A stretch of 64,000 nucleotides of DNA from a virus. How positions within the stretch are numbered: position 1 is the first letter of the stretch; the number at the start of each line of letters is the position of its first letter. Positions 1 through 64,000 of this stretch are shown piece after piece. The translations under genes were made by a program, and so were the position numbers. The notes beneath the pieces are model-generated. The model saw only the letters and a list, made by a program, of their open reading frames with translations, was not told the origin of the DNA and searched no databases. The stretch spans positions 1-64,000 of the IMG/VR virus record IMGVR_UViG_3300021957_000024; one strand, 5' to 3'.

Positions 1-130
1 AAGGAACATCGTAATCCCATTTCTTACCCATAAAGGATAAACCATAAGGTGGGTCTGTAACAATACTATCTACACTATTGTCATCAAGTTCTTTCAGTTT
101 ATCTAAACAATCTCCTAATAATAATCTCAT
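1..130 (-). CDS. Site-specific DNA methyltransferase, N-terminal fragment (runs off left edge)
   Basis: Only the first 43 residues lie in the window. They begin MRLLLGDCLDKLKEL and reach a DPPY motif at about residues 28-31, followed by GLSFMGKKWDYDVP. The LLxGDCLxxLxxL...VDxIVTDPPY pattern is the classic opening of DNA amino-methyltransferases in which the catalytic motif IV (DPPY) lies near the N terminus. Such enzymes transfer a methyl group from S-adenosylmethionine to adenine N6 or cytosine N4. The start is the ATG at 128-130, three bases downstream of the polymerase stop codon, so the two genes are probably co-transcribed. Target specificity cannot be read from this piece. Confidence 0.8.
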   Translation of the reverse strand, partial: MRLLLGDCLDKLKELDDNSVDSIVTDPPYGLSFMGKKWDYDVP

Positions 131-133
131 ATT

Positions 134-2650
134 CTAAAAACTAAAAAACTTTTCAGCCGTTCTTTGTTCACTCACAACATCTCCCCAACCGATTGCATCG
201 AAGAAATCTTGTAGTTTGTGTTTGAGTTCTCTTTCAAATATTTTATTGTGGTCAATATAAGTTTGAATAAATTTTTCTATCTCTGGTGGGTCTGAATAAC
301 CTGTAAATGCTAATCCATCGATTCCAAGAGGATTATCTTTAAGGTAAACCCATTTTACTTTATCACCATTTTTCATTGGTTCATATTTGAATGGTGCATT
401 AAAATGTTGTAAACAATCATTGTAAAGGATTGCAGCTTTAACATGAGCAGGTGTTCCTTTCATTATAGAGAATCGTTCTCTTTTACCTTTTGGCATATAC
501 TTTCTAAGATTTTTTACTGCTGAATTCTTTGCAATGACAGCTACATCTTGATTTATCATAGATTTTTTAAATGCCAAAACTTTATCTGATATTTCTTCTT
601 CCGATTGTCCTCTTAGAATTGATATAAGAACATCTGCCATTATTTCTTGGAATGCCTTAGGGAAACTACTTCGTTTAACATCCAAACCTTTTACATCGAG
701 TTTATCTACTGGTACACCATTATCTGAAATAATCCATTGGGCATATCTTTTCTTTGCAATCCACAATCCTGCTTTAGCAACATACTCTTTCTTAATCTCT
801 AATCTATGTTTATCTTTATCAACATTTAGAACTTTTTTTGAAAGTATATTGTAGAAATCATTAAGGTAATCTTGCATCTCTTCTGCAATCTCATTTACAT
901 AACCAGCAATTGTATCTTGGTCTTGTTCTTTCCAATTTGGGATTCTTTTGTCCATCAAAGGAACTGCGGAAAAGAATACAGAATCAGTATCAATATAAAT
1001 GTTAGAATCAGCATTAGGAGTATTAAGTTCTTTGTTATATTTGATATTACCCATATCCGCAGTTGATTTAATAACTGTTTGACCTGTCGTAGTAACTGCC
1101 TCCGCATTATCCACATCATAGAACCGAAAGGCAGGGAGACCAAGAACACCATAAAGAGAGTTGAGTAGAATTTTTTGAACCAACTGTCTTTTCGCGTAAA
1201 AGGCATATTTTTCTTTATTACCTGCTTTACCATATTTTTTCATTTCATTTTTAAACTCAACTCTTTGGTCAAACCAAAGATTAAGAATATCAGGTATACA
1301 ACCAACTTTATCAGTTCTATACAAAACACCATTAGAAGCAACTGAAAACTTTGATTGTTCTAAGTATTTTTTTAAGTTTTCTTTTGAAATAGAATCCTCT
1401 CCGATATAATAAGTATCAACTTCACCTTTAACGAACTTGTTAGCATCCCAATCTTGAATCTTACCAATCTTTGATTCTGGTGAAATGTTCAAAGTCATAA
1501 TGATTGAAGGATATAGTGAAGTTAAATCTAAATCATATACCCAATCATATTTTCCAACGATTGGTGCTTTTACATAAGCCCCAATAAACTTTTCTTCGTT
1601 GTTATCTCTAATCGCCTGCATTCTCTCTTGTCTATCAGCAGGTTTATTTGGTGCAACTAAATTTTTTCTTCTAAGGAATGATAGTAATGCACCTTCGAGA
1701 TATTTTGATGAATAAACAAAATCTTCATAAGGTACATGACCCGCATGAGTAATACCTCTACATAAATCAATGAACTGAAGTTTTTTATCAAATTCAACTA
1801 CCAACTCAACATCTACTAAGTTGTACTCAATAAACTTTTCAATATCTTCTTTAAATAATTGGTCAAGATTTCCTTGATACTCAATCTTACCTCTACCTAA
1901 TTCAATTTGTCCTATTGTATCTAATCGATAATTTGGAAGTTCACCATAGTTAAATTTCTTATACAATGTTATATAATCCAAATAAGATACACCTGCCATA
2001 AAATATCTTTTTCTATAAGGTGACCAGAAACACTGTCCGATTGGTGATAATCTATTTGCTTGTCTTTGTCCTAATAATCTTTTAATTCTGTTATATAACA
2101 TTGGTGTATCGAAATAATCAATATTCCAACCCGTCACTATTGAAGGGTTGATATACTCATATAATTCCAAATATTTCATCAACATATCTCTTTCATCTCT
2201 GAAAGGAATTACAATACATTTATCAGTAGTTTTTTCTTCAAGAATATTATCTTTATCCATAACCAATACCCAATATTGATTGGTAGCTGAATCATGAAGT
2301 GCAATAGAAGTAATTTCATTTTTTGCTTCTTGTGGGTCTGGTAATCCACTTTCCATTTCACACTCAATATCGTATGTGAGAATTACATGACCAGTAGATG
2401 GTTCATCGGAATCCGAATATAAATCTACTAAAGCTCTTGTAGTTTCTGGTACATCTGATTCAAAAAGGTTTGTATCATCTTTTTTAAACTTGTAAATCTT
2501 TGTAAGTTTATCTCCATAGATAGAAGTATATTCTCCTCTTTCAGCAGGTTCGTATGCATATCGTGTATAAGGAAAAGATGAATATCCTCTTTGGTCATCC
2601 CACAAGTGGATTAGATTTTTTTCTCTCTGGTAATAAATGTTTTGATACAT
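134..2650 (-). CDS. 43: DNA polymerase, family B, T4 gp43-like
   Basis: 838 residues, close to T4 gp43 (about 900) and apparently complete. The exonuclease domain has Exo I (D94-I-E96), Exo II (NIDYFDTP, 176-183) and Exo III (YNLVDVELV, 276-284). The polymerase domain has motif A (DLTSLYPSI from D375), motif B (K487...NSLYG to 501) and motif C (YIDTDS, 552-557). All catalytic acids are present, so both polymerisation and proofreading should be active. The C-terminal tail EKFFSF resembles a sliding-clamp binding peptide (inference). A host-like promoter ends only five bases before the ATG, so the mRNA would be nearly leaderless. The ATG is supported by the N terminus MYQNIYYQ, which resembles other T4-like polymerases. 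Confidence 0.97.
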   Translation of the reverse strand: MYQNIYYQREKNLIHLWDDQRGYSSFPYTRYAYEPAERGEYTSIYGDKLTKIYKFKKDDTNLFESDVPETTRALVDLYSDSDEPSTGHVILTYDIECEMESGLPDPQEAKNEITSIALHDSATNQYWVLVMDKDNILEEKTTDKCIVIPFRDERDMLMKYLELYEYINPSIVTGWNIDYFDTPMLYNRIKRLLGQRQANRLSPIGQCFWSPYRKRYFMAGVSYLDYITLYKKFNYGELPNYRLDTIGQIELGRGKIEYQGNLDQLFKEDIEKFIEYNLVDVELVVEFDKKLQFIDLCRGITHAGHVPYEDFVYSSKYLEGALLSFLRRKNLVAPNKPADRQERMQAIRDNNEEKFIGAYVKAPIVGKYDWVYDLDLTSLYPSIIMTLNISPESKIGKIQDWDANKFVKGEVDTYYIGEDSISKENLKKYLEQSKFSVASNGVLYRTDKVGCIPDILNLWFDQRVEFKNEMKKYGKAGNKEKYAFYAKRQLVQKILLNSLYGVLGLPAFRFYDVDNAEAVTTTGQTVIKSTADMGNIKYNKELNTPNADSNIYIDTDSVFFSAVPLMDKRIPNWKEQDQDTIAGYVNEIAEEMQDYLNDFYNILSKKVLNVDKDKHRLEIKKEYVAKAGLWIAKKRYAQWIISDNGVPVDKLDVKGLDVKRSSFPKAFQEIMADVLISILRGQSEEEISDKVLAFKKSMINQDVAVIAKNSAVKNLRKYMPKGKRERFSIMKGTPAHVKAAILYNDCLQHFNAPFKYEPMKNGDKVKWVYLKDNPLGIDGLAFTGYSDPPEIEKFIQTYIDHNKIFERELKHKLQDFFDAIGWGDVVSEQRTAEKFFSF

Positions 2651-2655
2651 AAGTA

Positions 2656-2687
2656 CAAATATACGAAATTATTTTGAATTATCCAAA
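2656..2687 (-). promoter_or_regulatory. Bacteroidota-type promoter for DNA polymerase
   Basis: Read on the minus strand: TTTG (2687-2684), 20 bases, then TATATTTG (2663-2656). This is an exact match to -33 TTTG / -7 TANNTTTG. The predicted transcription start is within about two bases of the polymerase ATG. The element overlaps the 3' end of the small gene 2669-2845. Confidence 0.8.
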
Positions 2688-2845
2688 TTTTTACAATCTT
2701 TTTTATGAGTAAACCAACCACCACATTTACATTTAATATAATGTATTGTTGCTACGATAAAAGGTGAACTTGCCATTGCAGTCCAAATATTAGGGTGAAA
2801 GTGTTCACCACATAATCCAAATATATGTCTAAAAAATTCTATCAT
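2669..2845 (-). CDS. Small Cys-rich (zinc-ribbon-like) protein
   Basis: 58 residues, read directly from the minus strand. The protein starts MIEFFRHIFGLCGEHFHPN and ends with CKCGGWFTHKKDC followed by KNLDNSK. Cysteines at about 12, 40, 42 and 51, with nearby histidines, could bind a metal (inference). The ATG (2843-2845) overlaps the TGA of the upstream methyltransferase gene in an ATGA arrangement, which indicates translational coupling. It is therefore the last gene of the six-gene operon 6784-2669. I do not recognise the family. It may be an accessory or DNA-binding subunit of the neighbouring enzymes. Confidence 0.7.
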   Translation of the reverse strand: MIEFFRHIFGLCGEHFHPNIWTAMASSPFIVATIHYIKCKCGGWFTHKKDCKNLDNSK

Positions 2846-4089
2846 TTTTCAAATATCCAAATTGGTTCACAAAAAGTTTTATCTTGATTTTCTTCTGAAC
2901 TTTTCAAGGTTTCTTCTTTATATTGTTTTTCATTGTGTTCTGATGCTTTTACAGTACCTGCCCCACCACTATTTGGTCTTTTTGCCATTTCCATACCGAT
3001 ACATCCTTTATATGTTAATCCTTTAGATTCTAAAAACTCACACATTGGTTGTGTTATTTCTTTCCAATCTTTTCCACCACCACCTCCACTTGTATATACA
3101 TCTGCAATATTGATTGCTATCTTACCACCTTTTTTAAGTGTTGGTATAATTTTTTCTAATGCTTTGTGAAGAAAATATTCATTCCATGCTTGGATTGATT
3201 TATATCTTATCCAACTTTGAGTATCATCTTCACCATATCGTTCCACATTAAAATAAGGAGGAGAAGTGAAAACCAAATCAAAATAATCTTGGTATTCCCA
3301 ATAATTAAAATCTTCTGCTGGTGATTGATGTAAATCTACCTTTGTTGGATTTTCAAAGAAAGAAGTGTGTTTTTGATAAAAATCTCTTTGTTGTTCATAA
3401 ATAGGATGATTTTCTTTACGAGGGTCTATTCCAACATAATGTTTTACAGTTGAACTAGCACAAGCACCCGATAAACGGTCTCCCCAACCAGCGGAAAAAT
3501 CTAACATGGTCTCAGAACCAAAAAATTCTGTTAAACATTTAGTGACATTTGGTTTGTGTTGAGATGCAATATATTTACGAAGTGAAATCATTAATCTTAA
3601 TTCTTTCTTTCCAATTTTATCTAACTTCAAACTATATGCAGCACCCATTAAAGTAACCATAAATGCTCTTGTTCTCCATGTCCTTGCTGGACCTGGATAA
3701 CCACTCGAACATATTGACCATCTATTTTTTTCTTGCCACCAATTACTTGAAAGATTTCCTACATTGTATCTTTTAAAGAAAAGAGGTTTACCTTCATAAG
3801 TTAGTGGGTATTTAGATTCTCGTGATTGTCTTTGAAACCATTCTTTTCCTTCTATCAATAATTCGTTCCAACGAATTCCTTTTAGTTTAAAATAATCTGC
3901 TCTACAATCATCTTCTGTATATTTTTCTGTCTGATAAGGTAGAGGATATGTCATGCATAAATCTGCAAGTTTTTCCTTTACTTCATCTTTGGTGTACATA
4001 TCTTTTATGTTTTGCCATTCTTCCTCATTTATTTCTAAATAAGGTTTCATTCCATAAAATTGTTCAAAGTAATCTTCTCCTCCGTGCAT
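2842..4089 (-). CDS. SAM-dependent methyltransferase with SPPY motif
   Basis: 415 residues. A SAM-binding motif I (LDFSAGWGDRL, 196-206) and an acidic strand (VGIDPRKEN) are followed by motif IV FTSPPYF (SPPY 276-279). This is the order used by many DNA amino-methylases, and SPPY is typical of cytosine-N4 enzymes. The roughly 190-residue N-terminal region is unusual and rich in Trp and Tyr. The gene is coupled to its neighbours: its ATG overlaps the stop of the PLP enzyme (TAATG), and its stop overlaps the next small gene. Because it sits beside synthase, synthetase and PLP genes, it could methylate a modified nucleotide or an intermediate rather than a restriction site. Its substrate is not established. 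Confidence 0.75.
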   Translation of the reverse strand: MHGGEDYFEQFYGMKPYLEINEEEWQNIKDMYTKDEVKEKLADLCMTYPLPYQTEKYTEDDCRADYFKLKGIRWNELLIEGKEWFQRQSRESKYPLTYEGKPLFFKRYNVGNLSSNWWQEKNRWSICSSGYPGPARTWRTRAFMVTLMGAAYSLKLDKIGKKELRLMISLRKYIASQHKPNVTKCLTEFFGSETMLDFSAGWGDRLSGACASSTVKHYVGIDPRKENHPIYEQQRDFYQKHTSFFENPTKVDLHQSPAEDFNYWEYQDYFDLVFTSPPYFNVERYGEDDTQSWIRYKSIQAWNEYFLHKALEKIIPTLKKGGKIAINIADVYTSGGGGGKDWKEITQPMCEFLESKGLTYKGCIGMEMAKRPNSGGAGTVKASEHNEKQYKEETLKSSEENQDKTFCEPIWIFEK

Positions 4090-4934
4090 TATTTTAAGTT
4101 TAATGATTTTCTATAAGAACCACCTATATTCCAAAATAGAATCTTACCATCTAATTTCTCTATGTTATTTTCTAACCACCACCACATTTTACGCTCCCAA
4201 AATTCATTCATATCAAATGGGTAATCTGTAACTTCATCCATAAAATCATCAAAATCATATTCTGATTTATAAATGTGGATATTATTTAAATCACCTGCTT
4301 TGTTTTCATTTAAAATCTTTTGAGTAGATGTAAGAGATGACATTGTAACTGTATGAACTTGTCTTTTATTTTTTAGAATATCTTTCCAATCTTTATATTG
4401 TAAAAATTCTCTAATCAAACCAGATGCAGTTACACCACTTCCAATTGATACAACAAGATGGTCAAAATCTTCTTTTTCCAAAACTTGTTTCATTCTATCT
4501 TGCATATAGTTTATATATGCTGGGTGATTGAAAGCATACGGTAATTGTTGCCAACCATTCTTTTTTGCAATACCACCCAATTTATTTTCAAGTAGTTTCA
4601 TCATATTTGGTTTCATTGGATTCAATGTTGCACCATTACCTTTGATGATTTCTAATATCTGAGGTGGATATGTTTTAGAGTTTGGATAAGATGAAATAAA
4701 TTCAATACCATACTCTTTACACATCTTAGATAATGTCCAACCAGTCCAACTTCCATATACTGAGAGATGTGTTAGTGGTTTTGATTTATCGATATAATCA
4801 GATTCTATAATCTTTCTAATACCTTCAATCTTAGCCCATCGTGGATAGTTCACACCATCCCCAACTAAATCATCTCTTTTGACATGAACTGTCTTTCCTT
4901 TTATTTTGTATTCTTCTATCGGAGTTAGAACCAT
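4089..4934 (-). CDS. PLP-dependent fold-type-II enzyme (ACC deaminase / D-cysteine desulfhydrase-like)
   Basis: 281 residues. VKRDDL (18-23), followed by YPRWAKIEGIRK, matches the KREDL...NKxRKL region of this family and makes K35 the probable PLP lysine. YGSWTGWTLS (60-69) fits the substrate-carboxylate loop, and SIGSGVTASG (163-172) is the glycine-rich phosphate-binding loop. Family members catalyse deamination, desulfhydration or beta-replacement on small amino acids. It overlaps the PP-loop gene by 10 bases and the methyltransferase start by one. In this operon it may supply or attach an amino-acid-derived group (inference). It is slightly shorter than the usual 320-340 residues. Confidence 0.75.
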   Translation of the reverse strand: MVLTPIEEYKIKGKTVHVKRDDLVGDGVNYPRWAKIEGIRKIIESDYIDKSKPLTHLSVYGSWTGWTLSKMCKEYGIEFISSYPNSKTYPPQILEIIKGNGATLNPMKPNMMKLLENKLGGIAKKNGWQQLPYAFNHPAYINYMQDRMKQVLEKEDFDHLVVSIGSGVTASGLIREFLQYKDWKDILKNKRQVHTVTMSSLTSTQKILNENKAGDLNNIHIYKSEYDFDDFMDEVTDYPFDMNEFWERKMWWWLENNIEKLDGKILFWNIGGSYRKSLNLK

Positions 4935-5851
4935 TCGTGTTGCACTTCGTTTTTAATTTTATTGTAATGAGATATAAGTTGTTTCTTTTCAACTCCAAAT
5001 ATTTCACAATGAAGTGTATTTATATCTCCTTTTTCTTTTTTCGTATGAAAGTTAGATTTGTTTTTTGCATTACCAAATCTTTCAAATTCATCTTTAAATA
5101 ATACATCAGTTACAAACCATTTTTTCTTTTCTTTTATTTTATCATCTTCAAATTTAAAATTAGTTTGTTCATAATTTACATTCTGAAAATGTTTGTAAAT
5201 ACTTTCTGTCTGCAATGGTGTATCTAAAGTAACTCCAAAAGAATTTATGTATTTTCTAATTGATACATGATTATGAACATTACCATTAAAATTTTTATCT
5301 TCATAACACATTCTACGATGGTCATTATAATGTTTATCAAATTCTTCTCGTGTAACATTACCTCGTAACATATCTCTATATTTAATACTTAATTTGGCAT
5401 TCGTTTCATATATAACATCCTCATATAATCCAGCAACTAAATGTTGAGTCGAAATATAATGCAACATATACCAATATGCATAACAACATTGAATATCTAT
5501 TTTTCTTGATATTCCAATTCTATCAATAACATCTTTTATTATTTTTGATGCACTTTCTTTATTTATTTTAGGTATGTTTACAATTTGTAATGGAATACCA
5601 TATCCTTTTGCAATCTTACGAGAATAAATTAAATCATTTGTATCGTGATTCTCTACTTGAAATGTAAGTAACTGAGATGGTTTCTTACCTAACTCCATCA
5701 AACCATATAATAACATAGATGAATCTATACCAGCAGAAAATGATAATGAATAATCATCTGGTATTTCTGATAATCTATTTAATAAAAGTTTTTTGAAATC
5801 CCATGCCCATTTTGGATTGGGTTCAAACTTAAATGATTTGTGTACTTTCAT
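4925..5851 (-). CDS. PP-loop ATP pyrophosphatase / asparagine synthetase-like synthetase
   Basis: 308 residues. SFSAGIDSSMLL (SAGIDSS 39-45) is a variant of the SGGxDS PP-loop that binds ATP pyrophosphate. LVAGLYEDVIYETNAK resembles the GDGxDE region of asparagine synthetase domains. There is no N-terminal glutaminase domain, so ammonia or an amine would have to come from elsewhere. Such enzymes adenylate a carbonyl or carboxylate so that a nucleophile can attack it. Its start overlaps the stop of the TS-like gene (ATGA) and its end overlaps the PLP gene. I infer a role in decorating a nucleotide made by the neighbouring TS-like enzyme; the real substrate is unknown. Confidence 0.7.
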   Translation of the reverse strand: MKVHKSFKFEPNPKWAWDFKKLLLNRLSEIPDDYSLSFSAGIDSSMLLYGLMELGKKPSQLLTFQVENHDTNDLIYSRKIAKGYGIPLQIVNIPKINKESASKIIKDVIDRIGISRKIDIQCCYAYWYMLHYISTQHLVAGLYEDVIYETNAKLSIKYRDMLRGNVTREEFDKHYNDHRRMCYEDKNFNGNVHNHVSIRKYINSFGVTLDTPLQTESIYKHFQNVNYEQTNFKFEDDKIKEKKKWFVTDVLFKDEFERFGNAKNKSNFHTKKEKGDINTLHCEIFGVEKKQLISHYNKIKNEVQHEWF

Positions 5852-6546
5852 TTACCTAATACTTCTAACAATTTAATTGTTTTCTTTTTTTCATTATCCA
5901 TATCACCGATGTGACATGAACAAGCAAGTGTAGTTACTTTTCCTAATTCTAATCCACTTTGTTCAGCAAGGAAATGTCCCATTTCTGTTAATGCAGTATA
6001 ATCTGCATAACCTGATTTCGATACTCTGTTTGAACGAAGTATTGATGTGAGATATAATTTACCATTTCTTGGTTTTAAATCAATCATACACATACAAGGT
6101 TGAGAATAAGGGTTCCTTGCATCTTTAGTAGGGTCAAAGATAATAAGTTCACATCTTTTTACTGCTTGTCCTCTACTTAAAATCTTAATTACATTTTCAA
6201 CTTGATTGAATTCACCTCTCCAACTAACCATTCTACCCCAATAAGATTGATGATAATGGTCTTTAATGAATTTATAATCCAATCCTTTTTCTGCTTCAAA
6301 AAATGGATTATCTGATTTCTTTTGTTCTGGTTTAAGAAAGGTTACTGTCTTAGCAAAATCAATTCTATCATCACCCATTATTTCTCTGAAGTGACCATCA
6401 AACCAATCATCTGATTTGAATTCTGTAATTTCAGTAACTACATTGAGTTCTTCTGTAAGATTTCCTACCTTTACTCCATTTTCTAATAAATGCTTCGATA
6501 CTTTTACCCAAGCATCACCTGGAGAGGTTGCTTCTATAACCGTCAT
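5848..6546 (-). CDS. Thymidylate synthase superfamily enzyme, dCMP hydroxymethylase-like
   Basis: 232 residues. QPCMCMIDL carries the likely catalytic Cys (the PC of TS), LRSNRV matches the TS arginine-serine, GLELGKV matches the conserved GLxxGxF region, and CHIG keeps the TS histidine. Aligned by eye without gaps back from the LAEQSGLELG helix, the TS asparagine that selects dUMP is Asp here (in GYADYTAL), as in T4 dCMP hydroxymethylase. The family transfers a one-carbon unit from methylene-tetrahydrofolate to pyrimidine C5. It is second in an operon with PP-loop, PLP and methyltransferase genes, which fits synthesis of a modified cytosine. The usual TS Gln and Asp near RS are not conserved, so it is divergent. 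Confidence 0.7.
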   Translation of the reverse strand: MTVIEATSPGDAWVKVSKHLLENGVKVGNLTEELNVVTEITEFKSDDWFDGHFREIMGDDRIDFAKTVTFLKPEQKKSDNPFFEAEKGLDYKFIKDHYHQSYWGRMVSWRGEFNQVENVIKILSRGQAVKRCELIIFDPTKDARNPYSQPCMCMIDLKPRNGKLYLTSILRSNRVSKSGYADYTALTEMGHFLAEQSGLELGKVTTLACSCHIGDMDNEKKKTIKLLEVLGK

Positions 6547-6547
6547 A

Positions 6548-6784
6548 TTAAATTCTGTTAATTGGAATCGTAATTAACGAAAAGTTATCATCTTGTGGAT
6601 GTTTTTTAGAAAAATCTACTTTTGAATCTAATTTCATTTTAAATGCCGTTTCAGTTTCAATATAAAATAAACTTTCTGAACCATCTATACTATTAAGTTT
6701 TTTACTTTTGTTAATTGGAACATTTGGAGTCCCTTTTATTACTACTTCTTTATCATCTGTGTGGATAAATTTTATTCCTGCCAT
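6548..6784 (-). CDS. Hypothetical protein, first gene of modification operon
   Basis: 78 residues beginning MAGIKFIHTDDKEVVIKG, with no motif I recognise and no membrane segment. A host-like promoter lies 23 bases upstream of the ATG, and no Shine-Dalgarno sequence is visible in the short A/T-only leader. One base separates its stop from the TS-like start, so it belongs to the operon. The family is unknown. Confidence 0.75.
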   Translation of the reverse strand: MAGIKFIHTDDKEVVIKGTPNVPINKSKKLNSIDGSESLFYIETETAFKMKLDSKVDFSKKHPQDDNFSLITIPINRI

Positions 6785-6806
6785 ATATTATTAATTTAAG
6801 TTTATA

Positions 6807-6837
6807 CAAATATACGAAAAATATTTGAATTTTACAA
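6807..6837 (-). promoter_or_regulatory. Bacteroidota-type promoter of the six-gene modification operon
   Basis: On the minus strand, TTG (6837-6835), 20 bases, then TATATTTG (6814-6807). The expected start leaves a leader of about 16 bases before the ATG at 6784. The -33 element abuts the stop codon of the preceding small gene. Confidence 0.75.
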
Positions 6838-7020
6838 GTGTTTCCAAGTTTTTCTTTTACCAATTTCTTCTACATTCCAAGGACTTATATGAAAATTCCT
6901 TGCAATTATATTAGAACTAAATCCTTTTTCGTATAAATCTCGTATTTGATATACTTGTTGATTGTTTAGTTTTGCTCTTGGATGCGATTCTCCTCTAAGA
7001 ATATTACGAGTTGATTTCAT
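6832..7020 (-). CDS. Small HTH protein resembling the DNA-binding tail of HNH endonucleases
   Basis: 62 residues. RGESHPRAKLNNQQVYQIRD, then LYEKGFSSNIIARNFHISPW and a closing RKTWKHL, is the pattern of the helix-turn-helix tail found at the C terminus of many phage HNH homing endonucleases. The catalytic HNH half is absent. Its start overlaps the thioredoxin stop by 17 bases. It may be a remnant of a homing endonuclease or a repurposed DNA-binding protein. Confidence 0.7.
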   Translation of the reverse strand: MKSTRNILRGESHPRAKLNNQQVYQIRDLYEKGFSSNIIARNFHISPWNVEEIGKRKTWKHL

Positions 7021-7267
7021 TTAATGCATTTGTGTATGCCAATTCTGATTGTAATCCTGCGAATCTTTGAATTTCTTCACCATTTTTTTCGATAATTACC
7101 GTAGGAACTGACCTTACATAATACTTTTGTGCAACTTCAAATTGTGAATCAATATCAATATCTTCAAAATTGATTGTTGAAAACTTTCCTTTAACTTGTT
7201 CCATAATTGGTGTTAACATTTTACATGGACCACACCAATCTGCGTAGAATTTTTTTACTGTTATCAT
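7004..7267 (-). CDS. Thioredoxin-like protein
   Basis: 87 residues with the active site WCGPC (11-15) and the cis-proline segment VRSVPTVII, so the thioredoxin fold is complete but shorter than E. coli thioredoxin (109). It probably re-reduces the ribonucleotide reductase encoded immediately upstream in the operon, as T4 NrdC does. A clear AGGAG lies about eight bases before the ATG, unusual among the replication and metabolism genes here. Confidence 0.92.
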   Translation of the reverse strand: MITVKKFYADWCGPCKMLTPIMEQVKGKFSTINFEDIDIDSQFEVAQKYYVRSVPTVIIEKNGEEIQRFAGLQSELAYTNALNEINS

Positions 7268-7286
7268 TTTTTTCTCCTAAATTTAA

Positions 7287-9071
7287 TTAACCATCACACG
7301 CAACACAATCAGGGTCTACCGCTCTTGTTGCGATATCTCCTCTAAGAACTGATTCAGTTCTCATATAATATAGAGTTTTAATTCCTTGTTTCCAAGCCTC
7401 TAATGTAACTTGATTAATCCACTTCGGTGTTGCAATCGAAGGGAATGCAAGATTTAATGAAACTCCTTGGTCAATGTACTGTTGTCTAACACCAGCTTGT
7501 TTAACCAAGTCCATTTGATTTATTTCTTTGAATGTTCTGAACACATCCTTGACAGGGTAGATTTTTTCTCTATCACCATTAGTGATATCTTTACAAAGAA
7601 CTATTTTACCATCTAAGTAACACCACTTATCTAATTCTTTGATATCTTGTACTGAACCTCCATCTTCTAAAATCTTATCCCAAGTTTCTTTATTATTGAT
7701 ACCTGCTTTTCTCAATATCTTTACCAACTCTGTATTCTTTCTAATAAAAGTTCCCTTTGCAGTTTGTTCGGTGAATATATTCGCCGCCCAAGGTTCGATA
7801 CCAGCAGATACATTTCCAGCTAATTTAGAGTTACTAACTGTTGGAGCAACTGCTCTAAGGTGAGTATTTCTAAATCCACTTTCTCTACACCAAAGAGGTT
7901 CACCATATTCTGTTGCTAAATCTCTTGAAGCTCTATCTGATTCGATTTTAATTTGTGAAAAGATTTTACGAGTTTCGAATTGTGCTTCCATTCCTTCAAA
8001 TGGAATACCTCTTTGTTGTAAGTAAGTATGCCAACCTAAAACTCCTAATCCTAATGCTCTACCCTTTTCAGCAGATGCAACTGAATTTTCGAATCCTCTC
8101 ATGTTTTTTGCTTTCTGAATAAATTCGGATAATACACCATCTAAGAACCAAGTTGCAGTATAAATTAAATCAGTATCTCTCCACTCATTATATTTTGCTA
8201 AGTTGATTGAAGATAAACAACAAACAAATGAATGGTTCTCATCTGTATGTAATGTAATTTCAGAACAAATATTTGTCATATGAACTTTTAATCCATTCTT
8301 TTTATACATTTGAGGGTTTTGTTTGTTTATATTGCCCTTAAACATAATATAAGGTTCACCAGTTGCTTTTCTTTTTTGTAGTAATTTTCCCCACTTTCTT
8401 CTTGCTTCTGGTTCACCTTGTTCGAGTTTTCTCATAAACTTATCACCTACAACTGCACATTGGTGTAGATTTAGTGATTGTCTATTTACATCTCCTTTAG
8501 GTTCTCTAATTTCTAACCACTCTTCAAAGTCTTTGTGTTCAATATTAAGGTTAACTGAAGCAGCACCTCTTCTTACTGAACCTTGGTTTGTAGCAAGGAT
8601 TGTAGAATCATATATTTTACAAAATGGTACAACACCATCAGATGTTCCATTGCCTGTAATGGTTGCTCCTGCTGGTCTAATTTGGTTCACACCAATACCA
8701 ACTCCACCTCCATGTTTTGCAAGTAACATTAGTTCTAAATTCTTTTTACCAATATCATAAATCGAATCGGCAACATCGATACCAAAACAAGATATAGGTA
8801 ATCCTCTATCAGTACCAGTATTAGAAAGAACTGGTGTTGCTAAATTCAACCAACCTTTCCAAATATAATCGAAGAACTTAGTTGCCATTTGAGGTTTACC
8901 TAATCTTTGAGCAACTCTTGTTGCAACTCTCCAATAAGCATCTTTAGGTTTTTCACCAGGAAGTAAATATCCTTTAGATATAGTTTTTACATATATCTCT
9001 GTGTTACCCCATGATGGAAAATCAACATCAATTTCCCACCCTAGCTCTTCGCCATAGTTTTTACTTGCCAT
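7287..9071 (-). CDS. nrdA: Class Ia ribonucleoside-diphosphate reductase, large subunit
   Basis: 594 residues. The active-site triad N267-x-C269-x-E271 (NICSE), the redox cysteines C95 (ISCF) and C284/285 (FVCCL), the radical-transfer pair Y568-Y569 and the C-terminal CxxC (C589, C592) are all present. The protein converts ribonucleotides to deoxyribonucleotides for phage DNA synthesis. It is about 165 residues shorter than E. coli NrdA and starts directly in the N-terminal helical region. The ATP-cone allosteric domain that gives dATP inhibition therefore appears to be missing, which would suit unrestrained dNTP production. It lies between nrdB and thioredoxin with 14-19 base gaps. Confidence 0.97.
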   Translation of the reverse strand: MASKNYGEELGWEIDVDFPSWGNTEIYVKTISKGYLLPGEKPKDAYWRVATRVAQRLGKPQMATKFFDYIWKGWLNLATPVLSNTGTDRGLPISCFGIDVADSIYDIGKKNLELMLLAKHGGGVGIGVNQIRPAGATITGNGTSDGVVPFCKIYDSTILATNQGSVRRGAASVNLNIEHKDFEEWLEIREPKGDVNRQSLNLHQCAVVGDKFMRKLEQGEPEARRKWGKLLQKRKATGEPYIMFKGNINKQNPQMYKKNGLKVHMTNICSEITLHTDENHSFVCCLSSINLAKYNEWRDTDLIYTATWFLDGVLSEFIQKAKNMRGFENSVASAEKGRALGLGVLGWHTYLQQRGIPFEGMEAQFETRKIFSQIKIESDRASRDLATEYGEPLWCRESGFRNTHLRAVAPTVSNSKLAGNVSAGIEPWAANIFTEQTAKGTFIRKNTELVKILRKAGINNKETWDKILEDGGSVQDIKELDKWCYLDGKIVLCKDITNGDREKIYPVKDVFRTFKEINQMDLVKQAGVRQQYIDQGVSLNLAFPSIATPKWINQVTLEAWKQGIKTLYYMRTESVLRGDIATRAVDPDCVACDG

Positions 9072-9085
9072 AATCTATTATTTAT

Positions 9086-10081
9086 TTAAAATAAGTCATC
9101 CCAATCTTCACCTTCATTTGCCTTAGAATAATCGGTAGGTCTAATAGCAAAGAAATCGGTGTGAGTATGACCACCTGTAAGATGATAGAACCATTCTAAC
9201 TTTTCTGATTTCTTTTTATTGAATTCATGAATTGGTTCGTATCCTAATTCTTGTAATTTTTGATTTGTTCTATCTTTAATGAATTCTTTTAAATCATCTT
9301 TTTCAAGATTTTCTAAATCACCCATTTCGAACATTTTATCAATAAAGTTACATTCTAAATCAATAATCAGTTTAGATGCTTCTTCTATTGAATTTTTACA
9401 TTGTTCTAACAATTCTGGATATTCATCACACATATGTCTGAACAATTGACAACCCATACGAGAATGTAGAGATTCATCTCTTACACTCCACTTCATTTGT
9501 TGTCCAATACCTTTAAGTTTGTTTCTCATTTGAAATGAGTAAAGTACCGCAAAAGAAGAATATAAACTAACTCCTTCTGCGAATGCTGAAAAGATTGCTA
9601 AACTTCTACCAACTTCTTGTCTTGCCTTTTCGTTGGTTTGTAAATCTTCATGTGTCCAATCAGCCGTTGTTGAAGTTAGGAGTTCAAATTTCTCAGCAGT
9701 TGCAGGTTCGTGCAAAAATGCCGAGAAATCTTCTAATCCTAATGTCTCATTTAGATATGAATAAGCTGTAGCGTGAATAGTTTCTTGTGAACCAAACATC
9801 ATAGCCATCTGTCTGATTTCATGTTTAGGAAACCACTTGGTTACCATGTTAGTCCAATAATCAGAAACTGCACATTCGGTTTGAGCAAATCCAAGTAAGA
9901 TATTTCCAACCAAATTCTTTTCTGCAGGTGTAAGTGTTTCGTTCCAATCTTTAACATCCATTTGCATGGGTATCTCAGTATGGAGCCAAAATGCTTGTGC
10001 CTGTTTCAACCAACCTTCTGTATAGTAGATTGGATATTCGAATGGTTTGAAAGGGATTCTTTCTTGGAATAATTTACTCAT
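9086..10081 (-). CDS. nrdB: Class Ia ribonucleoside-diphosphate reductase, small subunit
   Basis: 331 residues. Metal ligands are visible as E69, E100-x-x-H103, E169 and E203-x-x-H206 (RDESLH). The tyrosyl-radical residue is Y107 in QETIHATAY. The di-iron ferritin-like protein generates the radical used by NrdA, encoded 14 bases downstream. An AAGG lies before the ATG. The C-terminal residues EGEDWDDLF resemble the acidic tail that docks into NrdA. Confidence 0.97.
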   Translation of the reverse strand: MSKLFQERIPFKPFEYPIYYTEGWLKQAQAFWLHTEIPMQMDVKDWNETLTPAEKNLVGNILLGFAQTECAVSDYWTNMVTKWFPKHEIRQMAMMFGSQETIHATAYSYLNETLGLEDFSAFLHEPATAEKFELLTSTTADWTHEDLQTNEKARQEVGRSLAIFSAFAEGVSLYSSFAVLYSFQMRNKLKGIGQQMKWSVRDESLHSRMGCQLFRHMCDEYPELLEQCKNSIEEASKLIIDLECNFIDKMFEMGDLENLEKDDLKEFIKDRTNQKLQELGYEPIHEFNKKKSEKLEWFYHLTGGHTHTDFFAIRPTDYSKANEGEDWDDLF

Positions 10082-10090
10082 GTTATAACC

Positions 10091-10261
10091 TTATTTGTTT
10101 TCTTCTACTGACGCTTTTCTGTAATCTGTTACTAACTTTTTGATTTCACCGATGTGTTTTCTAGCTCTCGATTTAGCTGCTTTAGATGAACCATTGTGTT
10201 CATCCTCAAATTGAACGAATAAATCTTTAATTTGTTCAAATAGTTCTTGTGAATTTGCCAT
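10091..10261 (-). CDS. Histone H1-like DNA-binding protein
   Basis: 56 residues (MANSQELFEQIKDLFVQF at the start), too short for many gene finders. The central KAAKSRARKHIGEIKKL and closing YRKASVEENK match the pattern of small histone H1-like proteins widespread in Bacteroidota, which have KAAxxRxRKxxxEIKKL. It probably binds and compacts DNA. AAGGAA lies before the ATG. It is nine bases upstream of nrdB and first in the nrdB-nrdA-thioredoxin cluster. Acquisition from a host genome is likely (inference). Confidence 0.75.
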   Translation of the reverse strand: MANSQELFEQIKDLFVQFEDEHNGSSKAAKSRARKHIGEIKKLVTDYRKASVEENK

Positions 10262-10421
10262 AAAATATTCCTTTTTTAATTTTTGTTTTTGAAGTGACCA
10301 ACTATCTGGTCGTGTTTATAATTATAGTATATATTGAAAAACGAAATAGATTTTCAATTAATTTTTATTTTTATACATTTAATTTTTTTATTGGTTTAGG
10401 TGTAATAATTTTTTTGATAGA
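10262..10421. other. Intergenic region with two inverted repeats
   Basis: 160 A/T-rich bases without a gene. It holds GACCA-N6-TGGTC (10296-10311) close to the histone-like gene and TTGAAAA-N10-TTTTCAA (10334-10357). The first could be an operator or leader hairpin. No convincing promoter matching either family in this genome was found. Confidence 0.4.
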
Positions 10422-11783
10422 CTAACCCATATTTTCTACATACTTTTTATGTAAAAGTTTTTTTGTTTCTAACTGACCACTTGCAGCTTGTTTTTGTGCA
10501 ATTACTCCATCTGGTGAATTACCTTCATAAACTTCAATGTAACCTGTGTTGGTATTCATTTTACATGGGAAAGTAATTCCATCTGGTCCAAATCTGTTCT
10601 TCATTATATGAGCCCGAGCAGTATCATTAAGTTTATCTTTTGATTTTCTACTCCAACTCATAATGAAATCAGCGTTCATTACCTTTGCATAAGAATCAGC
10701 AATTTTATCAGCCTCAATAACTTCTGAATCAATAGCCGAACGATTGGTTTGAGATGCAGTCCATACTGGTATTTCAAGTGCACCACTCATACCTCTTAAA
10801 TCAATATAAACACCACCTTGTTCTGCATAAGTTGAATCAGTTTTATTTGAATCTGATAATAGTAAATCTGCATAATCTACTATAATTAAATCAGGTTTAT
10901 TATCAGAAACTATCATTTTTTCAATATGTTGATTTAACTTTCTAACAGAAACTCCCTTTGGTGGAAAATACTTAATAAGTAAGTTTCCTTGTAATGATTG
11001 AATTTTTGATTTAACCTCATCTTTTCTTTCCTTTAATTCGGTGGAAGGTATTTGAGTAAATACAGTATCATATCTAGCACCAACATAATGTTCCGATAAT
11101 TCCATAGAATAATGAACTACACTTAAACCTCTTCTAACGGCATCTGCACCTATTGCAGTAAGTATCCAAGTTTTACCTACACCAGAAGGAGCAACAATTA
11201 CACCAAGTTCTCCAGGTCCTAATCCACCATCCATTAAATCATTTATAGGTTTCCAATTAGTTGGAACAGTTGAACGCTTTAAATCTTCCATACGGTCATC
11301 AAAATCTTCTTTATAATCCAATCCTAAATCAGTATCTTGTCCAATTTTAGTTGCTTTATCAACTAAATCTTTAATTCTATCGTAATTTCCAGCTTTTAAT
11401 AAATCAACCGATTGTAGAATAACACCTTTTAGATTTTGATTAATACAGAAATCTGTAAATTCATTTTTTATATAATCTAAATCTACATTACCTATTTGAG
11501 TAAACACATGTCTGAGTTGTTCAACAATAGTTTTTTTAAGTATTTCATTATCTAACTTTGATAACTGTCCTTTGAATACATCAAGAGTAGGTGGTTTTTT
11601 ATAATCGTCATGATATGCAAGTATTTCAGATACTATCCATTTATTAGCATCATTTTCAAAAAACTTTGAAGTTGTAACTTCAGATATTGTATCTAAAAAT
11701 TTACCATCAGTAAGTAATGAAGATACAACCTTTGATTGAAAAGATTGACCATATTTTGATAAAGTATCTAAATCTTGCTGCAT
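10422..11783 (-). CDS. 41: Replicative DNA helicase, DnaB / T4 gp41-like
   Basis: 453 residues. An N-terminal helical domain of about 170 residues is followed by a RecA-type ATPase core: Walker A APSGVGKT (198-205), the acidic MELSE element, Walker B LIIVDYADLL, and a SQTNR-like sensor. Hexameric helicases of this kind unwind the lagging strand ahead of the gp43 polymerase. A host-like promoter lies 23 bases upstream and no Shine-Dalgarno sequence is seen. Length agrees with T4 gp41 (475). Confidence 0.92.
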   Translation of the reverse strand: MQQDLDTLSKYGQSFQSKVVSSLLTDGKFLDTISEVTTSKFFENDANKWIVSEILAYHDDYKKPPTLDVFKGQLSKLDNEILKKTIVEQLRHVFTQIGNVDLDYIKNEFTDFCINQNLKGVILQSVDLLKAGNYDRIKDLVDKATKIGQDTDLGLDYKEDFDDRMEDLKRSTVPTNWKPINDLMDGGLGPGELGVIVAPSGVGKTWILTAIGADAVRRGLSVVHYSMELSEHYVGARYDTVFTQIPSTELKERKDEVKSKIQSLQGNLLIKYFPPKGVSVRKLNQHIEKMIVSDNKPDLIIVDYADLLLSDSNKTDSTYAEQGGVYIDLRGMSGALEIPVWTASQTNRSAIDSEVIEADKIADSYAKVMNADFIMSWSRKSKDKLNDTARAHIMKNRFGPDGITFPCKMNTNTGYIEVYEGNSPDGVIAQKQAASGQLETKKLLHKKYVENMG

Positions 11784-11805
11784 TGATTAAATGTATTTAT
11801 AAGTA

Positions 11806-11837
11806 CAAATATACGAAAAATATTTGAAACTACCAAA
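11806..11837 (-). promoter_or_regulatory. Bacteroidota-type promoter for the helicase
   Basis: Minus-strand TTTG (11837-11834), 20 bases, TATATTTG (11813-11806). The -33 element abuts the stop codon of the FEN gene. The sequence after the -7 element (TACTT) is identical to that of the polymerase promoter. Confidence 0.8.
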
Positions 11838-12893
11838 TTATTTTGTAATAAAGTTTCCAAATGTTCTTTTTAACCAATCATTTATATCTCCAAAGTTGTT
11901 TACTACTTTATATTTTAATAAAATTTTCATAAAATTCATTTTATTAAGTGGAGTTATATCTTCATTAAATCTATCTAAAACATTCATTTTTATTGAACCT
12001 GAAATATCAACATTTTTTAGTTGCATTAATTTTTCATTTAAAATAATTTGTTTTTTGGCAGCTAAAATATCTTTATATAATTTTATTTTACCTTTCGTTT
12101 CTTCGAGTTTTTTTTCAGTTAATTGAAATAACTCATCTACTGTAATAGTTTGTTCATCAGTCAACTCTGGAAACCTTTTTAAAAGGGTCTTAATACCACA
12201 CCCATATATGCCTGGTATGTTATCAGATTTATCTCCATCTAAAATTCTATAAATAAGCATATTATTAGGATGTAAACCATATTCTTCTTGTACTACTTTC
12301 TGATTGTAAATCTTCTTTTTAGTAGGAGACCATATAATAGTTTTCTCATCTACTAATTGTAAGAAATCTTTATCAGTAGACATTAAAACTGCTTGTTCAT
12401 CTTCTTTTAAAAGTTGTTCTGATATATATGCCATGATATCATCGGCTTCAACACCATCATATATCATAGTGGTAATTGGTAATCCATGCAACAATTCGTT
12501 TAACCAAACATATTGTCTTTTCATAGATTCTCGTTCTTCCTCATCGTTCATTAACTCATTATATGCACGATTCATTCTCAATTTACTTTTTCCTCGATTA
12601 GCTTTGTAACCTTCAAAAAGTTTTTTACGATTCCTTGAACCACCTTGGCCATCAAACGCTACAACAACACGAGTCGGTTGAACTTGTCTTATTGCGTATC
12701 CAATAGATTTTAAAGTACCTGTAACACCTCCAACATGGTCTCCATTATCATTTAAAGTTGGAATAGATGTCCAACATCTGATAAAAGTGTTTAAACCATC
12801 GATAATTAATACACGAGAATTCTTGTGTCTATCGATATTTTGGTCTCGGTTCTTTTCAACCGACTCTAGAATGTTTTTGTAGAGTTCTTTCAT
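11838..12893 (-). CDS. rnh: FEN-family 5'-3' exonuclease / RNase H (T4 rnh-like)
   Basis: 351 residues. LIIDGLN (D32) opens the PIN-like nuclease core. It is followed by VVAFDG, the acidic pair YDGVEADD, STDKDFLQL and DGDKSDNIPG with a helix-hairpin-helix (GIYGCGIKTLL). These are the metal-binding acids and DNA-binding motif of flap endonucleases. In T4, Rnh removes RNA primers from Okazaki fragments. It lies between helicase and recombinase genes, and its ATG overlaps the stop of the upstream 75-residue gene. Confidence 0.93.
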   Translation of the reverse strand: MKELYKNILESVEKNRDQNIDRHKNSRVLIIDGLNTFIRCWTSIPTLNDNGDHVGGVTGTLKSIGYAIRQVQPTRVVVAFDGQGGSRNRKKLFEGYKANRGKSKLRMNRAYNELMNDEEERESMKRQYVWLNELLHGLPITTMIYDGVEADDIMAYISEQLLKEDEQAVLMSTDKDFLQLVDEKTIIWSPTKKKIYNQKVVQEEYGLHPNNMLIYRILDGDKSDNIPGIYGCGIKTLLKRFPELTDEQTITVDELFQLTEKKLEETKGKIKLYKDILAAKKQIILNEKLMQLKNVDISGSIKMNVLDRFNEDITPLNKMNFMKILLKYKVVNNFGDINDWLKRTFGNFITK

Positions 12894-13120
12894 TATAAAA
12901 CTTCTTTTAAACCTTCTTCAAAGTAATCTTCTAATGCATTCAATCTATCATCAGCATCTACTAACATAACGAGAGCTTCCTCTGCGTTTTTGTAGAAATC
13001 TTCAGTAGAATGGTCACCAATACCAACTGCTTTATTCCCAAGAAGTTCTAAAGAAAGTAGAGCTTTGGCTTTATCAGCCTCGGCACTACTTTTTAACATT
13101 GTATATAACTTTTTATCCAT
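12893..13120 (-). CDS. Hypothetical acidic protein in replication cluster
   Basis: 75 residues beginning MDKKLYTMLKSSAEADKAK, predominantly helical in appearance and acidic at the C terminus. No known motif. It overlaps the FEN start and lies 11 bases downstream of uvsX, so it is co-transcribed with replication and recombination genes. Function unknown. Confidence 0.75.
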   Translation of the reverse strand: MDKKLYTMLKSSAEADKAKALLSLELLGNKAVGIGDHSTEDFYKNAEEALVMLVDADDRLNALEDYFEEGLKEVL

Positions 13121-13131
13121 AATTAATTTTT

Positions 13132-14256
13132 TTATTCGGTGCTACCTTCGGTATCAATTTCCATTGAATCAATATCAAGTGTATCGGATTTATATTGTAA
13201 AATAGATTCTTCACATATTTTTTTGTAAATTTGTTCTTTTACATCCTCTCTATCTTCCATTAACTTAATGAAATCTTTAGATTGGAATTTTAATTCCTCA
13301 CCTGTATCTGTATCAACATAAGTGTACCAAGCACCCGCTTGTTTTACTAATTTATTTTCTTTCATTACCTTCAACCAAGAGCCATAATTATCGATTCCTC
13401 TATCGAAATAGATTTCGAAATCAGCAGCTCTTAATGGTGGTCCCATACGGTTTTTTACAACTTGACAACGAACTTTCATTCCAACTGTCCTATCATTTCC
13501 ATTTACCTTTTGTTTGATTTGTCCCATACCTTTCAACCTCAATCTTACAGATGCGTGAAAAGCTAGTGCTTTTCCACCACTTGTAGTCCATGGGTCTCCG
13601 AATGGCATAGCATTCATCTTTTGTCTAAGTTGATTAGTGAATACTAATGAGATTTTTTGTCTACCAATCATATTGGTAATCTTTCTCATTGCCTTCGAAA
13701 TAATAATTGCTTTATCAGTAGCATATCCATCTTTATTGTAATCTGCAGCTAATTCTGTTTTTGTTGATGCAGCTGCAACTGAATCTACTACGATAGTTAC
13801 AATTTTATCTTTCGAAGTTTCTCTAACCTTTTCAATGATAGTTTCTGTAAAATCAAAGATTTGTTCAACCGAATCTGCTGATACATAAAGAAGTTTAGAA
13901 ACGTCAACACCGATTGCTTCTAAAAATTCTCTACTTACTGCAGTTTCAGTATCAATCAATACTGCAACTCCACCTTGTTTCTGCGTTTCCGCTAACAAGT
14001 GAGCCGATAGTAATGATTTTCCACTTTGTTCTAAACCTGTAATTTCTGTGATTCTACCAACTGGTAGTCCACCATAGGGACGATTTGAAACGGCAACATC
14101 TAACATAGCACATCCAGTCGATATCCACCCTTCTACATTCGTAGGGGCTTCATCTGAATCAAGGAAGTATGCAACCTTTTGGTCTTTCGAATATTTATTC
14201 AACTCCCCTGCTAGAATATCTGCTAGGTCTAGTTCTTTTGCTTTCTTTTTCGCCAT
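13132..14256 (-). CDS. uvsX: RecA-like recombinase, T4 UvsX-like
   Basis: 374 residues (T4 UvsX has 391). Walker A is GLEQSGKS (74-81). IVTIVVDSVAA gives Walker B, and LVFTNQLRQKM followed by TTSGGKAL gives the L2 DNA-binding region of RecA-family proteins. It forms filaments on ssDNA and drives strand exchange for recombination-dependent replication. It is flanked by the gp32-like gene upstream and the FEN gene downstream, as expected for a T4-like core. Confidence 0.95.
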   Translation of the reverse strand: MAKKKAKELDLADILAGELNKYSKDQKVAYFLDSDEAPTNVEGWISTGCAMLDVAVSNRPYGGLPVGRITEITGLEQSGKSLLSAHLLAETQKQGGVAVLIDTETAVSREFLEAIGVDVSKLLYVSADSVEQIFDFTETIIEKVRETSKDKIVTIVVDSVAAASTKTELAADYNKDGYATDKAIIISKAMRKITNMIGRQKISLVFTNQLRQKMNAMPFGDPWTTSGGKALAFHASVRLRLKGMGQIKQKVNGNDRTVGMKVRCQVVKNRMGPPLRAADFEIYFDRGIDNYGSWLKVMKENKLVKQAGAWYTYVDTDTGEELKFQSKDFIKLMEDREDVKEQIYKKICEESILQYKSDTLDIDSMEIDTEGSTE

Positions 14257-14267
14257 GTAATTTTAAA

Positions 14268-15089
14268 TTAGTTGTTAAACAAATCATCAAATGCAGCAGC
14301 AACATCATCAGTTTTCTTTGAATCTGATTTTTCAGTTACTTCTTTAGAACCTCCCATATCATGAGATACAGTTGTTTCTTTTTTAGGTGCAGTTGAAAGA
14401 GTTTCTTGAGAAACTGAGTCACCTCCACTTTCTGCAGTTGGGTTCAACCAACCTTCTAATACTGATTTTAATTCATCATAAGATAATTCAGAATATAAAT
14501 CTGTAATTTCGGTTTGTGATTCAATAAATGCAGTTGCTCTTGTTGCATCTTCACTTACTGGTGTTTCATTTGGTTTAACTCTAATAGTAGTAGTTGGATA
14601 AGTAGTACCAGCTTCTTCTGCTGATTTATACTCGATTGTTAAATCTCTACCACTTGTTGGGTCGGTAATATCACCATAATCAGGATCTGCAATATATCCA
14701 AGAATTTCTTGATATACTGTTTTACCAAATCCCCAAAATCTTACTCCTTCACCTTCTTCACCTCTTACAACAACAGGTACGAAAGTTCTTAACTTTGGTT
14801 CCATAGCTTTTGCAGCTTTCCAATCATCTTTATCACCCATTCTTTTTAGTTTATCTGCAAACTCTACAATAGGGTCTGGTCTACCAAAAGATTGTGGTGA
14901 AAGATAAGTTTTGTTGTTAATGTTGTAGTGAAAATACAATTCGATAAATGGATTATCTTTGTCGAATTTGTAAGGAACGATTCTTACTTGATGTTTACCT
15001 GGAGTAGGTTTCCACAAAGAGTCTGATTTTCTTTGTGTGTTTTGTAGTTTGTTCAGCCTACTTCTGATTGCGTTAATGTCTAATGCCAT
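14268..15089 (-). CDS. 32: Single-stranded DNA-binding protein, gp32-like
   Basis: 273 residues (T4 gp32 has 301). It opens MALDINAIRSRLNKLQ, followed by a basic, aromatic core with RIVPYKF. It ends in a Ser/Thr/Asp-rich linker and an acidic tip, AAFDDLFNN, as expected for the protein-interaction tail. It contains no cysteine, so it lacks the zinc site of T4 gp32. It coats ssDNA during replication next to uvsX. It has its own promoter and an unusual leader resembling an autogenous operator. Confidence 0.88.
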   Translation of the reverse strand: MALDINAIRSRLNKLQNTQRKSDSLWKPTPGKHQVRIVPYKFDKDNPFIELYFHYNINNKTYLSPQSFGRPDPIVEFADKLKRMGDKDDWKAAKAMEPKLRTFVPVVVRGEEGEGVRFWGFGKTVYQEILGYIADPDYGDITDPTSGRDLTIEYKSAEEAGTTYPTTTIRVKPNETPVSEDATRATAFIESQTEITDLYSELSYDELKSVLEGWLNPTAESGGDSVSQETLSTAPKKETTVSHDMGGSKEVTEKSDSKKTDDVAAAFDDLFNN

Positions 15090-15164
15090 AATGTTTAAAT
15101 TTTTAAATTGTTAATAAATAATTAATTTTAAGTTTAAATTTTGAGTGCTAAACTAACAACACTC
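15090..15164 (-). promoter_or_regulatory. gp32 leader: hairpin followed by unstructured A/U tract (possible autogenous operator)
   Basis: On the minus strand the leader begins with a hairpin (GAGTG at 15164-15160 pairing with CACTC at 15147-15143, extendable by a G-U pair). About 50 nearly pure A/U bases then reach the ATG, with repeated TTTAAA/TTAAAA units. T4 gene 32 mRNA has the same layout: a 5' structure, then an unstructured A/U tract that gp32 coats to block its own translation. Confidence 0.5.
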
Positions 15165-15169
15165 GGTGT

Positions 15170-15181
15170 ATATATAAATAT
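15170..15181 (-). promoter_or_regulatory. Late-type motif TATATTTATATA upstream of gp32
   Basis: Minus-strand TATATTTATATA with no TTTG at -33. It is the same element that precedes structural genes, here placed just before the gp32 leader hairpin. Confidence 0.5.
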
Positions 15182-15187
15182 AATAAA

Positions 15188-15215
15188 ACTCAAAAAATAC
15201 ACCGAATTTTTGAGT
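15188..15215 (-). terminator. A/T-rich hairpin after the short methylase gene
   Basis: ACTCAAAAA (15188-15196) and TTTTTGAGT (15207-15215) form a 9-bp stem with a 10-base loop, followed on the minus strand by TTTTATT. The loop bases TCGGTGTAT repeat in inverted orientation at 15163-15171. It is weak as a terminator because the stem is A/T-rich. Confidence 0.4.
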
Positions 15216-15222
15216 TATTTTA

Positions 15223-15723
15223 TCATAAAAATTGATTTAATTTTACTTCAATATCACTTACATCTGATGGTGTTTCATCGAATCTATAATGATAAGTAAG
15301 TGCATCTGCACAAACAATATTTTTATCAAGGATATCCAAAATTTCTTCAGTTGGATTTGGTCCTCCCAATCTTTCTTTACATAACTTTACATTATCTTCC
15401 ATAAGTTCTACTCCATAAGTTGTAGAAAGTGCTTGTTCTAAAGTACAATGACTTCTTTCCATTTTTCTGATTACTACTTCGGAAAGGAATTGACCATCAC
15501 CACACGATGGGTCTAAAAATGTTTTAGTTGAGTTTGAAAATAGTTCCGAATCTCGTTCTTCAAGTTTATCCAACATTTCCTGCACCAATGGTGTAGGAGT
15601 AAATACTTCAGCCGTTTCTTTTACTCGAAGTTTATCTCTTTCTATACCACTCATATAAGAGCGATTTCTACTATGTTCAATAAAATTATCCAACATAGTT
15701 TTCAATGTAGTTAATATCTTCAA
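15223..15723 (-). CDS. Short adenine-methylase-like protein lacking motif IV
   Basis: 166 residues. AEVFTPTPLVQEML and FLDPSCGDGQFL are the N-terminal and SAM-binding motifs of Eco57I/type I adenine methylases, and ADALTYHYRFD follows. The protein ends where the catalytic NPPY/F segment should begin, so it should bind SAM but not methylate DNA alone. It overlaps the NPPY-containing methylase gene by 38 bases and may act as its partner. I recall similar short proteins in other marine phages, which argues against simple decay. It is the last gene of the four-gene operon. Confidence 0.75.
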   Translation of the reverse strand: MKILTTLKTMLDNFIEHSRNRSYMSGIERDKLRVKETAEVFTPTPLVQEMLDKLEERDSELFSNSTKTFLDPSCGDGQFLSEVVIRKMERSHCTLEQALSTTYGVELMEDNVKLCKERLGGPNPTEEILDILDKNIVCADALTYHYRFDETPSDVSDIEVKLNQFL

Positions 15724-16918
15724 TACTTTTTATTCCAAACTTATTATAAATTTCACCATCACTCCATTCTTTATTAGTTCCAATATTTGGTAAAATTCTT
15801 AATATATCTTTATTTATAAAACCACTCCATTTGGCAGAACTAACAATATATTTGTATAATTTAGAATTTAAAATATTTAATAAATTTTCCCCTTCTTTTT
15901 TTGATTTGACAATTATATATGGAACTACTTCACTTGTACTAATAGTACCATTATCAAATAAAGGATTGTAATACCCACTAATAGTTAGATATACTTTAAA
16001 ATCATCATGAGATTTTGATTTTATCTTTGAATAGTATGATTGTGCATTCGTGTGATATACTTTATATGGATGAGTTGTAGAATATTTATCAGACCATTGA
16101 TTTTCTTTTTTAGATGAGTGATTTGTAGTAGTATCACCATCCCAATTAAATTTTGGAAATGGTGATTCATTAAATATCTTATGTATTTTAGTAGATATGC
16201 TATTAATATCAGATTGAATATAGTCAAAGTTGTTTAAATCAAAATTAACACCATTTATATTAGTATTACCGATATATGCTTCATTTTTAACAATCCAATA
16301 TGAAAAGGTAGAACCAACATCAAAGTGATTAGAGATTTCAGTATTGATTAAAACTAAGTTGTTTTTTTTAAATAATTTAAATACATCATTGCTAGGACTT
16401 CCCCATGAAGTCGGTGTTACAAACGAAACAACACCACCTGTTGATAAATTATTATTTAAAGATTCAACAATAAATTTGCTCCATAAATTATGAGCTTTTG
16501 GTTGAACACCACCCGTCTTACTGGTTTCTTGATATGGTGGGTTTCCAAGTATTACATCAAAATTCATATTTTTAAATATTTTATTATCTAAAAAATCTCC
16601 TTTAATTAGATTTTTTATTTTTAATTTATGATTAACAAGTTCAAATCTAAAATCTTCAATTTCTATACCATATAACATATTATTTAATATGTGTTCTTCT
16701 GAATGATATTGAATTAATTTTAAATATACAAAGAATAAATAACCACCAAATCCAAACCCTGGGTCTAGGATTTTTAAATTAGGATTTGACCAATCTATTG
16801 GTAATTTATTTACCATTTCTTCAATTACTTTAATGGGAGTAGAACCATCTTGTCCAGTAGGGATAGTTGATGTTCTTCTTATGTAACTAATATATTGTTC
16901 TCGTGTTCTAATTTCCAT
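15686..16918 (-). CDS. N6-adenine DNA methyltransferase (Eco57I-like)
   Basis: 410 residues. LDPGFGFGGYL (51-61) is the SAM-binding motif, YGIEIEDFRFE the following acidic strand, and GNPPYQETSK (NPPY 126-129) the catalytic motif IV. The C-terminal part (about 150-410) should hold target recognition. Its ATG overlaps the helicase stop (TAATG) and its end overlaps the short methylase. This is the modification component expected beside a restriction-like helicase-nuclease; the recognition site is unknown. Confidence 0.85.
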   Translation of the reverse strand: MEIRTREQYISYIRRTSTIPTGQDGSTPIKVIEEMVNKLPIDWSNPNLKILDPGFGFGGYLFFVYLKLIQYHSEEHILNNMLYGIEIEDFRFELVNHKLKIKNLIKGDFLDNKIFKNMNFDVILGNPPYQETSKTGGVQPKAHNLWSKFIVESLNNNLSTGGVVSFVTPTSWGSPSNDVFKLFKKNNLVLINTEISNHFDVGSTFSYWIVKNEAYIGNTNINGVNFDLNNFDYIQSDINSISTKIHKIFNESPFPKFNWDGDTTTNHSSKKENQWSDKYSTTHPYKVYHTNAQSYYSKIKSKSHDDFKVYLTISGYYNPLFDNGTISTSEVVPYIIVKSKKEGENLLNILNSKLYKYIVSSAKWSGFINKDILRILPNIGTNKEWSDGEIYNKFGIKSIEDINYIENYVG

Positions 16919-19149
16919 TATCGTACAAGTTGAAGATTTACTTTGTATGTATCAATTATATTTTCTTTTACTAACAACTTTAAAACTGATTTTTCAGTTT
17001 TTGTTGCCCCATAAAATAAGTTATCTGGTAGATTTTCTAAAATATCTTCAACTGTTTCATAACCAAGTTCACATATAATAGGCAATCTACTCATTAAAGT
17101 TGCTATTCTTGAAATAATATCTCTTTTAGTTTTATCAAAAGGTTTTCTTTCTGATTCTGAAAGATGTTTTAAATTTTTACCTTTTTTCATAAATTCTTTT
17201 GAAGATGTGATTTCAAGTTTAAGTTTACGACTTTTTTCTTTGTCCAATCCCATAATCATTTGAAATAATTTTTCAGAGATTTTATCTAACATAACATAAT
17301 CGTGGCCTGAGTTTCTTAAAGTTTTTGAATTATAGTCTGAATCTCTAATAGCTGATAATACATCTTCTAATGTTTTTTTCTTAAATTCAACTCCACCGTC
17401 AACACCATAAACATTAAAATTATCGAGATATTGTCTTAAAATTTCATTTGGATTTTTAATACCTCTTTGTTGAGCAGAATATCTTGAATATTCAGCCAAC
17501 ATCACTAAAGTTCTGTTTGGATTGAAATCAAAAACATATCCTTTTTCTTTACCATCTTTTGGAGATGTTGGTCTAAATGCTGTTTGAAAATAAAACTCAG
17601 CAGATTCGGTATCATTTAAGAAAAAGGTAGCATCCCATTCTGGTACAGTTGAACCTCGTGTAAATCTACTAAGTGATAGTACTATTGATTTTTTATCTTT
17701 ATTTAATTTTAAAAAATCTTTAACTTCAGAAATATCATCTGTCTCACTACCAGTTGCAGCAAATACTTGATACTCTCCATTTGTTACTTTTTCAATTAAA
17801 GATTTCAGATGAATAACTGCATCAGAATTAGGAGGTAATACCCAAAAAGTATGTTGTAATTCTGGTATAAGTTTGTAGGGTGAAAAACTCGTTTTAGGAA
17901 TTATCCCAAATACACATTGTAAAAAAGTAGTTACATCCCCCTCGTGAATAAATCTTTTAGTTTCTTTATTCCACGAAAATAACTTTGTCAAAGTAAATCC
18001 TTCTTCATCGGAATACCACTTTTGTTGTTCTTTAATTTTATCAAATACTTCCATACAATACCAATCAAGAGATATAGCTCTTTTATCAATACCAAGTTTC
18101 TTATCTTCTTGTTGTTGAATGTAATCGTAAATATAAGAATTGTGTGGGGTAAATTTACCAGTTGAAAGTAACTTCCAAGGTGTTCCTGTAATCCAAATCG
18201 TAACAGAGGATGGAAGTTTTTCAAGAAGTTCGGTTGATAGTTCGGTTAACATTGCAGTGTCAGCTTCATCAACACCTCGAATATCCCAATCATATTGAGA
18301 TAACATTTTTACTAAATTTTTTCGGTGGGTTTTATGAAGAAGAAGTTGTGTACTAACTGCAAGTACATTTACTCGTTCATTTGATGGTTTCCAATTATAC
18401 TTCTTATCTTTAAGTTCATCATAAATCCAACCATTATAGTTTACATGAGAATTAACATCGGTTTTAAGTGATTCAAATACATCGGGTCTACTTGTAATCA
18501 TTAAAACATTACCTCCTTTTTTAACAATTTTTCGTGCCATTTCAAGAAAAGTAAAGTTTTTACCAAATCTCATAACTGCACCAAGAAGAAAATCAAGTGA
18601 TTGTCTTTTTGATGATAGCTTATTTGCTAAATAATATTGTTCAAATAATTTAATTGCTTCTTCTTGTCTTAAACGAGGTAAATATGTTTCTTTACGAACA
18701 TTCCAAAAAGTTTCAAATTCACTTGGATAAAGAATTGAATTTACCAATTCTTGAATAGTTTCAACATCTGTTTCAAATACCTCAGTAGATGAACCAAATT
18801 TACTTTTTTTACCCAAATGTGGTCCTACTTTCTGTTCTATCTGGTATGCTGTACCGTATTTTTGAATTTGTTCATCTGATAATCTGATTGCCCATAAAAT
18901 AACAATTGCATCGGTGGTAGTTCCAACATAACCAGATATTGTTTCTTGTGGAGTTGAACCTTCGTTTGAATATGTACCATATTGACCAAACTTTGGTTTA
19001 AACTTACCACTTAAATATTGGTCTCGATATGTCCAAGCATACAAACCCTGTCCTAATCTACCAAATACTTCAAGATTAGTATCAAGCGGTGTCTGAAAGA
19101 GTATATTACCTCTTTTTTTTTCTATTAATGTATTTAATTTGTTTATCAT
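16918..19149 (-). CDS. GIY-YIG-like nuclease / SF2 helicase fusion (restriction-like)
   Basis: 743 residues. The N terminus (about 35-130) has GLYAWTY, KFGQYGTY and YQIEQKVGPHLG, then STEVFETD. This matches the layout of the GIY-YIG-superfamily T5orf172 domain (KxGxT...E...H..L...EWF), with E105 the likely metal ligand. An SF2 core follows: Walker A GAVMRFGKN (190-198), DEAD box VDEAD (293-297), motif III TGTP (321-324) and a motif VI-like FQTAFRP. Walker A ends in Asn instead of Thr/Ser. The fusion resembles restriction subunits that translocate and cut. It is coupled by TAATG junctions to genes on both sides. Confidence 0.75.
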   Translation of the reverse strand: MINKLNTLIEKKRGNILFQTPLDTNLEVFGRLGQGLYAWTYRDQYLSGKFKPKFGQYGTYSNEGSTPQETISGYVGTTTDAIVILWAIRLSDEQIQKYGTAYQIEQKVGPHLGKKSKFGSSTEVFETDVETIQELVNSILYPSEFETFWNVRKETYLPRLRQEEAIKLFEQYYLANKLSSKRQSLDFLLGAVMRFGKNFTFLEMARKIVKKGGNVLMITSRPDVFESLKTDVNSHVNYNGWIYDELKDKKYNWKPSNERVNVLAVSTQLLLHKTHRKNLVKMLSQYDWDIRGVDEADTAMLTELSTELLEKLPSSVTIWITGTPWKLLSTGKFTPHNSYIYDYIQQQEDKKLGIDKRAISLDWYCMEVFDKIKEQQKWYSDEEGFTLTKLFSWNKETKRFIHEGDVTTFLQCVFGIIPKTSFSPYKLIPELQHTFWVLPPNSDAVIHLKSLIEKVTNGEYQVFAATGSETDDISEVKDFLKLNKDKKSIVLSLSRFTRGSTVPEWDATFFLNDTESAEFYFQTAFRPTSPKDGKEKGYVFDFNPNRTLVMLAEYSRYSAQQRGIKNPNEILRQYLDNFNVYGVDGGVEFKKKTLEDVLSAIRDSDYNSKTLRNSGHDYVMLDKISEKLFQMIMGLDKEKSRKLKLEITSSKEFMKKGKNLKHLSESERKPFDKTKRDIISRIATLMSRLPIICELGYETVEDILENLPDNLFYGATKTEKSVLKLLVKENIIDTYKVNLQLVR

Positions 19150-19658
19150 TACGCTCTAACTACTTTATATGAACCCTCGTTTACCATTACAAAGTTTGGT
19201 AACAATGGGTGTTTTGAATTTATGTTGATTTTATCAAGAATACCTTTTAATTTAGCATATCCAAGGTCAACAAAGTAAATCTTATTTCCATTTTTAGATG
19301 TCATTGATTTACTTTTTTCAATTGGAAGTTTGATTTGTTCTAATTTGTAATCAAGTTTAGATTTGGTGTTAGCCGATAAGTTATTTATCGAGTTTATATC
19401 AGTTTTAATTAACTCATCTCGTTTTATTTTAGCATCTTCACTATTATCGAATGTAAATAATAATTCTATAACCAATTCGTTTTCAAAATTAACTAAGTCT
19501 AATTGAAATTTACTAATATGTAATCCTTTTTTTGATTTGGTAATTGCAATACTTTTTGTTTTACTCAAATATGATTCAATTGAGTGAACTTGTTCACTAA
19601 CGCCATAGTGAGTTTCTCCATTTGGGAATGTAGTTTTAAAAACATTTACTTTTTTCAT
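19149..19658 (-). CDS. Possible degenerate GIY-YIG-like protein, first gene of restriction-like operon
   Basis: 169 residues. The start, VNVFKTTFPNGETHYGVS, resembles the beta-hairpin of GIY-YIG nucleases (YKxTxxxNGKxYxGxS). The later segment ELLFTFDNSEDAKIKRDELI resembles the family's A...E helix. The catalytic tyrosines and arginine are only partly recognisable, so activity is doubtful. Its stop overlaps the helicase ATG. It has a dedicated promoter with a palindrome over the -7 region and a leader hairpin. It could be a specificity subunit or regulator. Confidence 0.6.
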   Translation of the reverse strand: MKKVNVFKTTFPNGETHYGVSEQVHSIESYLSKTKSIAITKSKKGLHISKFQLDLVNFENELVIELLFTFDNSEDAKIKRDELIKTDINSINNLSANTKSKLDYKLEQIKLPIEKSKSMTSKNGNKIYFVDLGYAKLKGILDKININSKHPLLPNFVMVNEGSYKVVRA

Positions 19659-19687
19659 TTCTTTTATCTTTTAAATTTTAATATCAA

Positions 19688-19703
19688 GTGTGAACTCTCA
19701 CAC
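19688..19703 (-). other. Leader hairpin of the restriction-like operon
   Basis: GTGTGA-ACTC-TCACAC is a perfect 6-bp stem with a 4-base loop just after the predicted transcription start. It could stabilise the mRNA or modulate translation. Confidence 0.5.
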
Positions 19704-19755
19704 ATTTACTATGTAAATATACGAAAAAAAATTGAGACTACAATGGCTTTTCGTA
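19704..19755 (-). promoter_or_regulatory. Terminator/promoter cassette, copy 1 (restriction-like operon)
   Basis: Minus-strand TTG (19743-19741), 19 bases, TATATTTA (19721-19714), overlapped by the palindrome ATTTAC-N3-GTAAAT (19704-19718). TACGAAAA (19720-19727) and TTTTCGTA (19748-19755) form an 8-bp inverted repeat spanning the -33 to -7 region. The cassette therefore can fold as a hairpin after the upstream gene and also start the next transcript. Confidence 0.65.
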
Positions 19756-19767
19756 TTTTTTTTTAAT

Positions 19768-20196
19768 TTATTTTGCCCACTTACCACTTGAAACGAGTTG
19801 AGCAATGATTCCATATACTGATAAATCTTGGAATGTATCTTCACATGATTCACCAATATTATCTTGTTTACCAAGTACAACTAATTGTTTTAATCTTTGA
19901 ATCTTATCATTCATTCTAAACCAAAGACCAGTTAATGAAACTTTCTTTTCTTCTTCAGTTTCTAATTTTGAACCAACTGAAATATTATCAGGTCCATAGT
20001 TAGATTGTTTTAAACAAAACAATTCATATTGTGTGAACATTATTCTTTTGAATTCCGCAGTCATTTCTGGCCATTCTTTTTCCATCTTCTCTACTATTTC
20101 AGGATTATCATATGCAATAATTTCATCATATTGAGGTTCTACTTTAATTGGGTTAAATTTGTGATTTTTACTTTGTTTTTTTATTGCTTCTGCCAT
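19768..20196 (-). CDS. DUF1599-like protein (nucleotide-modification-associated domain)
   Basis: 142 residues. SNYGPDNIS, LWFRMNDKIQRLKQL and ESCEDTFQDLSVYGIIAQL match the helical pattern YGxxNI...RxxDKxxRLxxL...ExxxDTxxDLAxYxII. I associate this pattern with the DUF1599/nucleotide-modification-associated family, an all-helical fold with conserved acids reminiscent of NTP pyrophosphohydrolases. The exact reaction is not established. It may filter nucleotides, which would fit the modification operon at 2.7-6.8 kb. It has its own host-like promoter. Confidence 0.65.
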   Translation of the reverse strand: MAEAIKKQSKNHKFNPIKVEPQYDEIIAYDNPEIVEKMEKEWPEMTAEFKRIMFTQYELFCLKQSNYGPDNISVGSKLETEEEKKVSLTGLWFRMNDKIQRLKQLVVLGKQDNIGESCEDTFQDLSVYGIIAQLVSSGKWAK

Positions 20197-20215
20197 ATTT
20201 TGAAATTTATATTTG

Positions 20216-20247
20216 CTAATATACGAATTTATTTTGAATTAAACAAA
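20216..20247 (-). promoter_or_regulatory. Bacteroidota-type promoter, one mismatch
   Basis: Minus-strand TTTG (20247-20244), 20 bases, TATATTAG (20223-20216): one change from TANNTTTG. It lies about 20 bases before the ATG of the DUF1599-like gene. Confidence 0.65.
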
Positions 20248-20486
20248 TTATTTTTAAGTTTTTTTAGTTGATATGCCTGTATTCCGAATATTAGTATGTT
20301 TAAACTCATTAAAGGTAAACTCCATATTCCTACTGCATATACAAACCATAGTGTAGCTGCTACAATTCCCCATACTCTTAATTTAAACATATCTTTTTGT
20401 AAAAATTGTATTACCACAGTAAGGTTAGCTATCCACCCTAGGATTTCTAACCAGTGAGTTCTTATTATCTCTTCTAATGGATTCAT
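20229..20486 (-). CDS. Small membrane protein (SemiSWEET/YgjV-like appearance)
   Basis: 85 residues with three likely membrane helices, around 13-29 (LEILGWIANLTVVIQFL), 37-53 (VWGIVAATLWFVYAVGI) and 57-73 (LPLMSLNILIFGIQAYQ). A charged C terminus (KKLKNN) suggests a cytoplasmic end. The GWIAN/W.VYA/P.M..N pattern recalls half-size SWEET-type or YgjV-type membrane proteins. Role in infection unknown. Confidence 0.65.
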   Translation of the reverse strand: MNPLEEIIRTHWLEILGWIANLTVVIQFLQKDMFKLRVWGIVAATLWFVYAVGIWSLPLMSLNILIFGIQAYQLKKLKNNLFNSK

Positions 20487-20489
20487 AAT

Positions 20490-20687
20490 TTATGTTGTTA
20501 AATGTGATAACTTTTCGTTTAATCTTTTCATGTGTTTACAAGGTGAATAAGAACGAAATTGCCTTGCTGGACATTCACAATCATCAATCTTGTAATCTGT
20601 AACTCTTACTTGGTAGTATTTAAGTTTACCTTTCTTATCTCTACTACCCATTTCTCTATAATACCAACTATTTGCCATAACCAACAA
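20490..20687 (-). CDS. SWIM-type zinc finger protein
   Basis: 65 residues. CECPARQFRSYSPCKHM gives the CxC-x(n)-CxH signature of SWIM zinc fingers, which bind DNA or proteins. The protein is almost only this finger. The first ATG (20687) overlaps the upstream gene by 20 bases; a second ATG three codons later (MANSWYYREMG) is also plausible. Confidence 0.7.
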   Translation of the reverse strand: MLVMANSWYYREMGSRDKKGKLKYYQVRVTDYKIDDCECPARQFRSYSPCKHMKRLNEKLSHLTT

Positions 20688-20994
20688 ATTTATATCCTAT
20701 ATCATTTACTAATCCTTTTGATACACAATAAGGATATTCATCATTTAACCAATAGTTTTGAACATTCTCTACTTCTGATAAACAATCTTCGTATAAATCT
20801 TCTATGGAAAAGCCTTCTCCATATCTTATACCACCACACAAACTCATAAGTTCATTTAGTTCGTTCCAATTGTTTTTGTTTATTTTAATTGAATTGATGA
20901 TTTCTTTTTTCATCATATCAGCAACCTTGTCATTGTAATCATACATTTCTTTTGACCAAGGTTTTGTTACTTTAGGTTTAATTAGTACTTTCAT
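20668..20994 (-). CDS. Hypothetical protein
   Basis: 108 residues beginning MKVLIKPKVTKPWSKEMYDY. It is soluble and mixed-charge, with a CGG segment (residues 53-55) and a Tyr/Gly-rich end. No known motif. Overlaps the SWIM gene and follows the 102-residue gene by three bases, so it belongs to the accessory operon started by cassette copy 2. Confidence 0.7.
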   Translation of the reverse strand: MKVLIKPKVTKPWSKEMYDYNDKVADMMKKEIINSIKINKNNWNELNELMSLCGGIRYGEGFSIEDLYEDCLSEVENVQNYWLNDEYPYCVSKGLVNDIGYKFVGYGK

Positions 20995-20997
20995 ATT

Positions 20998-21306
20998 TTA
21001 TAAGTAATTTGGTCCATAGTAATTCCATTTATCAGTTCCATCAAAGATGTTACCTCTTGAATGTTTAGCTGGAGAGCTCGAACCTGCAGGTTTCAATAAA
21101 TCTCCCTTACATACAAGAGAACCTTTATTTACACCTTCCCACATAGAAACAAAAGCCCATACTGAACTTTCATCGATAAGTTTAATGTATTTTTTACCTT
21201 TAGATATTGTAAGGGGAGTGTAGGGTTTATAATCGAAATTATTATCCCAATACTTTTTTCTTTCTTCGTTGACCTTGTTAAGCCAGATTTCAAATTTACT
21301 TTTCAT
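20998..21306 (-). CDS. Hypothetical phage protein
   Basis: 102 residues. The central VWAFVSMWEGVNKGSLVCKG and the closing YYGPNYL look like a compact globular domain. I believe similar short proteins occur in other phages but cannot name a function. It is first in the operon behind cassette copy 2. Its leader AAAACTTAAAGTATGAA resembles those of the genes at 28963 and 29607. Confidence 0.7.
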   Translation of the reverse strand: MKSKFEIWLNKVNEERKKYWDNNFDYKPYTPLTISKGKKYIKLIDESSVWAFVSMWEGVNKGSLVCKGDLLKPAGSSSPAKHSRGNIFDGTDKWNYYGPNYL

Positions 21307-21323
21307 ACTTTAAGTTTTATCTC

Positions 21324-21370
21324 ATTTACATAGTAAATATACGAAAAAAAATTGAGACTACAATGGCTTT
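21324..21370 (-). promoter_or_regulatory. Terminator/promoter cassette, copy 2
   Basis: Minus-strand TTG (21363-21361), 19 bases, TATATTTA (21341-21334), with the palindrome ATTTAC-N3-GTAAAT (21324-21338) across the -7/start region. The flanking ATTG...CAAT and A/T runs can pair, but less strongly than in copies 3 and 4. Confidence 0.65.
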
Positions 21371-21396
21371 TTTTAATTATTTTTAATTTAATTGTA

Positions 21397-21417
21397 GAAA
21401 AAAACCCCTTGAGGGGG
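21397..21417 (-). terminator. Rho-independent terminator after gene 21541-21942
   Basis: CCCC (21405-21408) and GGGG (21413-21417) form a G/C stem with a short loop, followed on the minus strand by a run of T (21404-21398). It is the only strongly G/C-rich hairpin in this region. Confidence 0.75.
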
Positions 21418-21540
21418 TCAATCTTTTTACATCTTTTTGTTTCTTTGATGGAGGGTTTGAAAACCACTCAAAAACTTACATTATAAATGTACGATTATTT
21501 TTTGACATAAAAAAATAAAAAGTGTTAAAGTTTTGTTAAA
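21418..21540 (-). other. Non-coding stretch with palindrome TACATT-N3-AATGTA
   Basis: No gene found. TACATT-ATA-AATGTA (21477-21491) overlaps TACATTTA, a possible -7 element, as in the cassettes, but no TTG is seen at -33. It is either the 3' untranslated region of the next gene or the start of a short RNA ending at the 21397-21417 terminator. Confidence 0.35.
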
Positions 21541-21942
21541 TTATTTTTGATTAAATTCTATTACCTCGAAGATTCTTGTAGAAATCTTTTTTGTGCCTTC
21601 TACATTGGTAACGATGATTGAGTTTTTGAATTTATCCCAATCAATAGAAAAAGATTTATCTAAAACCCCACCATTCTCTTCTTTAACTAACTCGTTGAGT
21701 GCATTAATTGTGTACAAAGTATTACTTTGTTTTTTACGATGTACCAAAATAGTATCAGATAATGGTCTATCTGGTTTATATTGAGTATCTATATTATATG
21801 TAACAAAAAGGTTTTCTAAGTTACCCTTATTTTGTAAAACATAAATATAATTGTAAACTATGTGATATGTTTCTCTAATAAGTTGTAGGGTATTTTGAAG
21901 TTCCTCTTTATTTGTAAAGGTACAGAGTAACTGTGTTTGCAT
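21541..21942 (-). CDS. Hypothetical protein
   Basis: 133 residues beginning MQTQLLCTFTNKEELQNTL. Alpha/beta composition, with no membrane helix and no recognised motif. It has a late-type motif about 30 bases upstream, an AGGA before the ATG and a terminator downstream, so it is probably a single-gene late transcript. Function unknown. Confidence 0.7.
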   Translation of the reverse strand: MQTQLLCTFTNKEELQNTLQLIRETYHIVYNYIYVLQNKGNLENLFVTYNIDTQYKPDRPLSDTILVHRKKQSNTLYTINALNELVKEENGGVLDKSFSIDWDKFKNSIIVTNVEGTKKISTRIFEVIEFNQK

Positions 21943-21970
21943 ATCAATCCTATCTCTCTCTATTGTTTCT

Positions 21971-21981
21971 TATATAAATAT
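21971..21981 (-). promoter_or_regulatory. Late-type motif TATATTTATA
   Basis: Minus-strand TATATTTATATAAG upstream of the 133-residue gene, without a -33 TTTG. AATGTA-N7-TACATT (22008-22026), an inverted repeat with the half-site seen at 21477-21491, lies further upstream. Confidence 0.55.
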
Positions 21982-22061
21982 AAAATGGGTTTTGGAAACT
22001 ACTAAATAATGTAAATTATGTACATTACCTCGAAATAGGAGTGTTTATTGTTGTTTTTAAA

Positions 22062-24173
22062 TTATTTTGCTGCTTTAGTAATTAAACAATCTCTCATACC
22101 TTCACCAAAGCCAGTTGCTATTTTTTGACTCTCACCAGCAGTTCTCCAAGTATCATCAAATAATTCTTCTTCTTTTCCTTCATTCATAATTCTTACAGAT
22201 GATTCACCTGGTGTAATTCTACATCTTTTTCTTAAATGTTCTTTAAGTTTTCTTTTTCCTTCTGGTGTTGAAAAATCACCTTTATATCCACTTCGTTGTG
22301 CAACACACTCTCTAATCATTGATGGTGTAACTGTATTAATTCCCATTTGAACTAACATACCATTGTCATCTTCACTATCAATATATGAATCAATGTGACA
22401 AGCATCTAATACACCACTAACATAACCTTGTTGATGAGGTCCATTATCTGCATCTTTATTTTTAGTTGGATGGTATCCATCTGGACTATCTACTTCTTCC
22501 AAATCAGATACCAACGATTTATGTGATTCTTTAACTGTTTCTTTTTCAGTTTGTTTTATATCAATAGATTTTTGTATAGAACTATCATCAAAATTTATAT
22601 TTGGATTTGCTTGTTTAAATTTATCAACTTGTGATAATTCTCCAATCTTAATTGCAATTTTACCATATGTACCATATGATGGCTTTCCACCAGCTTTAAG
22701 TATTTGTTGTGAATGATTATTCATTTCAACTAAAAGTTGTTTTGTACCCATTGTATCTGGATTTAAACCTTTGGCTTTTAGATAATCTCTAAATTTACCT
22801 AAATCTCTTAACTTTTGAATATATGGTTCCATTTTTGATGTTTCACATATCTTTACAAAATCATCTGTAATTTCAAGAGTACTAGCAGTTCTTACAGTCT
22901 TTTGTTTTACTCCTTCAACCCGTTTTATGTTTTTATCTAATGAAGATGCTACTCCTTTTGCAACTTTTTCACCATATCTTTCTTTTAAGGCTTTAAATCT
23001 TTTAGCAGGAGTACTATTGTTTTGTGGGTCTTTTAAAGAATCTCCTTTTTTATTTGATATACCAAAATATGTTGTCCTACCTTTTTTATCTTTACCTATA
23101 ATGTAGGTATCATGATAACTCTTATATTTATTCCAATTTTTAAGTTGTTTTTTTGCGTGTGCTTTATCTTCATCAGTTTTTGCATTTTTTAGATTATCTT
23201 CTAAATGTGCCTGAACTGCTTCATTAACTTCTGTGGTCGATTGAATTGTTTTATGTGGTTTAGATAAATCAAATATATCTAGTTTTTTAATATGTTTTTG
23301 GGTTTGTATTCCACCATCAAATGCTGCATTCATCCATTCGGTATATGGACCCATGGGATTTTCTTTAGTTTTTTTATTTCTACTAAAATCTTTTACAAAA
23401 GTTAATGTTTCTTTGTTTTCTTCAATCTTTTGTTGAACCCAAATTTCTCTTTTAGCTAGATACCTATTGAATTCTGGACTATCTACATCCATTCCTAACT
23501 GAATTGCTGTTCTGTTTTCATCAGCAGTTTTACTTCTATTTTTAATTTCAATTTGTACTCTATCTATTGTTTGTTTATTATCTTCCTCCCATTTTTCAAA
23601 ATTAGTATCTACTGCACCACAGAATTTTGATTCACCTTCACTTGCTTTTTTTCCACCTGCACCAGAAATCCTTTTCGTTCTATTAATAGATACTCCATCT
23701 TGATATTCCGAAAGAACATCTATATTACCATTATTTAAATCATCATAAATTTCTTTTCGAGTAGGACCGCCTGGATTATCTTTATATTTTTTATCATCTT
23801 TTTTATCAAAATTAGTTCTATCTAAAGTACTTTTAGGTGTTTTATCAAAAATATTTACTTTAGGAGTATCTTTTTTTGTTTTCTTTTTATCATCTTTCTT
23901 ATCAATGGGTTCATGGGTTCCTGCTTTAATTGCATTATCTCTTGCATCTTTAGATTTGAATACTGATGTTTCACCTGTATCTTTTTTTCTTGCAGTATAA
24001 GTTTCATCTTTTTCGGTAAGGAATTCAAATATAGTATCTTTTACTTCATACTCACCCCATTCTGAAAGAATTTCGGACATGATTGATTGATGTTCCTTAT
24101 TATGTATATTAGGAACACCTACTCTATATGAGAGTTCTCTTACTAACTTATCTATGATTTCTTTATAATCCAT
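22062..24173 (-). CDS. Large protein of unknown function, probable virion or late protein
   Basis: 703 residues, hydrophilic and rich in Lys, Asp and Glu, with a low-complexity lysine-rich stretch around residues 80-130 (repeated KKDDKK). No membrane helix or catalytic motif recognised. The C-terminal third contains DACHIDSYID, CVAQRSGYKG and RKRCRITPGESSV and looks globular. A late-type motif (24181-24190) sits eight bases before the ATG, so the mRNA may be almost leaderless. Size and late promoter suggest a structural or injected protein, but this is inference only. Confidence 0.7.
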   Translation of the reverse strand: MDYKEIIDKLVRELSYRVGVPNIHNKEHQSIMSEILSEWGEYEVKDTIFEFLTEKDETYTARKKDTGETSVFKSKDARDNAIKAGTHEPIDKKDDKKKTKKDTPKVNIFDKTPKSTLDRTNFDKKDDKKYKDNPGGPTRKEIYDDLNNGNIDVLSEYQDGVSINRTKRISGAGGKKASEGESKFCGAVDTNFEKWEEDNKQTIDRVQIEIKNRSKTADENRTAIQLGMDVDSPEFNRYLAKREIWVQQKIEENKETLTFVKDFSRNKKTKENPMGPYTEWMNAAFDGGIQTQKHIKKLDIFDLSKPHKTIQSTTEVNEAVQAHLEDNLKNAKTDEDKAHAKKQLKNWNKYKSYHDTYIIGKDKKGRTTYFGISNKKGDSLKDPQNNSTPAKRFKALKERYGEKVAKGVASSLDKNIKRVEGVKQKTVRTASTLEITDDFVKICETSKMEPYIQKLRDLGKFRDYLKAKGLNPDTMGTKQLLVEMNNHSQQILKAGGKPSYGTYGKIAIKIGELSQVDKFKQANPNINFDDSSIQKSIDIKQTEKETVKESHKSLVSDLEEVDSPDGYHPTKNKDADNGPHQQGYVSGVLDACHIDSYIDSEDDNGMLVQMGINTVTPSMIRECVAQRSGYKGDFSTPEGKRKLKEHLRKRCRITPGESSVRIMNEGKEEELFDDTWRTAGESQKIATGFGEGMRDCLITKAAK

Positions 24174-24180
24174 ACTATAC

Positions 24181-24190
24181 TATAAATATT
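24181..24190 (-). promoter_or_regulatory. Late-type motif before the 703-residue protein
   Basis: Minus-strand AATATTTATA overlapping the stop codon of the lectin-like gene. No -33 element. Confidence 0.5.
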
Positions 24191-25079
24191 AAGGTGCAGA
24201 ATTCTTATATAAATGGTCACTTGGTAGAGAACTTTCTAATCCCCATTTATGTGCAAGATAACCTTCTGCTTTTATTAAATGTGTTAAATCAGTACCACTT
24301 GTACCAGGTATATCCGCTACTGCAAAGAACTCTGCTAACTTACCATCTAATTCTTGTGATGACCTGTTTCTCATCAATCTTAATTCTTGGTTTGTTGATA
24401 ATGAATTATCGTAATCGTTTACTGGTGTAAATGCATTTGAACCATCTACTCTAACACCAATTTGGTTTCCACTCTTATTGAACCAACAAGTAACAATGTG
24501 ATATTGATTTCTTGTTAAACTTTTATCATCCCACAATTCTAAATTACCAATTGTAGTACTAATTCTGTTAAATACTAAACCATCGAGGTCTAATTCACCA
24601 GGCCATGAGTTTGATGAGTTACCACTACTGATTGCATAATCTCGTTTTGGTGATTGATTTGTTTCATAACTCCAAATAGAATCTTGAGTACTATTTGTTC
24701 CTTCAAATCTAAATACACCAATTGCCCAATGATTACCTGATGATACCTGTGTAGAGTAAGTTGTACTTTGTAAATACTCACCATTACCATCAAAATCAAA
24801 TACATTTAATCCATTTTGAGTATTACCAGTAGTTGGAGTTCCACCAACTGTCATTGTATAAGTTCCTGCTTTATCAGTTACCGAAGTTAAAGTTGCTCCA
24901 CTTGTTGTATAGTTTGAAGAATCTGATGCATCAATCCAAGCAACTGTTGTTATATCTGAACTTGGTGACCAAGGAGTATTACTACCTGTTGGCCAGATGT
25001 GTTCATTATTATAATAAACATCATCCACCGAAACATTATTTAAATAAATGTTTTGTGCAGTATTAATTCTTCTATCCAT
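24189..25079 (-). CDS. Concanavalin A/LamG-like lectin-domain protein (adhesion)
   Basis: 296 residues. After a short N terminus ending IWPTGS, a jelly-roll-like domain starts at about residue 45 (VAWIDASDSSNYT) and ends with LAEFFAVADI, IKAEGYLAHKWGLE and LPSDHLYKNSAP. The EGYLAHKWGL...LP.DHPYK ending is typical of LamG-like domains in marine bacterial and phage surface proteins, which bind glycans. It lies two bases after a short fibre-like gene, so the two may form one adhesion unit. Confidence 0.75.
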   Translation of the reverse strand: MDRRINTAQNIYLNNVSVDDVYYNNEHIWPTGSNTPWSPSSDITTVAWIDASDSSNYTTSGATLTSVTDKAGTYTMTVGGTPTTGNTQNGLNVFDFDGNGEYLQSTTYSTQVSSGNHWAIGVFRFEGTNSTQDSIWSYETNQSPKRDYAISSGNSSNSWPGELDLDGLVFNRISTTIGNLELWDDKSLTRNQYHIVTCWFNKSGNQIGVRVDGSNAFTPVNDYDNSLSTNQELRLMRNRSSQELDGKLAEFFAVADIPGTSGTDLTHLIKAEGYLAHKWGLESSLPSDHLYKNSAP

Positions 25080-25081
25080 TG

Positions 25082-25369
25082 TTATCCTTGTATGATATAT
25101 AATGTACCACTAACTGGTGTAATTCCTGCATAAGATGCAGATGTTATTACTTCTATAATATTAGTAGAAGATGAACTTACAAATCCATCTAATTGAGATG
25201 AACCACTTATGATTCCATCTCCATCTGTGTTTAAATATTTTGAATCAAAAGTTGTCGTAGTAGCCGCAGAATCAACTATCCATGTTGTTCCATTATAACG
25301 ATAAACCGTACCATTACTTGCAGTATGGGTTTGTCCACTTGATGCTCCATCAGGAAAGTTGAAAGCCAT
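25082..25369 (-). CDS. Short tail-fibre-like protein
   Basis: 95 residues. FNFPDGASSGQTHT and TVYRYNGTTWIVD resemble the N-terminal attachment modules of phage fibres, and GDGIISGSSQLDGFVSSSST matches the SGSSQL motif that recurs in the fibres at 46-64 kb. It is probably a baseplate-bound adaptor for the lectin-like protein. It has a clear AGGAGA before the ATG and a late-type motif upstream. Confidence 0.75.
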   Translation of the reverse strand: MAFNFPDGASSGQTHTASNGTVYRYNGTTWIVDSAATTTTFDSKYLNTDGDGIISGSSQLDGFVSSSSTNIIEVITSASYAGITPVSGTLYIIQG

Positions 25370-25388
25370 AATTAAATCTCCTCTTTAC

Positions 25389-25399
25389 TATAAGTATTA
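25389..25399 (-). promoter_or_regulatory. Late-type motif (TAATACTTATA variant)
   Basis: Minus-strand TAATACTTATAG overlapping the nuclease stop codon and followed by GAGGAGA and the ATG at 25369. Confidence 0.5.
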
Positions 25400-26008
25400 A
25401 TGAGAATGGGTTACTTCGTGTTCTTCCCAACCTTTAGTTGGTTTTACATTCTCAAATTCAAAACATCTCCATTCACCATCTTTTTCAAAGTAAATGTGTT
25501 TTATCATATCAGTTGGAATATGACCACCTGTCGGTAGAATTTCAAATCCCTCATCCCAAACTAATTCAACTGTGATTGTAAGATTTTGTTCATCATCCCA
25601 TTCTCTTTCTTGTTCTTCTAATAATCTCCACTCACCTCTGTTTAGGTTTTGTTCTTGTAGAGCACAATTTAAAAATGAAAAAGTTTGTTTTAGATTTACC
25701 ATAGAATCAGAATAAGTTGCAGCTGGTGCAAGATGTCCTTTATCCCATATATTATTATAGTAATCTGCATTGTTAGAAGTATAAACTTCACTTTCTGTGT
25801 AAAAGTTCATTGAACCTCTATCTACATTCTTTGGTCTATTAGTAGATGTATAAATCAATTTTTCTGGTTGTTCTTTTACTTCATTGTACCAAACTTTAAA
25901 AACTTGGTTTTCAATAATCACTTCTGTTCTTTTTTCTTGTGCAACAATTTCTTCTGCTTCACATCCAACTAATACAAGTGATAGCAGTAATATTTTAAAT
26001 AATTTCAT
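25397..26008 (-). CDS. Lipoprotein DNA/RNA non-specific endonuclease (NUC1-like)
   Basis: 203 residues from the ATG at 26006-26008. The N terminus MKLFKILLLSLVLVGC is a lipoprotein signal with lipobox LVGC (Cys16). The mature part carries DKGHLAPA, a variant of the DRGHxxP nuclease motif with the catalytic His. It is followed by TFSFLNCALQEQNLNRGEW, which has the Asn metal ligand of the Serratia nuclease family. The enzyme should be anchored in the envelope and hydrolyse DNA or RNA there. An upstream in-frame ATG would overlap the polymerase gene by 110 bases and hide the signal peptide. The late-type motif at 26031-26045 supports the chosen start. Confidence 0.85.
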   Translation of the reverse strand: MKLFKILLLSLVLVGCEAEEIVAQEKRTEVIIENQVFKVWYNEVKEQPEKLIYTSTNRPKNVDRGSMNFYTESEVYTSNNADYYNNIWDKGHLAPAATYSDSMVNLKQTFSFLNCALQEQNLNRGEWRLLEEQEREWDDEQNLTITVELVWDEGFEILPTGGHIPTDMIKHIYFEKDGEWRCFEFENVKPTKGWEEHEVTHSH

Positions 26009-26030
26009 AATTTTACTTCTTTTTTTAATG

Positions 26031-26045
26031 TATATATAAATATTA
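26031..26045 (-). promoter_or_regulatory. Late-type motif for the lipoprotein nuclease
   Basis: Minus-strand TAATATTTATATATA, overlapping the stop codon of the family A polymerase-like gene, about 23 bases before the nuclease ATG. Confidence 0.55.
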
Positions 26046-27350
26046 GATTTTTGAGTAATCCTTACCCCAATCTGCTTTGACAGGAAATCCAAAACTTTCA
26101 AGGACGGACTTAACCTTTTTAATAGTATCAACCTCAGAATTATCGAACTCAAATAAAAAACTATCGTATGTGTAAAGGATAGGTAGGGGTAGGTCGTTTT
26201 CTTTCAACTTTTTCATCGCCTCGATATTGAACTCGGTTTCGGTTGCTTGTAGTAAATAATTGAATAACTTTTGTGAATTGGGTTTTTCAATCCAACTTAA
26301 TGGGATTTTTCTTCCTTTTGGAGTTTGAATATATCCATTTTGAAGTGCTTTATCATTTAAGGATTGTATAAACTTATCCACCTTATCAAAGAATGGGATT
26401 TTTCTATCTTCATCACTTACACCACCATAAAGGATTCTAAAGGTTCTTCCTTTACTTTCATCATAATCACAACCATATTGGTCTGCCAACCATTGGTGAA
26501 CCGAAGTATCGGGTAAATCATATCCAATCAACTTACCAATAATTCGTACATGGTATGCATCGTAATCAAATTGTAAGAATAGAGAATCTTCGGGTGGAAT
26601 AAAACATTCTCGTGAACCATCTTTTTTGTTAAGAGCAGAGAAGTTAACACCACCATGTCTGTTTGAAGGTCTACTTGTTATTGTGTAAGGATTATATTCG
26701 GTATAAACAACATCTCCTTGTGGATGTAGGTAAATGTGTTTTAAGTTTTGAGGCCATCTATCAATAAATTTTTTCCTATCGACCCCCAAACCACTTTGTT
26801 CTAAATCTGAAAGGATAGGAATCATCGTATCATCAATCCAAGTTGTATTATCTTTAAGGAATTCTCTAAGATAATTTGGATGTGAAGGAGAAATATCTCC
26901 CCATTCACCAACAATCTCTCGTAGAACCTCACCCCACTTCATTATAGGGATTGATTTACCTAAATCATCTCTTATACCCAATCTATGGTAAAAGTTCGTT
27001 AGAACCTCTATTTTCTCATAGAAAGGATATAATTCATTCTTATTAAAGAATAAAGATGATTGTACATCTTTGAGGTTGGTTATATTGAGTTTTGCTTGTA
27101 GTAATCCTTTTTTATTCCAACAAAACTTCATTTGATTCGAGGTTGATAAATCTATTTCTAATTTTTCACAATCATTGTGATTAAACGGTAAGATAAAATG
27201 TTCTTGGGAAAAGGCAATATAAAGAAAGGACAACCCATTATTCATAGGATGTCTTTCCAAATCTTCCCAAATTGGAATAATCGTTGATTGTTCGTTATTC
27301 CAATATTCGAGAAATTGTTCTTTCTCTTTATTAGTTTCTACTATTATCAT
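26043..27350 (-). CDS. Family A DNA polymerase-like protein (divergent)
   Basis: 435 residues, shorter than a Klenow fragment (605). PYTITSRPSNRHGGVNFSAL fits the region before motif A, LQFDYDAYHVRIIGKL (D262) motif A, KGRTFRILYGG (300-310) motif B and LYTYDSFLFEF (D396) motif C. By eye the motif A Glu that acts as the steric gate is His267, and the motif C HDE is YDS. The N terminus may retain a reduced 3'-5' exonuclease domain (WEDLERHP; D30, E32). The phage already has a family B replicase, so this is probably a specialised repair, translesion or primer-processing enzyme, or is degenerate. Its ATG overlaps the stop of a small upstream gene. Confidence 0.8.
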   Translation of the reverse strand: MIIVETNKEKEQFLEYWNNEQSTIIPIWEDLERHPMNNGLSFLYIAFSQEHFILPFNHNDCEKLEIDLSTSNQMKFCWNKKGLLQAKLNITNLKDVQSSLFFNKNELYPFYEKIEVLTNFYHRLGIRDDLGKSIPIMKWGEVLREIVGEWGDISPSHPNYLREFLKDNTTWIDDTMIPILSDLEQSGLGVDRKKFIDRWPQNLKHIYLHPQGDVVYTEYNPYTITSRPSNRHGGVNFSALNKKDGSRECFIPPEDSLFLQFDYDAYHVRIIGKLIGYDLPDTSVHQWLADQYGCDYDESKGRTFRILYGGVSDEDRKIPFFDKVDKFIQSLNDKALQNGYIQTPKGRKIPLSWIEKPNSQKLFNYLLQATETEFNIEAMKKLKENDLPLPILYTYDSFLFEFDNSEVDTIKKVKSVLESFGFPVKADWGKDYSKI

Positions 27351-27484
27351 TCAGCAACTCCTGCATTATATTCTAATAGGATTAGTTCTGCAGTTTCCTC
27401 ATCTACATAACCACTACCATCTATATCAATGAGGTGTCCTACATAATACATACCATCTAATTCTTTTAAATCTGATTTTACCAC
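27347..27484 (-). CDS. Small acidic protein, upstream of family A polymerase
   Basis: 45 codons from a GTG at 27482-27484, or 34 from the ATG at 27449-27451. The protein contains LDGMYYVGHLIDIDG, then DEETAELILLEYNAGVAE. Its TGA overlaps the polymerase ATG (ATGA), and a strong host-like promoter lies just upstream, so the reading frame is likely real. The start codon is uncertain. Function unknown. Confidence 0.6.
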   Translation of the reverse strand: MVKSDLKELDGMYYVGHLIDIDGSGYVDEETAELILLEYNAGVAE

Positions 27485-27502
27485 TTTTATTATTTTTTTT
27501 TG

Positions 27503-27534
27503 CAAATATACGAATTTTTTTTGAATTTACCAAA
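27503..27534 (-). promoter_or_regulatory. Bacteroidota-type promoter for the small gene and family A polymerase
   Basis: Minus-strand TTTG (27534-27531), 20 bases, TATATTTG (27510-27503): an exact consensus match, overlapping the 3' end of gene 27527-28093. Confidence 0.8.
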
Positions 27535-28093
27535 TTTCAAATCCACCACATTCTCTAAGGAATGAAATAAATCTATCTATATGTCCTTTGTAAACTCTAT
27601 GTGAAGGTGTTACAACTGTACCACTATCAGTCATAATTGATTGTCTGATAACATCACCCCATTGATATTGTTCATCTAATTTATTTGTGATTTTATCATC
27701 TACAAATCCACCATCTAAGGTTGACCAAGAACCTGTGTAAATTCCAAACCAATCTTCATCATCTTCAAAATCAATTTTAGATATAAATGATTCTAATGCA
27801 TCTGCAAGTTTGGTACATTCTTCTTGAGTTTCTAAACCTCTACCATCATTAGAACCCCAATATGAAAAATCAATATCAAGATTATGTATTGAATCTACGG
27901 TTTTACATAATTGTGATAATGGTCTCCAACCCCACCAATTACTTCTAAAGTAATCACCAGGATTTTCTTTATTCCACTTTGAATCTAATTTAAAGTATTT
28001 TTCTTTTTCTTCTTCACTTGCAGTTTGCCAGTTTGGAGTTTCTGGTTTTGGTGAACGAATTATTGGGTTTTTACCCGAAACATCTACTCCCAT
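27527..28093 (-). CDS. Conserved hypothetical phage protein
   Basis: 188 residues beginning MGVDVSGKNPIIRSPKP. The GVDxxGKNPI opening and Trp-rich middle (YFRSNWWGWRPLS) resemble a family I remember from other phages and from environmental sequences, without an assigned function. It is soluble and ends IDRFISFLRECGGFEIW. It lies in the accessory operon begun at cassette copy 3. Confidence 0.7.
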   Translation of the reverse strand: MGVDVSGKNPIIRSPKPETPNWQTASEEEKEKYFKLDSKWNKENPGDYFRSNWWGWRPLSQLCKTVDSIHNLDIDFSYWGSNDGRGLETQEECTKLADALESFISKIDFEDDEDWFGIYTGSWSTLDGGFVDDKITNKLDEQYQWGDVIRQSIMTDSGTVVTPSHRVYKGHIDRFISFLRECGGFEIW

Positions 28094-28104
28094 AATTTTA
28101 AATT

Positions 28105-28341
28105 TTAAATGTTATATTCTCTTTTTATTGTATAATTGTAAAGTTCTCCACAATCATCATCATCTACAAGATTTTCAGTTATTGTGAAATAGTCAGGTAA
28201 TATTTTTTTCAAACCATTTAAATTAACTTGTTTCCAATAACCAAATCTAAGGGTTAATGAATCTGTATCATATCCAATTTCAAAATTGGAAGAACCATAC
28301 CATTTTTTAATTTCTTTAAATTTTTTATATCCTATTCTCAT
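28105..28341 (-). CDS. Hypothetical protein
   Basis: 78 residues beginning MRIGYKKFKEIKKWYGSS, acidic near the C terminus (LVDDDDCGELYNY). No known motif. Ten to eleven bases separate it from its neighbours on both sides, so it is part of the same operon. Confidence 0.65.
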   Translation of the reverse strand: MRIGYKKFKEIKKWYGSSNFEIGYDTDSLTLRFGYWKQVNLNGLKKILPDYFTITENLVDDDDCGELYNYTIKREYNI

Positions 28342-28351
28342 ATTTTATATT

Positions 28352-28963
28352 TTAAATACAACCCATAATTGAGTCAATATTTTTAAGAACTGATTTACTC
28401 ATAAATTGTTTGTTGTATCCTAACCAACCACCGTATTTGTTTACTACATTATCAACCCATTCTTTTTGATTATCAGTCATAGTGTAATTGTAATCTGTGA
28501 TTCTACACCACTCATTCCACTCGTTCATCCAATATTCTTTAGAACCCCAATTTGGTTTGTTCTCAATGAATACATAAGATGGGAAATACTTCATAGGAGT
28601 TCCGGCATCTGTTGTTGGAGAATCTTCTCTATAATTGTATATGTCATACATACCATCAAAAGAACCACCTTGTAAAATGTGTTTCCATTCAGAAATATTG
28701 TGAAAAATTGATTCATCAACTTTAGAACCATTTTTGTTACACACATTCACTCTGACAGAAGAACCACCACTATACACATCAGAGGTAGCTGAACATACTA
28801 AGTTAGGGTATTTATTTTTAACAAATTGTTTGATTATTGAAGCGGCTAACTTCGCTCTCATATAAACATAAGGTTCGTTATTGTTATACTCATCATATCT
28901 GATTGAGTCAGAAGGGATTAGGAACTCATTGTGTTTAATTGAAATTTTTACTTTTTTATTCAT
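28352..28963 (-). CDS. Hypothetical protein with a polyvalent-protein-type (LPD29-like) domain
   Basis: 203 residues from the ATG at 28961-28963. YMRAKLAASIIKQFVKNKYP followed by SATSDVYSGGSSVRV resembles a small alpha/beta domain (LPD29-like) found in large phage and plasmid polyvalent proteins. The assignment is tentative. An ATG 13 codons upstream lies on the predicted transcription start. The leader AAACCTTAAAACTATGAA is shared with the gene at 29607, which supports the downstream start. Confidence 0.65.
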   Translation of the reverse strand: MNKKVKISIKHNEFLIPSDSIRYDEYNNNEPYVYMRAKLAASIIKQFVKNKYPNLVCSATSDVYSGGSSVRVNVCNKNGSKVDESIFHNISEWKHILQGGSFDGMYDIYNYREDSPTTDAGTPMKYFPSYVFIENKPNWGSKEYWMNEWNEWCRITDYNYTMTDNQKEWVDNVVNKYGGWLGYNKQFMSKSVLKNIDSIMGCI

Positions 28964-29000
28964 AGTTTTAAGGTTTAAATTTTTACTTTTATTATCACTC

Positions 29001-29049
29001 ATTTACATAGTAAATATACGAAAAAAAGCCGAGACTACAATGGCTTTTT
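29001..29049 (-). promoter_or_regulatory. Terminator/promoter cassette, copy 3
   Basis: Minus-strand TTG (29040-29038), 19 bases, TATATTTA (29018-29011), with the palindrome ATTTAC-N3-GTAAAT (29001-29015). AAAAAGCC (29023-29030) pairs with GGCTTTTT (29042-29049) as a terminator hairpin whose T run leads into the -7 element. Confidence 0.7.
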
Positions 29050-29069
29050 TCAATTATTTTTGCATTTTT

Positions 29070-29270
29070 TTACAAATATAATTGTTTATCAAAAATCGTT
29101 TCACCAATGAATCCATTATCATTTTCATTTAAATAATCAATCATTTCTTCACTCATTGGTTTACCATCGTAATCTGCTGCGGTAATAAATGCATCACAGA
29201 AATCAGGATAATCGAATCTAAATATATCTTCGATTTCTACATTTGTAATTTTTTTGTAATCTATATTCAT
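29070..29270 (-). CDS. Conserved small phage protein
   Basis: 66 residues (MNIDYKKITNVEIEDIFRFD at the start), with DYPDFCDAFITAADYDGKPM in the middle. The Y-PDFCDAFI-ADYDG core resembles a short acidic family I recall from phages and metagenomes. It has no assigned function. It is the second gene after cassette copy 4 and is followed by the copy 3 hairpin. Confidence 0.7.
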   Translation of the reverse strand: MNIDYKKITNVEIEDIFRFDYPDFCDAFITAADYDGKPMSEEMIDYLNENDNGFIGETIFDKQLYL

Positions 29271-29280
29271 ATTTTATATT

Positions 29281-29607
29281 TTAAAAGTTATCTCTCATTG
29301 CGTTACCCATCAACATTTGTGAAGTATTAGAAATTCCCCATTTCTCATTAGAGAATTCTTCTCTACAAATATCCATGATTGCGTTTGAATTATCTTCATT
29401 CCATTCAATCCAACCCAAATCTTCAGTTTCTAATCTGAACCATTTGTTTTCAAAATTATTATCTGCAAAAGTAATCCACATCATTTGGTCTTTAGATTCC
29501 CAAGATTGTAGTTCTTGCTTGAATTTAGTTCCATTACATGATAACCATCTAAAGTTATCTTCTTGTTTCAATAAATTTACTGAAGTGTTTTTGTCTAAAT
29601 TTTTCAT
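29281..29607 (-). CDS. Hypothetical protein
   Basis: 108 residues beginning MKNLDKNTSVNLLKQEDNF, rich in Trp and Asn, soluble. No motif recognised. First gene behind cassette copy 4. It shares the leader AAACCTTAAAACTATGAA with the gene at 28963. Confidence 0.7.
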   Translation of the reverse strand: MKNLDKNTSVNLLKQEDNFRWLSCNGTKFKQELQSWESKDQMMWITFADNNFENKWFRLETEDLGWIEWNEDNSNAIMDICREEFSNEKWGISNTSQMLMGNAMRDNF

Positions 29608-29633
29608 AGTTTTAAGGTTTATTAATTATACCC

Positions 29634-29671
29634 TAAAGCTACGAAAAAAAGCCGAGACTACAATGGCTTTT
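29634..29671 (-). promoter_or_regulatory. Terminator/promoter cassette, copy 4
   Basis: Minus-strand TTG (29663-29661), 19 bases, TAGCTTTA (29641-29634). AAAAGCC (29647-29653) pairs with GGCTTTT (29665-29671) as a hairpin ending the oxygenase transcript. Unlike copies 1-3, it has no palindrome over the start site. Confidence 0.65.
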
Positions 29672-29692
29672 CTTAATTATTTTTACATTTTT

Positions 29693-30448
29693 TTAAGAAA
29701 TTTTTGCTGAACCTACATCAATTGGTTCTCTTTTCATGTGCTTACCAGATGCGAAGTTTGCACCTTCTTTAATATAACCAGTTAAAAATGCTTTTCTAAA
29801 TCTATCAGATGTATTTGCTTCTGAACCATGTACTACATTTGAATGAAGTAGTGCAATTTGTCCTCTTCTTAAATATCCATTTATATGTGGAAAGTTATGG
29901 TCCTCTGGCAATACACAAGGTTTACCTCTTTCATTTCTCCAATTTTTTGGATTTGAACCTACTCTTTCTTCATCCACTTCTATTGGTAATCTACCTAATC
30001 TATGTGAACCTTCTAAATACCAAACAGAACCATTATCTGGGTCATGATTATCTAATGCAATAGAAACATTGATTATTTCGTTTGATTTACATTGTGTATA
30101 AAATATATTTTGATGTTGGTCTCTTCCTAATTGACCTGGTGGTTTAAAGTATGCCCAAGTTTGTACACCAAATATTTTAGAATCCATAAGAAACTCACAT
30201 GCTTCGATAATTTTTGGATGTTTCATTAAATCAGTAAGTAATTCAGATTCTTTATGTGGATACATAAATGGGTCATATTCACCCCATTCACCTTCTGTAT
30301 CATTTTCTTGTCTTTGGATTCTAATTTTTTCTAATTCTTTAGAATATAAATCTACTTCTGCATCTGTTAGTAAATTTAAAACTGATACTCCTTTGTATCT
30401 CCAATCAAATTGTAATTGTTGTTTTTCTAAATCGGTAAGATGTGACAT
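29693..30448 (-). CDS. Phytanoyl-CoA dioxygenase (PhyH)-like 2-oxoglutarate/Fe(II) oxygenase
   Basis: 251 residues. WAYFKPPGQLGRDQHQNIFY aligns with the first metal site of PhyH proteins, GSVWYLEGSHRLG with the central strand, and LLHSNVVHGSEANTSDRFRK with the distal His and the 2-oxoglutarate Arg. The first site reads HQN, where the family normally has HxD, so one iron ligand is changed. PhyH members hydroxylate small molecules; a nucleotide, lipid or glycan are all possible. It has a late-type motif upstream and a terminator downstream. Confidence 0.8.
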   Translation of the reverse strand: MSHLTDLEKQQLQFDWRYKGVSVLNLLTDAEVDLYSKELEKIRIQRQENDTEGEWGEYDPFMYPHKESELLTDLMKHPKIIEACEFLMDSKIFGVQTWAYFKPPGQLGRDQHQNIFYTQCKSNEIINVSIALDNHDPDNGSVWYLEGSHRLGRLPIEVDEERVGSNPKNWRNERGKPCVLPEDHNFPHINGYLRRGQIALLHSNVVHGSEANTSDRFRKAFLTGYIKEGANFASGKHMKREPIDVGSAKIS

Positions 30449-30460
30449 AACTTTGTTTTA

Positions 30461-30470
30461 TAATAAATAT
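30461..30470 (-). promoter_or_regulatory. Late-type motif for the oxygenase
   Basis: Minus-strand ATATTTATTA (in TAAATATTTATTATA), next to the stop codon of the 128-residue gene, 13 bases before the oxygenase ATG. Confidence 0.45.
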
Positions 30471-30857
30471 TTACATTTTATAAAATTGTAATAAATTTGG
30501 TAAGTACAATTTTAAATTTGGTATTAGATGTGATTTGTTTTTTATTGTAATACTATTTGAATTTCCAACCCCTTTATCAATTTGATTTCCATCGAAATCA
30601 TATTTAGGAATTTTAGAACCTGATATTCTCCATCTTAAACTAATTACTTGATATGATACTGTACTTTTTAATTTTTCAAATACAAACTTATCAATTTCAA
30701 ATATTGGAGAACTTTTATCATTTGTTCTTTGAGCAAAGTATCTTCTTATATACCCTGCCTTATAATCTTTATCAGTAGGTCTAGGTATATGAGTTTTAAA
30801 TTTGATATTTGAATCAAAAATTTCTCTTGTTATTCTATTATATCTACTAACACTCAT
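30471..30857 (-). CDS. Hypothetical protein of the baseplate region
   Basis: 128 residues beginning MSVSRYNRITREIFDSN, with a basic, Tyr-rich middle and a hydrophobic end (LPNLLQFYKM). No family recognised. It follows the 966-residue baseplate gene by three bases and ends the tail operon, so it is probably a baseplate or tail-associated component. Confidence 0.65.
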   Translation of the reverse strand: MSVSRYNRITREIFDSNIKFKTHIPRPTDKDYKAGYIRRYFAQRTNDKSSPIFEIDKFVFEKLKSTVSYQVISLRWRISGSKIPKYDFDGNQIDKGVGNSNSITIKNKSHLIPNLKLYLPNLLQFYKM

Positions 30858-30860
30858 TTT

Positions 30861-33761
30861 TTAATTTATTTTATCTTCATAGTATTTTAATTTACCATCT
30901 AAATCTGCTTCTTGGTTTCTTAATTTTGCTCTTATTTTTGTTTTCCAAATACTTTGTTCAATAGTATGTCCAACTTCTACTACTTGAAAGAATTTAGTAT
31001 TATATTTTGGTAAATCTGTAATTGTAAATGTATCTCCAAGTTTAAACCCACTCACACCAGGTACTTCAAAATCAAATTCAATAGGTAATGGAACATCATT
31101 CATCGGTGAACCATCTTTTCCAAATTGAAATAGATTATCCCATTTTCTGATTGTTTTTAAAAGTTCAGTATCTTTCCAAGAAATAACTTTAGCAATTTTA
31201 TCTAAAGTTGTATTATTTGATGTATATAAATCAAAGGTACCTGTAATTAAATCTATGTTATCTTTTCTATTTTGTGTACCTGGAACTACTGTTGCGTTAT
31301 TTAAAACTAATTCATAATTTGCGTTCCTTACTTCTTTAACATCTTCTTCTTCAAAAAAAACATTTTTTGTGGCTTTATATCCAGATTTAAGTTTGTCCCA
31401 TACATATGCCGCCCCAGTCAAATCAGCATCTTCTACTTTTTTGTTATAATCCTCATCACTTTGAATTTGTCCTTTATCTATTAACTCTTGTTTTTGTTTA
31501 TTAAACTCGTCAACCCTTTCTTCTTCATCTTTTTGGAAAGCGTAAATCTTTTCAGCAAGAGCATCTATTAATTTAGAAAACAAACCTTTTTCATCTTTAT
31601 TATTTGCTTTATAATTTTTTACAGTTTGTTCTTGATTTGGATTATCCATATTTGAATTTTTCTTGCGTTGGCCAATCACTTGTCCTTTCATTGATGCAGG
31701 AATATCAAACTTTAAATTAGCAGATAAAAATGGTGATTTTGTACCTCTTGATTGAAATTGTGCAACACCAAACTTTGGTACTACTGAAGTTTTACCAAAA
31801 AATCTTAAATCAACAATATGTAATTCTTCTTGACCAGGTGCTGGTGCAGTATTTTCTGTACAACCTCTATTATTTTTAACATACCATTGATAAAATGGGT
31901 CGTTTTGATTTCCATTTGTTTTCTTTGAATTATTATAATCAATAGATTGTTTTTCAACTATTTGAAACTCCCACATTTTATTTACACCATTAGATAAACC
32001 ATTTAAAAGAGTGTACATAACATCTTTTGTTAAATAACCAGTTTGATTAATCGTATTTATAAAAAAATCAAAATCAATATAAAGATTTCTTAAATATCCC
32101 CAAGTATTTGCGTCTGCTTCCGTTATTGCAAAACTATCATCACTATCTTTTTGACCATTATATACAAGTGCATCATTACTAGGAAAATGAGAAAACTTTT
32201 CAGGACTCATATCATGTGAATCTGGATGCATATCTACTATTGTATTACCGTCATCCTCGTTGAATGTTGGAGGATTTCCTTTTGTTAAAATTAAATTAGG
32301 TATTGGATTTGAAAATCCAACAATTTCATCTTCACCATTTTCATTTTTTACCTTTTGAGGCTTAAGAAATGCACCTTCGATTCTAAATCTTGGATGATGT
32401 TGATTTGGAATCAATAATGTATTAGGGTCAATAGAATACATATGTCTGTGACCAGAACAAATAGTATCTTGCCAATTAATATATAATGGTGATACTGTTT
32501 GACCATCTTCACATATAATAGGTATGGTATTAGTGGTATTGGGTTGCATTTCCATAATTGTAAAAGCTAATGCAACTCTAATATACCTTCTATCTGAAAA
32601 TAAAGGTTGGTCAGATGGTATTTTACCTTTAATAGTAGATGAAAGTGCATTATCACCACGAATATCATCGTTAGGTACTTTTTGTATCGGAGCAGCTTCT
32701 TCTCCATCTTTTGCAAGTGCAAGTTGAGTACTTTCATTTGCAGTTATTTCATTTTGAAGTGTTTCTAGATTTTCTTTAGATGTTAAAGCAAGTGCACCTT
32801 TTTTAACATTTTCAGTAAGTTCTTTTCTTAATTCTCTATCTATATTAACAAAGTTAGCAGGGTTAGTTGCCCAAGGTTCATTTATTAAATTTTTTACCTT
32901 ACCAATTCGTTTATGACCTGGTAATTCATTATACATTTGTTTGAATAATGCCTTTCCGATTTCTTCTCCAGAGGGAGTTTCATCCGAATCTGCGTCTGGT
33001 TCAAACTCGTCTGGATTAAATCGTTTACTTGACATTTTTAAACTAGATAAATCATTTGTTTGTAAATTTTTATGATGTTGTAAATATGCAGGTAACTCTC
33101 CAATTGAAGTACATTCTACTTCTATATTATAACTCTCACCATCACCAAAGTTTGTATTACCACCTGAAATAATTCCTAACATAGCATCATAAGTACCATT
33201 TGAATTTCTTCTTTTTTGTTGCACCCATGCTATATTTTTGTATTTTATTACATTACAGATATCACCACTTAAATCACATTTTTGTCTAACACTTTGTGAT
33301 TCATTAAATCCAAATTCAACTAAACAATGTACGCCTGGTTCTAAGAAATGTTCTATAATTGCATTTGCTTGTCCTTTTGTATATGCAGTAATAGTAAAAT
33401 TTACTTTTTTACTTAATCCTTCATTACCTTGAGATACTTCTAAACTACTAATTATTGGTGATGGTCTAAATGCTCTTTCTTGTATTTCTTGATTAATAGA
33501 ATTTTCGGTTCCATCTTCATTATATGCATATATAGATTTATTGTTTTTATCTACACCAACTCTACCACTTTTAGTTGTATCACCATATCTTTCTGCAAAA
33601 CTATCTTGTTGAGGTAAAGATTCTAATGTTAAATAATTACCTAAAGTTGAGGTGACTCGTACCCAAGATTGAGTTTTAGACATGAGTTCATTATTACCTG
33701 CCCTTTCTGTCATTCTATCCCAAATTCGTTTATCGATATTTGCTAGTTGTGGAAAGCTCAT
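30861..33761 (-). CDS. Baseplate protein (hub/tail-associated), large
   Basis: 966 residues. After an N-terminal region (SFPQLANIDKRIWDRMTERA), FTITAYTKGQANAIIEHF and GVHCLVEFGF resemble baseplate hub-type beta domains. The C terminus (GVSGFKLGDTFTITDLPKYN, then FFQVVEVGHTIEQSIW) resembles the end of hub proteins that thread the tail tube. The middle (about 270-380 and 690-790) is charged and low in complexity. It lies between the LysM protein and a small gene in the T4-like baseplate block. The precise T4 equivalent is not clear. Confidence 0.65.
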   Translation of the reverse strand: MSFPQLANIDKRIWDRMTERAGNNELMSKTQSWVRVTSTLGNYLTLESLPQQDSFAERYGDTTKSGRVGVDKNNKSIYAYNEDGTENSINQEIQERAFRPSPIISSLEVSQGNEGLSKKVNFTITAYTKGQANAIIEHFLEPGVHCLVEFGFNESQSVRQKCDLSGDICNVIKYKNIAWVQQKRRNSNGTYDAMLGIISGGNTNFGDGESYNIEVECTSIGELPAYLQHHKNLQTNDLSSLKMSSKRFNPDEFEPDADSDETPSGEEIGKALFKQMYNELPGHKRIGKVKNLINEPWATNPANFVNIDRELRKELTENVKKGALALTSKENLETLQNEITANESTQLALAKDGEEAAPIQKVPNDDIRGDNALSSTIKGKIPSDQPLFSDRRYIRVALAFTIMEMQPNTTNTIPIICEDGQTVSPLYINWQDTICSGHRHMYSIDPNTLLIPNQHHPRFRIEGAFLKPQKVKNENGEDEIVGFSNPIPNLILTKGNPPTFNEDDGNTIVDMHPDSHDMSPEKFSHFPSNDALVYNGQKDSDDSFAITEADANTWGYLRNLYIDFDFFINTINQTGYLTKDVMYTLLNGLSNGVNKMWEFQIVEKQSIDYNNSKKTNGNQNDPFYQWYVKNNRGCTENTAPAPGQEELHIVDLRFFGKTSVVPKFGVAQFQSRGTKSPFLSANLKFDIPASMKGQVIGQRKKNSNMDNPNQEQTVKNYKANNKDEKGLFSKLIDALAEKIYAFQKDEEERVDEFNKQKQELIDKGQIQSDEDYNKKVEDADLTGAAYVWDKLKSGYKATKNVFFEEEDVKEVRNANYELVLNNATVVPGTQNRKDNIDLITGTFDLYTSNNTTLDKIAKVISWKDTELLKTIRKWDNLFQFGKDGSPMNDVPLPIEFDFEVPGVSGFKLGDTFTITDLPKYNTKFFQVVEVGHTIEQSIWKTKIRAKLRNQEADLDGKLKYYEDKIN

Positions 33762-33763
33762 AA

Positions 33764-34054
33764 CTATTTATAAAAATTGTTTAAAATTTTATTTTTATCT
33801 ATTGGTATTCTTAATATAGTTCCTTCAGTTAGTGCAAAGGGTGCATCATGGATATTATTTGCAGCTGCTATTATCCACCAAAGTGATACATCACTATAAA
33901 ATTGATTTGCAAGTGTATCTAATCTATCCCCACCTTGAGTTACGATATAAATATCATTATCTCTTTTTGGTATTTTTGGATAAATTTTAGAACGAAAGAC
34001 TGTTTTACCATCTTTCAATTGTTTTTTTCTATTATTTTGATATCTACTTGACAT
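33764..34054 (-). CDS. LysM-like baseplate/tail protein (gp53-like)
   Basis: 96 residues. DIYIVTQGGDRLDTLANQFY, then SLWWIIAAANN and GTILRIP, form a LysM-like module as in T4 gp53 and P2 gpX, which join tail tube and baseplate. It sits between two large baseplate genes. Confidence 0.75.
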   Translation of the reverse strand: MSSRYQNNRKKQLKDGKTVFRSKIYPKIPKRDNDIYIVTQGGDRLDTLANQFYSDVSLWWIIAAANNIHDAPFALTEGTILRIPIDKNKILNNFYK

Positions 34055-34084
34055 ATTTTTTTATATTTTTTATTAGTCTGTACC

Positions 34085-36442
34085 TTATAAATTATCTAAT
34101 GCATTTGATAAGCTATCACTTTTAGATAATTGATTTGATGGTGTTTCTCCTATTCCTTCAGTTAATATGTATGGGTAACCCATTGCATTTAATTGAACAA
34201 ATTGATATGCATTTTTACCTGATGGAGATGGTCCTTCTATTTTAACAAATATCTGATTAAATGTACCTCTTCCTATATATCTAAAATCATCAGCCTCTTT
34301 TGGTAAACTATTTTGTGGTATAACTTCAACTTTAACATCTGGACCATATTCTATTTTTTTATTTTGAATATACTCTGCTTGTTGTTTAGTCATATTTGAT
34401 TTATTTTGTTGTTCTTTAGTTGCTTGTATTGGAGTTTTTCCTCCTAATGAATCAGAAGCTGCTGATTGTGCAGCTTGTGTTTTAATATCATCTGTTGATG
34501 CATCAGAACTAGGTATTGTTTGATTAGGTACATTAGGATTTAAACTTGTTAAAACAGGCGCTTTTGGTCCTGTACCAGTTTTTTCAACATCAGATGATTT
34601 TTTTACAACAGAAACTTTCATAGGTGTATCTCGTTTAATTGTCCCATTTGATGCTACACTCTCTGTTGAAAAGTTAATCTCTCTTTGTTCGTTTATTTTT
34701 TTAACTGCCTCTTTACTTAAGTTAAAATCATAAAGTCTTTGTTCATCACCAGCACTTTCAATAAATTTAAGTGTCATTTGAACATCAACAAATTTTGGTA
34801 AATATCCTAATGCTCCATTTGTTTCCCAAACCCCTTCATCTGGTATAGTATATTGTAATTGTTCAATAAATGATGTTTTATGATTATACATTGAACCTAA
34901 TCTAAATTCAATAATAGGTGGATTTGATAATTGATTTTTGATTGTTGGATAAGTATATGAAGTTAATACCTTTAATCTTTCCCAAATACTTGCTAACTCC
35001 ATTGGTGATGCAGCTGCAACTCTTAAATTAAATGATATGTTTCTTTCAACACCTTCATATAAATAAAAACTATAAGGATTTCCTAAAAATTTCTGTCCAT
35101 TCCAAGATGGTGATGTAGATTCTGTTAAAGAAGATACAATTGCTCTAAATACAAGAACACTTTCTCCACCTTTTCTTTTAAACCACAATGGAATTAAATC
35201 TCCAATGGTTTCATCTCCTTTTTTTATAAAAGCATCATTCTCATCAAGTTTTAAATTATCTGCAACACTTATTTTGTTTAATTCATCGGATTTATCTAAT
35301 CCCATAAATTTTTCTAAACCACCTTCATATATTGTACCCTTGCTGAGTTCACTGGCTTCACCATTTCTATATTTTCGTACATAAGGTGCTTCAGAATTAT
35401 ATTCTTTTTTTAAGTTTCTAGATTCTTGTATTGTTTTTGCTTCAAATGCATATTCACTTGTTCCATATCTTAAATCAGTACCTCGTATAGTTGAATATGC
35501 AGGAGATACTTTTCTTAGGTCAATTTTATCATTTCCAAAATTAATTGGTTTATCATTTTTATATTCGGTTTCTGATGAAAATCCACCTTCTTCCTTATAT
35601 CTTCTTTCATCTTTTAATACTGATGTATATTTTAAATCACTTGAATAATCTTTTCTTTCTTGTTTTTCACCAATTGGTTTTTGTTCTGTTAATTTATCAT
35701 CAGTAGTTTTTTTGATTTCATCAGTAACTTCAGTTGTTGGAGTTTGTATTTCATCTTCATTTGGTTCAGCAAGTTTTCTAGCTAATATTTGGGTTGAATA
35801 TGGAAGTTTTGAACTATATCTATATCCTTGTTCAAATACATTATTTTGAGCATCATTGGTACCAATTGTAGTTGGGTCTCCAAATAATGTAGTTCGGGCT
35901 TTATCTTTAACTAAAGATATACCTTGACCTAATGCCTGATTACCTATTGTAGAAAAATTACCTCCACCAGTATTTTGTAAAAATTTACCAAGTTCAGTTC
36001 CTGCACCATCTTTTCTAATTTTAGAAAGAGTAATCATAGTATCAGGTTCTTCACCTTTTTGTAATTCACCTGTATTTTTTACTCTTGTTGGTATTAATTT
36101 AGTAGGAATACCTAACTTATTATTAACATAATCTCTTGGTTCACTCAATGAAGTTATATTTCCACCTGTTATCTTTTCTAACCCTTGGCCAATCAATCCA
36201 CCACCTTCAATACCACCAGTACTAGTTTTCATTGTATCAAGTGAAGGTGTACTTCTTAATGTAATACGAGTTGCTTCATTACCATATATTATAGGATTGT
36301 TAAAATCAACTGCAGACTTTATTCTGATACCAGTTGTTTCTTGTTCTATAAGGGTTTCTGTATCAGGTTTTACATCTGAATAATCAGTACCATATTTATA
36401 GGAATTTTTATTTTTAAATAATTCTTCTATTGTTCTTGCCAT
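34085..36442 (-). CDS. Baseplate/tail-tube junction-like protein
   Basis: 785 residues. About 400 variable, low-complexity residues precede a conserved block. In that block, FRAIVSSLTESTSPSWNGQK, GVERNISFNLRVAAASP, ELASIWERLKVLTSYTYP and PPIIEFRLGSMY follow the pattern of tube-initiator proteins of T4-like phages (gp48/gp54 type). The C-terminal 200 residues are Ser/Thr/Lys-rich. It lies immediately after the tape-measure gene (one-base gap) and before the LysM protein. Confidence 0.65.
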   Translation of the reverse strand: MARTIEELFKNKNSYKYGTDYSDVKPDTETLIEQETTGIRIKSAVDFNNPIIYGNEATRITLRSTPSLDTMKTSTGGIEGGGLIGQGLEKITGGNITSLSEPRDYVNNKLGIPTKLIPTRVKNTGELQKGEEPDTMITLSKIRKDGAGTELGKFLQNTGGGNFSTIGNQALGQGISLVKDKARTTLFGDPTTIGTNDAQNNVFEQGYRYSSKLPYSTQILARKLAEPNEDEIQTPTTEVTDEIKKTTDDKLTEQKPIGEKQERKDYSSDLKYTSVLKDERRYKEEGGFSSETEYKNDKPINFGNDKIDLRKVSPAYSTIRGTDLRYGTSEYAFEAKTIQESRNLKKEYNSEAPYVRKYRNGEASELSKGTIYEGGLEKFMGLDKSDELNKISVADNLKLDENDAFIKKGDETIGDLIPLWFKRKGGESVLVFRAIVSSLTESTSPSWNGQKFLGNPYSFYLYEGVERNISFNLRVAAASPMELASIWERLKVLTSYTYPTIKNQLSNPPIIEFRLGSMYNHKTSFIEQLQYTIPDEGVWETNGALGYLPKFVDVQMTLKFIESAGDEQRLYDFNLSKEAVKKINEQREINFSTESVASNGTIKRDTPMKVSVVKKSSDVEKTGTGPKAPVLTSLNPNVPNQTIPSSDASTDDIKTQAAQSAASDSLGGKTPIQATKEQQNKSNMTKQQAEYIQNKKIEYGPDVKVEVIPQNSLPKEADDFRYIGRGTFNQIFVKIEGPSPSGKNAYQFVQLNAMGYPYILTEGIGETPSNQLSKSDSLSNALDNL

Positions 36443-36443
36443 T

Positions 36444-38957
36444 TTAATTTAATCCTGAATTATTACTTAAACTTTCATCTTCTTTACCAAATATTGTTTT
36501 ACCAACTACTTGTCCATTCATTTTTATTACATGGCCTCTTTCAAGTGCGTTTGCCATTCTTTCTTGGAACTTTAGTGATTGTTGTTCAAAAGTTTCACCA
36601 CCGCTCTCAAGAGCACTTGTTTCAGTTGAACTACCACCTATACCAAATATATCAGCAACAATAGCAAGACCACCTGCTGCAGCTGCTATCCCTAATAAAG
36701 TTGGTAAAGCAAATATACCTGCAGTTCCTAGTGCTGTCAATGAAGCAGCAAGACCATAAAAGGCAAGTGATAATAAACCAATTGCAGCTGCTTTTTCTAA
36801 TGTAATCACACTTACAAATGATACTATACCATTTGCTACTGAATCTATTAATGGTGCTAATAAGGATAATGCATATGTTAATGGTATTGTTGCAACTCCT
36901 ATTGCTGCTAATACTCCAGCTCCAATTAATGCAACTTTAGCACTGGCTCCTAAAGCAATCATTCCACTAGCTAAACTTGTTAATCCAACTCCTGCAGCTG
37001 GTCCAAGTGTTGCAACTGCTGCTAAACCAATTGCCCCAACTGTCATTGCAGCAAATCCTAAAGCAGTTGGTATTAAATTTAATGCACCAAATAAAACTTG
37101 TTTAGTACCCATTGCTCGTAATCCCACTGCTAATGCTTTTAAACTTGCACCTACACTAGCAGTTTTAGATGCTGATGTTGCACTAGCAGTAGCAGTTGTT
37201 GTTGATGCAGTATTTGAAATAGCTGTTGTACTAGCTAATTTTTTAGCTAACATATCTTTTGCTGCTTTTCCTCCAAAGCCTGCTGCTATTTGTTTATTGG
37301 AATACAATTTTTGTGCTCTTGTTAAAGCATTAGCAGTAACAAGGTGTTTTATGAATTTTATCATCATTCTTGGTAAAAATGTAATGGCTTTACCAATCCC
37401 ATTCATTAATCCAGCTAACATTGATGTTTTCTTATTTGCAAGTGCCATTAATAATAAGAAATTACCAGCACCTTTTAATATTGTTCCTGCAAATTTATTT
37501 CCAATCATTCCCAAAAATTCATTTTGGTTTGAAAACTGTTCAGTTTGAATAGCACCTAAACTATTTGCTTTGTTTTGATTAAGTGCCATTTTCTTAAATT
37601 CTTCTACCGATACTCCTAATAAATCTGCAGTTTGTTTTCTTTGGTAGTAATTCATTCTTTCAAATGCAGCAATACCACCAATTTGTCTTAATACCTCTTG
37701 TGTTGCACCTGCAATATCATTATCAAATGCAAGTTGTCTAGCTTTATCAAGATTTAGAGTTTTACCTAATAAAGCACTTAATTCTAATTCTTTAGTAATC
37801 GAACTTTCAAAATCTAATAAATTTTCAGCAACACCAGCAACTTTATCTAAAGAAATACCAAGTTTAGCAGCATAACCTGCAGCTTGTAAAATATTTCTAC
37901 CACCATCTTTACCAAATAAAGCAAAATTTTCTGTATTTGCTGCTAAATCAGCCATAAGTGCTGATGGTATCAGATTGTTTTGTAATGCAAATTGTTGTGT
38001 TGTTTCTATAAGATTATTTGCTATATCAATTGAACCATTATTTAAAGCTGCAAATTGTTGTTGTAATTTTGCTGCATCAGTTGCACTAATTCCAAAGTTA
38101 TTTGCTATTAAGTTTGTACTTACGAGTATTCTATCTGATGCTTTTTCTAATCCACCAAATTCTGTACTTAATGCTTTTATTGATTCAACATTACTATCGA
38201 AAAGAAATCCTAATGCTGCAGTAGTAGTATATGCACCACCTAATCCTTCACCAACTCTACCTAATTGTTTATTTGCTTCACCAAGTTTTTCTGCAAACTT
38301 TCCAGCTCCTAAAACTAAAAATCCTATTGCACCTCTTCCACTTTTTAGTTTTTGTAATGTTATTCCTACTGTTTCACTAATGCCTTGAAAAGTTTTTTGA
38401 ACTTTTTCTTGAGCATCTATCATTGCTTCATTTACTTTTTTTTGAGTTTGGGTTTGTTTTGTATAAGTAAGTGCTAATTCATTTTGTTTTTCAAGAGAAG
38501 TTAATAATTTCTTATTTCCTGTTATATTCTTAGAAAGATTTCCTAATGCATTTTCATATTCTGTTGTTTTTGCTTTTATTTGAATTTCGTCCTCGATAGT
38601 AAGTTCTGATAAATCTCTTGATAATGAAAGTAAATTAGTTACTTGGTTAATTTCTTCATCTTTTAAGCCAATGGCTGATTTGGCTATATTGACTGTTTCG
38701 AATTGAGATGTTTTTAAAGATTGGTAAGCATTAGATATGCTACCTATACTTTTTTCTTCTGCTGCATATTTTTTTAAATTTCTTTCAAGTAGTTTTGATG
38801 ATTCTTTCATCAATTCTAACTCATATTCTCTATAAGTTTGTAAATCTTTAGCTGCTTTTGCAGATTTTTTAGCACCTTCTTGTTCAAGTTTATTTATTTC
38901 AACCTGTACTTGTTTAAGTTCTAATAATACTTTTAATCTTGTTCTTTCTTCAGCCAT
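36444..38957 (-). CDS. Tail tape measure protein
   Basis: 837 residues. The N-terminal 200 residues are coiled-coil-like and rich in Lys, Glu and Leu. The middle is Ala/Asn-rich, and the last third has several long hydrophobic stretches (about 625-770, Ala/Gly/Leu-rich) typical of tape measure proteins that insert in the membrane during DNA entry. Its place after the tail chaperone genes and before baseplate genes fits. At about 1.5 angstrom per residue it would imply a tail of roughly 125 nm (inference). Confidence 0.85.
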   Translation of the reverse strand: MAEERTRLKVLLELKQVQVEINKLEQEGAKKSAKAAKDLQTYREYELELMKESSKLLERNLKKYAAEEKSIGSISNAYQSLKTSQFETVNIAKSAIGLKDEEINQVTNLLSLSRDLSELTIEDEIQIKAKTTEYENALGNLSKNITGNKKLLTSLEKQNELALTYTKQTQTQKKVNEAMIDAQEKVQKTFQGISETVGITLQKLKSGRGAIGFLVLGAGKFAEKLGEANKQLGRVGEGLGGAYTTTAALGFLFDSNVESIKALSTEFGGLEKASDRILVSTNLIANNFGISATDAAKLQQQFAALNNGSIDIANNLIETTQQFALQNNLIPSALMADLAANTENFALFGKDGGRNILQAAGYAAKLGISLDKVAGVAENLLDFESSITKELELSALLGKTLNLDKARQLAFDNDIAGATQEVLRQIGGIAAFERMNYYQRKQTADLLGVSVEEFKKMALNQNKANSLGAIQTEQFSNQNEFLGMIGNKFAGTILKGAGNFLLLMALANKKTSMLAGLMNGIGKAITFLPRMMIKFIKHLVTANALTRAQKLYSNKQIAAGFGGKAAKDMLAKKLASTTAISNTASTTTATASATSASKTASVGASLKALAVGLRAMGTKQVLFGALNLIPTALGFAAMTVGAIGLAAVATLGPAAGVGLTSLASGMIALGASAKVALIGAGVLAAIGVATIPLTYALSLLAPLIDSVANGIVSFVSVITLEKAAAIGLLSLAFYGLAASLTALGTAGIFALPTLLGIAAAAGGLAIVADIFGIGGSSTETSALESGGETFEQQSLKFQERMANALERGHVIKMNGQVVGKTIFGKEDESLSNNSGLN

Positions 38958-38970
38958 AATCTAAATTTGA

Positions 38971-39201
38971 TTATTTTATGTTAGGGTTACGACCATAATC
39001 TTTTTGAAAAGCTTTTAATTTTTTTTCAAATTCATCACTATCTTTTTTTAGTTTTTCTAAATGATTTACAATATCTTTAGGGAATTTTTTTGATTTTAGT
39101 TTTCTAATAAATCTATCGGCTGTCCCATCTTTTAAATTATCAAAGACATCTCCAATAAATCTAGAAACCATATTCAACTCGTTTAATTTCTTTTTTGACA
39201 T
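38971..39201 (-). CDS. Small basic protein between tail chaperones and tape measure
   Basis: 76 residues beginning MSKKKLNELNMVSRFIGDVF, helical and lysine-rich, with a probable C-terminal coiled coil (HLEKLKKDSDEFEKKLKAF). It has a strong Shine-Dalgarno sequence (TAGGAG) and a late-type motif, preceded by a terminator, so tape measure expression begins here. Function unknown; perhaps a tape measure partner. Confidence 0.7.
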   Translation of the reverse strand: MSKKKLNELNMVSRFIGDVFDNLKDGTADRFIRKLKSKKFPKDIVNHLEKLKKDSDEFEKKLKAFQKDYGRNPNIK

Positions 39202-39226
39202 TATTTCTCCTATGTAGTTATACTAA

Positions 39227-39236
39227 TATAAATATA
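39227..39236 (-). promoter_or_regulatory. Late-type motif for the tape measure operon
   Basis: Minus-strand TATATTTATATTAG immediately after a terminator hairpin and 26 bases before the ATG at 39201. No -33 TTTG. Confidence 0.55.
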
Positions 39237-39240
39237 GGGT

Positions 39241-39269
39241 AAAAAAAAAGTGAGGATTATTTCCTCACT
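39241..39269 (-). terminator. Rho-independent terminator after the tail chaperone genes
   Basis: AGTGAGGA (39249-39256) and TCCTCACT (39262-39269) form a perfect 8-bp stem with a 5-base loop, followed on the minus strand by nine T. The stem covers the last codons and the stop of gene 39257-39493. Confidence 0.85.
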
Positions 39270-39493
39270 CTTACATTTGGTCCTCTCGAACCACCTTTTT
39301 TACTAACTTTATCGTATTCTTCTTTTTCTTTCTTTTTAGCCTCAACTAATTTTTTAAAATAGAAACCTCTCCAATGTATTGGCATGGTATATACTTCTTT
39401 CCAAGTAAATCCATTACCATAGTTAACCATTTCCCAAATTTGGTTATGAAGTTGAATTGAGTAATCACTCGGAAGGGTAAAAAAACCCGGCAC
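39257..39493 (-). CDS. Tail assembly chaperone, frameshift-expressed C-terminal part (T of G/GT)
   Basis: The open frame encodes up to 78 residues, with PGFFTLPSDYSIQLHNQIWE at the start. It opens directly after a TAG (39494-39496), has only a GTG as possible start, no Shine-Dalgarno sequence, and overlaps the 255-residue gene by 29 bases across a 7-T run. It lies between tail tube and tape measure genes, where dsDNA phages make a chaperone and a frameshifted extension. I therefore read it as the extension of the upstream protein, not as an independent gene. Confidence 0.7.
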   Translation of the reverse strand: MPGFFTLPSDYSIQLHNQIWEMVNYGNGFTWKEVYTMPIHWRGFYFKKLVEAKKKEKEEYDKVSKKGGSRGPNVRVRK

Positions 39494-39496
39494 CTA
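39465..39496 (-). other. Probable programmed frameshift site GGGTTTTTTTACC
   Basis: Minus-strand GGG (39488-39486), then seven T (39485-39479), then ACC. The 0-frame reads GGG TTT TTT TAC and ends at TGA 39467-39465; the second frame reads GGT TTT TTT ACC. Moving between them requires +1 or -2. The window between the TAG closing one frame and the TGA closing the other is about 30 bases and contains the T run. Confidence 0.65.
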
Positions 39497-40232
39497 AAGG
39501 TATATCAAGTGCCTCCGTGTCACCTGTGATATCAGATGTGAAATTAAATTTCAAATCTAAATCTGGAGATATCGTAGAAACATAGGTTCTAAAAGCTCTA
39601 GTATCTCTTGCTAATAAGTTATTTTTTACAAAGTTATTAATAAACCCTCTATCACTATTACCATCCACCTCTTGTATCATATATCTTAAACGAGTACTTA
39701 CATCAGCTGATACACTATCTTTATCTTTACTTAATCTTTGTAATGCTAATATTTCAGCTTGTATATCCTTTTCATCTTTGTGTGTTAATAATTTGAAAAT
39801 GATTTTCTTTTTAGCAGTGGGTAATTCAAATTCATACTTATTTTCTGAATTTAAAAGAGATTCATCCACCTCCTTTATTTGAATTTTAGATAAATCTATA
39901 TTTGTTTTTTGCAATTCATCAGTAAACGGGTCTGTTATTTCAACACTATATTGAGGACCATATCCTAATATTCTAGTTGCGAGTAATATTGCATTTTTAT
40001 CACCAATACATATATCATTGATATCTACACCTTCTTCGACTACAACAGATTCGAACAACTTATCTAAAACCACCCCCTTTCTTATCAAATTTTGAGAAGC
40101 AAGTATATCCTCTTCACGAGCTGTCATATACTTAATTTCTATCGTACCCTTTGATAATGGGCTTTCGGGTGAGTAAACCTTACCTTTTGATGGAAGGTCT
40201 ATAATTTCGGTTGGAAATTCATATTTTGCCAT
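39465..40232 (-). CDS. Tail assembly chaperone / T4 gp26-gp51-like baseplate protein
   Basis: 255 residues. The start MAKYEFPTEIIDLPSKGKVY and the motif IEIKYMTAREEDILAS match the T4 baseplate assembly protein family (gp26/gp51 type). These proteins share the lipid- or assembly-related PSxGxxY...MTAxEED signature. Its genomic place, directly before the tape measure block, is that of tail chaperone G. It has its own late-type motif and follows a strong terminator. The last codons contain the slippery T run, so a fraction of ribosomes probably makes a longer fusion. Confidence 0.75.
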   Translation of the reverse strand: MAKYEFPTEIIDLPSKGKVYSPESPLSKGTIEIKYMTAREEDILASQNLIRKGVVLDKLFESVVVEEGVDINDICIGDKNAILLATRILGYGPQYSVEITDPFTDELQKTNIDLSKIQIKEVDESLLNSENKYEFELPTAKKKIIFKLLTHKDEKDIQAEILALQRLSKDKDSVSADVSTRLRYMIQEVDGNSDRGFINNFVKNNLLARDTRAFRTYVSTISPDLDLKFNFTSDITGDTEALDIPLGAGFFYPSE

Positions 40233-40253
40233 AAACTTAACTTTAATTGTTTT

Positions 40254-40267
40254 TATATAAATATATA
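40254..40267 (-). promoter_or_regulatory. Late-type motif for the tail chaperone gene
   Basis: Minus-strand TATATATTTATATA, 21 bases before the ATG, just after the terminator of the tube gene. No TTTG at -33. Confidence 0.6.
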
Positions 40268-40294
40268 CTTTTTAAAAAGTTGAAATATAGACAT

Positions 40295-40323
40295 AAAAAA
40301 AGTTCTCACTAAGAGAACTTTTT
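40295..40323 (-). terminator. Rho-independent terminator after the tail tube gene
   Basis: AAAAAGTTCTC (40297-40307) and GAGAACTTTTT (40313-40323) form a perfect 11-bp stem with a 5-base loop and a T run on both sides, so it could act on both strands. Confidence 0.85.
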
Positions 40324-40346
40324 CCTTAATAAATATTATATTAATA

Positions 40347-40838
40347 TTAGTATTCTAAAATTGCGTAATCGTAAGATAATGTTAGAGTAATTTCAACTGG
40401 ATCAGTTGTATTTGACCAATCTAAATCATTAAACACTGCATTGTTGATAAATGCACCTTTAAGAGTCCATTGTTCGATTTTATCACCAACAGGACCTAAT
40501 AGATAACATTGAATATCTTTTTTATAGAAATCTGCATATCCATCTCTACCTGTGATAGATTCATGAGAAGTTCTCACCCATTCCATTACTGCTTGTGCAC
40601 CACTTGGAACGATTGGGTCATATAGAGTAATCTCTACATCTTGCCATTCACCTTTACCTTTTAGCTTTCTCTTAACATTAATGTGGTCAAGAGTTATCGT
40701 TTCAAACTGAATTGAAGGTCTGTTAGCTGTTTTTATAAGATATGAAGGGATGCCATCGATTTCCATGATGAATCTATTCTTCATCTTCGGTTCGAAGTTG
40801 GTATAAAACATCTGGTTAAATTCTAATACTTCTGCCAT
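40347..40838 (-). CDS. 19: Tail tube protein, T4 gp19-like
   Basis: 163 residues, the same length as T4 gp19. It has the family layout: RFIMEIDGIPSYLIKTANRP, GEWQDVEITLYDPIVPSGA, and the closing VEITLTLSYDYAILEY. It forms the inner tube through which DNA passes. It lies directly downstream of the sheath gene. It has a clear AGGAG and a late-type motif, and a strong terminator follows. Confidence 0.92.
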   Translation of the reverse strand: MAEVLEFNQMFYTNFEPKMKNRFIMEIDGIPSYLIKTANRPSIQFETITLDHINVKRKLKGKGEWQDVEITLYDPIVPSGAQAVMEWVRTSHESITGRDGYADFYKKDIQCYLLGPVGDKIEQWTLKGAFINNAVFNDLDWSNTTDPVEITLTLSYDYAILEY

Positions 40839-40858
40839 TTTTTTTCTCCTATTATACT

Positions 40859-40868
40859 AATAAATATA
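40859..40868 (-). promoter_or_regulatory. Late-type motif for the tail tube gene
   Basis: Minus-strand TATATTTATTAG, 20 bases before the ATG and followed by TAGGAG. Suggests separate high expression of the tube. Confidence 0.55.
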
Positions 40869-40890
40869 GTTTCCTTTTATTTTTGTTAAT

Positions 40891-43215
40891 TTATGCCGTA
40901 AATGATGCTCCAGTCGGTAATATGTTGAAATCTAACACGATGAATTCAGCAGTTTTTGTTGGTTGTAGGAAAATCTGTCCAGCCAATATATTTCTGTCGA
41001 TTACATCTGGTGTGTTATTACTTTCATCCATCACCACTCTAAATGCATACAATCCTTGTCTTTGTTGTATTCCTTCTAAATAAGGATTTACTGTGTTTAA
41101 GAATCTACTTCTTGTTTGTGAAGTATTTTGTTCAAATACTAAATATCTTGATGTAGATGCTATATACTTCTTAACTTTAATCATTAATCTTCTTACATTA
41201 ATTCTATCTAATGCTGAAGCTTTATCTTGTAAAGTTTTTTGTCCGAAAGCAACAATTCCTTCGCCAGGGAATTGTGCGATTGGGTTAATCTTTCCTTCAT
41301 ATAGTGTATCTCTCTCTGCATGTGTCAATCTGTTTAGTACAGATACCGCTCCTACAATACCACCTCTGTTTAAACCTGCAGGTGCAAACCATTCAGCTGC
41401 AATAGCATCATTCGCTGCATATATTCCTGGCATCAATACTGATGGTGGGACTGAAGTTAATTTATTTGTGTTTCTGTCGATTGTTTTAACCCATGGGTAG
41501 TATGTACCTACATAGTTAGAATCTACTGCAGAACCTTGTGTAACTGCTTGTGAGATAGTATGGTCACCATCAACAACATCACCGATAAAGAATGCATCTT
41601 CTCTAGCTTCTACCATGTCAGTTACTTTATCGAATACATAAGGATGATGATGTCTAACAATACCAGGTACAGATACTAAGTTGATATCGAAATCATCTGG
41701 ATTAGATACTGCGTTGATTGCTTTTACATAAGCAACTGAACCACTAGTAGTTGTACCACCTAAGTTAAATCCTTGTGAGTTTCCATCACCCCAATCAGAA
41801 TCACCATATTTAGCTCCTTTGATTGTTGGGTTACTACCATCGAATCCACTTTGGAATCCAACGATAAACTGTCTCTTGTTAATATCTGCTGAAGTATCTG
41901 ATGTAGATATTGTATATCCAAAGTTATGAGTTCCAACTACTGATTCAGAGATTGCAGTAAATGCTGCATCGAATGAGAAAGCAGTGTTTCCACCAGTAGT
42001 TGCACTACTTGGGATTGGAGCTAGATAATTGTTATTATTAATTTTAACTTGTGCAGTTTCTAAATCAATACCACTATATTGTACTGAATTAGATGATGTG
42101 TTGTTTTCTGAACCTGTCGCAAATATTACTGCAGGTACTCTAGATTCATCACTTCCAAGGAAAATTGGATTACTATAAGCTCCATGTCCGAAAGGTGCTG
42201 CAGTAATTGGGAATGAACCTTCATCAGCACATTCTACTCTTACATAACTTGAGTAATTTGGGTAATCTCCATTTTCTGTTTGTTTACCATTTGAATCTAT
42301 TGTTACATTTCTATCACCAATTACTTTTTTAATGTAGTTTGGAGATGCAGGGTCTAGATTTAAATTATTAAATGTTTCTAGTACATTTGGTCTTTTATTA
42401 ATATCACCATACTTTCTGATTGCAACTGAAAATGTTGCATAATCAGTAGCATTTGATGAACCTGCTGCTTTTACGTTAAAAATACCAATTTTGTATTCTT
42501 TATTATAGTTAGTACCATCACCTAAAGTGTGGAATTTAAATAAGTCATGTCTTTCACCAGAAATCAATTGTGATTGTATGTAAGGAGTGGAAGCGAATTG
42601 ACAATCGTTTGAAAAAACATTATCACTTAGTTCTACAATTTGGATATCATCATGTGTTGCTGCTGAAGCACTTGCCGCAGTACTTTCGAAGTAATTATAA
42701 ACATATGCATCTTTACTTCCTCTTGGGTTACTTCCAAATACACTTTCTAAATCATTTCCAGCTGATGGGTCAATAGATGCTGATATAGCTACTGCTGAAC
42801 CAGTTAAATCAATATTCAATTCATTTGCTGCTGCAGAAGCACTTGTTGCAGTTGAGCCTCCAAGTGTTCCTTTTCCATTATGAGTTTCGAATAGTGTTCC
42901 AACTATCTTTCCACCTGCTTGAATACCAAGTGGAACTGTTTGTGTATAACCACCTAAATTACCAACACGAACAATAGTTACAGTTCCAGCTTCTCTTAAG
43001 TAGTTTTGTACGGTATATCCTGTATAGTAATCTCCATTAGGAACACCAAATATTTCTTCAAATTCTGATTGTGTATTAACAACGGTTGGTACGAAAGCAG
43101 GTCCTTTATGGAAAGGTCCAATTATTGCTGCTCCGATTTCACCAATTCCTTGTGATAAGAAAGAAAGGTCATTTTCTCTCGTAAATACACCAGGTGATAC
43201 AATTTTTTCTGCCAT
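40891..43215 (-). CDS. 18: Contractile tail sheath protein, T4 gp18-like
   Basis: 774 residues (T4 gp18 has 659). The N terminus SPGVFTRENDLSFLSQGIGE and the motif AAIIGPFHKGPAFVPTVV are characteristic of contractile sheath proteins. The C terminus has the conserved domain with NVRRLMIKVKKYIASTSRYL and a VFEQNT element. The variable middle (about 100-500) would face outward. It shows that the phage has a contractile tail. It has an AAGGAG Shine-Dalgarno sequence and an upstream late-type motif. Confidence 0.95.
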   Translation of the reverse strand: MAEKIVSPGVFTRENDLSFLSQGIGEIGAAIIGPFHKGPAFVPTVVNTQSEFEEIFGVPNGDYYTGYTVQNYLREAGTVTIVRVGNLGGYTQTVPLGIQAGGKIVGTLFETHNGKGTLGGSTATSASAAANELNIDLTGSAVAISASIDPSAGNDLESVFGSNPRGSKDAYVYNYFESTAASASAATHDDIQIVELSDNVFSNDCQFASTPYIQSQLISGERHDLFKFHTLGDGTNYNKEYKIGIFNVKAAGSSNATDYATFSVAIRKYGDINKRPNVLETFNNLNLDPASPNYIKKVIGDRNVTIDSNGKQTENGDYPNYSSYVRVECADEGSFPITAAPFGHGAYSNPIFLGSDESRVPAVIFATGSENNTSSNSVQYSGIDLETAQVKINNNNYLAPIPSSATTGGNTAFSFDAAFTAISESVVGTHNFGYTISTSDTSADINKRQFIVGFQSGFDGSNPTIKGAKYGDSDWGDGNSQGFNLGGTTTSGSVAYVKAINAVSNPDDFDINLVSVPGIVRHHHPYVFDKVTDMVEAREDAFFIGDVVDGDHTISQAVTQGSAVDSNYVGTYYPWVKTIDRNTNKLTSVPPSVLMPGIYAANDAIAAEWFAPAGLNRGGIVGAVSVLNRLTHAERDTLYEGKINPIAQFPGEGIVAFGQKTLQDKASALDRINVRRLMIKVKKYIASTSRYLVFEQNTSQTRSRFLNTVNPYLEGIQQRQGLYAFRVVMDESNNTPDVIDRNILAGQIFLQPTKTAEFIVLDFNILPTGASFTA

Positions 43216-43257
43216 TTTATATTACTCCTTGTTATGATTTTTGTATAATAATACTCT

Positions 43258-43269
43258 TATATAAGTATA
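43258..43269 (-). promoter_or_regulatory. Late-type motif for the sheath gene
   Basis: Minus-strand TATACTTATATAAG, a variant with C at the centre, about 40 bases before the ATG. Confidence 0.5.
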
Positions 43270-43287
43270 AACAACTTTTTCGAAAGA

Positions 43288-43593
43288 TTATTTTTTAGTA
43301 TCTTCAGAAATAGTTTCTTCATTTGTTTTTTCTTCTGGTATAAATGTGTTTGTAGTTGGGTCATAATTACCATCACCATATTTCTCATTTAAACCTTTAA
43401 AAATATCTTGTTCTAATTGTACTAAACTTGAATGTTTTTGTAATAGTTTGTTTTCAACATTTGAAATTTCTTCTATTCTTTTTTTCTTTTCAATTTGTAC
43501 TTGACCAAGTTTCGTAAACACTTCAGCAACATCTTGTCTTAACTGATTTATCTGTGAAACTTCTTCTTCTGTAAACTTTATTGATTCTGCCAT
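43288..43593 (-). CDS. Coiled-coil protein upstream of the sheath
   Basis: 101 residues. Residues about 8-70 form a continuous amphipathic pattern (VSQINQLRQDVAEVFTKLGQ onwards) consistent with a coiled coil. A flexible, acidic tail (EEKTNEETISEDTKK) follows. No known family. Late-type motif upstream; probably structural or an assembly factor. Confidence 0.7.
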   Translation of the reverse strand: MAESIKFTEEEVSQINQLRQDVAEVFTKLGQVQIEKKKRIEEISNVENKLLQKHSSLVQLEQDIFKGLNEKYGDGNYDPTTNTFIPEEKTNEETISEDTKK

Positions 43594-43622
43594 TTTGATA
43601 TATTTTAGTTAATTTTTATTAC

Positions 43623-43638
43623 TATATATAAATATATA
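43623..43638 (-). promoter_or_regulatory. Late-type motif, extended palindromic form
   Basis: Minus-strand CTATATATTTATATATAG, about 30 bases before the coiled-coil gene. Confidence 0.55.
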
Positions 43639-43657
43639 GTTTTTTTGAAAACATAAA

Positions 43658-44974
43658 TTACGATACTGTAAATGTAAGTGTTGAACTATAAGAACTTAGT
43701 AAACCATTAGTTCCATATTGTCTTACTCTTGCATATCGTGTACCAGTTCCAATATCAAACGCACCCCCATCAGTTGTTGTTACTACTGTTGTTTCAGACC
43801 ATTGTGTTTCATCTACAAGTGGTGAACTAAAATCTGAGTTGTTATCTATTTGTACATCATACACATCATTTGAACCATCACCACTCCATGAAAGAGTTAA
43901 TGTACCATTTGTCCAAGCTAATGAAGTTGGTGCACTTGGTGCAGTTTCATCAGAATGAGAATTTCCACCTTTGTTGTGAGTTATATATCCATTTACTAAG
44001 TAAGTATCATCTTGTTCAACATCAATAGATACAATCTCAACTGTTTTTTCAACTACCTCTATTGAAGTAATATCAATTTCAGTAATTGTACCAGAAACAT
44101 CTCTAATCAATTTATCGTTAGTATTGATATTAAACATCTCTTTAAATCTATATTCACCATCATTTCCATCTTTTACTAACATTGGGTGTTCTGATGTTGC
44201 AGTTACCTCACCATCGTTAATATCGTAATATTTGTTAGCAAATGAATATGTAATACCAACAAGTGTTACATCTTTTGCTACTGTTCCTAATGTATCAGTT
44301 GACCATTCTAGGAAATTTGATTCATCAGTACCTAAACCTGTGATAGAATATCCTTGTAGTAAATCCCCTTCTTCTAAATCTCCTACTTCTACAATTGTTC
44401 CATCTGCAAGAGTTACTGGTGAATCAATAGTTAAACATAGTGCCGCTGAATTTCCATCATAAGAATCTACTGAATAAACAGTTTTGTTTCTAGCAGTATT
44501 ATAATTAGTTGCATGGTCATTATAAGTATCTGCATAAGTTACAGAAAGAGTATGTGATTGTGCACCCATTAGTGAAGTTTGTGAACTAGCACCTTGTGGG
44601 TTCATAGCCCCAATTGTAATATCATTTTGATATCCTGCAGCTGCCTCTAATGATAACCATCCTGCACTGTCTCCTGCTGAATTATAACTTGGTGATACAG
44701 ACCATATAAAATTTCCTCCTTTACTTTTTAAGGTAGAAAATTTATTTCCTTCTCCACTAAATCCTAGTGTATAAGTTTCTGTTGTAGATTCTACTGCATA
44801 AGTAAAGCCTGTAATTGAATCTACTGAATCAATACCATAACCTGACATTGAAACTATTGTTCCTGCACTTGCATTAAGTGCATTTAATGATATTCCACTA
44901 CCTGTATCGGTTGTTCTTACCGCAGTACCTAGATTTTTTAAACTTAGCGTATCGCCTGATGAAAATGTTGCCAT
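43658..44974 (-). CDS. Fibre/structural protein with Hint (bacterial intein-like) and FN3-like domains
   Basis: 438 residues. The N-terminal ~175 residues are Ser/Thr/Gly-rich beta structure. A Hint domain runs from C180 (CLTIDSPVTLADGT; block A) through TSEHPMLV (T260...H263; block B) to NGYITHN (H333-N334). The residue after the terminal Asn is Lys, not Cys/Ser/Thr, so true intein splicing is not expected, but N- or C-terminal autocleavage is possible as in bacterial intein-like domains. A fibronectin type III-like domain (about 345-438) follows. It lies beside sheath and fibre genes, so it is probably a virion protein matured by self-cleavage. Confidence 0.8.
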   Translation of the reverse strand: MATFSSGDTLSLKNLGTAVRTTDTGSGISLNALNASAGTIVSMSGYGIDSVDSITGFTYAVESTTETYTLGFSGEGNKFSTLKSKGGNFIWSVSPSYNSAGDSAGWLSLEAAAGYQNDITIGAMNPQGASSQTSLMGAQSHTLSVTYADTYNDHATNYNTARNKTVYSVDSYDGNSAALCLTIDSPVTLADGTIVEVGDLEEGDLLQGYSITGLGTDESNFLEWSTDTLGTVAKDVTLVGITYSFANKYYDINDGEVTATSEHPMLVKDGNDGEYRFKEMFNINTNDKLIRDVSGTITEIDITSIEVVEKTVEIVSIDVEQDDTYLVNGYITHNKGGNSHSDETAPSAPTSLAWTNGTLTLSWSGDGSNDVYDVQIDNNSDFSSPLVDETQWSETTVVTTTDGGAFDIGTGTRYARVRQYGTNGLLSSYSSTLTFTVS

Positions 44975-44984
44975 ATATGAATTC

Positions 44985-45983
44985 CTATATATTATAAATA
45001 TTAAGTAACTCTCTTATCCATTGTTCTTTGTTAGAAAATTTATCTATCATAAAAGATTTAATTTTATTAAACCATTTATTTCTTTCCTCATAAGAGACAT
45101 TACATAACCTTATATAAATATCTTTAAATTCTTTTTTAGATGATGCTCTGTAAGGATAATCTAAATCTTTACACCAATTTGTATAAATTATAGGTATTTT
45201 ACCATAATCTACGGCTTCAAATATTCCATAACCAAATGGTTCATTGTTAAAACATGAATGAGATATTCCCCAATCCATATTATAAAATGTATCTTTAAAT
45301 TCTGATTTATAATGATAAACTTTAGATTTTGATGTATCTACCTTTACTCCTTGTTTCCAAATAACATTAAATTCTTTTGAATTGGTAAATATATAAGATG
45401 GAATTTCATCTACATACCTTGGATTTTTTCTTCCCTCACATCTTGCAGCAAATCCAAGTTTATTTGATTTACTAAGAGGAAGATTTTTTTTAAACTCATA
45501 AAAATTAGTAATGTTTTTATTTTCATATATTATATCATACAAACCTATCCATATAGAATGTGTTGCCAATTTATTAATTCTTTTTTCCCAACTTGAATCT
45601 AAATAAGGATGCCAAACAAAACTTGAATCATCACCCATTTGAGATTTTATAATATGATTTACTGAATTATGTAAAACATTTGAATGAATTTTATCTTTAT
45701 TATCTTCAATTACTTTCATTGGAGTATAATGTCCATGAAGTATATTAATTCTTCTAGCATTTTTACAAAGATTTTCTGCGAACTCTATATCATCACCATG
45801 CCAATGGGCTTCAATTGGAAATTGATAATCTTCATGACCTTTGGGTTTGTTTCTATGAATTAAAAGAATTGGTTTTACATCTAATTTAGGTGCAACCAAT
45901 TCCATCCATAGATTTACCCAAGTATCAGTTCCAGCGTTTACCCAAGGTCCACCACCAGTAGTATAATACACATCATATACCAT
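44985..45983 (-). CDS. Glycosyltransferase, GT-B fold (GT4-like)
   Basis: 332 residues. The start, YTTGGGPWVNAGTDTWVN, offers a glycine-rich acceptor loop. LGFAARCEGRKNPRYVDEIP and HSCFNNEPFGYGIFEAVDYG, then KIPIIY, match the nucleotide-sugar site of GT4-type enzymes (the E...GxxxxEAxxxGxPxI pattern). It probably transfers sugar to a virion fibre, a host surface glycan or a modified DNA base. The fibre neighbours favour the first and the base-modification operon allows the last. No signal peptide; cytoplasmic. Confidence 0.75.
   Translation of the reverse strand: MVYDVYYTTGGGPWVNAGTDTWVNLWMELVAPKLDVKPILLIHRNKPKGHEDYQFPIEAHWHGDDIEFAENLCKNARRINILHGHYTPMKVIEDNKDKIHSNVLHNSVNHIIKSQMGDDSSFVWHPYLDSSWEKRINKLATHSIWIGLYDIIYENKNITNFYEFKKNLPLSKSNKLGFAARCEGRKNPRYVDEIPSYIFTNSKEFNVIWKQGVKVDTSKSKVYHYKSEFKDTFYNMDWGISHSCFNNEPFGYGIFEAVDYGKIPIIYTNWCKDLDYPYRASSKKEFKDIYIRLCNVSYEERNKWFNKIKSFMIDKFSNKEQWIRELLNIYNI
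44993..45003 (-). promoter_or_regulatory. Late-type motif for the Hint-domain protein
   Basis: Minus-strand TAATATTTATA inside the 3' end of the glycosyltransferase gene, followed by ATAGGA and the ATG at 44974. Confidence 0.5.
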
Positions 45984-45987
45984 AAAT

Positions 45988-47214
45988 TTATTTTTTTACA
46001 ATGATTAAACCTGTAAAAGTACTAGAAAAAGTTACAGTTACTCTATTTACTGAATTTGTTGTTACTGATTCTGCTTGTTCTTGTTGTGAAGTTGAAGTAT
46101 TCCAACATTGTACTATTGGATATTGTTCGTTTAAGTTGTGGTCTACTACATATGAAGATGCTCCACTAACTGTTTCTTTGTGAGTAGTTAAATCTGTAAT
46201 TTGTGATGAACCACTAACGATTCCACTTGGAATATTTGTAAAATTATCATAATCTAAGTAATAAGTTCCATCTTCGCCATCTAATAAGTTTGCATCTGAT
46301 GCAACACCTTGTACAACGTGCCCACCTTTTGCAACTACTACTCTACCACTTTCAGTTGATGCAAATGTTACGGTTACTTGATTATCATTTGTTGTTACGA
46401 TTGAATTTGGTATAAAATAACCATCATTTTCATCATATACAGTTACAATTACATTTTTAGTACCAAAGTTGTGAGTTACTACTTTAGAAGATACATTTGT
46501 AAAAGTATCTGTTACTGTTGCTGCTTGTTCTACTGTAATTCCTGTTAAATTAGAACCATCTCCTTGGAAAGAACCACTAAATGAACCGCTAACAGTTATT
46601 CCATCTATGTTACTACCACTCAATACAAGTTCTGTATCTAATTTGGTTTTAACATCTGTATCTGTGTAATGGTCTAAATCTGAAATTTGTGATTCAGTTA
46701 TGGTAATTTGTGAACTTCCACTAACTGTACCACTTGGTAAGTTTGTTATTAAATTAGAAATTGTTATTACTTCTGATTCTGAACCTAATTTTCCTAATTT
46801 CCAATAATCGTTTGTTGCATCCCAAAGTAAAGAACCACTTGTTGTTGAACCACCAGTTGCATCTTTTGTAATAATACCACTTGTTGTAGCAGTACCACCA
46901 TAGTTAAGTTCTATGATATTATCACCTATATTAAGGTTAGTTGAATCTATTGTTGTTGTTGTACCTTCAACTGTTAGATTGCCTGAAAGAGTTATGTTTG
47001 TTGCTGATATATCACCATTTAAGGTAACTGAACCTGTTATTGGGTGTTCTGTATTTGTAGTTAGGAATTCTTGAATCGAAGGAGTGCCACTGTCTTTTTC
47101 TAAAAAAACTCTACCATCATAGGTATTTACTGCCAATTCTCCTAGTTGAAGATTGGATGTAGAAGGTATCTTACCCGATACCGAGGTTCTTTTCAGTTTA
47201 ACAATTTGTGCCAT
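45988..47214 (-). CDS. Tail fibre protein A
   Basis: 408 residues. The N terminus MAQIVKLKRTSVSGKIPSTS followed by LQLGELAVN is a baseplate-attachment module shared with the fibres at 49969 and 55091. A repeat module (IDSTNLNIGDNIIELNYGG ... SGSLLWDATNDYWK) occurs once, with several SGSSQIT segments. Two related C-terminal beta domains (VVTHNFGTKNVIVTVYDEND and YVVDHNLNEQYPIVQCWN) resemble short fibre tips. No S74 chaperone. It lies four bases upstream of the glycosyltransferase. Confidence 0.8.
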   Translation of the reverse strand: MAQIVKLKRTSVSGKIPSTSNLQLGELAVNTYDGRVFLEKDSGTPSIQEFLTTNTEHPITGSVTLNGDISATNITLSGNLTVEGTTTTIDSTNLNIGDNIIELNYGGTATTSGIITKDATGGSTTSGSLLWDATNDYWKLGKLGSESEVITISNLITNLPSGTVSGSSQITITESQISDLDHYTDTDVKTKLDTELVLSGSNIDGITVSGSFSGSFQGDGSNLTGITVEQAATVTDTFTNVSSKVVTHNFGTKNVIVTVYDENDGYFIPNSIVTTNDNQVTVTFASTESGRVVVAKGGHVVQGVASDANLLDGEDGTYYLDYDNFTNIPSGIVSGSSQITDLTTHKETVSGASSYVVDHNLNEQYPIVQCWNTSTSQQEQAESVTTNSVNRVTVTFSSTFTGLIIVKK

Positions 47215-47252
47215 ATATACAGCTTTCTAATTTATATAAAACATACATCAAT

Positions 47253-47275
47253 ACACATCTTATATCAAGATGTAT
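47253..47275 (-). other. Hairpin between two fibre genes
   Basis: ACACATCTT (47253-47261) and AAGATGTAT (47267-47275) pair with one wobble and a 5-base loop. There is no T run, so it is more likely an mRNA stability or processing element than a terminator. The rest of 47215-47314 is A/T-rich with no gene. Confidence 0.4.
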
Positions 47276-47314
47276 TGTATTAACTTTATTATTAATAAAA
47301 TATCCAAATATATA

Positions 47315-49915
47315 TTAAGATATTTTACTTTCTAACTCTTCTATTCTTTTGATTAATTCTTTGTTTGATTCGATAAGAAGAGCAACAATTTTTTCATATT
47401 TAACTGCCTTGAAACCATTTTCTCTTGTTTCAACGATTTCTGGTAATACTTTTTCTATTTCTTGTGCAATTACCCCAACATCGTGTTGACCTTTAAATAT
47501 TTCATGTTTATCATTCCAATCAAAAGTATATCCACCGATTTGTTTGATTTTATCATTTGGATTTTCGATTGGTATAACATTATCTTTATATCTCTCATCT
47601 GAAGAAGCGTATGCAACAATATCTTCACCAACATTAAGTGTTTTTGCGATACCAACACCACCATCAACTATTAATGCTCCAGTCGTTTTGGAGGTTGATT
47701 GTGTAGTTGCATCAATGTTAACTGCTGATGAGAATGATTTAGCACCACTAAATGTTTGTGTTCCACTTAAATGTGCAGTATCAGAATCTAAATTAGCTGA
47801 TGGTAACACACCTGTTACATCTGTTGCTAAATCAATTTGATTTCTTGTAATTACTTGTCCACTAATTGTTATATAGTTTGGAGTACCTGATAAAGTTACA
47901 TCAGTTGAGTTATCAGTTCCTGCTGCATCTACACCTAAATTACTTCTTGCAGCTGCTGCTGAGGTTGCACCAGTACCACCACTTGTTACTGGAACAGTTC
48001 CACCTGTAATTTCTTGACCACTTAAAGATAAGTAGTTAGTGTTAGCAAGTGTAACATCTGTTGAGTTATCTGTTCCCGCTACATCTACACCTAATGTAGT
48101 TCTTGCTGCTGAAGCATCTGCATCATCTACAAGTGTTTTACCAAACGAAGATATTGTTGTACTTGCTGGTACAGAGAATGTTTTAATATCTGCATCTACA
48201 TTACCAGTAGTTAAAATTTCGTTTTCAGAACCTTTTGCTCCTGCTTTCCAATAATCATTTGAAGTATCCCATAGTAATGAACCACTATTTGTTGTTCCTA
48301 CTGCATCTCTTACATAGATACCACCATTTGCTCCTGCTGAACCATTAAGTTCTAATATATTATCACCAATTTGTACTACTGAAGATGAAATATAAGATGT
48401 TTCACCATTTACAGTTAAATTACCAGATAATGTTAAATTACCAAATTGTACATTTGATACTGTTGTTATTCCTTGATTAGATGCTCCTAAATATCCCCAT
48501 TGAGTTGAAGATATTGTAGTACTTCCAATATTTTCTAATTGTGCAACTTCTGCATCTGTTAAATCTGCTAAGTTTGTAGATAATGATGCACTAAATGTAT
48601 TAAGTGAGTCATTTTTATAATCAGAATCTACATTTAAAGTTCTTGTTGCAGCTATTGTACCACCACCATTAAGACCAGTTCCTGCAGTTATTGAAACTGA
48701 AGTGTGGTCTATGTGTTCATTTGCATCGTATCCACCAGCTGAAGATAATGTTATTTGAGATGAACCAGAAACTACTCCACCTTTAAGATTTGCGGAAAGA
48801 GTATCTCCACTTAATATCATATCAACATTATCGGTATCTGAAACTGCTAAGTTCGTATCATCACCAATATCAATAGTGTTTCTTGTAATTACTTGTCCAC
48901 TAATTGTAATATAATTTGGTGTACCACTTAAAGTTACATCTGTTGAGTTATCAGTTCCTGCTGCATCTACACCAATTGTAGTTCTAACTGCAGCTGCATC
49001 TGCATCATCTAAAATACTTTGTGCGAATGATGAGGCAACTTGGTCTGAACCAGATACTACACCACCGATAAGTTCGGCTGATAAAGTATCACCGGTTAAT
49101 ATCATATTTACTTCATTTGTATCTGAAACTGCTAAGTTTGTATCATCAGAAATATCAACAGTTGTTAAATAAGAACCACTATTTGCTTCTAAGTTTGATA
49201 ATCTTGAATCTTGTGCAGTATCTTTAGTTTCAAGTGCTCCAGTTGCGGCTGCTAATTCTGCATTGTCTACGAAGTCTCCACTAATAGAACCAGTAAATGT
49301 AGATAATTGGTCTAATCTACTATCTTGTGCTGCTTGTTCAGTAGAAATTGAACCAGTTTCAGTTGAAAGTTGGTCTAATCTACTATCTTGTGCTGCTTGT
49401 TCAGTAGAAATTGAACCAGTTTCAGTTGAAAGTTGGTCTAATCTTGAAGTTTGGGTTGTATTAGTTGTATCATTTGATGCAGTATAAGCATTTAGTGAAG
49501 TATTAATATATGCATTATCTAAAGTAGCAGAACCCCCTGCTGCTATTGTAATATCTCCACTAACATTTCCAAATACTGAATCTTCTAAATTTGAAAAAGT
49601 TACTTTCTTTTCTGTTCCTGCATCACTTATAAGGAAATTATCTCCTTGGTCAATTGTTGCTCCTCCTAGTGCATCAAGAATATCAATATTAAAATCACTT
49701 GCGGCTACTCCTGTTAAACTTGAACCATCTCCAACGAATGAACCAGTAAATGAACCAGAATAATTAACGGCTGGTTGAATTCCTTGGTCAACACCACTTG
49801 AATTTAAGGTGATGGTTTCAAGAGTACCGTTTTGTACTTGTAAGGTTATTAAATTACCATTCTCATCCGATGGGAATTGTAATGAACCTGATACTATGGG
49901 GTTGTGTATAATCAT
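47315..49915 (-). CDS. Tail fibre protein B with S74 intramolecular chaperone
   Basis: 866 residues. Beta-rich fibre with a coiled-coil stretch at 157-211 made of 21-residue repeats (RLDQLSTETGSIS...). Further along is the shared module (SSSVVQIGDNILELNGSAGA ... SGSLLWDTSNDYWK). The C-terminal ~110 residues, starting ASSDERYKDNVIPI and containing DVGVIAQEIEKVLPEIV and a final coiled coil, are an S74 peptidase-type trimerisation chaperone. It should cut itself off at the Ser of SSDER after folding. AAGGA and a late-type motif lie upstream. Confidence 0.88.
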   Translation of the reverse strand: MIIHNPIVSGSLQFPSDENGNLITLQVQNGTLETITLNSSGVDQGIQPAVNYSGSFTGSFVGDGSSLTGVAASDFNIDILDALGGATIDQGDNFLISDAGTEKKVTFSNLEDSVFGNVSGDITIAAGGSATLDNAYINTSLNAYTASNDTTNTTQTSRLDQLSTETGSISTEQAAQDSRLDQLSTETGSISTEQAAQDSRLDQLSTFTGSISGDFVDNAELAAATGALETKDTAQDSRLSNLEANSGSYLTTVDISDDTNLAVSDTNEVNMILTGDTLSAELIGGVVSGSDQVASSFAQSILDDADAAAVRTTIGVDAAGTDNSTDVTLSGTPNYITISGQVITRNTIDIGDDTNLAVSDTDNVDMILSGDTLSANLKGGVVSGSSQITLSSAGGYDANEHIDHTSVSITAGTGLNGGGTIAATRTLNVDSDYKNDSLNTFSASLSTNLADLTDAEVAQLENIGSTTISSTQWGYLGASNQGITTVSNVQFGNLTLSGNLTVNGETSYISSSVVQIGDNILELNGSAGANGGIYVRDAVGTTNSGSLLWDTSNDYWKAGAKGSENEILTTGNVDADIKTFSVPASTTISSFGKTLVDDADASAARTTLGVDVAGTDNSTDVTLANTNYLSLSGQEITGGTVPVTSGGTGATSAAAARSNLGVDAAGTDNSTDVTLSGTPNYITISGQVITRNQIDLATDVTGVLPSANLDSDTAHLSGTQTFSGAKSFSSAVNIDATTQSTSKTTGALIVDGGVGIAKTLNVGEDIVAYASSDERYKDNVIPIENPNDKIKQIGGYTFDWNDKHEIFKGQHDVGVIAQEIEKVLPEIVETRENGFKAVKYEKIVALLIESNKELIKRIEELESKIS
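49283..49447 (-). repeat. Tandem 63-bp repeats encoding coiled-coil (fibre B)
   Basis: About 2.6 units of a 21-residue repeat (three heptads) with RLDQL at residues 158, 179 and 200. It is nearly identical to the array in fibre D. Confidence 0.8.
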
Positions 49916-49936
49916 TTTTTATTTTTCCTTATTTCT

Positions 49937-49948
49937 TATATAAATATA
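49937..49948 (-). promoter_or_regulatory. Late-type motif for fibre B
   Basis: Minus-strand TATATTTATATAAG, about 22 bases before the ATG and followed by AAGGAA. Confidence 0.55.
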
Positions 49949-49968
49949 ACTATTTATTTTATTAAATA

Positions 49969-50616
49969 TTAAAAAGTATCTCCATCTACTTGTGAAAGAA
50001 CGGCATTATCTGCAGTTCCACTTAAATCTCCACCTAAAGTAACTTGTGCAGAACCACTAAATACTCCAAGTCCATCAACTGTTTCTGTAACGGCATCTGT
50101 TAAACCATCTATGTTATCAGCTGATATTGAACCACTTACAATATGACCACCTTTTGCAACTACTGCAAAACCAGTTTGTGATGTTGAAAATGTAATTAAT
50201 ATATTATCACTATCAACTATTTTTACATTTTCTGGTATTAATTGATAATTATCAGAATTATATGCTTGAACTATTGCATTTTCTGTATCGAGGTTATGTT
50301 CTACACTCCAAGATATGGAATTTGTAAAATTTCTCTTTACTGTTGCAGTTTGAGATACTGTTATATTTGTTAATCTTGAACCATCTCCTACGAATGCAGA
50401 TGCAGTAATCGAACCTGTAATGTTTAATGAACCACTTAAAGTCCCATCATGGTCAAGTGTTACGATTTCTTTTATATTATCACCAGCAGAACCACTTTTA
50501 CGAAGGAATACTTTTCCATCGGTTACATTCATTGCTAATTCACCAATTGCTAAATCTGATGTTGTTGGTTTACTCCCTCCTACAAGACTTCTTTTTAGTT
50601 TTATTATCTGTGCCAT
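49969..50616 (-). CDS. Tail fibre protein C (short)
   Basis: 215 residues. MAQIIKLKRSLVGGSKPTTS then LAIGELAMN is the same attachment module as in fibre A. One beta domain (WSVEHNLDTENAIVQAYNSD) is paralogous to those of fibre A. A final SGSAQVTLGGDLSG and VDGDTF segment follows. It lacks shaft repeats and S74, so it may be a short adaptor. It is 12 bases downstream of fibre D with TAGGAA before the ATG. Confidence 0.8.
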   Translation of the reverse strand: MAQIIKLKRSLVGGSKPTTSDLAIGELAMNVTDGKVFLRKSGSAGDNIKEIVTLDHDGTLSGSLNITGSITASAFVGDGSRLTNITVSQTATVKRNFTNSISWSVEHNLDTENAIVQAYNSDNYQLIPENVKIVDSDNILITFSTSQTGFAVVAKGGHIVSGSISADNIDGLTDAVTETVDGLGVFSGSAQVTLGGDLSGTADNAVLSQVDGDTF

Positions 50617-50628
50617 TCTTTTGGTTTC

Positions 50629-53600
50629 CTAATTTTTTTCTTTTAATTCTTTAACCTCTTTTGATAATTCTTTTACACTTTCTATAAGTAGTGATATTAA
50701 TTTATCATATTTTACTGCTTTAAAACCATCTTCTCGTGTTTGTACCAATTCTGGAAGAATTTTTTCTACTTCTTGAGCAATAACTCCATAATCCTTACCT
50801 TTATAAATATTTTGTTTTTCTTCATTCCATACAAAACTATTACCAGAAATTAAATTTATTTTTTCTAATGGGTTAGAAATTGGTTGAATATTGTCTTTTA
50901 ACCTTTCATCTGAAGATGCAAAAGCAACAACATCACCACCAACATTTACTGCTCCACTAACACCAACACCACCAGTTACTACAAGAGCACCAGTCGTTTT
51001 AGTTGTTGAAGCCGTTGAGTTTGTAATCGATACTGCATTGGATGTAGTATTTCCAGCAGTTGTTACTTCTTGTAAAGTTTTTGTTATTTGGTCTGAACCA
51101 CTTACTACACCATCTCCTAAAGAAAGTAAAATTTTTGCTTCTGAACCAAATTTGCCTGCTTTCCAATAATCATTTGTGGCATCCCATAAAAGAGAACCAC
51201 TTGTAGTTGAACCACCTGTTGAATCTTTAGTTAAAAGACCACTTGTTGTAGCAGAACCACCAAAGTTTAATTCTAAAATATTATCACCAATATTTACATT
51301 ATTTGTTGATGTATATGTAGTTGTTCCTGCAACATTTAAATCTCCACTAATTACAACATTATTATCAAATGTTTTATTTCCACTAATACTTTCATTACCA
51401 GTTGCATTTACATATCTTGTATCATATGATGAAGTAAGTTGAGATGAACCAGATACAATACCACCAGGTAATCCATTTAAATCAGCAAATGTTATTTGTG
51501 ATGAACCACTAACTACACCACCTTTAAGATTTGCAGAAATACTTCCACCATTGATAATCATATCTACTTGTGAAGTATCAGATGATGCTGATATTATGTT
51601 ATTATTTATTCCACTTAATTCAGAATAGTTTATTTGTGAAGAACCAGATACAACACCACCTTTAAGATTTGCAGTAATTACATCGCCACTTCTAATTAAA
51701 TCAACATTTGTTGTATCATTAAATGTTAATGGGTCCTCATGTACATCCCCTTCAAGTGTATCTATTCTACCTTCATGGTCTGATGCTGATGAGAATAATT
51801 CTGTTATATCATTATCATTAGAAGATGTGTAAGTGTTTATTGAACTTAAAATATCTATTACTTGTGAAGAACCAGATACAACACCACCAATTAATTCTGC
51901 ACTTAGTGTATCATTAGTTAAAATCATATTAACTTCTGATGTATCTGATACTGCTAAATTAGTATCTGAAGATATATCAACTGTTTTTAAATAAGAACCA
52001 CTATCCGCTTCAATTGCACTTAACCTTTGGTCTTGAACTGCTTGTTCGGTTGATATAGAACCTGTTTCAGTTGAAAGTTGGTCTAATCTAGTATCTTGTG
52101 TATTATCTTTAGTTTCAAGTGCTCCAGTTGCAGCTGCTAATTCAGCTTCAGTAACATAAGAATCATCTAAAGATGATGTGAAACTTTCTATATTTGATAA
52201 TCTTGAATCTTGTTCATTATCTTTAGTTTCAAGTGCACCAGTTGCTGCAGCTAATTCTGATTCTGTTACATATGAATCATCTAAAGATGATGTGAAACTT
52301 TCTATATTATCTAATCTACTATCAAATGATGAAGTTGTAGAATGAATATTTGTAATGTTTATATCGTTAGATGCAGTATATGCGTTTAAAGATACTGTTG
52401 AATCAGAAGATGATATAAATCCTAAAGAAGTTATTTGTGATGAACCACTAATTGTTCCTTCTGGTGCACCTGCAGCTGAAACTCCATTTAAGAAGTGAGT
52501 TGAGCCTGTATCTAATGTAAGAGTTGCTGAACCACTTAATGCTCCTCCACTTAAACCTAATCCAGAATTTACTTCTGTAATATCACCAGCACCCGCTTCG
52601 ATAACTTTTGTATCAATATAATTTTTTGTTGCTTGAGCAGTACCAATAACTTGTGAGTTACCATCTGCAATTGAGTTAGAATAATGTAAGAATGCTGCAG
52701 TTCCTAATTCTCTAGTTCCTAATAAGTTTGATGAACTGATAAATAATGCAGTATATTCAACATTATCAACTTCAGAAACCGAAGTTAATGATATACCCTC
52801 AAACGATGGAGAATCTGATGTTTGTAATCCACTATCTACATCGGTATCTATTCCATTGATTGTTGCTCTAATTGTACCTTGTGATGGAGAACTAAATGCT
52901 GAACTACTTACAACACTATCTCCTAATTTTGATAAAAATGTACCACTTAATTGTTCTGAACCAGATACAACTCCACCTATTACATCAGCAGAAAGTGTAT
53001 CACCACTTAAAGTCATATTAACTGTACTTGTATCAGAGACAGCTAAGTTTGTATCATCAGAAATATCAACAGTTGTTAAATAAGAACCAGTATTTGCTTC
53101 TATATTTGTTAATCTACTATCTTGCGCAGCTTGTTCTGTGGATATAGAGCCGGTTTCTGTGGATAATTGGTCTAATCTACTATTTTGAGTTGTATTAGTT
53201 GTATCGTTTGATGCAGTATAAGAGTTTAAAGAATCATTTATGTGAGCAGAACCACTTAATACTCCTCTATCATCTAAAGATGCACTAAATCTTGTTTCTG
53301 TCCAATATAAATTTGTTCCTTCATCTAAATTTGATGTTGTTGCAGTTCCAAGGAATGAACCAGAGTGTGCAACTTCATCAGTCATTTTTTGTTTTACTCT
53401 TGCATCAGTATAATAAAGATTTCCTGCTTCAGTTACTTGGTCTGTATCTATACCTGTAAGTTCTCCACCTTCTCCTTTAAATCCTACCGATGAACTTACT
53501 TTTGCATCTAATACAAATTGAGATGTGTTGTGGTCCCATTTTAATGATTTTCCTGCTCCATCAATCTCTAATCCTGCTCCATCTGCAGCTGCTGAATCTG

Positions 53601-54927
53601 CCGAACCACTTGCAACTGTAATTAATTTATCTTCAATTCTTAATTCTGTTGAAGAAATTTCTGTTGAAGAACCTAAAACTGTTAAATCACCAGTAATTGT
53701 CATATTACCAGTAAAGGAACCAGTATTAAATGTTACATCTGATGTTGTTGATAAATTTTGGTTAATTGTATCAAGTTCTGTTTTATTAGAATGTGAATGA
53801 GATACATCACTTAGTAAATCTAATCTACTTTCAAATGATGCAGTTGTAGAATGAATATTTGAAATGTTTATATCAATAGAAGATGTAAATATTTCTACAT
53901 TATCTAATCTTGAATCTTGTGCTGCTTGTTCATTTTCAATTGAACCTGTTTCTGTGGATAATTGGTTTAACCTTACATCTTGTGCAGCTTGTTCATTTTC
54001 AATTGAACCAGTTTCAGTTGAAAGTTGGTCTAATCTGCTATCTTGTGCAGCTTGTTCTGTTGTTATAGAACCAGTTTCAGTTGAAAGTTGGTCTAATCTG
54101 CTATCTTGTGCAGCTTGTTCTGTTGTTATAGAACCAGTTTCAGCTGAAAGTTGGTCTAACCTCACATCTTGTGCTGCTTGTTCAGTTGTTATAGAACTAG
54201 TTTCAGTTGATAATTGGTCTAATCTATCTTCAAATGATGCAGTTGTGGAATGAATATTTGTAATATTATTATCATTTGAAGAAGTATATGAATTTAGTGA
54301 AGTGTTTAATACTTCAGTATCTAAGTATGTTTTATCTATTATAGTACCTTGCCAAGTACCTGTTGAAATTGTACCAACCGTAGTAATTGAACTGGCACCT
54401 GTAAATCCTGTCTTATCGGCATCATTTAGTGTTACTTGAGATGAACCACTAAATACACCATCTCCACCTACTTGTAAAAATCCAAAATCATCAATTTGTT
54501 GTGATGTAGAAACTAAACCAGAGCCTGGGAAAGATGGATTTTCTATTGAAGCAGATTCAACATATAAATTTTTATATTTTCGTGTTGAAGAACCTATATC
54601 ATATACACTAGGACTATCAGGTATTAAAGAACCACTTAAACTAGCATTTAATTGTATTTCATCACTACCACTATCACCTAAAGTTATATTACCACCAAGT
54701 ATAATGTTACCAGTTATATTTGCATCACCTGATAAAGTTAAATTATCGGCATTAACATCACCTGTAAATGTAATATCACCAGCAGTATTTGAACCAAGTT
54801 TTACTAGTGTAATATTAGAAGAACCATCACCAACTTGTAGTGTATCACTATTTGTGTTAAAAAACGGTTCTGCTAACTGAGGGTCTGTAAATGAGGTACC
54901 TCTCCTAAATTTTAATGTATAAGCCAT
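50629..54927 (-). CDS. Long tail fibre protein D with S74 intramolecular chaperone
   Basis: 1,432 residues. MAYTLKFRRGTSF opens an attachment module. Residues 234-350 are a coiled-coil shaft of 21-residue repeats, followed by alternating beta segments (SGSSQIT) and further short coils. The shared module (NNVNIGDNILELNFGG ... SGSLLWDATNDYWK) occurs near residue 1,270. The C terminus begins FASSDERLKDNIQPI and contains DYGVIAQEVEKILPELV: an S74 autocleaving chaperone. Length suggests a long fibre reaching receptors. AAAGGA and two late-type motifs lie upstream. Confidence 0.88.
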   Translation of the reverse strand: MAYTLKFRRGTSFTDPQLAEPFFNTNSDTLQVGDGSSNITLVKLGSNTAGDITFTGDVNADNLTLSGDANITGNIILGGNITLGDSGSDEIQLNASLSGSLIPDSPSVYDIGSSTRKYKNLYVESASIENPSFPGSGLVSTSQQIDDFGFLQVGGDGVFSGSSQVTLNDADKTGFTGASSITTVGTISTGTWQGTIIDKTYLDTEVLNTSLNSYTSSNDNNITNIHSTTASFEDRLDQLSTETSSITTEQAAQDVRLDQLSAETGSITTEQAAQDSRLDQLSTETGSITTEQAAQDSRLDQLSTETGSIENEQAAQDVRLNQLSTETGSIENEQAAQDSRLDNVEIFTSSIDINISNIHSTTASFESRLDLLSDVSHSHSNKTELDTINQNLSTTSDVTFNTGSFTGNMTITGDLTVLGSSTEISSTELRIEDKLITVASGSADSAAADGAGLEIDGAGKSLKWDHNTSQFVLDAKVSSSVGFKGEGGELTGIDTDQVTEAGNLYYTDARVKQKMTDEVAHSGSFLGTATTSNLDEGTNLYWTETRFSASLDDRGVLSGSAHINDSLNSYTASNDTTNTTQNSRLDQLSTETGSISTEQAAQDSRLTNIEANTGSYLTTVDISDDTNLAVSDTSTVNMTLSGDTLSADVIGGVVSGSEQLSGTFLSKLGDSVVSSSAFSSPSQGTIRATINGIDTDVDSGLQTSDSPSFEGISLTSVSEVDNVEYTALFISSSNLLGTRELGTAAFLHYSNSIADGNSQVIGTAQATKNYIDTKVIEAGAGDITEVNSGLGLSGGALSGSATLTLDTGSTHFLNGVSAAGAPEGTISGSSQITSLGFISSSDSTVSLNAYTASNDINITNIHSTTSSFDSRLDNIESFTSSLDDSYVTESELAAATGALETKDNEQDSRLSNIESFTSSLDDSYVTEAELAAATGALETKDNTQDTRLDQLSTETGSISTEQAVQDQRLSAIEADSGSYLKTVDISSDTNLAVSDTSEVNMILTNDTLSAELIGGVVSGSSQVIDILSSINTYTSSNDNDITELFSSASDHEGRIDTLEGDVHEDPLTFNDTTNVDLIRSGDVITANLKGGVVSGSSQINYSELSGINNNIISASSDTSQVDMIINGGSISANLKGGVVSGSSQITFADLNGLPGGIVSGSSQLTSSYDTRYVNATGNESISGNKTFDNNVVISGDLNVAGTTTYTSTNNVNIGDNILELNFGGSATTSGLLTKDSTGGSTTSGSLLWDATNDYWKAGKFGSEAKILLSLGDGVVSGSDQITKTLQEVTTAGNTTSNAVSITNSTASTTKTTGALVVTGGVGVSGAVNVGGDVVAFASSDERLKDNIQPISNPLEKINLISGNSFVWNEEKQNIYKGKDYGVIAQEVEKILPELVQTREDGFKAVKYDKLISLLIESVKELSKEVKELKEKN
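53878..54228 (-). repeat. Tandem 63-bp repeats encoding a coiled-coil shaft (fibre D)
   Basis: RLDQL-type units recur at residues 235, 256, 277, 298, 319 and 340: an exact 21-residue period, i.e. three heptads, with TEQAAQDSRLDQLSTETGSI as the usual unit. High DNA identity makes the array prone to recombination. Confidence 0.9.
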
Positions 54928-54954
54928 TTAATTATATTGTCCTTTTTATATTAC

Positions 54955-54967
54955 TTATAAATATACT
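54955..54967 (-). promoter_or_regulatory. Late-type motif for fibre D, proximal
   Basis: Minus-strand AGTATATTTATAAG, about 28 bases before the ATG and followed by AAAGGAC. No -33 element. Confidence 0.55.
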
Positions 54968-55007
54968 GCACCTAAATTTTGGTTATGTAATATACTATTC
55001 TTCCACC

Positions 55008-55020
55008 TATATAAATATAA
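55008..55020 (-). promoter_or_regulatory. Late-type motif for fibre D, distal
   Basis: Minus-strand TTATATTTATATAG, just after the fibre E terminator; a second possible start in tandem with 54955-54967. Confidence 0.5.
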
Positions 55021-55041
55021 AAAAATAAAAAGTATAAAAAA

Positions 55042-55067
55042 AATCCCCCAAGTTACCAAGGAGGATT
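55042..55067 (-). terminator. Rho-independent terminator after fibre E
   Basis: AATCCCCC (55042-55049) pairs with GGAGGATT (55060-55067) with one G-U in the minus-strand RNA and a 10-base loop; a T run follows (55041-55036). Confidence 0.75.
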
Positions 55068-55090
55068 AATTTTATTTAAGTAAATTCTTA

Positions 55091-57697
55091 TTAGAATGTA
55101 CCTCCATCAATCTCGTTACTTGCAACGAATGATGAACCATTCCATTGAATTACATCACCAGCAGTTGAAGCCGCAACTGATTCAAGTGATTTGTTTGAAT
55201 CAAAGTAAACAAACGAGTTAGCAGTTGCAGCATTGATTCTCAATTCTGCAGTTCCACTAATTGTTACATCTGTTCCATCATCAGTAATCAATGAATCAAC
55301 TAATAATCCATTAGCATCAGCCTTAAGAACTGTATTAGAAGTTGGAGAAGAATCTAATCTCGCAAATTCTTTTTCAGAACTTAATGCTCCACCAACCCAC
55401 TTATCAGTTGCAGAATCCCATAAAAACGAACCACTTACAGTTGTACCATCAACGTCAGTTACTAATAAACCAGCATCTCCAGCACCTTGTGCGTAGTTAA
55501 GTTCTAAGATTCTATCACCAATTGTTACTTGAGTTGAATCAACAGTTGTTGTTGTTCCTTCTACTACAAGATTACCACCTACTGTAAGGTTGTTACCAAT
55601 TGTTACATCATTTGGTAATCCAACTGTTATAGTTTGACCTGAAACTGAAGTTTCAATTTCATTTGCCGTACCTACAACACTTAAATCTTGTGTTTTAAGT
55701 GAAACACTTCCATTACCAGTTGAACCACTAATATCTAATGTACTAGCAACACCAGTTAAGCTTGAACCATCACCACTAAATGAACCAGTAAATGTAGTAT
55801 CACCTGCAACATTACCTATATCATCACCACTAATTCTACCAGTACCGAAATCAGTTGCCTGATTTGATAATGAAGAAACAACTTGTGCTGAACCAGATAT
55901 TGTTCCACTACCACCTGCGATTGTTTCATAAGTAATTGCTCCACCTAAATCAGTATCAACACCTGCAATTGTAATTCCATCGTTAGTAAGTGATGAATTT
56001 GCAATGTTTGAAATAGTGTTATTTGAAGCATCAATAGTTTTGTTAGTTAAAGTTACAGTATCACTTGCAAATGAACTTGTATATGATTCTAAATTATCAG
56101 CTCTTGCTTCTAAAGCAGAATCTGCAGTTTCAAGTGCACCTGTTGCTGCTGCTAATTCAGATTGGTCTACAAAATCTCCACTTACAGAACTTGTAAATGC
56201 AGATAATTGGTCTAATCTTGTATCTTGTGCAGATTGGTTTGTATCATTTGATGCAGTATATGCATTTAATGAAGCATTTAATACCTCATCATCTAAATAT
56301 GCTTTATCAATAACAGTTCCATTCCATACACCAGTTGATATAGTACCTAAAGTTGTGATTGAACTAGCACCTGTAAATCCAGTTTTATCAGCATCTTGTA
56401 ATACTACTTGACCTGAACCAGATACAATACCACCTGGTAAACTTGCTAAATCAGCGAATGTGATTTGAGAAGAACCAGATACAACACCGTCTCCATTTGC
56501 TAATAATATTTTAACTTCTGAACCACTTTGTCCTGCAATCCATTGGTCATTTGTTCCATCCCAAAGAATTGAACCTGAAACAGTACTTGGTGCAGTTGCA
56601 TCATTTGCATATAAACCTGCATATACAGATGAACCACCATAGTTTAAGTTAATAATATTATCACCTACATCTAATGTATTTGAGTTAATTGTTGTAGTTG
56701 TACCTTGTACATTTAAGTTACCAGTAATAGAAACATTACCAGTAAGTGTTGGGTTATCAACTATATCGATTGCAATTTGGTCATTAGTTACCGTAGTTTC
56801 AGTTACTCCACTTGTACCAACGATGTTAAGAGTACCACTTGAAAGTGAAACTGTATCGTCAGAACCATTATCACCACCAATTGTTAAATCAGTTGCTAAG
56901 CCAGTTAATCCACTACCATCACCTTCGAATGAACCAGTGAAAGTTGAACCTCCATCTACATCACCAAAGTCATCACCACTTACTCTACCAGTACCGAAAT
57001 CGGTTGCTTGGTTAGAAAGTGCTGAAACAACTTGAGCTGAACCAGAGTGAACTCCTGTTCCTTCTAAAATTTTTGCTGCAGTTATTGAACCACCTAAAGC
57101 AGTTGAATTACCAGCAATTGAAATTGTGTTGTTTGAAATTGTTGTACCATCTACTTGTGATGAACCACTAATTACGGTTTCAGCATCTAATCTTGCCTTA
57201 ACTCTATCATTAGTGAAATATAAGTTTGTACCTTCAGATACATCATCAGTATCAAATCCTGTTTTATCTGCATCATTCAGTACTATTTGACTTGAACCAC
57301 TTACTATACCAGCTGATAAGTTAGATAAATCTGTAAAAGAAACTTGTGATGAACCTGATACTATTCCTGTTCCACCTGTTTCAGGACTTGCTTTAACTTC
57401 GATGTTTCCACCTTTGTTAAGGATATAAAGTTTATTATCATCAGTATCATAGAAAGGGATACCATCAACATGAGTGTTGTAGTCTCCACCAGTTAAATCT
57501 GGTACGGTTGTCCCTTGTAATATTTTATTTACAGGTGTAGCCGTTGAACCATCAATACCAACAAATACTAAACTATCACCATTCGCGATTGTTCCTAAAC
57601 CAGATGAACCGGTAACTACTAGGAGTTCACCAGCTCTTGTAGTTGCCGTTGCTACACCTTCGAGATTACCTCTTCTGTGTTTAATAATTTGTGCCAT
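55091..57697 (-). CDS. Tail fibre protein E
   Basis: 868 residues. MAQIIKHRRGNLEGVATATT starts an attachment module, followed by GGDYNTHVDGIPFYDTDDNK. The shared fibre module occurs twice (DVGDNIINLNYGGSS ... SILWDGTNDQW and TIGDRILELNYAQGA ... SFLWDSATDKW), showing internal duplication. SGSSQV segments alternate with a short coil. No S74 domain; it ends SSFVASNEIDGGTF. It has an unusually long 5' region (about 150 bases) with two palindromes. Confidence 0.82.
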   Translation of the reverse strand: MAQIIKHRRGNLEGVATATTRAGELLVVTGSSGLGTIANGDSLVFVGIDGSTATPVNKILQGTTVPDLTGGDYNTHVDGIPFYDTDDNKLYILNKGGNIEVKASPETGGTGIVSGSSQVSFTDLSNLSAGIVSGSSQIVLNDADKTGFDTDDVSEGTNLYFTNDRVKARLDAETVISGSSQVDGTTISNNTISIAGNSTALGGSITAAKILEGTGVHSGSAQVVSALSNQATDFGTGRVSGDDFGDVDGGSTFTGSFEGDGSGLTGLATDLTIGGDNGSDDTVSLSSGTLNIVGTSGVTETTVTNDQIAIDIVDNPTLTGNVSITGNLNVQGTTTTINSNTLDVGDNIINLNYGGSSVYAGLYANDATAPSTVSGSILWDGTNDQWIAGQSGSEVKILLANGDGVVSGSSQITFADLASLPGGIVSGSGQVVLQDADKTGFTGASSITTLGTISTGVWNGTVIDKAYLDDEVLNASLNAYTASNDTNQSAQDTRLDQLSAFTSSVSGDFVDQSELAAATGALETADSALEARADNLESYTSSFASDTVTLTNKTIDASNNTISNIANSSLTNDGITIAGVDTDLGGAITYETIAGGSGTISGSAQVVSSLSNQATDFGTGRISGDDIGNVAGDTTFTGSFSGDGSSLTGVASTLDISGSTGNGSVSLKTQDLSVVGTANEIETSVSGQTITVGLPNDVTIGNNLTVGGNLVVEGTTTTVDSTQVTIGDRILELNYAQGAGDAGLLVTDVDGTTVSGSFLWDSATDKWVGGALSSEKEFARLDSSPTSNTVLKADANGLLVDSLITDDGTDVTISGTAELRINAATANSFVYFDSNKSLESVAASTAGDVIQWNGSSFVASNEIDGGTF

Positions 57698-57785
57698 TTT
57701 TAATTTTTTCCTTTTTTGTTAATTAATTATTTGTTTTTTTTTATATAACCTTTATTTAAAAAGTGTTTGAAACATATTGTTCAAC
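57698..57785 (-). other. A/T-rich leader of fibre E
   Basis: No gene. Contains AAAAAAGGAAA before the ATG at 57697 and otherwise A/T-rich sequence. Confidence 0.4.
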
Positions 57786-57820
57786 GGGTATATACCCTTA
57801 TAAAACACTATATAGTGTTT
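57786..57820. promoter_or_regulatory. Two adjacent perfect palindromes upstream of fibre E
   Basis: GGGTATATACCC (57786-57797) and AAACACTATATAGTGTTT (57803-57820), five bases apart, immediately downstream of a late-type motif. They could be an operator pair or, as RNA, two leader hairpins with AUAU loops. Confidence 0.6.
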
Positions 57821-57824
57821 ATAT

Positions 57825-57836
57825 TATATAAATATG
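57825..57836 (-). promoter_or_regulatory. Late-type motif for fibre E
   Basis: Minus-strand CATATTTATATA directly preceding the palindrome pair. Confidence 0.5.
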
Positions 57837-57853
57837 AAAATATCTTTTTAATA

Positions 57854-58441
57854 CTAAAAAGTATCTCCATCAATTTCTACTTTTTGTACTCCACCAATAA
57901 AATGTGTAGAGCCTGTACTTACGTTTATACCATTTGAATTTAAAACAATACCATCTCCTGGGTCTAATTCAAGTACAACATTTCCACTTGATGAACCACC
58001 AATAATACCTTCATCTGATGTGAATACTGCAGTAATATCACCACTTCCACCACCTCCACCAGAACCAGTTAATGCAGATAAATCAACAGACATTGATACT
58101 CTATTTGAACCTTCAATATCTTGTCCAAAGAATGTTAGTGTTGCAACTCCATCAAAAGAAGCACTTACAAATGAACCACTATCAAATGACCAAGCTGAAA
58201 AAGATACTGAATCTTCAAATACATCAATAAAATTAGCAAGTTGAACATTAGCTTTATATAATGAACCACTATCTTCGACATAGATTATCTGTCCATCCGA
58301 AAAATAGCTCGGAGCGATACCAGATAAATCAGAGGATGAATATACCTTAAAGGCACCTCTAATATAATCTACATCTGCAAGAGCCGTGTTCGCGGTTATC
58401 GCTGCTGATGTTAAACTTAATTTTGAACTTATACTTGGCAT
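57854..58441 (-). CDS. Short fibre-like structural protein
   Basis: 195 residues. MPSISSKLSLTSAAITANTA then LADVDYIRGAFKVYSSS, a central beta domain and a glycine run (GSGGGGGSGDITAVF) precede FTSDEGIIGGSSSGNVVLEL. It ends STHFIGGVQKVEIDGDTF, a DGDTF ending shared with fibre C. Probably a fibre connector. TAGGAA before the ATG; 16 bases downstream of the giant fibre gene. Confidence 0.7.
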   Translation of the reverse strand: MPSISSKLSLTSAAITANTALADVDYIRGAFKVYSSSDLSGIAPSYFSDGQIIYVEDSGSLYKANVQLANFIDVFEDSVSFSAWSFDSGSFVSASFDGVATLTFFGQDIEGSNRVSMSVDLSALTGSGGGGGSGDITAVFTSDEGIIGGSSSGNVVLELDPGDGIVLNSNGINVSTGSTHFIGGVQKVEIDGDTF

Positions 58442-58457
58442 ATTATATTCCTATCAT

Positions 58458-61400
58458 TTAAAATGCTCCTATTGAACCACTACTTGGTATTACTTTTAAC
58501 CTCATATTGGTTGCACTATTATTTGCTCCTGCTCCTAAAACGAACCACTTATCAAATCCACCTTGTGTTCCATCAACATCTAAAGTGTGAATTGTTGAGT
58601 TAGTTCCCCCTAGAGGTGCAGATGTTCCATCTGCATATTCTACTAATACATATTCTCCTGCAGTACTTCCTCCTGTTGAATCTCTCATAGAAGTTGGTAC
58701 ATTTGTCATACTTGAACCACTTGGTATAACAAACACAGTTTGTACACCACTTGCCCAACTCATTGCAGCTGCTGATTGAGATACAATTGTTGGAAAATCC
58801 GAACCACTTATAGTGGCTGCGAGTGTCATTGTTTTACCACCAGCAAGTGAGTATGAACTATCACCAACCGATGTTTTAATTTTATAATACGGTGATGCCG
58901 TATTTGCAGTATAAGCAGTTACTTCAGGTGGAGTATCACTATTTAGAGTACTTGCACCCATTACTGCGTTATATGCTGATGATAAATTCACATCAGATGC
59001 ATAGTTTGAATAATAAATATATACTTCACCTGTATTTGATGATTGGTCAACTATTATTGTTTCACTTGATAAAGTTATTGATTCTGAGTAACTATCTTGT
59101 ACTGTTATATCAATTGTATATGTTCCTGCCTCAAGTGAACCTGTTGGTTGTATTTCAAATGGTGATGATGAACCACTTACATCAAATTTACCACCATCTG
59201 TACCTGCAAGTGTAATTGTAAATGGTGAATTAGATTCTGTATCTGTTACTGTTAAGGTACCTGCATCAGAACCACTTGTTGCATTATCACTTTCGTAGTT
59301 TGATGATGATACAAATGAAGCTGCTGGTGATGAGTTACCAAACACATTAAGTGTTACCGAACCACTACCAACATTTCCATATTGGTCATCAAAAGTTATT
59401 GTTGTAGATACAGTATCTCCACTTTGTGTTACCGAACCACTTAAATCAACTGCTAATGTCATTGCTCCACTACTATCAATTGCAATTGCAGCATTTGATG
59501 AAGTAAATGATTGAACAGTTGGTGAACCATATGCCGGTGAGTATGAAACATCAACATCGGATGCATTTCCATTTCCAAATCCAGTAGCATCTCTCAATAC
59601 TGAACCACTTAATGCAGATTCGATTGCATAAACTGCAGTATCACCACTAAGTGTACCAGTATCTGCTTGAGATATTACTAATGAACCACTTATTACTCTT
59701 GTTCTAAACCCATGTACATCTTCTAATGTTACTTCCCATGGATATGTTCCACTCGGAACTGATGTATTATTAACACTTAATCTCATGTATGGTGTTGCAA
59801 CTGATGCTACAAAGTAAGTTGAGTTATAACTTGACCATGTTAATCCACTATTCGGTATAGAATCACTTTCTTCATCAGAAATTGTTAATTCTAATAATTG
59901 TGATGAACCAGTTGCTTGGTTTGTATTTTCAAATTGTGTTGAAATTGAACTTGTTGTTGGTGCATTATTTGTAGTTACATTAACTGATATTGAACCACTA
60001 CCTACATTACCATGTTGGTCTGCCCAAGTTATATTTGAGTTAATTGTATCACCACTAACATTACCACTACCACTTATATTTGTACCAACAGATAAATTAC
60101 CACTTGAATTTACTGCAATTAATGCATTTGATGATGTAAATTCTTGTACAACTTGTGAACCATAGTTTGGTGAGTAAGAAACTCCTAAATCACCTTGTGT
60201 ACCAGTTCTACCATTTGAGTTTGTTCTAATTAAAGAAGTACTTGTTGCTGATTCTATAATATAGAATGTTCCATTTATTGTTAAAGTTCCTAAATCTGCT
60301 TCAGCAATTGTAATTTCTCTTTCATATTGTGAAGTTTCACCAAATTGGTCAAAGATTGAAGCAGTATATGAATAAGTTCCACCAGCAAAATCAGATTCTG
60401 CAGTTAATTGAACTGAAGAAGTGTTTGAATTTTGTGGTTCTATATTAAATTTACTTGCATCTGTTCCACTTAAACTCATACTGAATGGAGTATCTGTTTC
60501 TTCATCTGTAATTGTTAATGAAACCATCAATGCACTTGATGTTGCTTGGTTTGTATTGTAAACTCCAGTATTATTAGTGAACGAGGCACTTGGATGTGAG
60601 TTTGCAAATACATTTACAGTTAAACTACCACTACCAACATTACCATAGTTATCAGAGAATGTGATATCAGATGATATTGTATCACCCGAAGATGTGGCAG
60701 AACCACTTAAATCAACTGCAAGTGTTAGATTACCACTATTATCAATATCAATAGCTGCATTTGATGAAGTAAATGATTGTACAGATGGAGTTCCATCTGA
60801 ACCAGAATATGAAACAGTCAATTGTGAAGCATTTCCTGCTTCAAAACCACTTGCATCTCTTAAAACTGAACCACTTCTTGTTGATTCTATTAAATATGAT
60901 GTTGTATCCCCACCAAGTGTACCCGTATCAGCTTGGTTGATAGGGATTGTTTGACCTGTGTAATCTGAAACTTCACTATAAGCATCAGTTACTCTCAGGT
61001 TATAAGTTATGGTTCCTGCAGATAAGTTCTCATTTGCTCTAATGTACAGAGATGATGAATTTGAGTTTGTATAATTGATATTAAGCTTTCCTGCATCAGT
61101 ACCAGATAAAGAAGCAGAATAAGGAGTATCACCTTCTGTGTCCGTTATCGAAACAAGAACCATGTTTGTATTTGTTGTTGCTAAATTTGTATTTAGATTT
61201 GAATTTTGTAATGTAAATGAAGCACTTGGGTGGTGATTTGGAACAACTTCTACACTAATTGCTTGAGTAGTTGTTGTACTAAATGAATTTGTAAATGTAA
61301 TTGTAGAATCAATTGTTTCTCCACTTTGAGTTACTGAACCACTTAGGTCTACATTCAATGATAAGTTACCACTACCATTAATTAAAATTGCTGGATTAGA

Positions 61401-64000
61401 TGATGTAAATGTTCCAGCTTGATTTGAATTAAAATCAGCAGTTGTAGAACCATAATTTGTTGTTTTTATAGTTGTACCACTTGTTTCAGATTCTTTTATG
61501 AATAAATTATCAAAGTTATCTGTTAAAGTTGCTGGTGTATCATCATCTATTGGTATAGTAACTATCGCTGGGTTAGAGTTATTGTTGTATGCATCTCTAA
61601 CCTCGACAGTATATTGATATTCGTTTATTAAATCAGAATTTAAGTAAACTCCTGTCTTACGAGTTACTTGACCAGATGAATCCATTTGGAATGGATTTTC
61701 GTGTGGGTCTGTTAATTGTGAAGTTCCACCATAAGAACTACTACTAACTAAGACATTATCTAATTCTAATCTATATAAACTAAAGTTTGTAAATGTTATT
61801 GTATTTCCTTCTGAATCAGTTGCAGATATAGAACCAACTACTGCACCATTTGAACTATTTTCATTTATAGATGAAAGAGTTTGGTTACTTACAGTTGGAG
61901 TTGCATTATCTACAACACTAATTGATATTGGTAAAACTGATATTGAATCAGAATCTTGTCCATTTTGGAAATGTTCATCAGATGCACTAATACTAAAAGT
62001 ATATAATGGGTCTACTTCGTAATTAAGTGAACCTGTATTTTGTGTTATATCAACATAAGTTGAATATTTTGTTATTGTAAAGTGGTCAAATGGAGATATT
62101 GATGAAGAATCAATTGTAATTGTATCACTTTCATCATCTGTAAAGAATATTCTTTTTACTAATGTTCCATTTGTTGAACTTTCGTTTAAATTTGAACTTA
62201 CACTTGTAATTTGGTTACCACTTACTGAAGTTTCTCTAAATATCGGTGCTTCGTTTGGAGTTACAAATATTGTTATATCTTTTTCAACTACTGAATTAAA
62301 TGTATCAGTTGCAGTTGCAGTAAATGTATGTCCATGTGAACCACCAACTAAATCAGTATTAAATGAAGATGATTCTGCCAATGCATTTAAAGTTACAACA
62401 CCATTTGATGCAACTCTAACTAAATCATCTGTATAATCAGATGCAGTTCCAAAAGTAAGTGATTGACCTTCAGGGTCTGTTGCTTCTAATGTGAATATAG
62501 GAGATGAACTTGCACTATATTCAGAAATCGTTTGATTACCACTTGTAATTGATGGTTGTGTGTTTGGATAAAATATTGCATTTAAGAAATCTACAACAGA
62601 ACCACTTGTACCTGGATTAAACGATGAAGTAAACATCGTTGGTAATTTTTCTTGTGATACAATTCTATTTCCATCAAAAGGAATAGATGAACCACTTAAT
62701 TGATATCTTGTATCGTATGAAGCAGTTAATTGTGATGAACCACTTACAGTTCCACTTGGAATAGAACCACCACTACCACTTAATGCATATCTTGTATCGT
62801 ATGAAGAAGTTAATTGAGAACTTCCACTAACTAAATCACTTGGTAATGTTGTTAAATAAGATGAAGTTTGTGCTGATAATCCATCTACTTCAGTTTGTAT
62901 TGATGAACTAAATGTATTTAATGAACTTAAATCAGAATGTGATTCGTATGAACTTGTATTTGATTCAATTTGTCCAATTCGTTGTTCTAATGAAGAAGTT
63001 GTTGATTCTAAATTAGAAATCTTAATATCATTTGATGCAGTATAAGCATTTAATGAATCAATTACAGTATGTGATGAACTGATAAATCCTAAATCGGTAA
63101 TTTGTTGTGAACCACTAATTACACCACTTGGTAAAGCATTTGTAGTATCAATTGATATTACCCAATATCCATCATAATAAACATAGAGGTTACCATCATC
63201 CGATTTCCACCATAAATCTCCTTCTGATGGAGAACCTGGTGCTGAATCAGAAACAGTTACACTTGTACTACCACCACCTGCTGAAGAACTAATAAAGAAT
63301 CCATCACTACCAGAGTTGATTGTAATGTTTGTACCTGGTAATAAAGAACCACTTAAGAAACCTAAATCTGTTAATTGAGGACTTCCACTTATAATACCAC
63401 TATCTAAAGATGTTAGATATGAAGAAGTTGCTGCACTTAATACATCTACTTCAGTTTGTATTGAACTTGTAAAAGTATTTAATGAAGTTACATCAGAATG
63501 TGAACCACTTGTAAATCCTAATGCAGTAATTTGTTCTGAACCACTAATTGTTCCACCAGGTAATTCACTACCAGTTGGAATGGTTACAGTATTTCCACTT
63601 GAAATTGTTAACTGGTCTCCACTTATCGAAAGTGTTTGTGAATCTGTTTCTGATGTTAAATAAGAACCAGTTGCTGCTTCTATGTTTGATAATCTTTCAT
63701 CAGTAGATGAAGTATATTCGTTTAAAGATGTAATATCAGTATGCGATGAACTGATAAACCCTAAATCTGTTATTTGTTGTGAACCACTAATGGTTCCTGC
63801 TGGTACAGAACCCCCACCACTTGCCGAAGATGAGATTATAAAGTTATCACCATCTTGGTTAATTGTTATATTTTCTCCAGCTACAAGTGAACCACTAAAT
63901 AATCCACTTGGAAGTTGTTCTGAACCACTTATAATACCTCTACCAACAGTTTCATAAGAACCAGTTGAATTTGATAATTGAGTAATTCTTGTATCTAATG
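58458..64000 (-). CDS. Giant tail fibre/adhesin with cadherin-like repeats, 5' end beyond the window
   Basis: The frame is open without a stop from 58458 to the right edge, giving at least 1,846 residues; no start codon need lie in the window. Reading back from the edge, the first ~460 residues are fibre modules (repeated SGSSQLTSSYDTRYALSG, GSPSEGDLWWKSDDGNLYVY, short coils). About 1,390 residues of cadherin-like beta repeats follow (QPSITSGNQTISEYSASSSP, LEATDPEGQSLTF, ISATDSEGNTITF, and DxxGNVGSGS repeated several times). It ends MRLKVIPSSGSIGAF. An internal ATG at 62634-62636 sits mid-frame in ...QEKLPTMFTSSFNPG and is not a convincing start. The role is probably receptor or surface-glycan binding. 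Confidence 0.85.
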   Translation of the reverse strand, partial: LDTRITQLSNSTGSYETVGRGIISGSEQLPSGLFSGSLVAGENITINQDGDNFIISSSASGGGSVPAGTISGSQQITDLGFISSSHTDITSLNEYTSSTDERLSNIEAATGSYLTSETDSQTLSISGDQLTISSGNTVTIPTGSELPGGTISGSEQITALGFTSGSHSDVTSLNTFTSSIQTEVDVLSAATSSYLTSLDSGIISGSPQLTDLGFLSGSLLPGTNITINSGSDGFFISSSAGGGSTSVTVSDSAPGSPSEGDLWWKSDDGNLYVYYDGYWVISIDTTNALPSGVISGSQQITDLGFISSSHTVIDSLNAYTASNDIKISNLESTTSSLEQRIGQIESNTSSYESHSDLSSLNTFSSSIQTEVDGLSAQTSSYLTTLPSDLVSGSSQLTSSYDTRYALSGSGGSIPSGTVSGSSQLTASYDTRYQLSGSSIPFDGNRIVSQEKLPTMFTSSFNPGTSGSVVDFLNAIFYPNTQPSITSGNQTISEYSASSSPIFTLEATDPEGQSLTFGTASDYTDDLVRVASNGVVTLNALAESSSFNTDLVGGSHGHTFTATATDTFNSVVEKDITIFVTPNEAPIFRETSVSGNQITSVSSNLNESSTNGTLVKRIFFTDDESDTITIDSSSISPFDHFTITKYSTYVDITQNTGSLNYEVDPLYTFSISASDEHFQNGQDSDSISVLPISISVVDNATPTVSNQTLSSINENSSNGAVVGSISATDSEGNTITFTNFSLYRLELDNVLVSSSSYGGTSQLTDPHENPFQMDSSGQVTRKTGVYLNSDLINEYQYTVEVRDAYNNNSNPAIVTIPIDDDTPATLTDNFDNLFIKESETSGTTIKTTNYGSTTADFNSNQAGTFTSSNPAILINGSGNLSLNVDLSGSVTQSGETIDSTITFTNSFSTTTTQAISVEVVPNHHPSASFTLQNSNLNTNLATTNTNMVLVSITDTEGDTPYSASLSGTDAGKLNINYTNSNSSSLYIRANENLSAGTITYNLRVTDAYSEVSDYTGQTIPINQADTGTLGGDTTSYLIESTRSGSVLRDASGFEAGNASQLTVSYSGSDGTPSVQSFTSSNAAIDIDNSGNLTLAVDLSGSATSSGDTISSDITFSDNYGNVGSGSLTVNVFANSHPSASFTNNTGVYNTNQATSSALMVSLTITDEETDTPFSMSLSGTDASKFNIEPQNSNTSSVQLTAESDFAGGTYSYTASIFDQFGETSQYEREITIAEADLGTLTINGTFYIIESATSTSLIRTNSNGRTGTQGDLGVSYSPNYGSQVVQEFTSSNALIAVNSSGNLSVGTNISGSGNVSGDTINSNITWADQHGNVGSGSISVNVTTNNAPTTSSISTQFENTNQATGSSQLLELTISDEESDSIPNSGLTWSSYNSTYFVASVATPYMRLSVNNTSVPSGTYPWEVTLEDVHGFRTRVISGSLVISQADTGTLSGDTAVYAIESALSGSVLRDATGFGNGNASDVDVSYSPAYGSPTVQSFTSSNAAIAIDSSGAMTLAVDLSGSVTQSGDTVSTTITFDDQYGNVGSGSVTLNVFGNSSPAASFVSSSNYESDNATSGSDAGTLTVTDTESNSPFTITLAGTDGGKFDVSGSSSPFEIQPTGSLEAGTYTIDITVQDSYSESITLSSETIIVDQSSNTGEVYIYYSNYASDVNLSSAYNAVMGASTLNSDTPPEVTAYTANTASPYYKIKTSVGDSSYSLAGGKTMTLAATISGSDFPTIVSQSAAAMSWASGVQTVFVIPSGSSMTNVPTSMRDSTGGSTAGEYVLVEYADGTSAPLGGTNSTIHTLDVDGTQGGFDKWFVLGAGANNSATNMRLKVIPSSGSIGAF

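Follow-up and report, generated by a model that had tools for sequence, protein, structure and literature searches.

A closed six-gene operon on the minus strand

Six genes occupy positions 2669-6784 on the minus strand of the window, by which we mean the whole 64-kb stretch of viral DNA analyzed; the record from which it comes is a 66-kb fragment. According to its open reading frames, adjacent gene ends overlap or lie one base apart (Table 1), the junctions in transcription order being a 1-base gap followed by overlaps of 4, 10, 1, and 4 bases. Ribonucleotide reductase lies on one side of the operon and DNA polymerase on the other, with NrdB, NrdA, thioredoxin, and DNA polymerase B as the neighboring genes.

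The predicted promoter contains a CTTG/TTTG-like upstream element and TATATTTG, the latter located 23 bases upstream of the first start codon of the operon, and it fits the Bacteroidota consensus TTTG-N19-TAnnTTTG. The 15-mer TTTCGTATATTTGTA is present three times in the window, every copy on the minus strand, and the promoter core CGTATATTTG is observed four times on that strand versus 0.05 expected. Because the promoter at 2654 begins the next unit, the operon is delimited on both sides. A sequence-only reading of this DNA had proposed a single promoter driving six tightly packed genes, and the gene junctions and the repeated 15-mer agree with this.

Table 1. Coordinates of the cassette genes, promoter elements, and a possible partner gene
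Feature	Position	Strand	Basis or context
58-aa peptide with four Cys, accessory	2669..2845	-	No match in family searches including Pfam and PHROGs
SPPY (N4/N6-type) DNA methyltransferase-like protein, 415 aa	2842..4089	-	Predicted associated writer or methylase
Fold-type-II PLP enzyme, 281 aa (core gene 3)	4089..4934	-	PHROG 7093, predicted fold, K35
PP-loop ATP-dependent amide ligase, CmoY-like (predicted), glutaminase-less, 308 aa (core gene 2)	4925..5851	-	tblastn, alignment A5
TS-fold, cytosine-type C5-modifying enzyme (predicted), 232 aa (core gene 1)	5848..6546	-	PF00303, profiles, fold, residue map
78-aa protein, accessory	6548..6784	-	No family above cut-off (Pfam, PHROGs)
Promoter, Bacteroidota type	6805..6837	-	Upstream element plus TATATTTG at 6807-6814
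TTTCGTATATTTGTA copy	6805-6819	-	Upstream of the six-gene operon
TTTCGTATATTTGTA copy	2654-2668	-	Upstream of DNA polymerase gene
TTTCGTATATTTGTA copy	11804-11818	-	Upstream of helicase gene
Nmad1/DUF1599-like "nucleotide modification associated domain 1" gene	19768..20196	-	PF07659, E 1.3e-4, just under cut-off

The operon, which belongs to a bacterial virus, is real, but its genes are not six equal parts, an arrangement that we rejected because the 78-aa and 58-aa genes are limited to close relatives. Homologues of the 78-aa protein (59-64%) are found in loci L006-L009 only, and in L007-L009 they lie upstream of a small HTH gene. Among the compared loci the 58-aa peptide has a sole homologue, in L046 (72%), and it is therefore hardly part of the system, contrary to the earlier proposal; the peptide has four cysteines.

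The three-gene core and its associated enzymes

The genes for the TS-like protein, the ligase, and the PLP enzyme form a jointly inherited core, which SPPY methyltransferase-like genes accompany. There are 57 distinct TS-like relatives overall, and the core order (TS-like, ligase, PLP) is kept in 52 of the 52 distinct loci with enough sequence to read gene order; the ligase slot in these is filled by AsnB in 43 and by a glutaminase-less ligase (PPl) in 9. TS-like identity across core-bearing loci ranges from 43 to 96%, and the core reaches from close relatives to contigs of 109-376 kb with 43% TS identity. The six-gene unit of the earlier reading is thus narrowed to these three genes, with an SPPY gene nearly always in the genome and the two small genes local. 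One contig, L044, has an in-frame TS-AsnB fusion (710 aa), which is weak evidence and a possible assembly error, as the glutaminase Cys2 is lost and the fusion was found in this contig only. In the cellular genomes searched, TS-like matches were confined to two distant Chryseobacterium genes. A second set of phages (Group 2) has PLP, AsnB-type ligase, and SPPY genes together with a 2-hydroxyacid dehydrogenase-like gene, and the TS-like gene is not detectable in them; the shared chemistry may therefore not be at C5.

The TS-like protein matches Pfam PF00303 with 27.1 bits (cut-off, 24.3) and NCBIfam TIGR03283 with an E value of 1.4e-21, which is below that family's cut-off. Its profile matches in the PDB are MilA and AfhB, and its PDB relatives use CMP or dCMP; in a Foldseek search with its AlphaFold model (pLDDT 76), AfhB (9iqu) ranks first (E 2.3e-10), with an identity of 19%. 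The key residues are the catalytic Cys151, R171-S172, Asp182, and His212, within a protein whose signature is RSxxxSKSGYAD; C151, R171-S172, and D182 are invariant among the aligned relatives, and the invariant H212 aligns with E. coli H207 (alignment A6). At the N177 position, ThyA has Asn, but T4 gp42, MilA, and AfhB have an Asp to which D182 corresponds in the alignment, bearing out the by-eye placement of an Asp at the cytosine-selecting position of T4 gp42. At the position of the pterin-binding Asp, D169 in E. coli, all cassette members whose signature can be read carry R or A and the flavin-using AfhB carries N, whereas the Asp is kept in MilA, T4 gp42, M6 gp58, and Enterococcus phage nattely. 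Four long relatives encode an additional normal ThyA (E 1e-90 or better), so that the TS-like protein would be freed from making dTMP.

The throughout loss of the pterin-binding Asp and the best fold match to AfhB make an ordinary folate hydroxymethylase doubtful, as judged from the alignment and the model. Of the TS/dCMP hydroxymethylase-like enzyme described by the sequence-only reading, the TS family, Cys151, and Asp182 stand, but canonical folate dependence is not supported; of the catalytic Cys and folate site that had been singled out for checking, the Cys is kept, and the Asp that would bind pterin is gone. An Arg in place of D169 was considered as a universal carboxylate clamp (compare CmoX R350), an idea weakened by the Ala of distant members; Lys177 in the SKSGYAD loop is a candidate for this role.

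The window ligase has weak matches to asparagine-synthase families, and a PP-loop match below the Pfam cut-off is supported by PHROGs. It matches Staphylococcus phage F1 gp67 by tblastn (E 4e-13), which in turn is 35.5% identical to CmoY of Synechococcus phage S-B43; the window ligase and S-B43 CmoY are 23% identical, and the PP-loop SxGxDS pattern and G..D motif align (alignment A5). When F1 gp67 was queried against the viral contigs, no match was found. This places the window ligase in the CmoY/asparagine-synthetase family. In most relatives a 501-aa AsnB with glutaminase occupies this slot, with the N-terminal Cys2 glutaminase, PP-loop, and SGEGSDE motifs present (alignment A3) that are absent from the window version; it matches PDB 1ct9 (E 2.9e-39), and the one AsnB tested against NCBIfam asparagine synthase scored 284 bits (cut-off, 267). 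The description of a PP-loop synthetase lacking glutaminase therefore fits the window version, but the enzyme is better described as an amide ligase of CmoY type, in alternation with a glutaminase-bearing AsnB in relatives.

The PLP enzyme matches PHROG 7093 (E 7e-19), and its Pfam match is below cut-off. Its top fold matches (model pLDDT 89.6) are D-cysteine desulfhydrase and an ACC-deaminase homologue, and it also resembles threonine dehydratase. M6 gp52, reportedly a PLP decarboxylase (no conclusion here is built on this), is a relative with 26.8% identity over 95% of the length. K35 is invariant in all 22 aligned sequences, M6 gp52 among them, and is likely the Schiff-base lysine. The SPPY protein is just under the cut-off for Pfam N6_N4_Mtase (E 1.4e-5), PHROGs are supportive, and PADLOC labels it a type II MTase; a DFSxGWGDR-type motif I (D197, S199, G201-R205) and SPPY are invariant in 15 sequences. 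Both the fold-type-II PLP and the SPPY methyltransferase assignments of the initial reading are upheld by this evidence. SPPY genes are present in 26 of 30 records examined at one to four copies per genome; several paralogues are distant from the cassette, and in the jumbo-phage contig L191 tandem paralogues flank it. The Nmad1-like gene elsewhere in the window is a possible cassette partner, and the domain is present in seven of nine related records.

Proposed chemistry and its alternatives

The best explanation, which we hold to be somewhat better than an even chance, is a phage cytosine-hypermodification operon ending in an amide; the cassette most likely builds a bulky group on cytosine of DNA. 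The constant core order, the NrdB/NrdA-polymerase setting, and the homology of the ligase to a proven DNA-base ligase keep a DNA-base modification operon, as originally proposed, the best reading. The substrate of the TS-like enzyme would be a cytosine nucleotide (probably dCMP), with Asp182 selecting C. Cys151 would attack this nucleotide at C6, and a C5 substituent would be added by means of some cosubstrate in place of normally bound methylene-folate, either oxygen together with flavin, the solution found in AfhB, or a unit that bears a carboxylate. The ligase would adenylate a carboxylate on or joined to this substituent and form an amide, whose nitrogen in AsnB genomes may be glutamine ammonia, and the window ligase may use an amino acid or other amine, compare CmoY and glycine. 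The PLP enzyme, a relative of M6 gp52, could make or trim the amino-acid-derived part, and the SPPY protein may act on DNA, by methylation or by group transfer to an exocyclic amine. Such a modification would presumably serve to evade host nucleases.

For the carboxylate-installing step, no candidate gene was identified, CmoA and CmoX being absent from the nine records searched. A more speculative reading, less likely than not, is that a folate-independent TS-fold enzyme gives the cytosine nucleotide a carboxylate-bearing or otherwise ligatable C5 handle, that the CmoY/AsnB ligase converts this handle to an amide or amino-acid amide, and that the PLP enzyme supplies or tailors the unit. This would be a second, CmoA/CmoX-independent route to amide-modified cytosine, present in several phage groups.

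Alternatively, the TS-like protein could be a folate-dependent dCMP hydroxymethylase and the PP-loop, PLP, and methyltransferase proteins could decorate its hydroxymethyl handle. The TS fold and the agreement of Cys151 and Asp182 with T4 gp42 and MilA favor this plain folate pathway, but we consider it quite unlikely, given the substitution of the pterin-binding Asp that is paralleled in AfhB, the need of CmoY/AsnB-family amide ligases for a carboxylate that hydroxymethyl does not offer, and the failure of BLAST to find T4-type gp56 or gp1 in the window or in two long relatives. We also regard as unlikely a scheme in which an exocyclic amine, either N6 of A or N4 of C, receives a SAM-derived amino-acid or carboxyl group from the SPPY protein, and the PLP enzyme, ligase, and TS-like protein or dehydrogenase rework that group. 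SPPY, PLP, and AsnB-type ligase genes are common to TS-bearing and TS-less phages, and the tandem paralogues around the L191 cassette are expected of sequence-specific writers; nonetheless, SPPY proteins resemble ordinary methyltransferases, with several paralogues encoded far away, no SPPY family member was found in M6 despite its PLP relative, and the TS-like gene is left without a clear role.

It is very unlikely that these are auxiliary metabolic genes, the three enzymes making a small molecule or altering host amino-acid or nucleotide metabolism and leaving DNA untouched. The asparagine synthase score of the tested AsnB and the likeness of the PLP enzyme to D-cysteine desulfhydrase, ACC deaminase, and threonine dehydratase point that way. 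Against it stand the constant linkage to SPPY genes and to a gene for a TS-fold enzyme, often with ribonucleotide reductase and DNA polymerase genes next to them, and the grouping of the glutaminase-less ligase with DNA-modifying CmoY.

If cytosine hypermodification ending in an amide is right, at least 52 distinct environmental phage sequences carry an undescribed base-modification pathway, in which both the TS fold and ligases of the CmoY/AsnB family have been recombined with varied partners to yield new bases. The natural exchange of AsnB and glutaminase-less ligase in one slot predicts two different end products, and further cassettes can be detected by the signature RSxxxSKSGYAD where a ligase of AsnB/CmoY type and a PLP enzyme resembling gp52 are encoded beside it.

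Relation to known modification systems

T4 gp42 (a dCMP hydroxymethylase) and MilA (a CMP hydroxymethylase) share the TS family, the catalytic Cys, and the cytosine-type Asp with the TS-like protein but, unlike it, retain the pterin-binding Asp. BLAST of the window and two long relatives gave no homologue of T4 gp56, gp1, or beta-glucosyltransferase, and a T4-like pathway was rejected. The 5-hydroxy-dCMP synthase of RB69/NP (Mosigvirus) type belongs to the TS superfamily (PMC13390438), and AfhB, a flavin-dependent phage dCMP hydroxylase (PDB 9iqu, 9iqc), has a TS fold of similar length. AfhB and the TS-like protein both have Asp at the N177 position and both lack the pterin-binding Asp; AfhB differs in its N at the D169 position, besides the low identity, and no arabinosylation genes were seen near the cassette.

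Phage M6 DNA contains 5-(2-aminoethyl)-dU (PMC6449724). This phage with thymidine hypermodification (5-NedU) encodes, as does the cassette, a homologous PLP enzyme (gp52, PHROG 7093) and a TS-family enzyme, but M6 modifies T whereas the cassette is proposed to modify cytosine. M6 gp51 and gp53-gp55, from the region including the 5-hmdU kinase and amino-acid transferase, had no BLAST match in the window or the long relatives G002 and G005, a search that distant homologues could escape; an M6-like pathway was rejected, the PLP enzyme being the sole shared part.

The closest described pathway has a related ligase and a different first enzyme. CmoY is proven to attach glycine to DNA 5-carboxymethylcytosine in Synechococcus phage S-B43, where the CmoA-CmoX-CmoY system yields 5-glycylcarboxymethylcytosine, and related gene sets are present in Staphylococcus phage F1, PaBG, and Erwinia/Yersinia jumbo phages (PMC12783734). 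Neither the Cx-SAM synthase CmoA (TIGR00740; positive control found in E. coli) nor the DNA cytosine C5-carboxymethyltransferase CmoX (PF00145) was found in any of nine records, the window record being a fragment, and a hidden CmoA or CmoX was rejected accordingly. The two systems are alike in their homologous AsnB-type PP-loop ligases, in the split of these into glutaminase-less and glutaminase-bearing forms, and in a Cys-dependent pyrimidine C5 enzyme encoded beside the ligase; they differ in that the cassette has a TS-fold enzyme in place of the C5-methyltransferase, with a PLP enzyme and an SPPY gene added.

Operon setting and the conserved core

The sequence-only reading of the operon as a DNA-base hypermodification system is right in kind as a prediction, with homology pointing to a three-gene core and a CmoY-type ligase; its six-gene unit, PP-loop synthetase identity and folate hydroxymethylase are wrong or unproven. 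An ORF check of the window bore out its six minus-strand reading frames, both in position and in their tight junctions. The single promoter it placed ahead of the operon is present as TTTCGTATATTTGTA, and two further minus-strand copies precede the DNA polymerase gene and the helicase gene. The promoter core, CGTATATTTG, was observed four times on the minus strand against 0.05 expected. The repeated sequence agrees with the Bacteroidota promoter consensus, which makes a host from that phylum probable. The source virus record (66,490 bases) carries T4-like replication and structural genes. A restriction-modification-like set (window 15223-19149) also lies within the phage.

With the TS-like protein as query, 47 loci were recovered at 72 to 96% identity, and scans with the PLP alignment and a broader TS alignment reached TS identities of ∼43%, on contigs of 109 to 376 kb. 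The relatives collapsed to 57 distinct TS-like proteins, 52 of them on contigs long enough to judge neighbours, and the order TS-like gene, ligase gene, PLP gene holds in all 52, with an AsnB-type ligase in 43 and a glutaminase-less one in nine. Core genes are mostly spaced by a few bases or overlap, with small genes inserted in a few loci. The proposed six-gene unit survives only as this core: the 78- and 58-aa genes have homologues only in close relatives, and the position of the SPPY methyltransferase-like gene varies, so that it may follow the PLP gene, precede the TS-like gene, or lie at another site. This SPPY gene is present in one to four copies in 26/30 records examined, and was not found in the other four (M6, S-B43, PaBG, and one 49-kb fragment). 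Several relatives have a 541- to 546-aa gene past the PLP gene; those of L012 and L040 matched nothing in Pfam, nor did the one in L012 match anything in PHROGs or NCBIfam.

Coordinates of features in the window and in related loci (L-numbers)
Source	Positions	Feature
Window	2654-2668	TTTCGTATATTTGTA copy that starts the polymerase unit, immediately past the last operon gene
Window	15223-15723	N6-MTase-like stretch
Window	15686-16918	Eco57I-like N6-adenine methyltransferase
Window	16918-19149	743-aa protein, type IIG restriction-type match
Window	27503-27514	Fourth promoter core copy, TTCGTATATTTG, upstream of gene 26043-27350
Window	29693-30448	PhyH (phytanoyl-CoA dioxygenase) Fe(II)/2-oxoglutarate oxygenase gene (E 2e-20), unlinked to operon
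L012	9115-10746	541- to 546-aa gene past PLP gene
L025	9102-10727	541- to 546-aa gene past PLP gene
L040	9100-10740	541- to 546-aa gene past PLP gene
L018	8462-10084	GroEL-reading gene between PLP and SPPY genes, within modification locus
L044	6001-8133	TS-like/AsnB in-frame fusion, 710 aa, glutaminase Cys2 lost; one contig only
L191	2390-9587	Four SPPY paralogues (three consecutive, one downstream) around TS-like, glutaminase-less ligase and PLP genes; 376-kb jumbo-phage contig

The TS-like protein, the PLP enzyme, and TS-less loci

The TS-like protein scores above the Pfam thymidylate synthase cut-off, and its profile reaches only two solved structures, MilA (E 4e-5) and, weakly, AfhB (E 0.03), a flavin-dependent phage dCMP hydroxylase. 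Its AlphaFold model (mean pLDDT 76) best matches AfhB 9iqu (E 2.3e-10), MilA and AfhB 9iqc (with FAD), with ThyA behind. In a residue alignment including T4 gp42, M6 gp58, nattely TS and a ThyA, the catalytic Cys (C151), an Arg-Ser pair (R171-S172) and His H212 are conserved, and the cytosine-type Asp aligned by eye in the sequence-only reading is D182, at the ThyA N177 position. The loop RSxxxSKSGYAD occurs in all readable members (54/57 aligned stretches). The pterin-binding Asp (ThyA D169) is absent, as it is in AfhB; its equivalent is R174 in the window's group and the 48% group, and Ala in the jumbo-phage group. The catalytic Cys and family assignment of the proposed TS/dCMP hydroxymethylase therefore stand, but with this Asp lost, a folate hydroxymethylase is doubtful. 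Four long relatives encode a separate normal ThyA, and a TS-superfamily phage enzyme of Mosigvirus produces 5-hydroxy-dCMP (PMC13390438). From these residues, fold matches, the separate ThyA and the Mosigvirus precedent, the most likely role of the TS-like protein is modification of cytosine nucleotides at C5. A different TS-like subfamily in Chryseobacterium (L175, 322 aa, and L176), in a region that reads like a mobile element, retains the pterin-binding Asp (RSND in L175).

The PLP enzyme shows full-length homology to gp52 of phage M6, whose DNA contains 5-(2-aminoethyl)-dU (PMC6449724). Lys35 (motif WAKIEG/FSKIRG) is invariant in the alignment, and the model (pLDDT 89.6) is closest in fold to D-cysteine desulfhydrase, an ACC-deaminase homologue and diaminopropionate ammonia lyase; decarboxylation, elimination or replacement are candidate reactions.

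Relatives of the PLP enzyme (45 to 50%) also occur at L138-L151, L153-L155, L157 and L159-L162, where no TS-like gene was detectable, most of these contigs being fragments. Nearly all such loci of sufficient length have an AsnB-type ligase, every TS-less record examined has SPPY genes, and a D-2-hydroxyacid dehydrogenase-like gene adjoins the PLP gene in 7/7 checked (L138, L142, L151, L154, L155, L160, and L161), close to an AsnB-type ligase gene and, in most of the seven, to SPPY genes. At L160, AsnB, dehydrogenase and PLP genes follow NrdB-NrdA-HTH and precede an SPPY gene and the polymerase, the slot that TS-AsnB-PLP fills elsewhere. Mainly because this form exists, we retain the alternative that the shared core is the PLP enzyme, ligase and SPPY protein, and that the modified base position is not C5.

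The ligase and known cytosine modification systems

The window's 308-aa protein, described earlier as a PP-loop synthetase without glutaminase, does lack that domain, but homology corrects its identity to a CmoY-type ligase. Its similarity to asparagine synthase and QueC models is weak, and among named phages it matches only Staphylococcus phage F1 gp67. That protein in turn matches genes called 'asparagine synthase' in Synechococcus phage S-B43, in PaBG, and in many Erwinia/Yersinia jumbo phages. The ligase genes of F1, S-B43 and PaBG adjoin homologues of CmoA (TIGR00740, E 1e-33 to 1e-48) and of C5 DNA methyltransferases. The middle core gene of most genomes encodes a 501-aa AsnB with MCGI, SGGIDS and SGEGSDE motifs; the glutaminase-less ligase is found instead in two groups, the one closest to the window and a distant jumbo-phage one. 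Further AsnB-type enzymes in DNA-modification neighbourhoods adjoin a C5 DNA methyltransferase homologue (L168, Streptomyces phage TurkishDelight gp123-gp125) or lie within a 7-deazaguanine gene set (L169, Achromobacter phage Motura gp020-gp030).

Within what was searchable, the gene set has no exact described counterpart, in agreement with the sequence-only reading. In S-B43, CmoA produces carboxy-SAM, CmoX carboxymethylates cytosine C5 in DNA, and CmoY, which lacks a glutaminase, ligates glycine to the carboxymethylated cytosine; glutaminase-bearing enzymes form another large cluster of this ligase family, with ammonia from glutamine as their predicted substrate (PMC12783734). The cassette slot contains the same two ligase kinds. 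CmoA and C5-methyltransferase genes were not found in the nine records examined. Because of this combination, we infer that the ligase would amidate a carboxylate of a modified cytosine, as in the CmoY family, with the carboxylate arriving by a route other than CmoA/CmoX.
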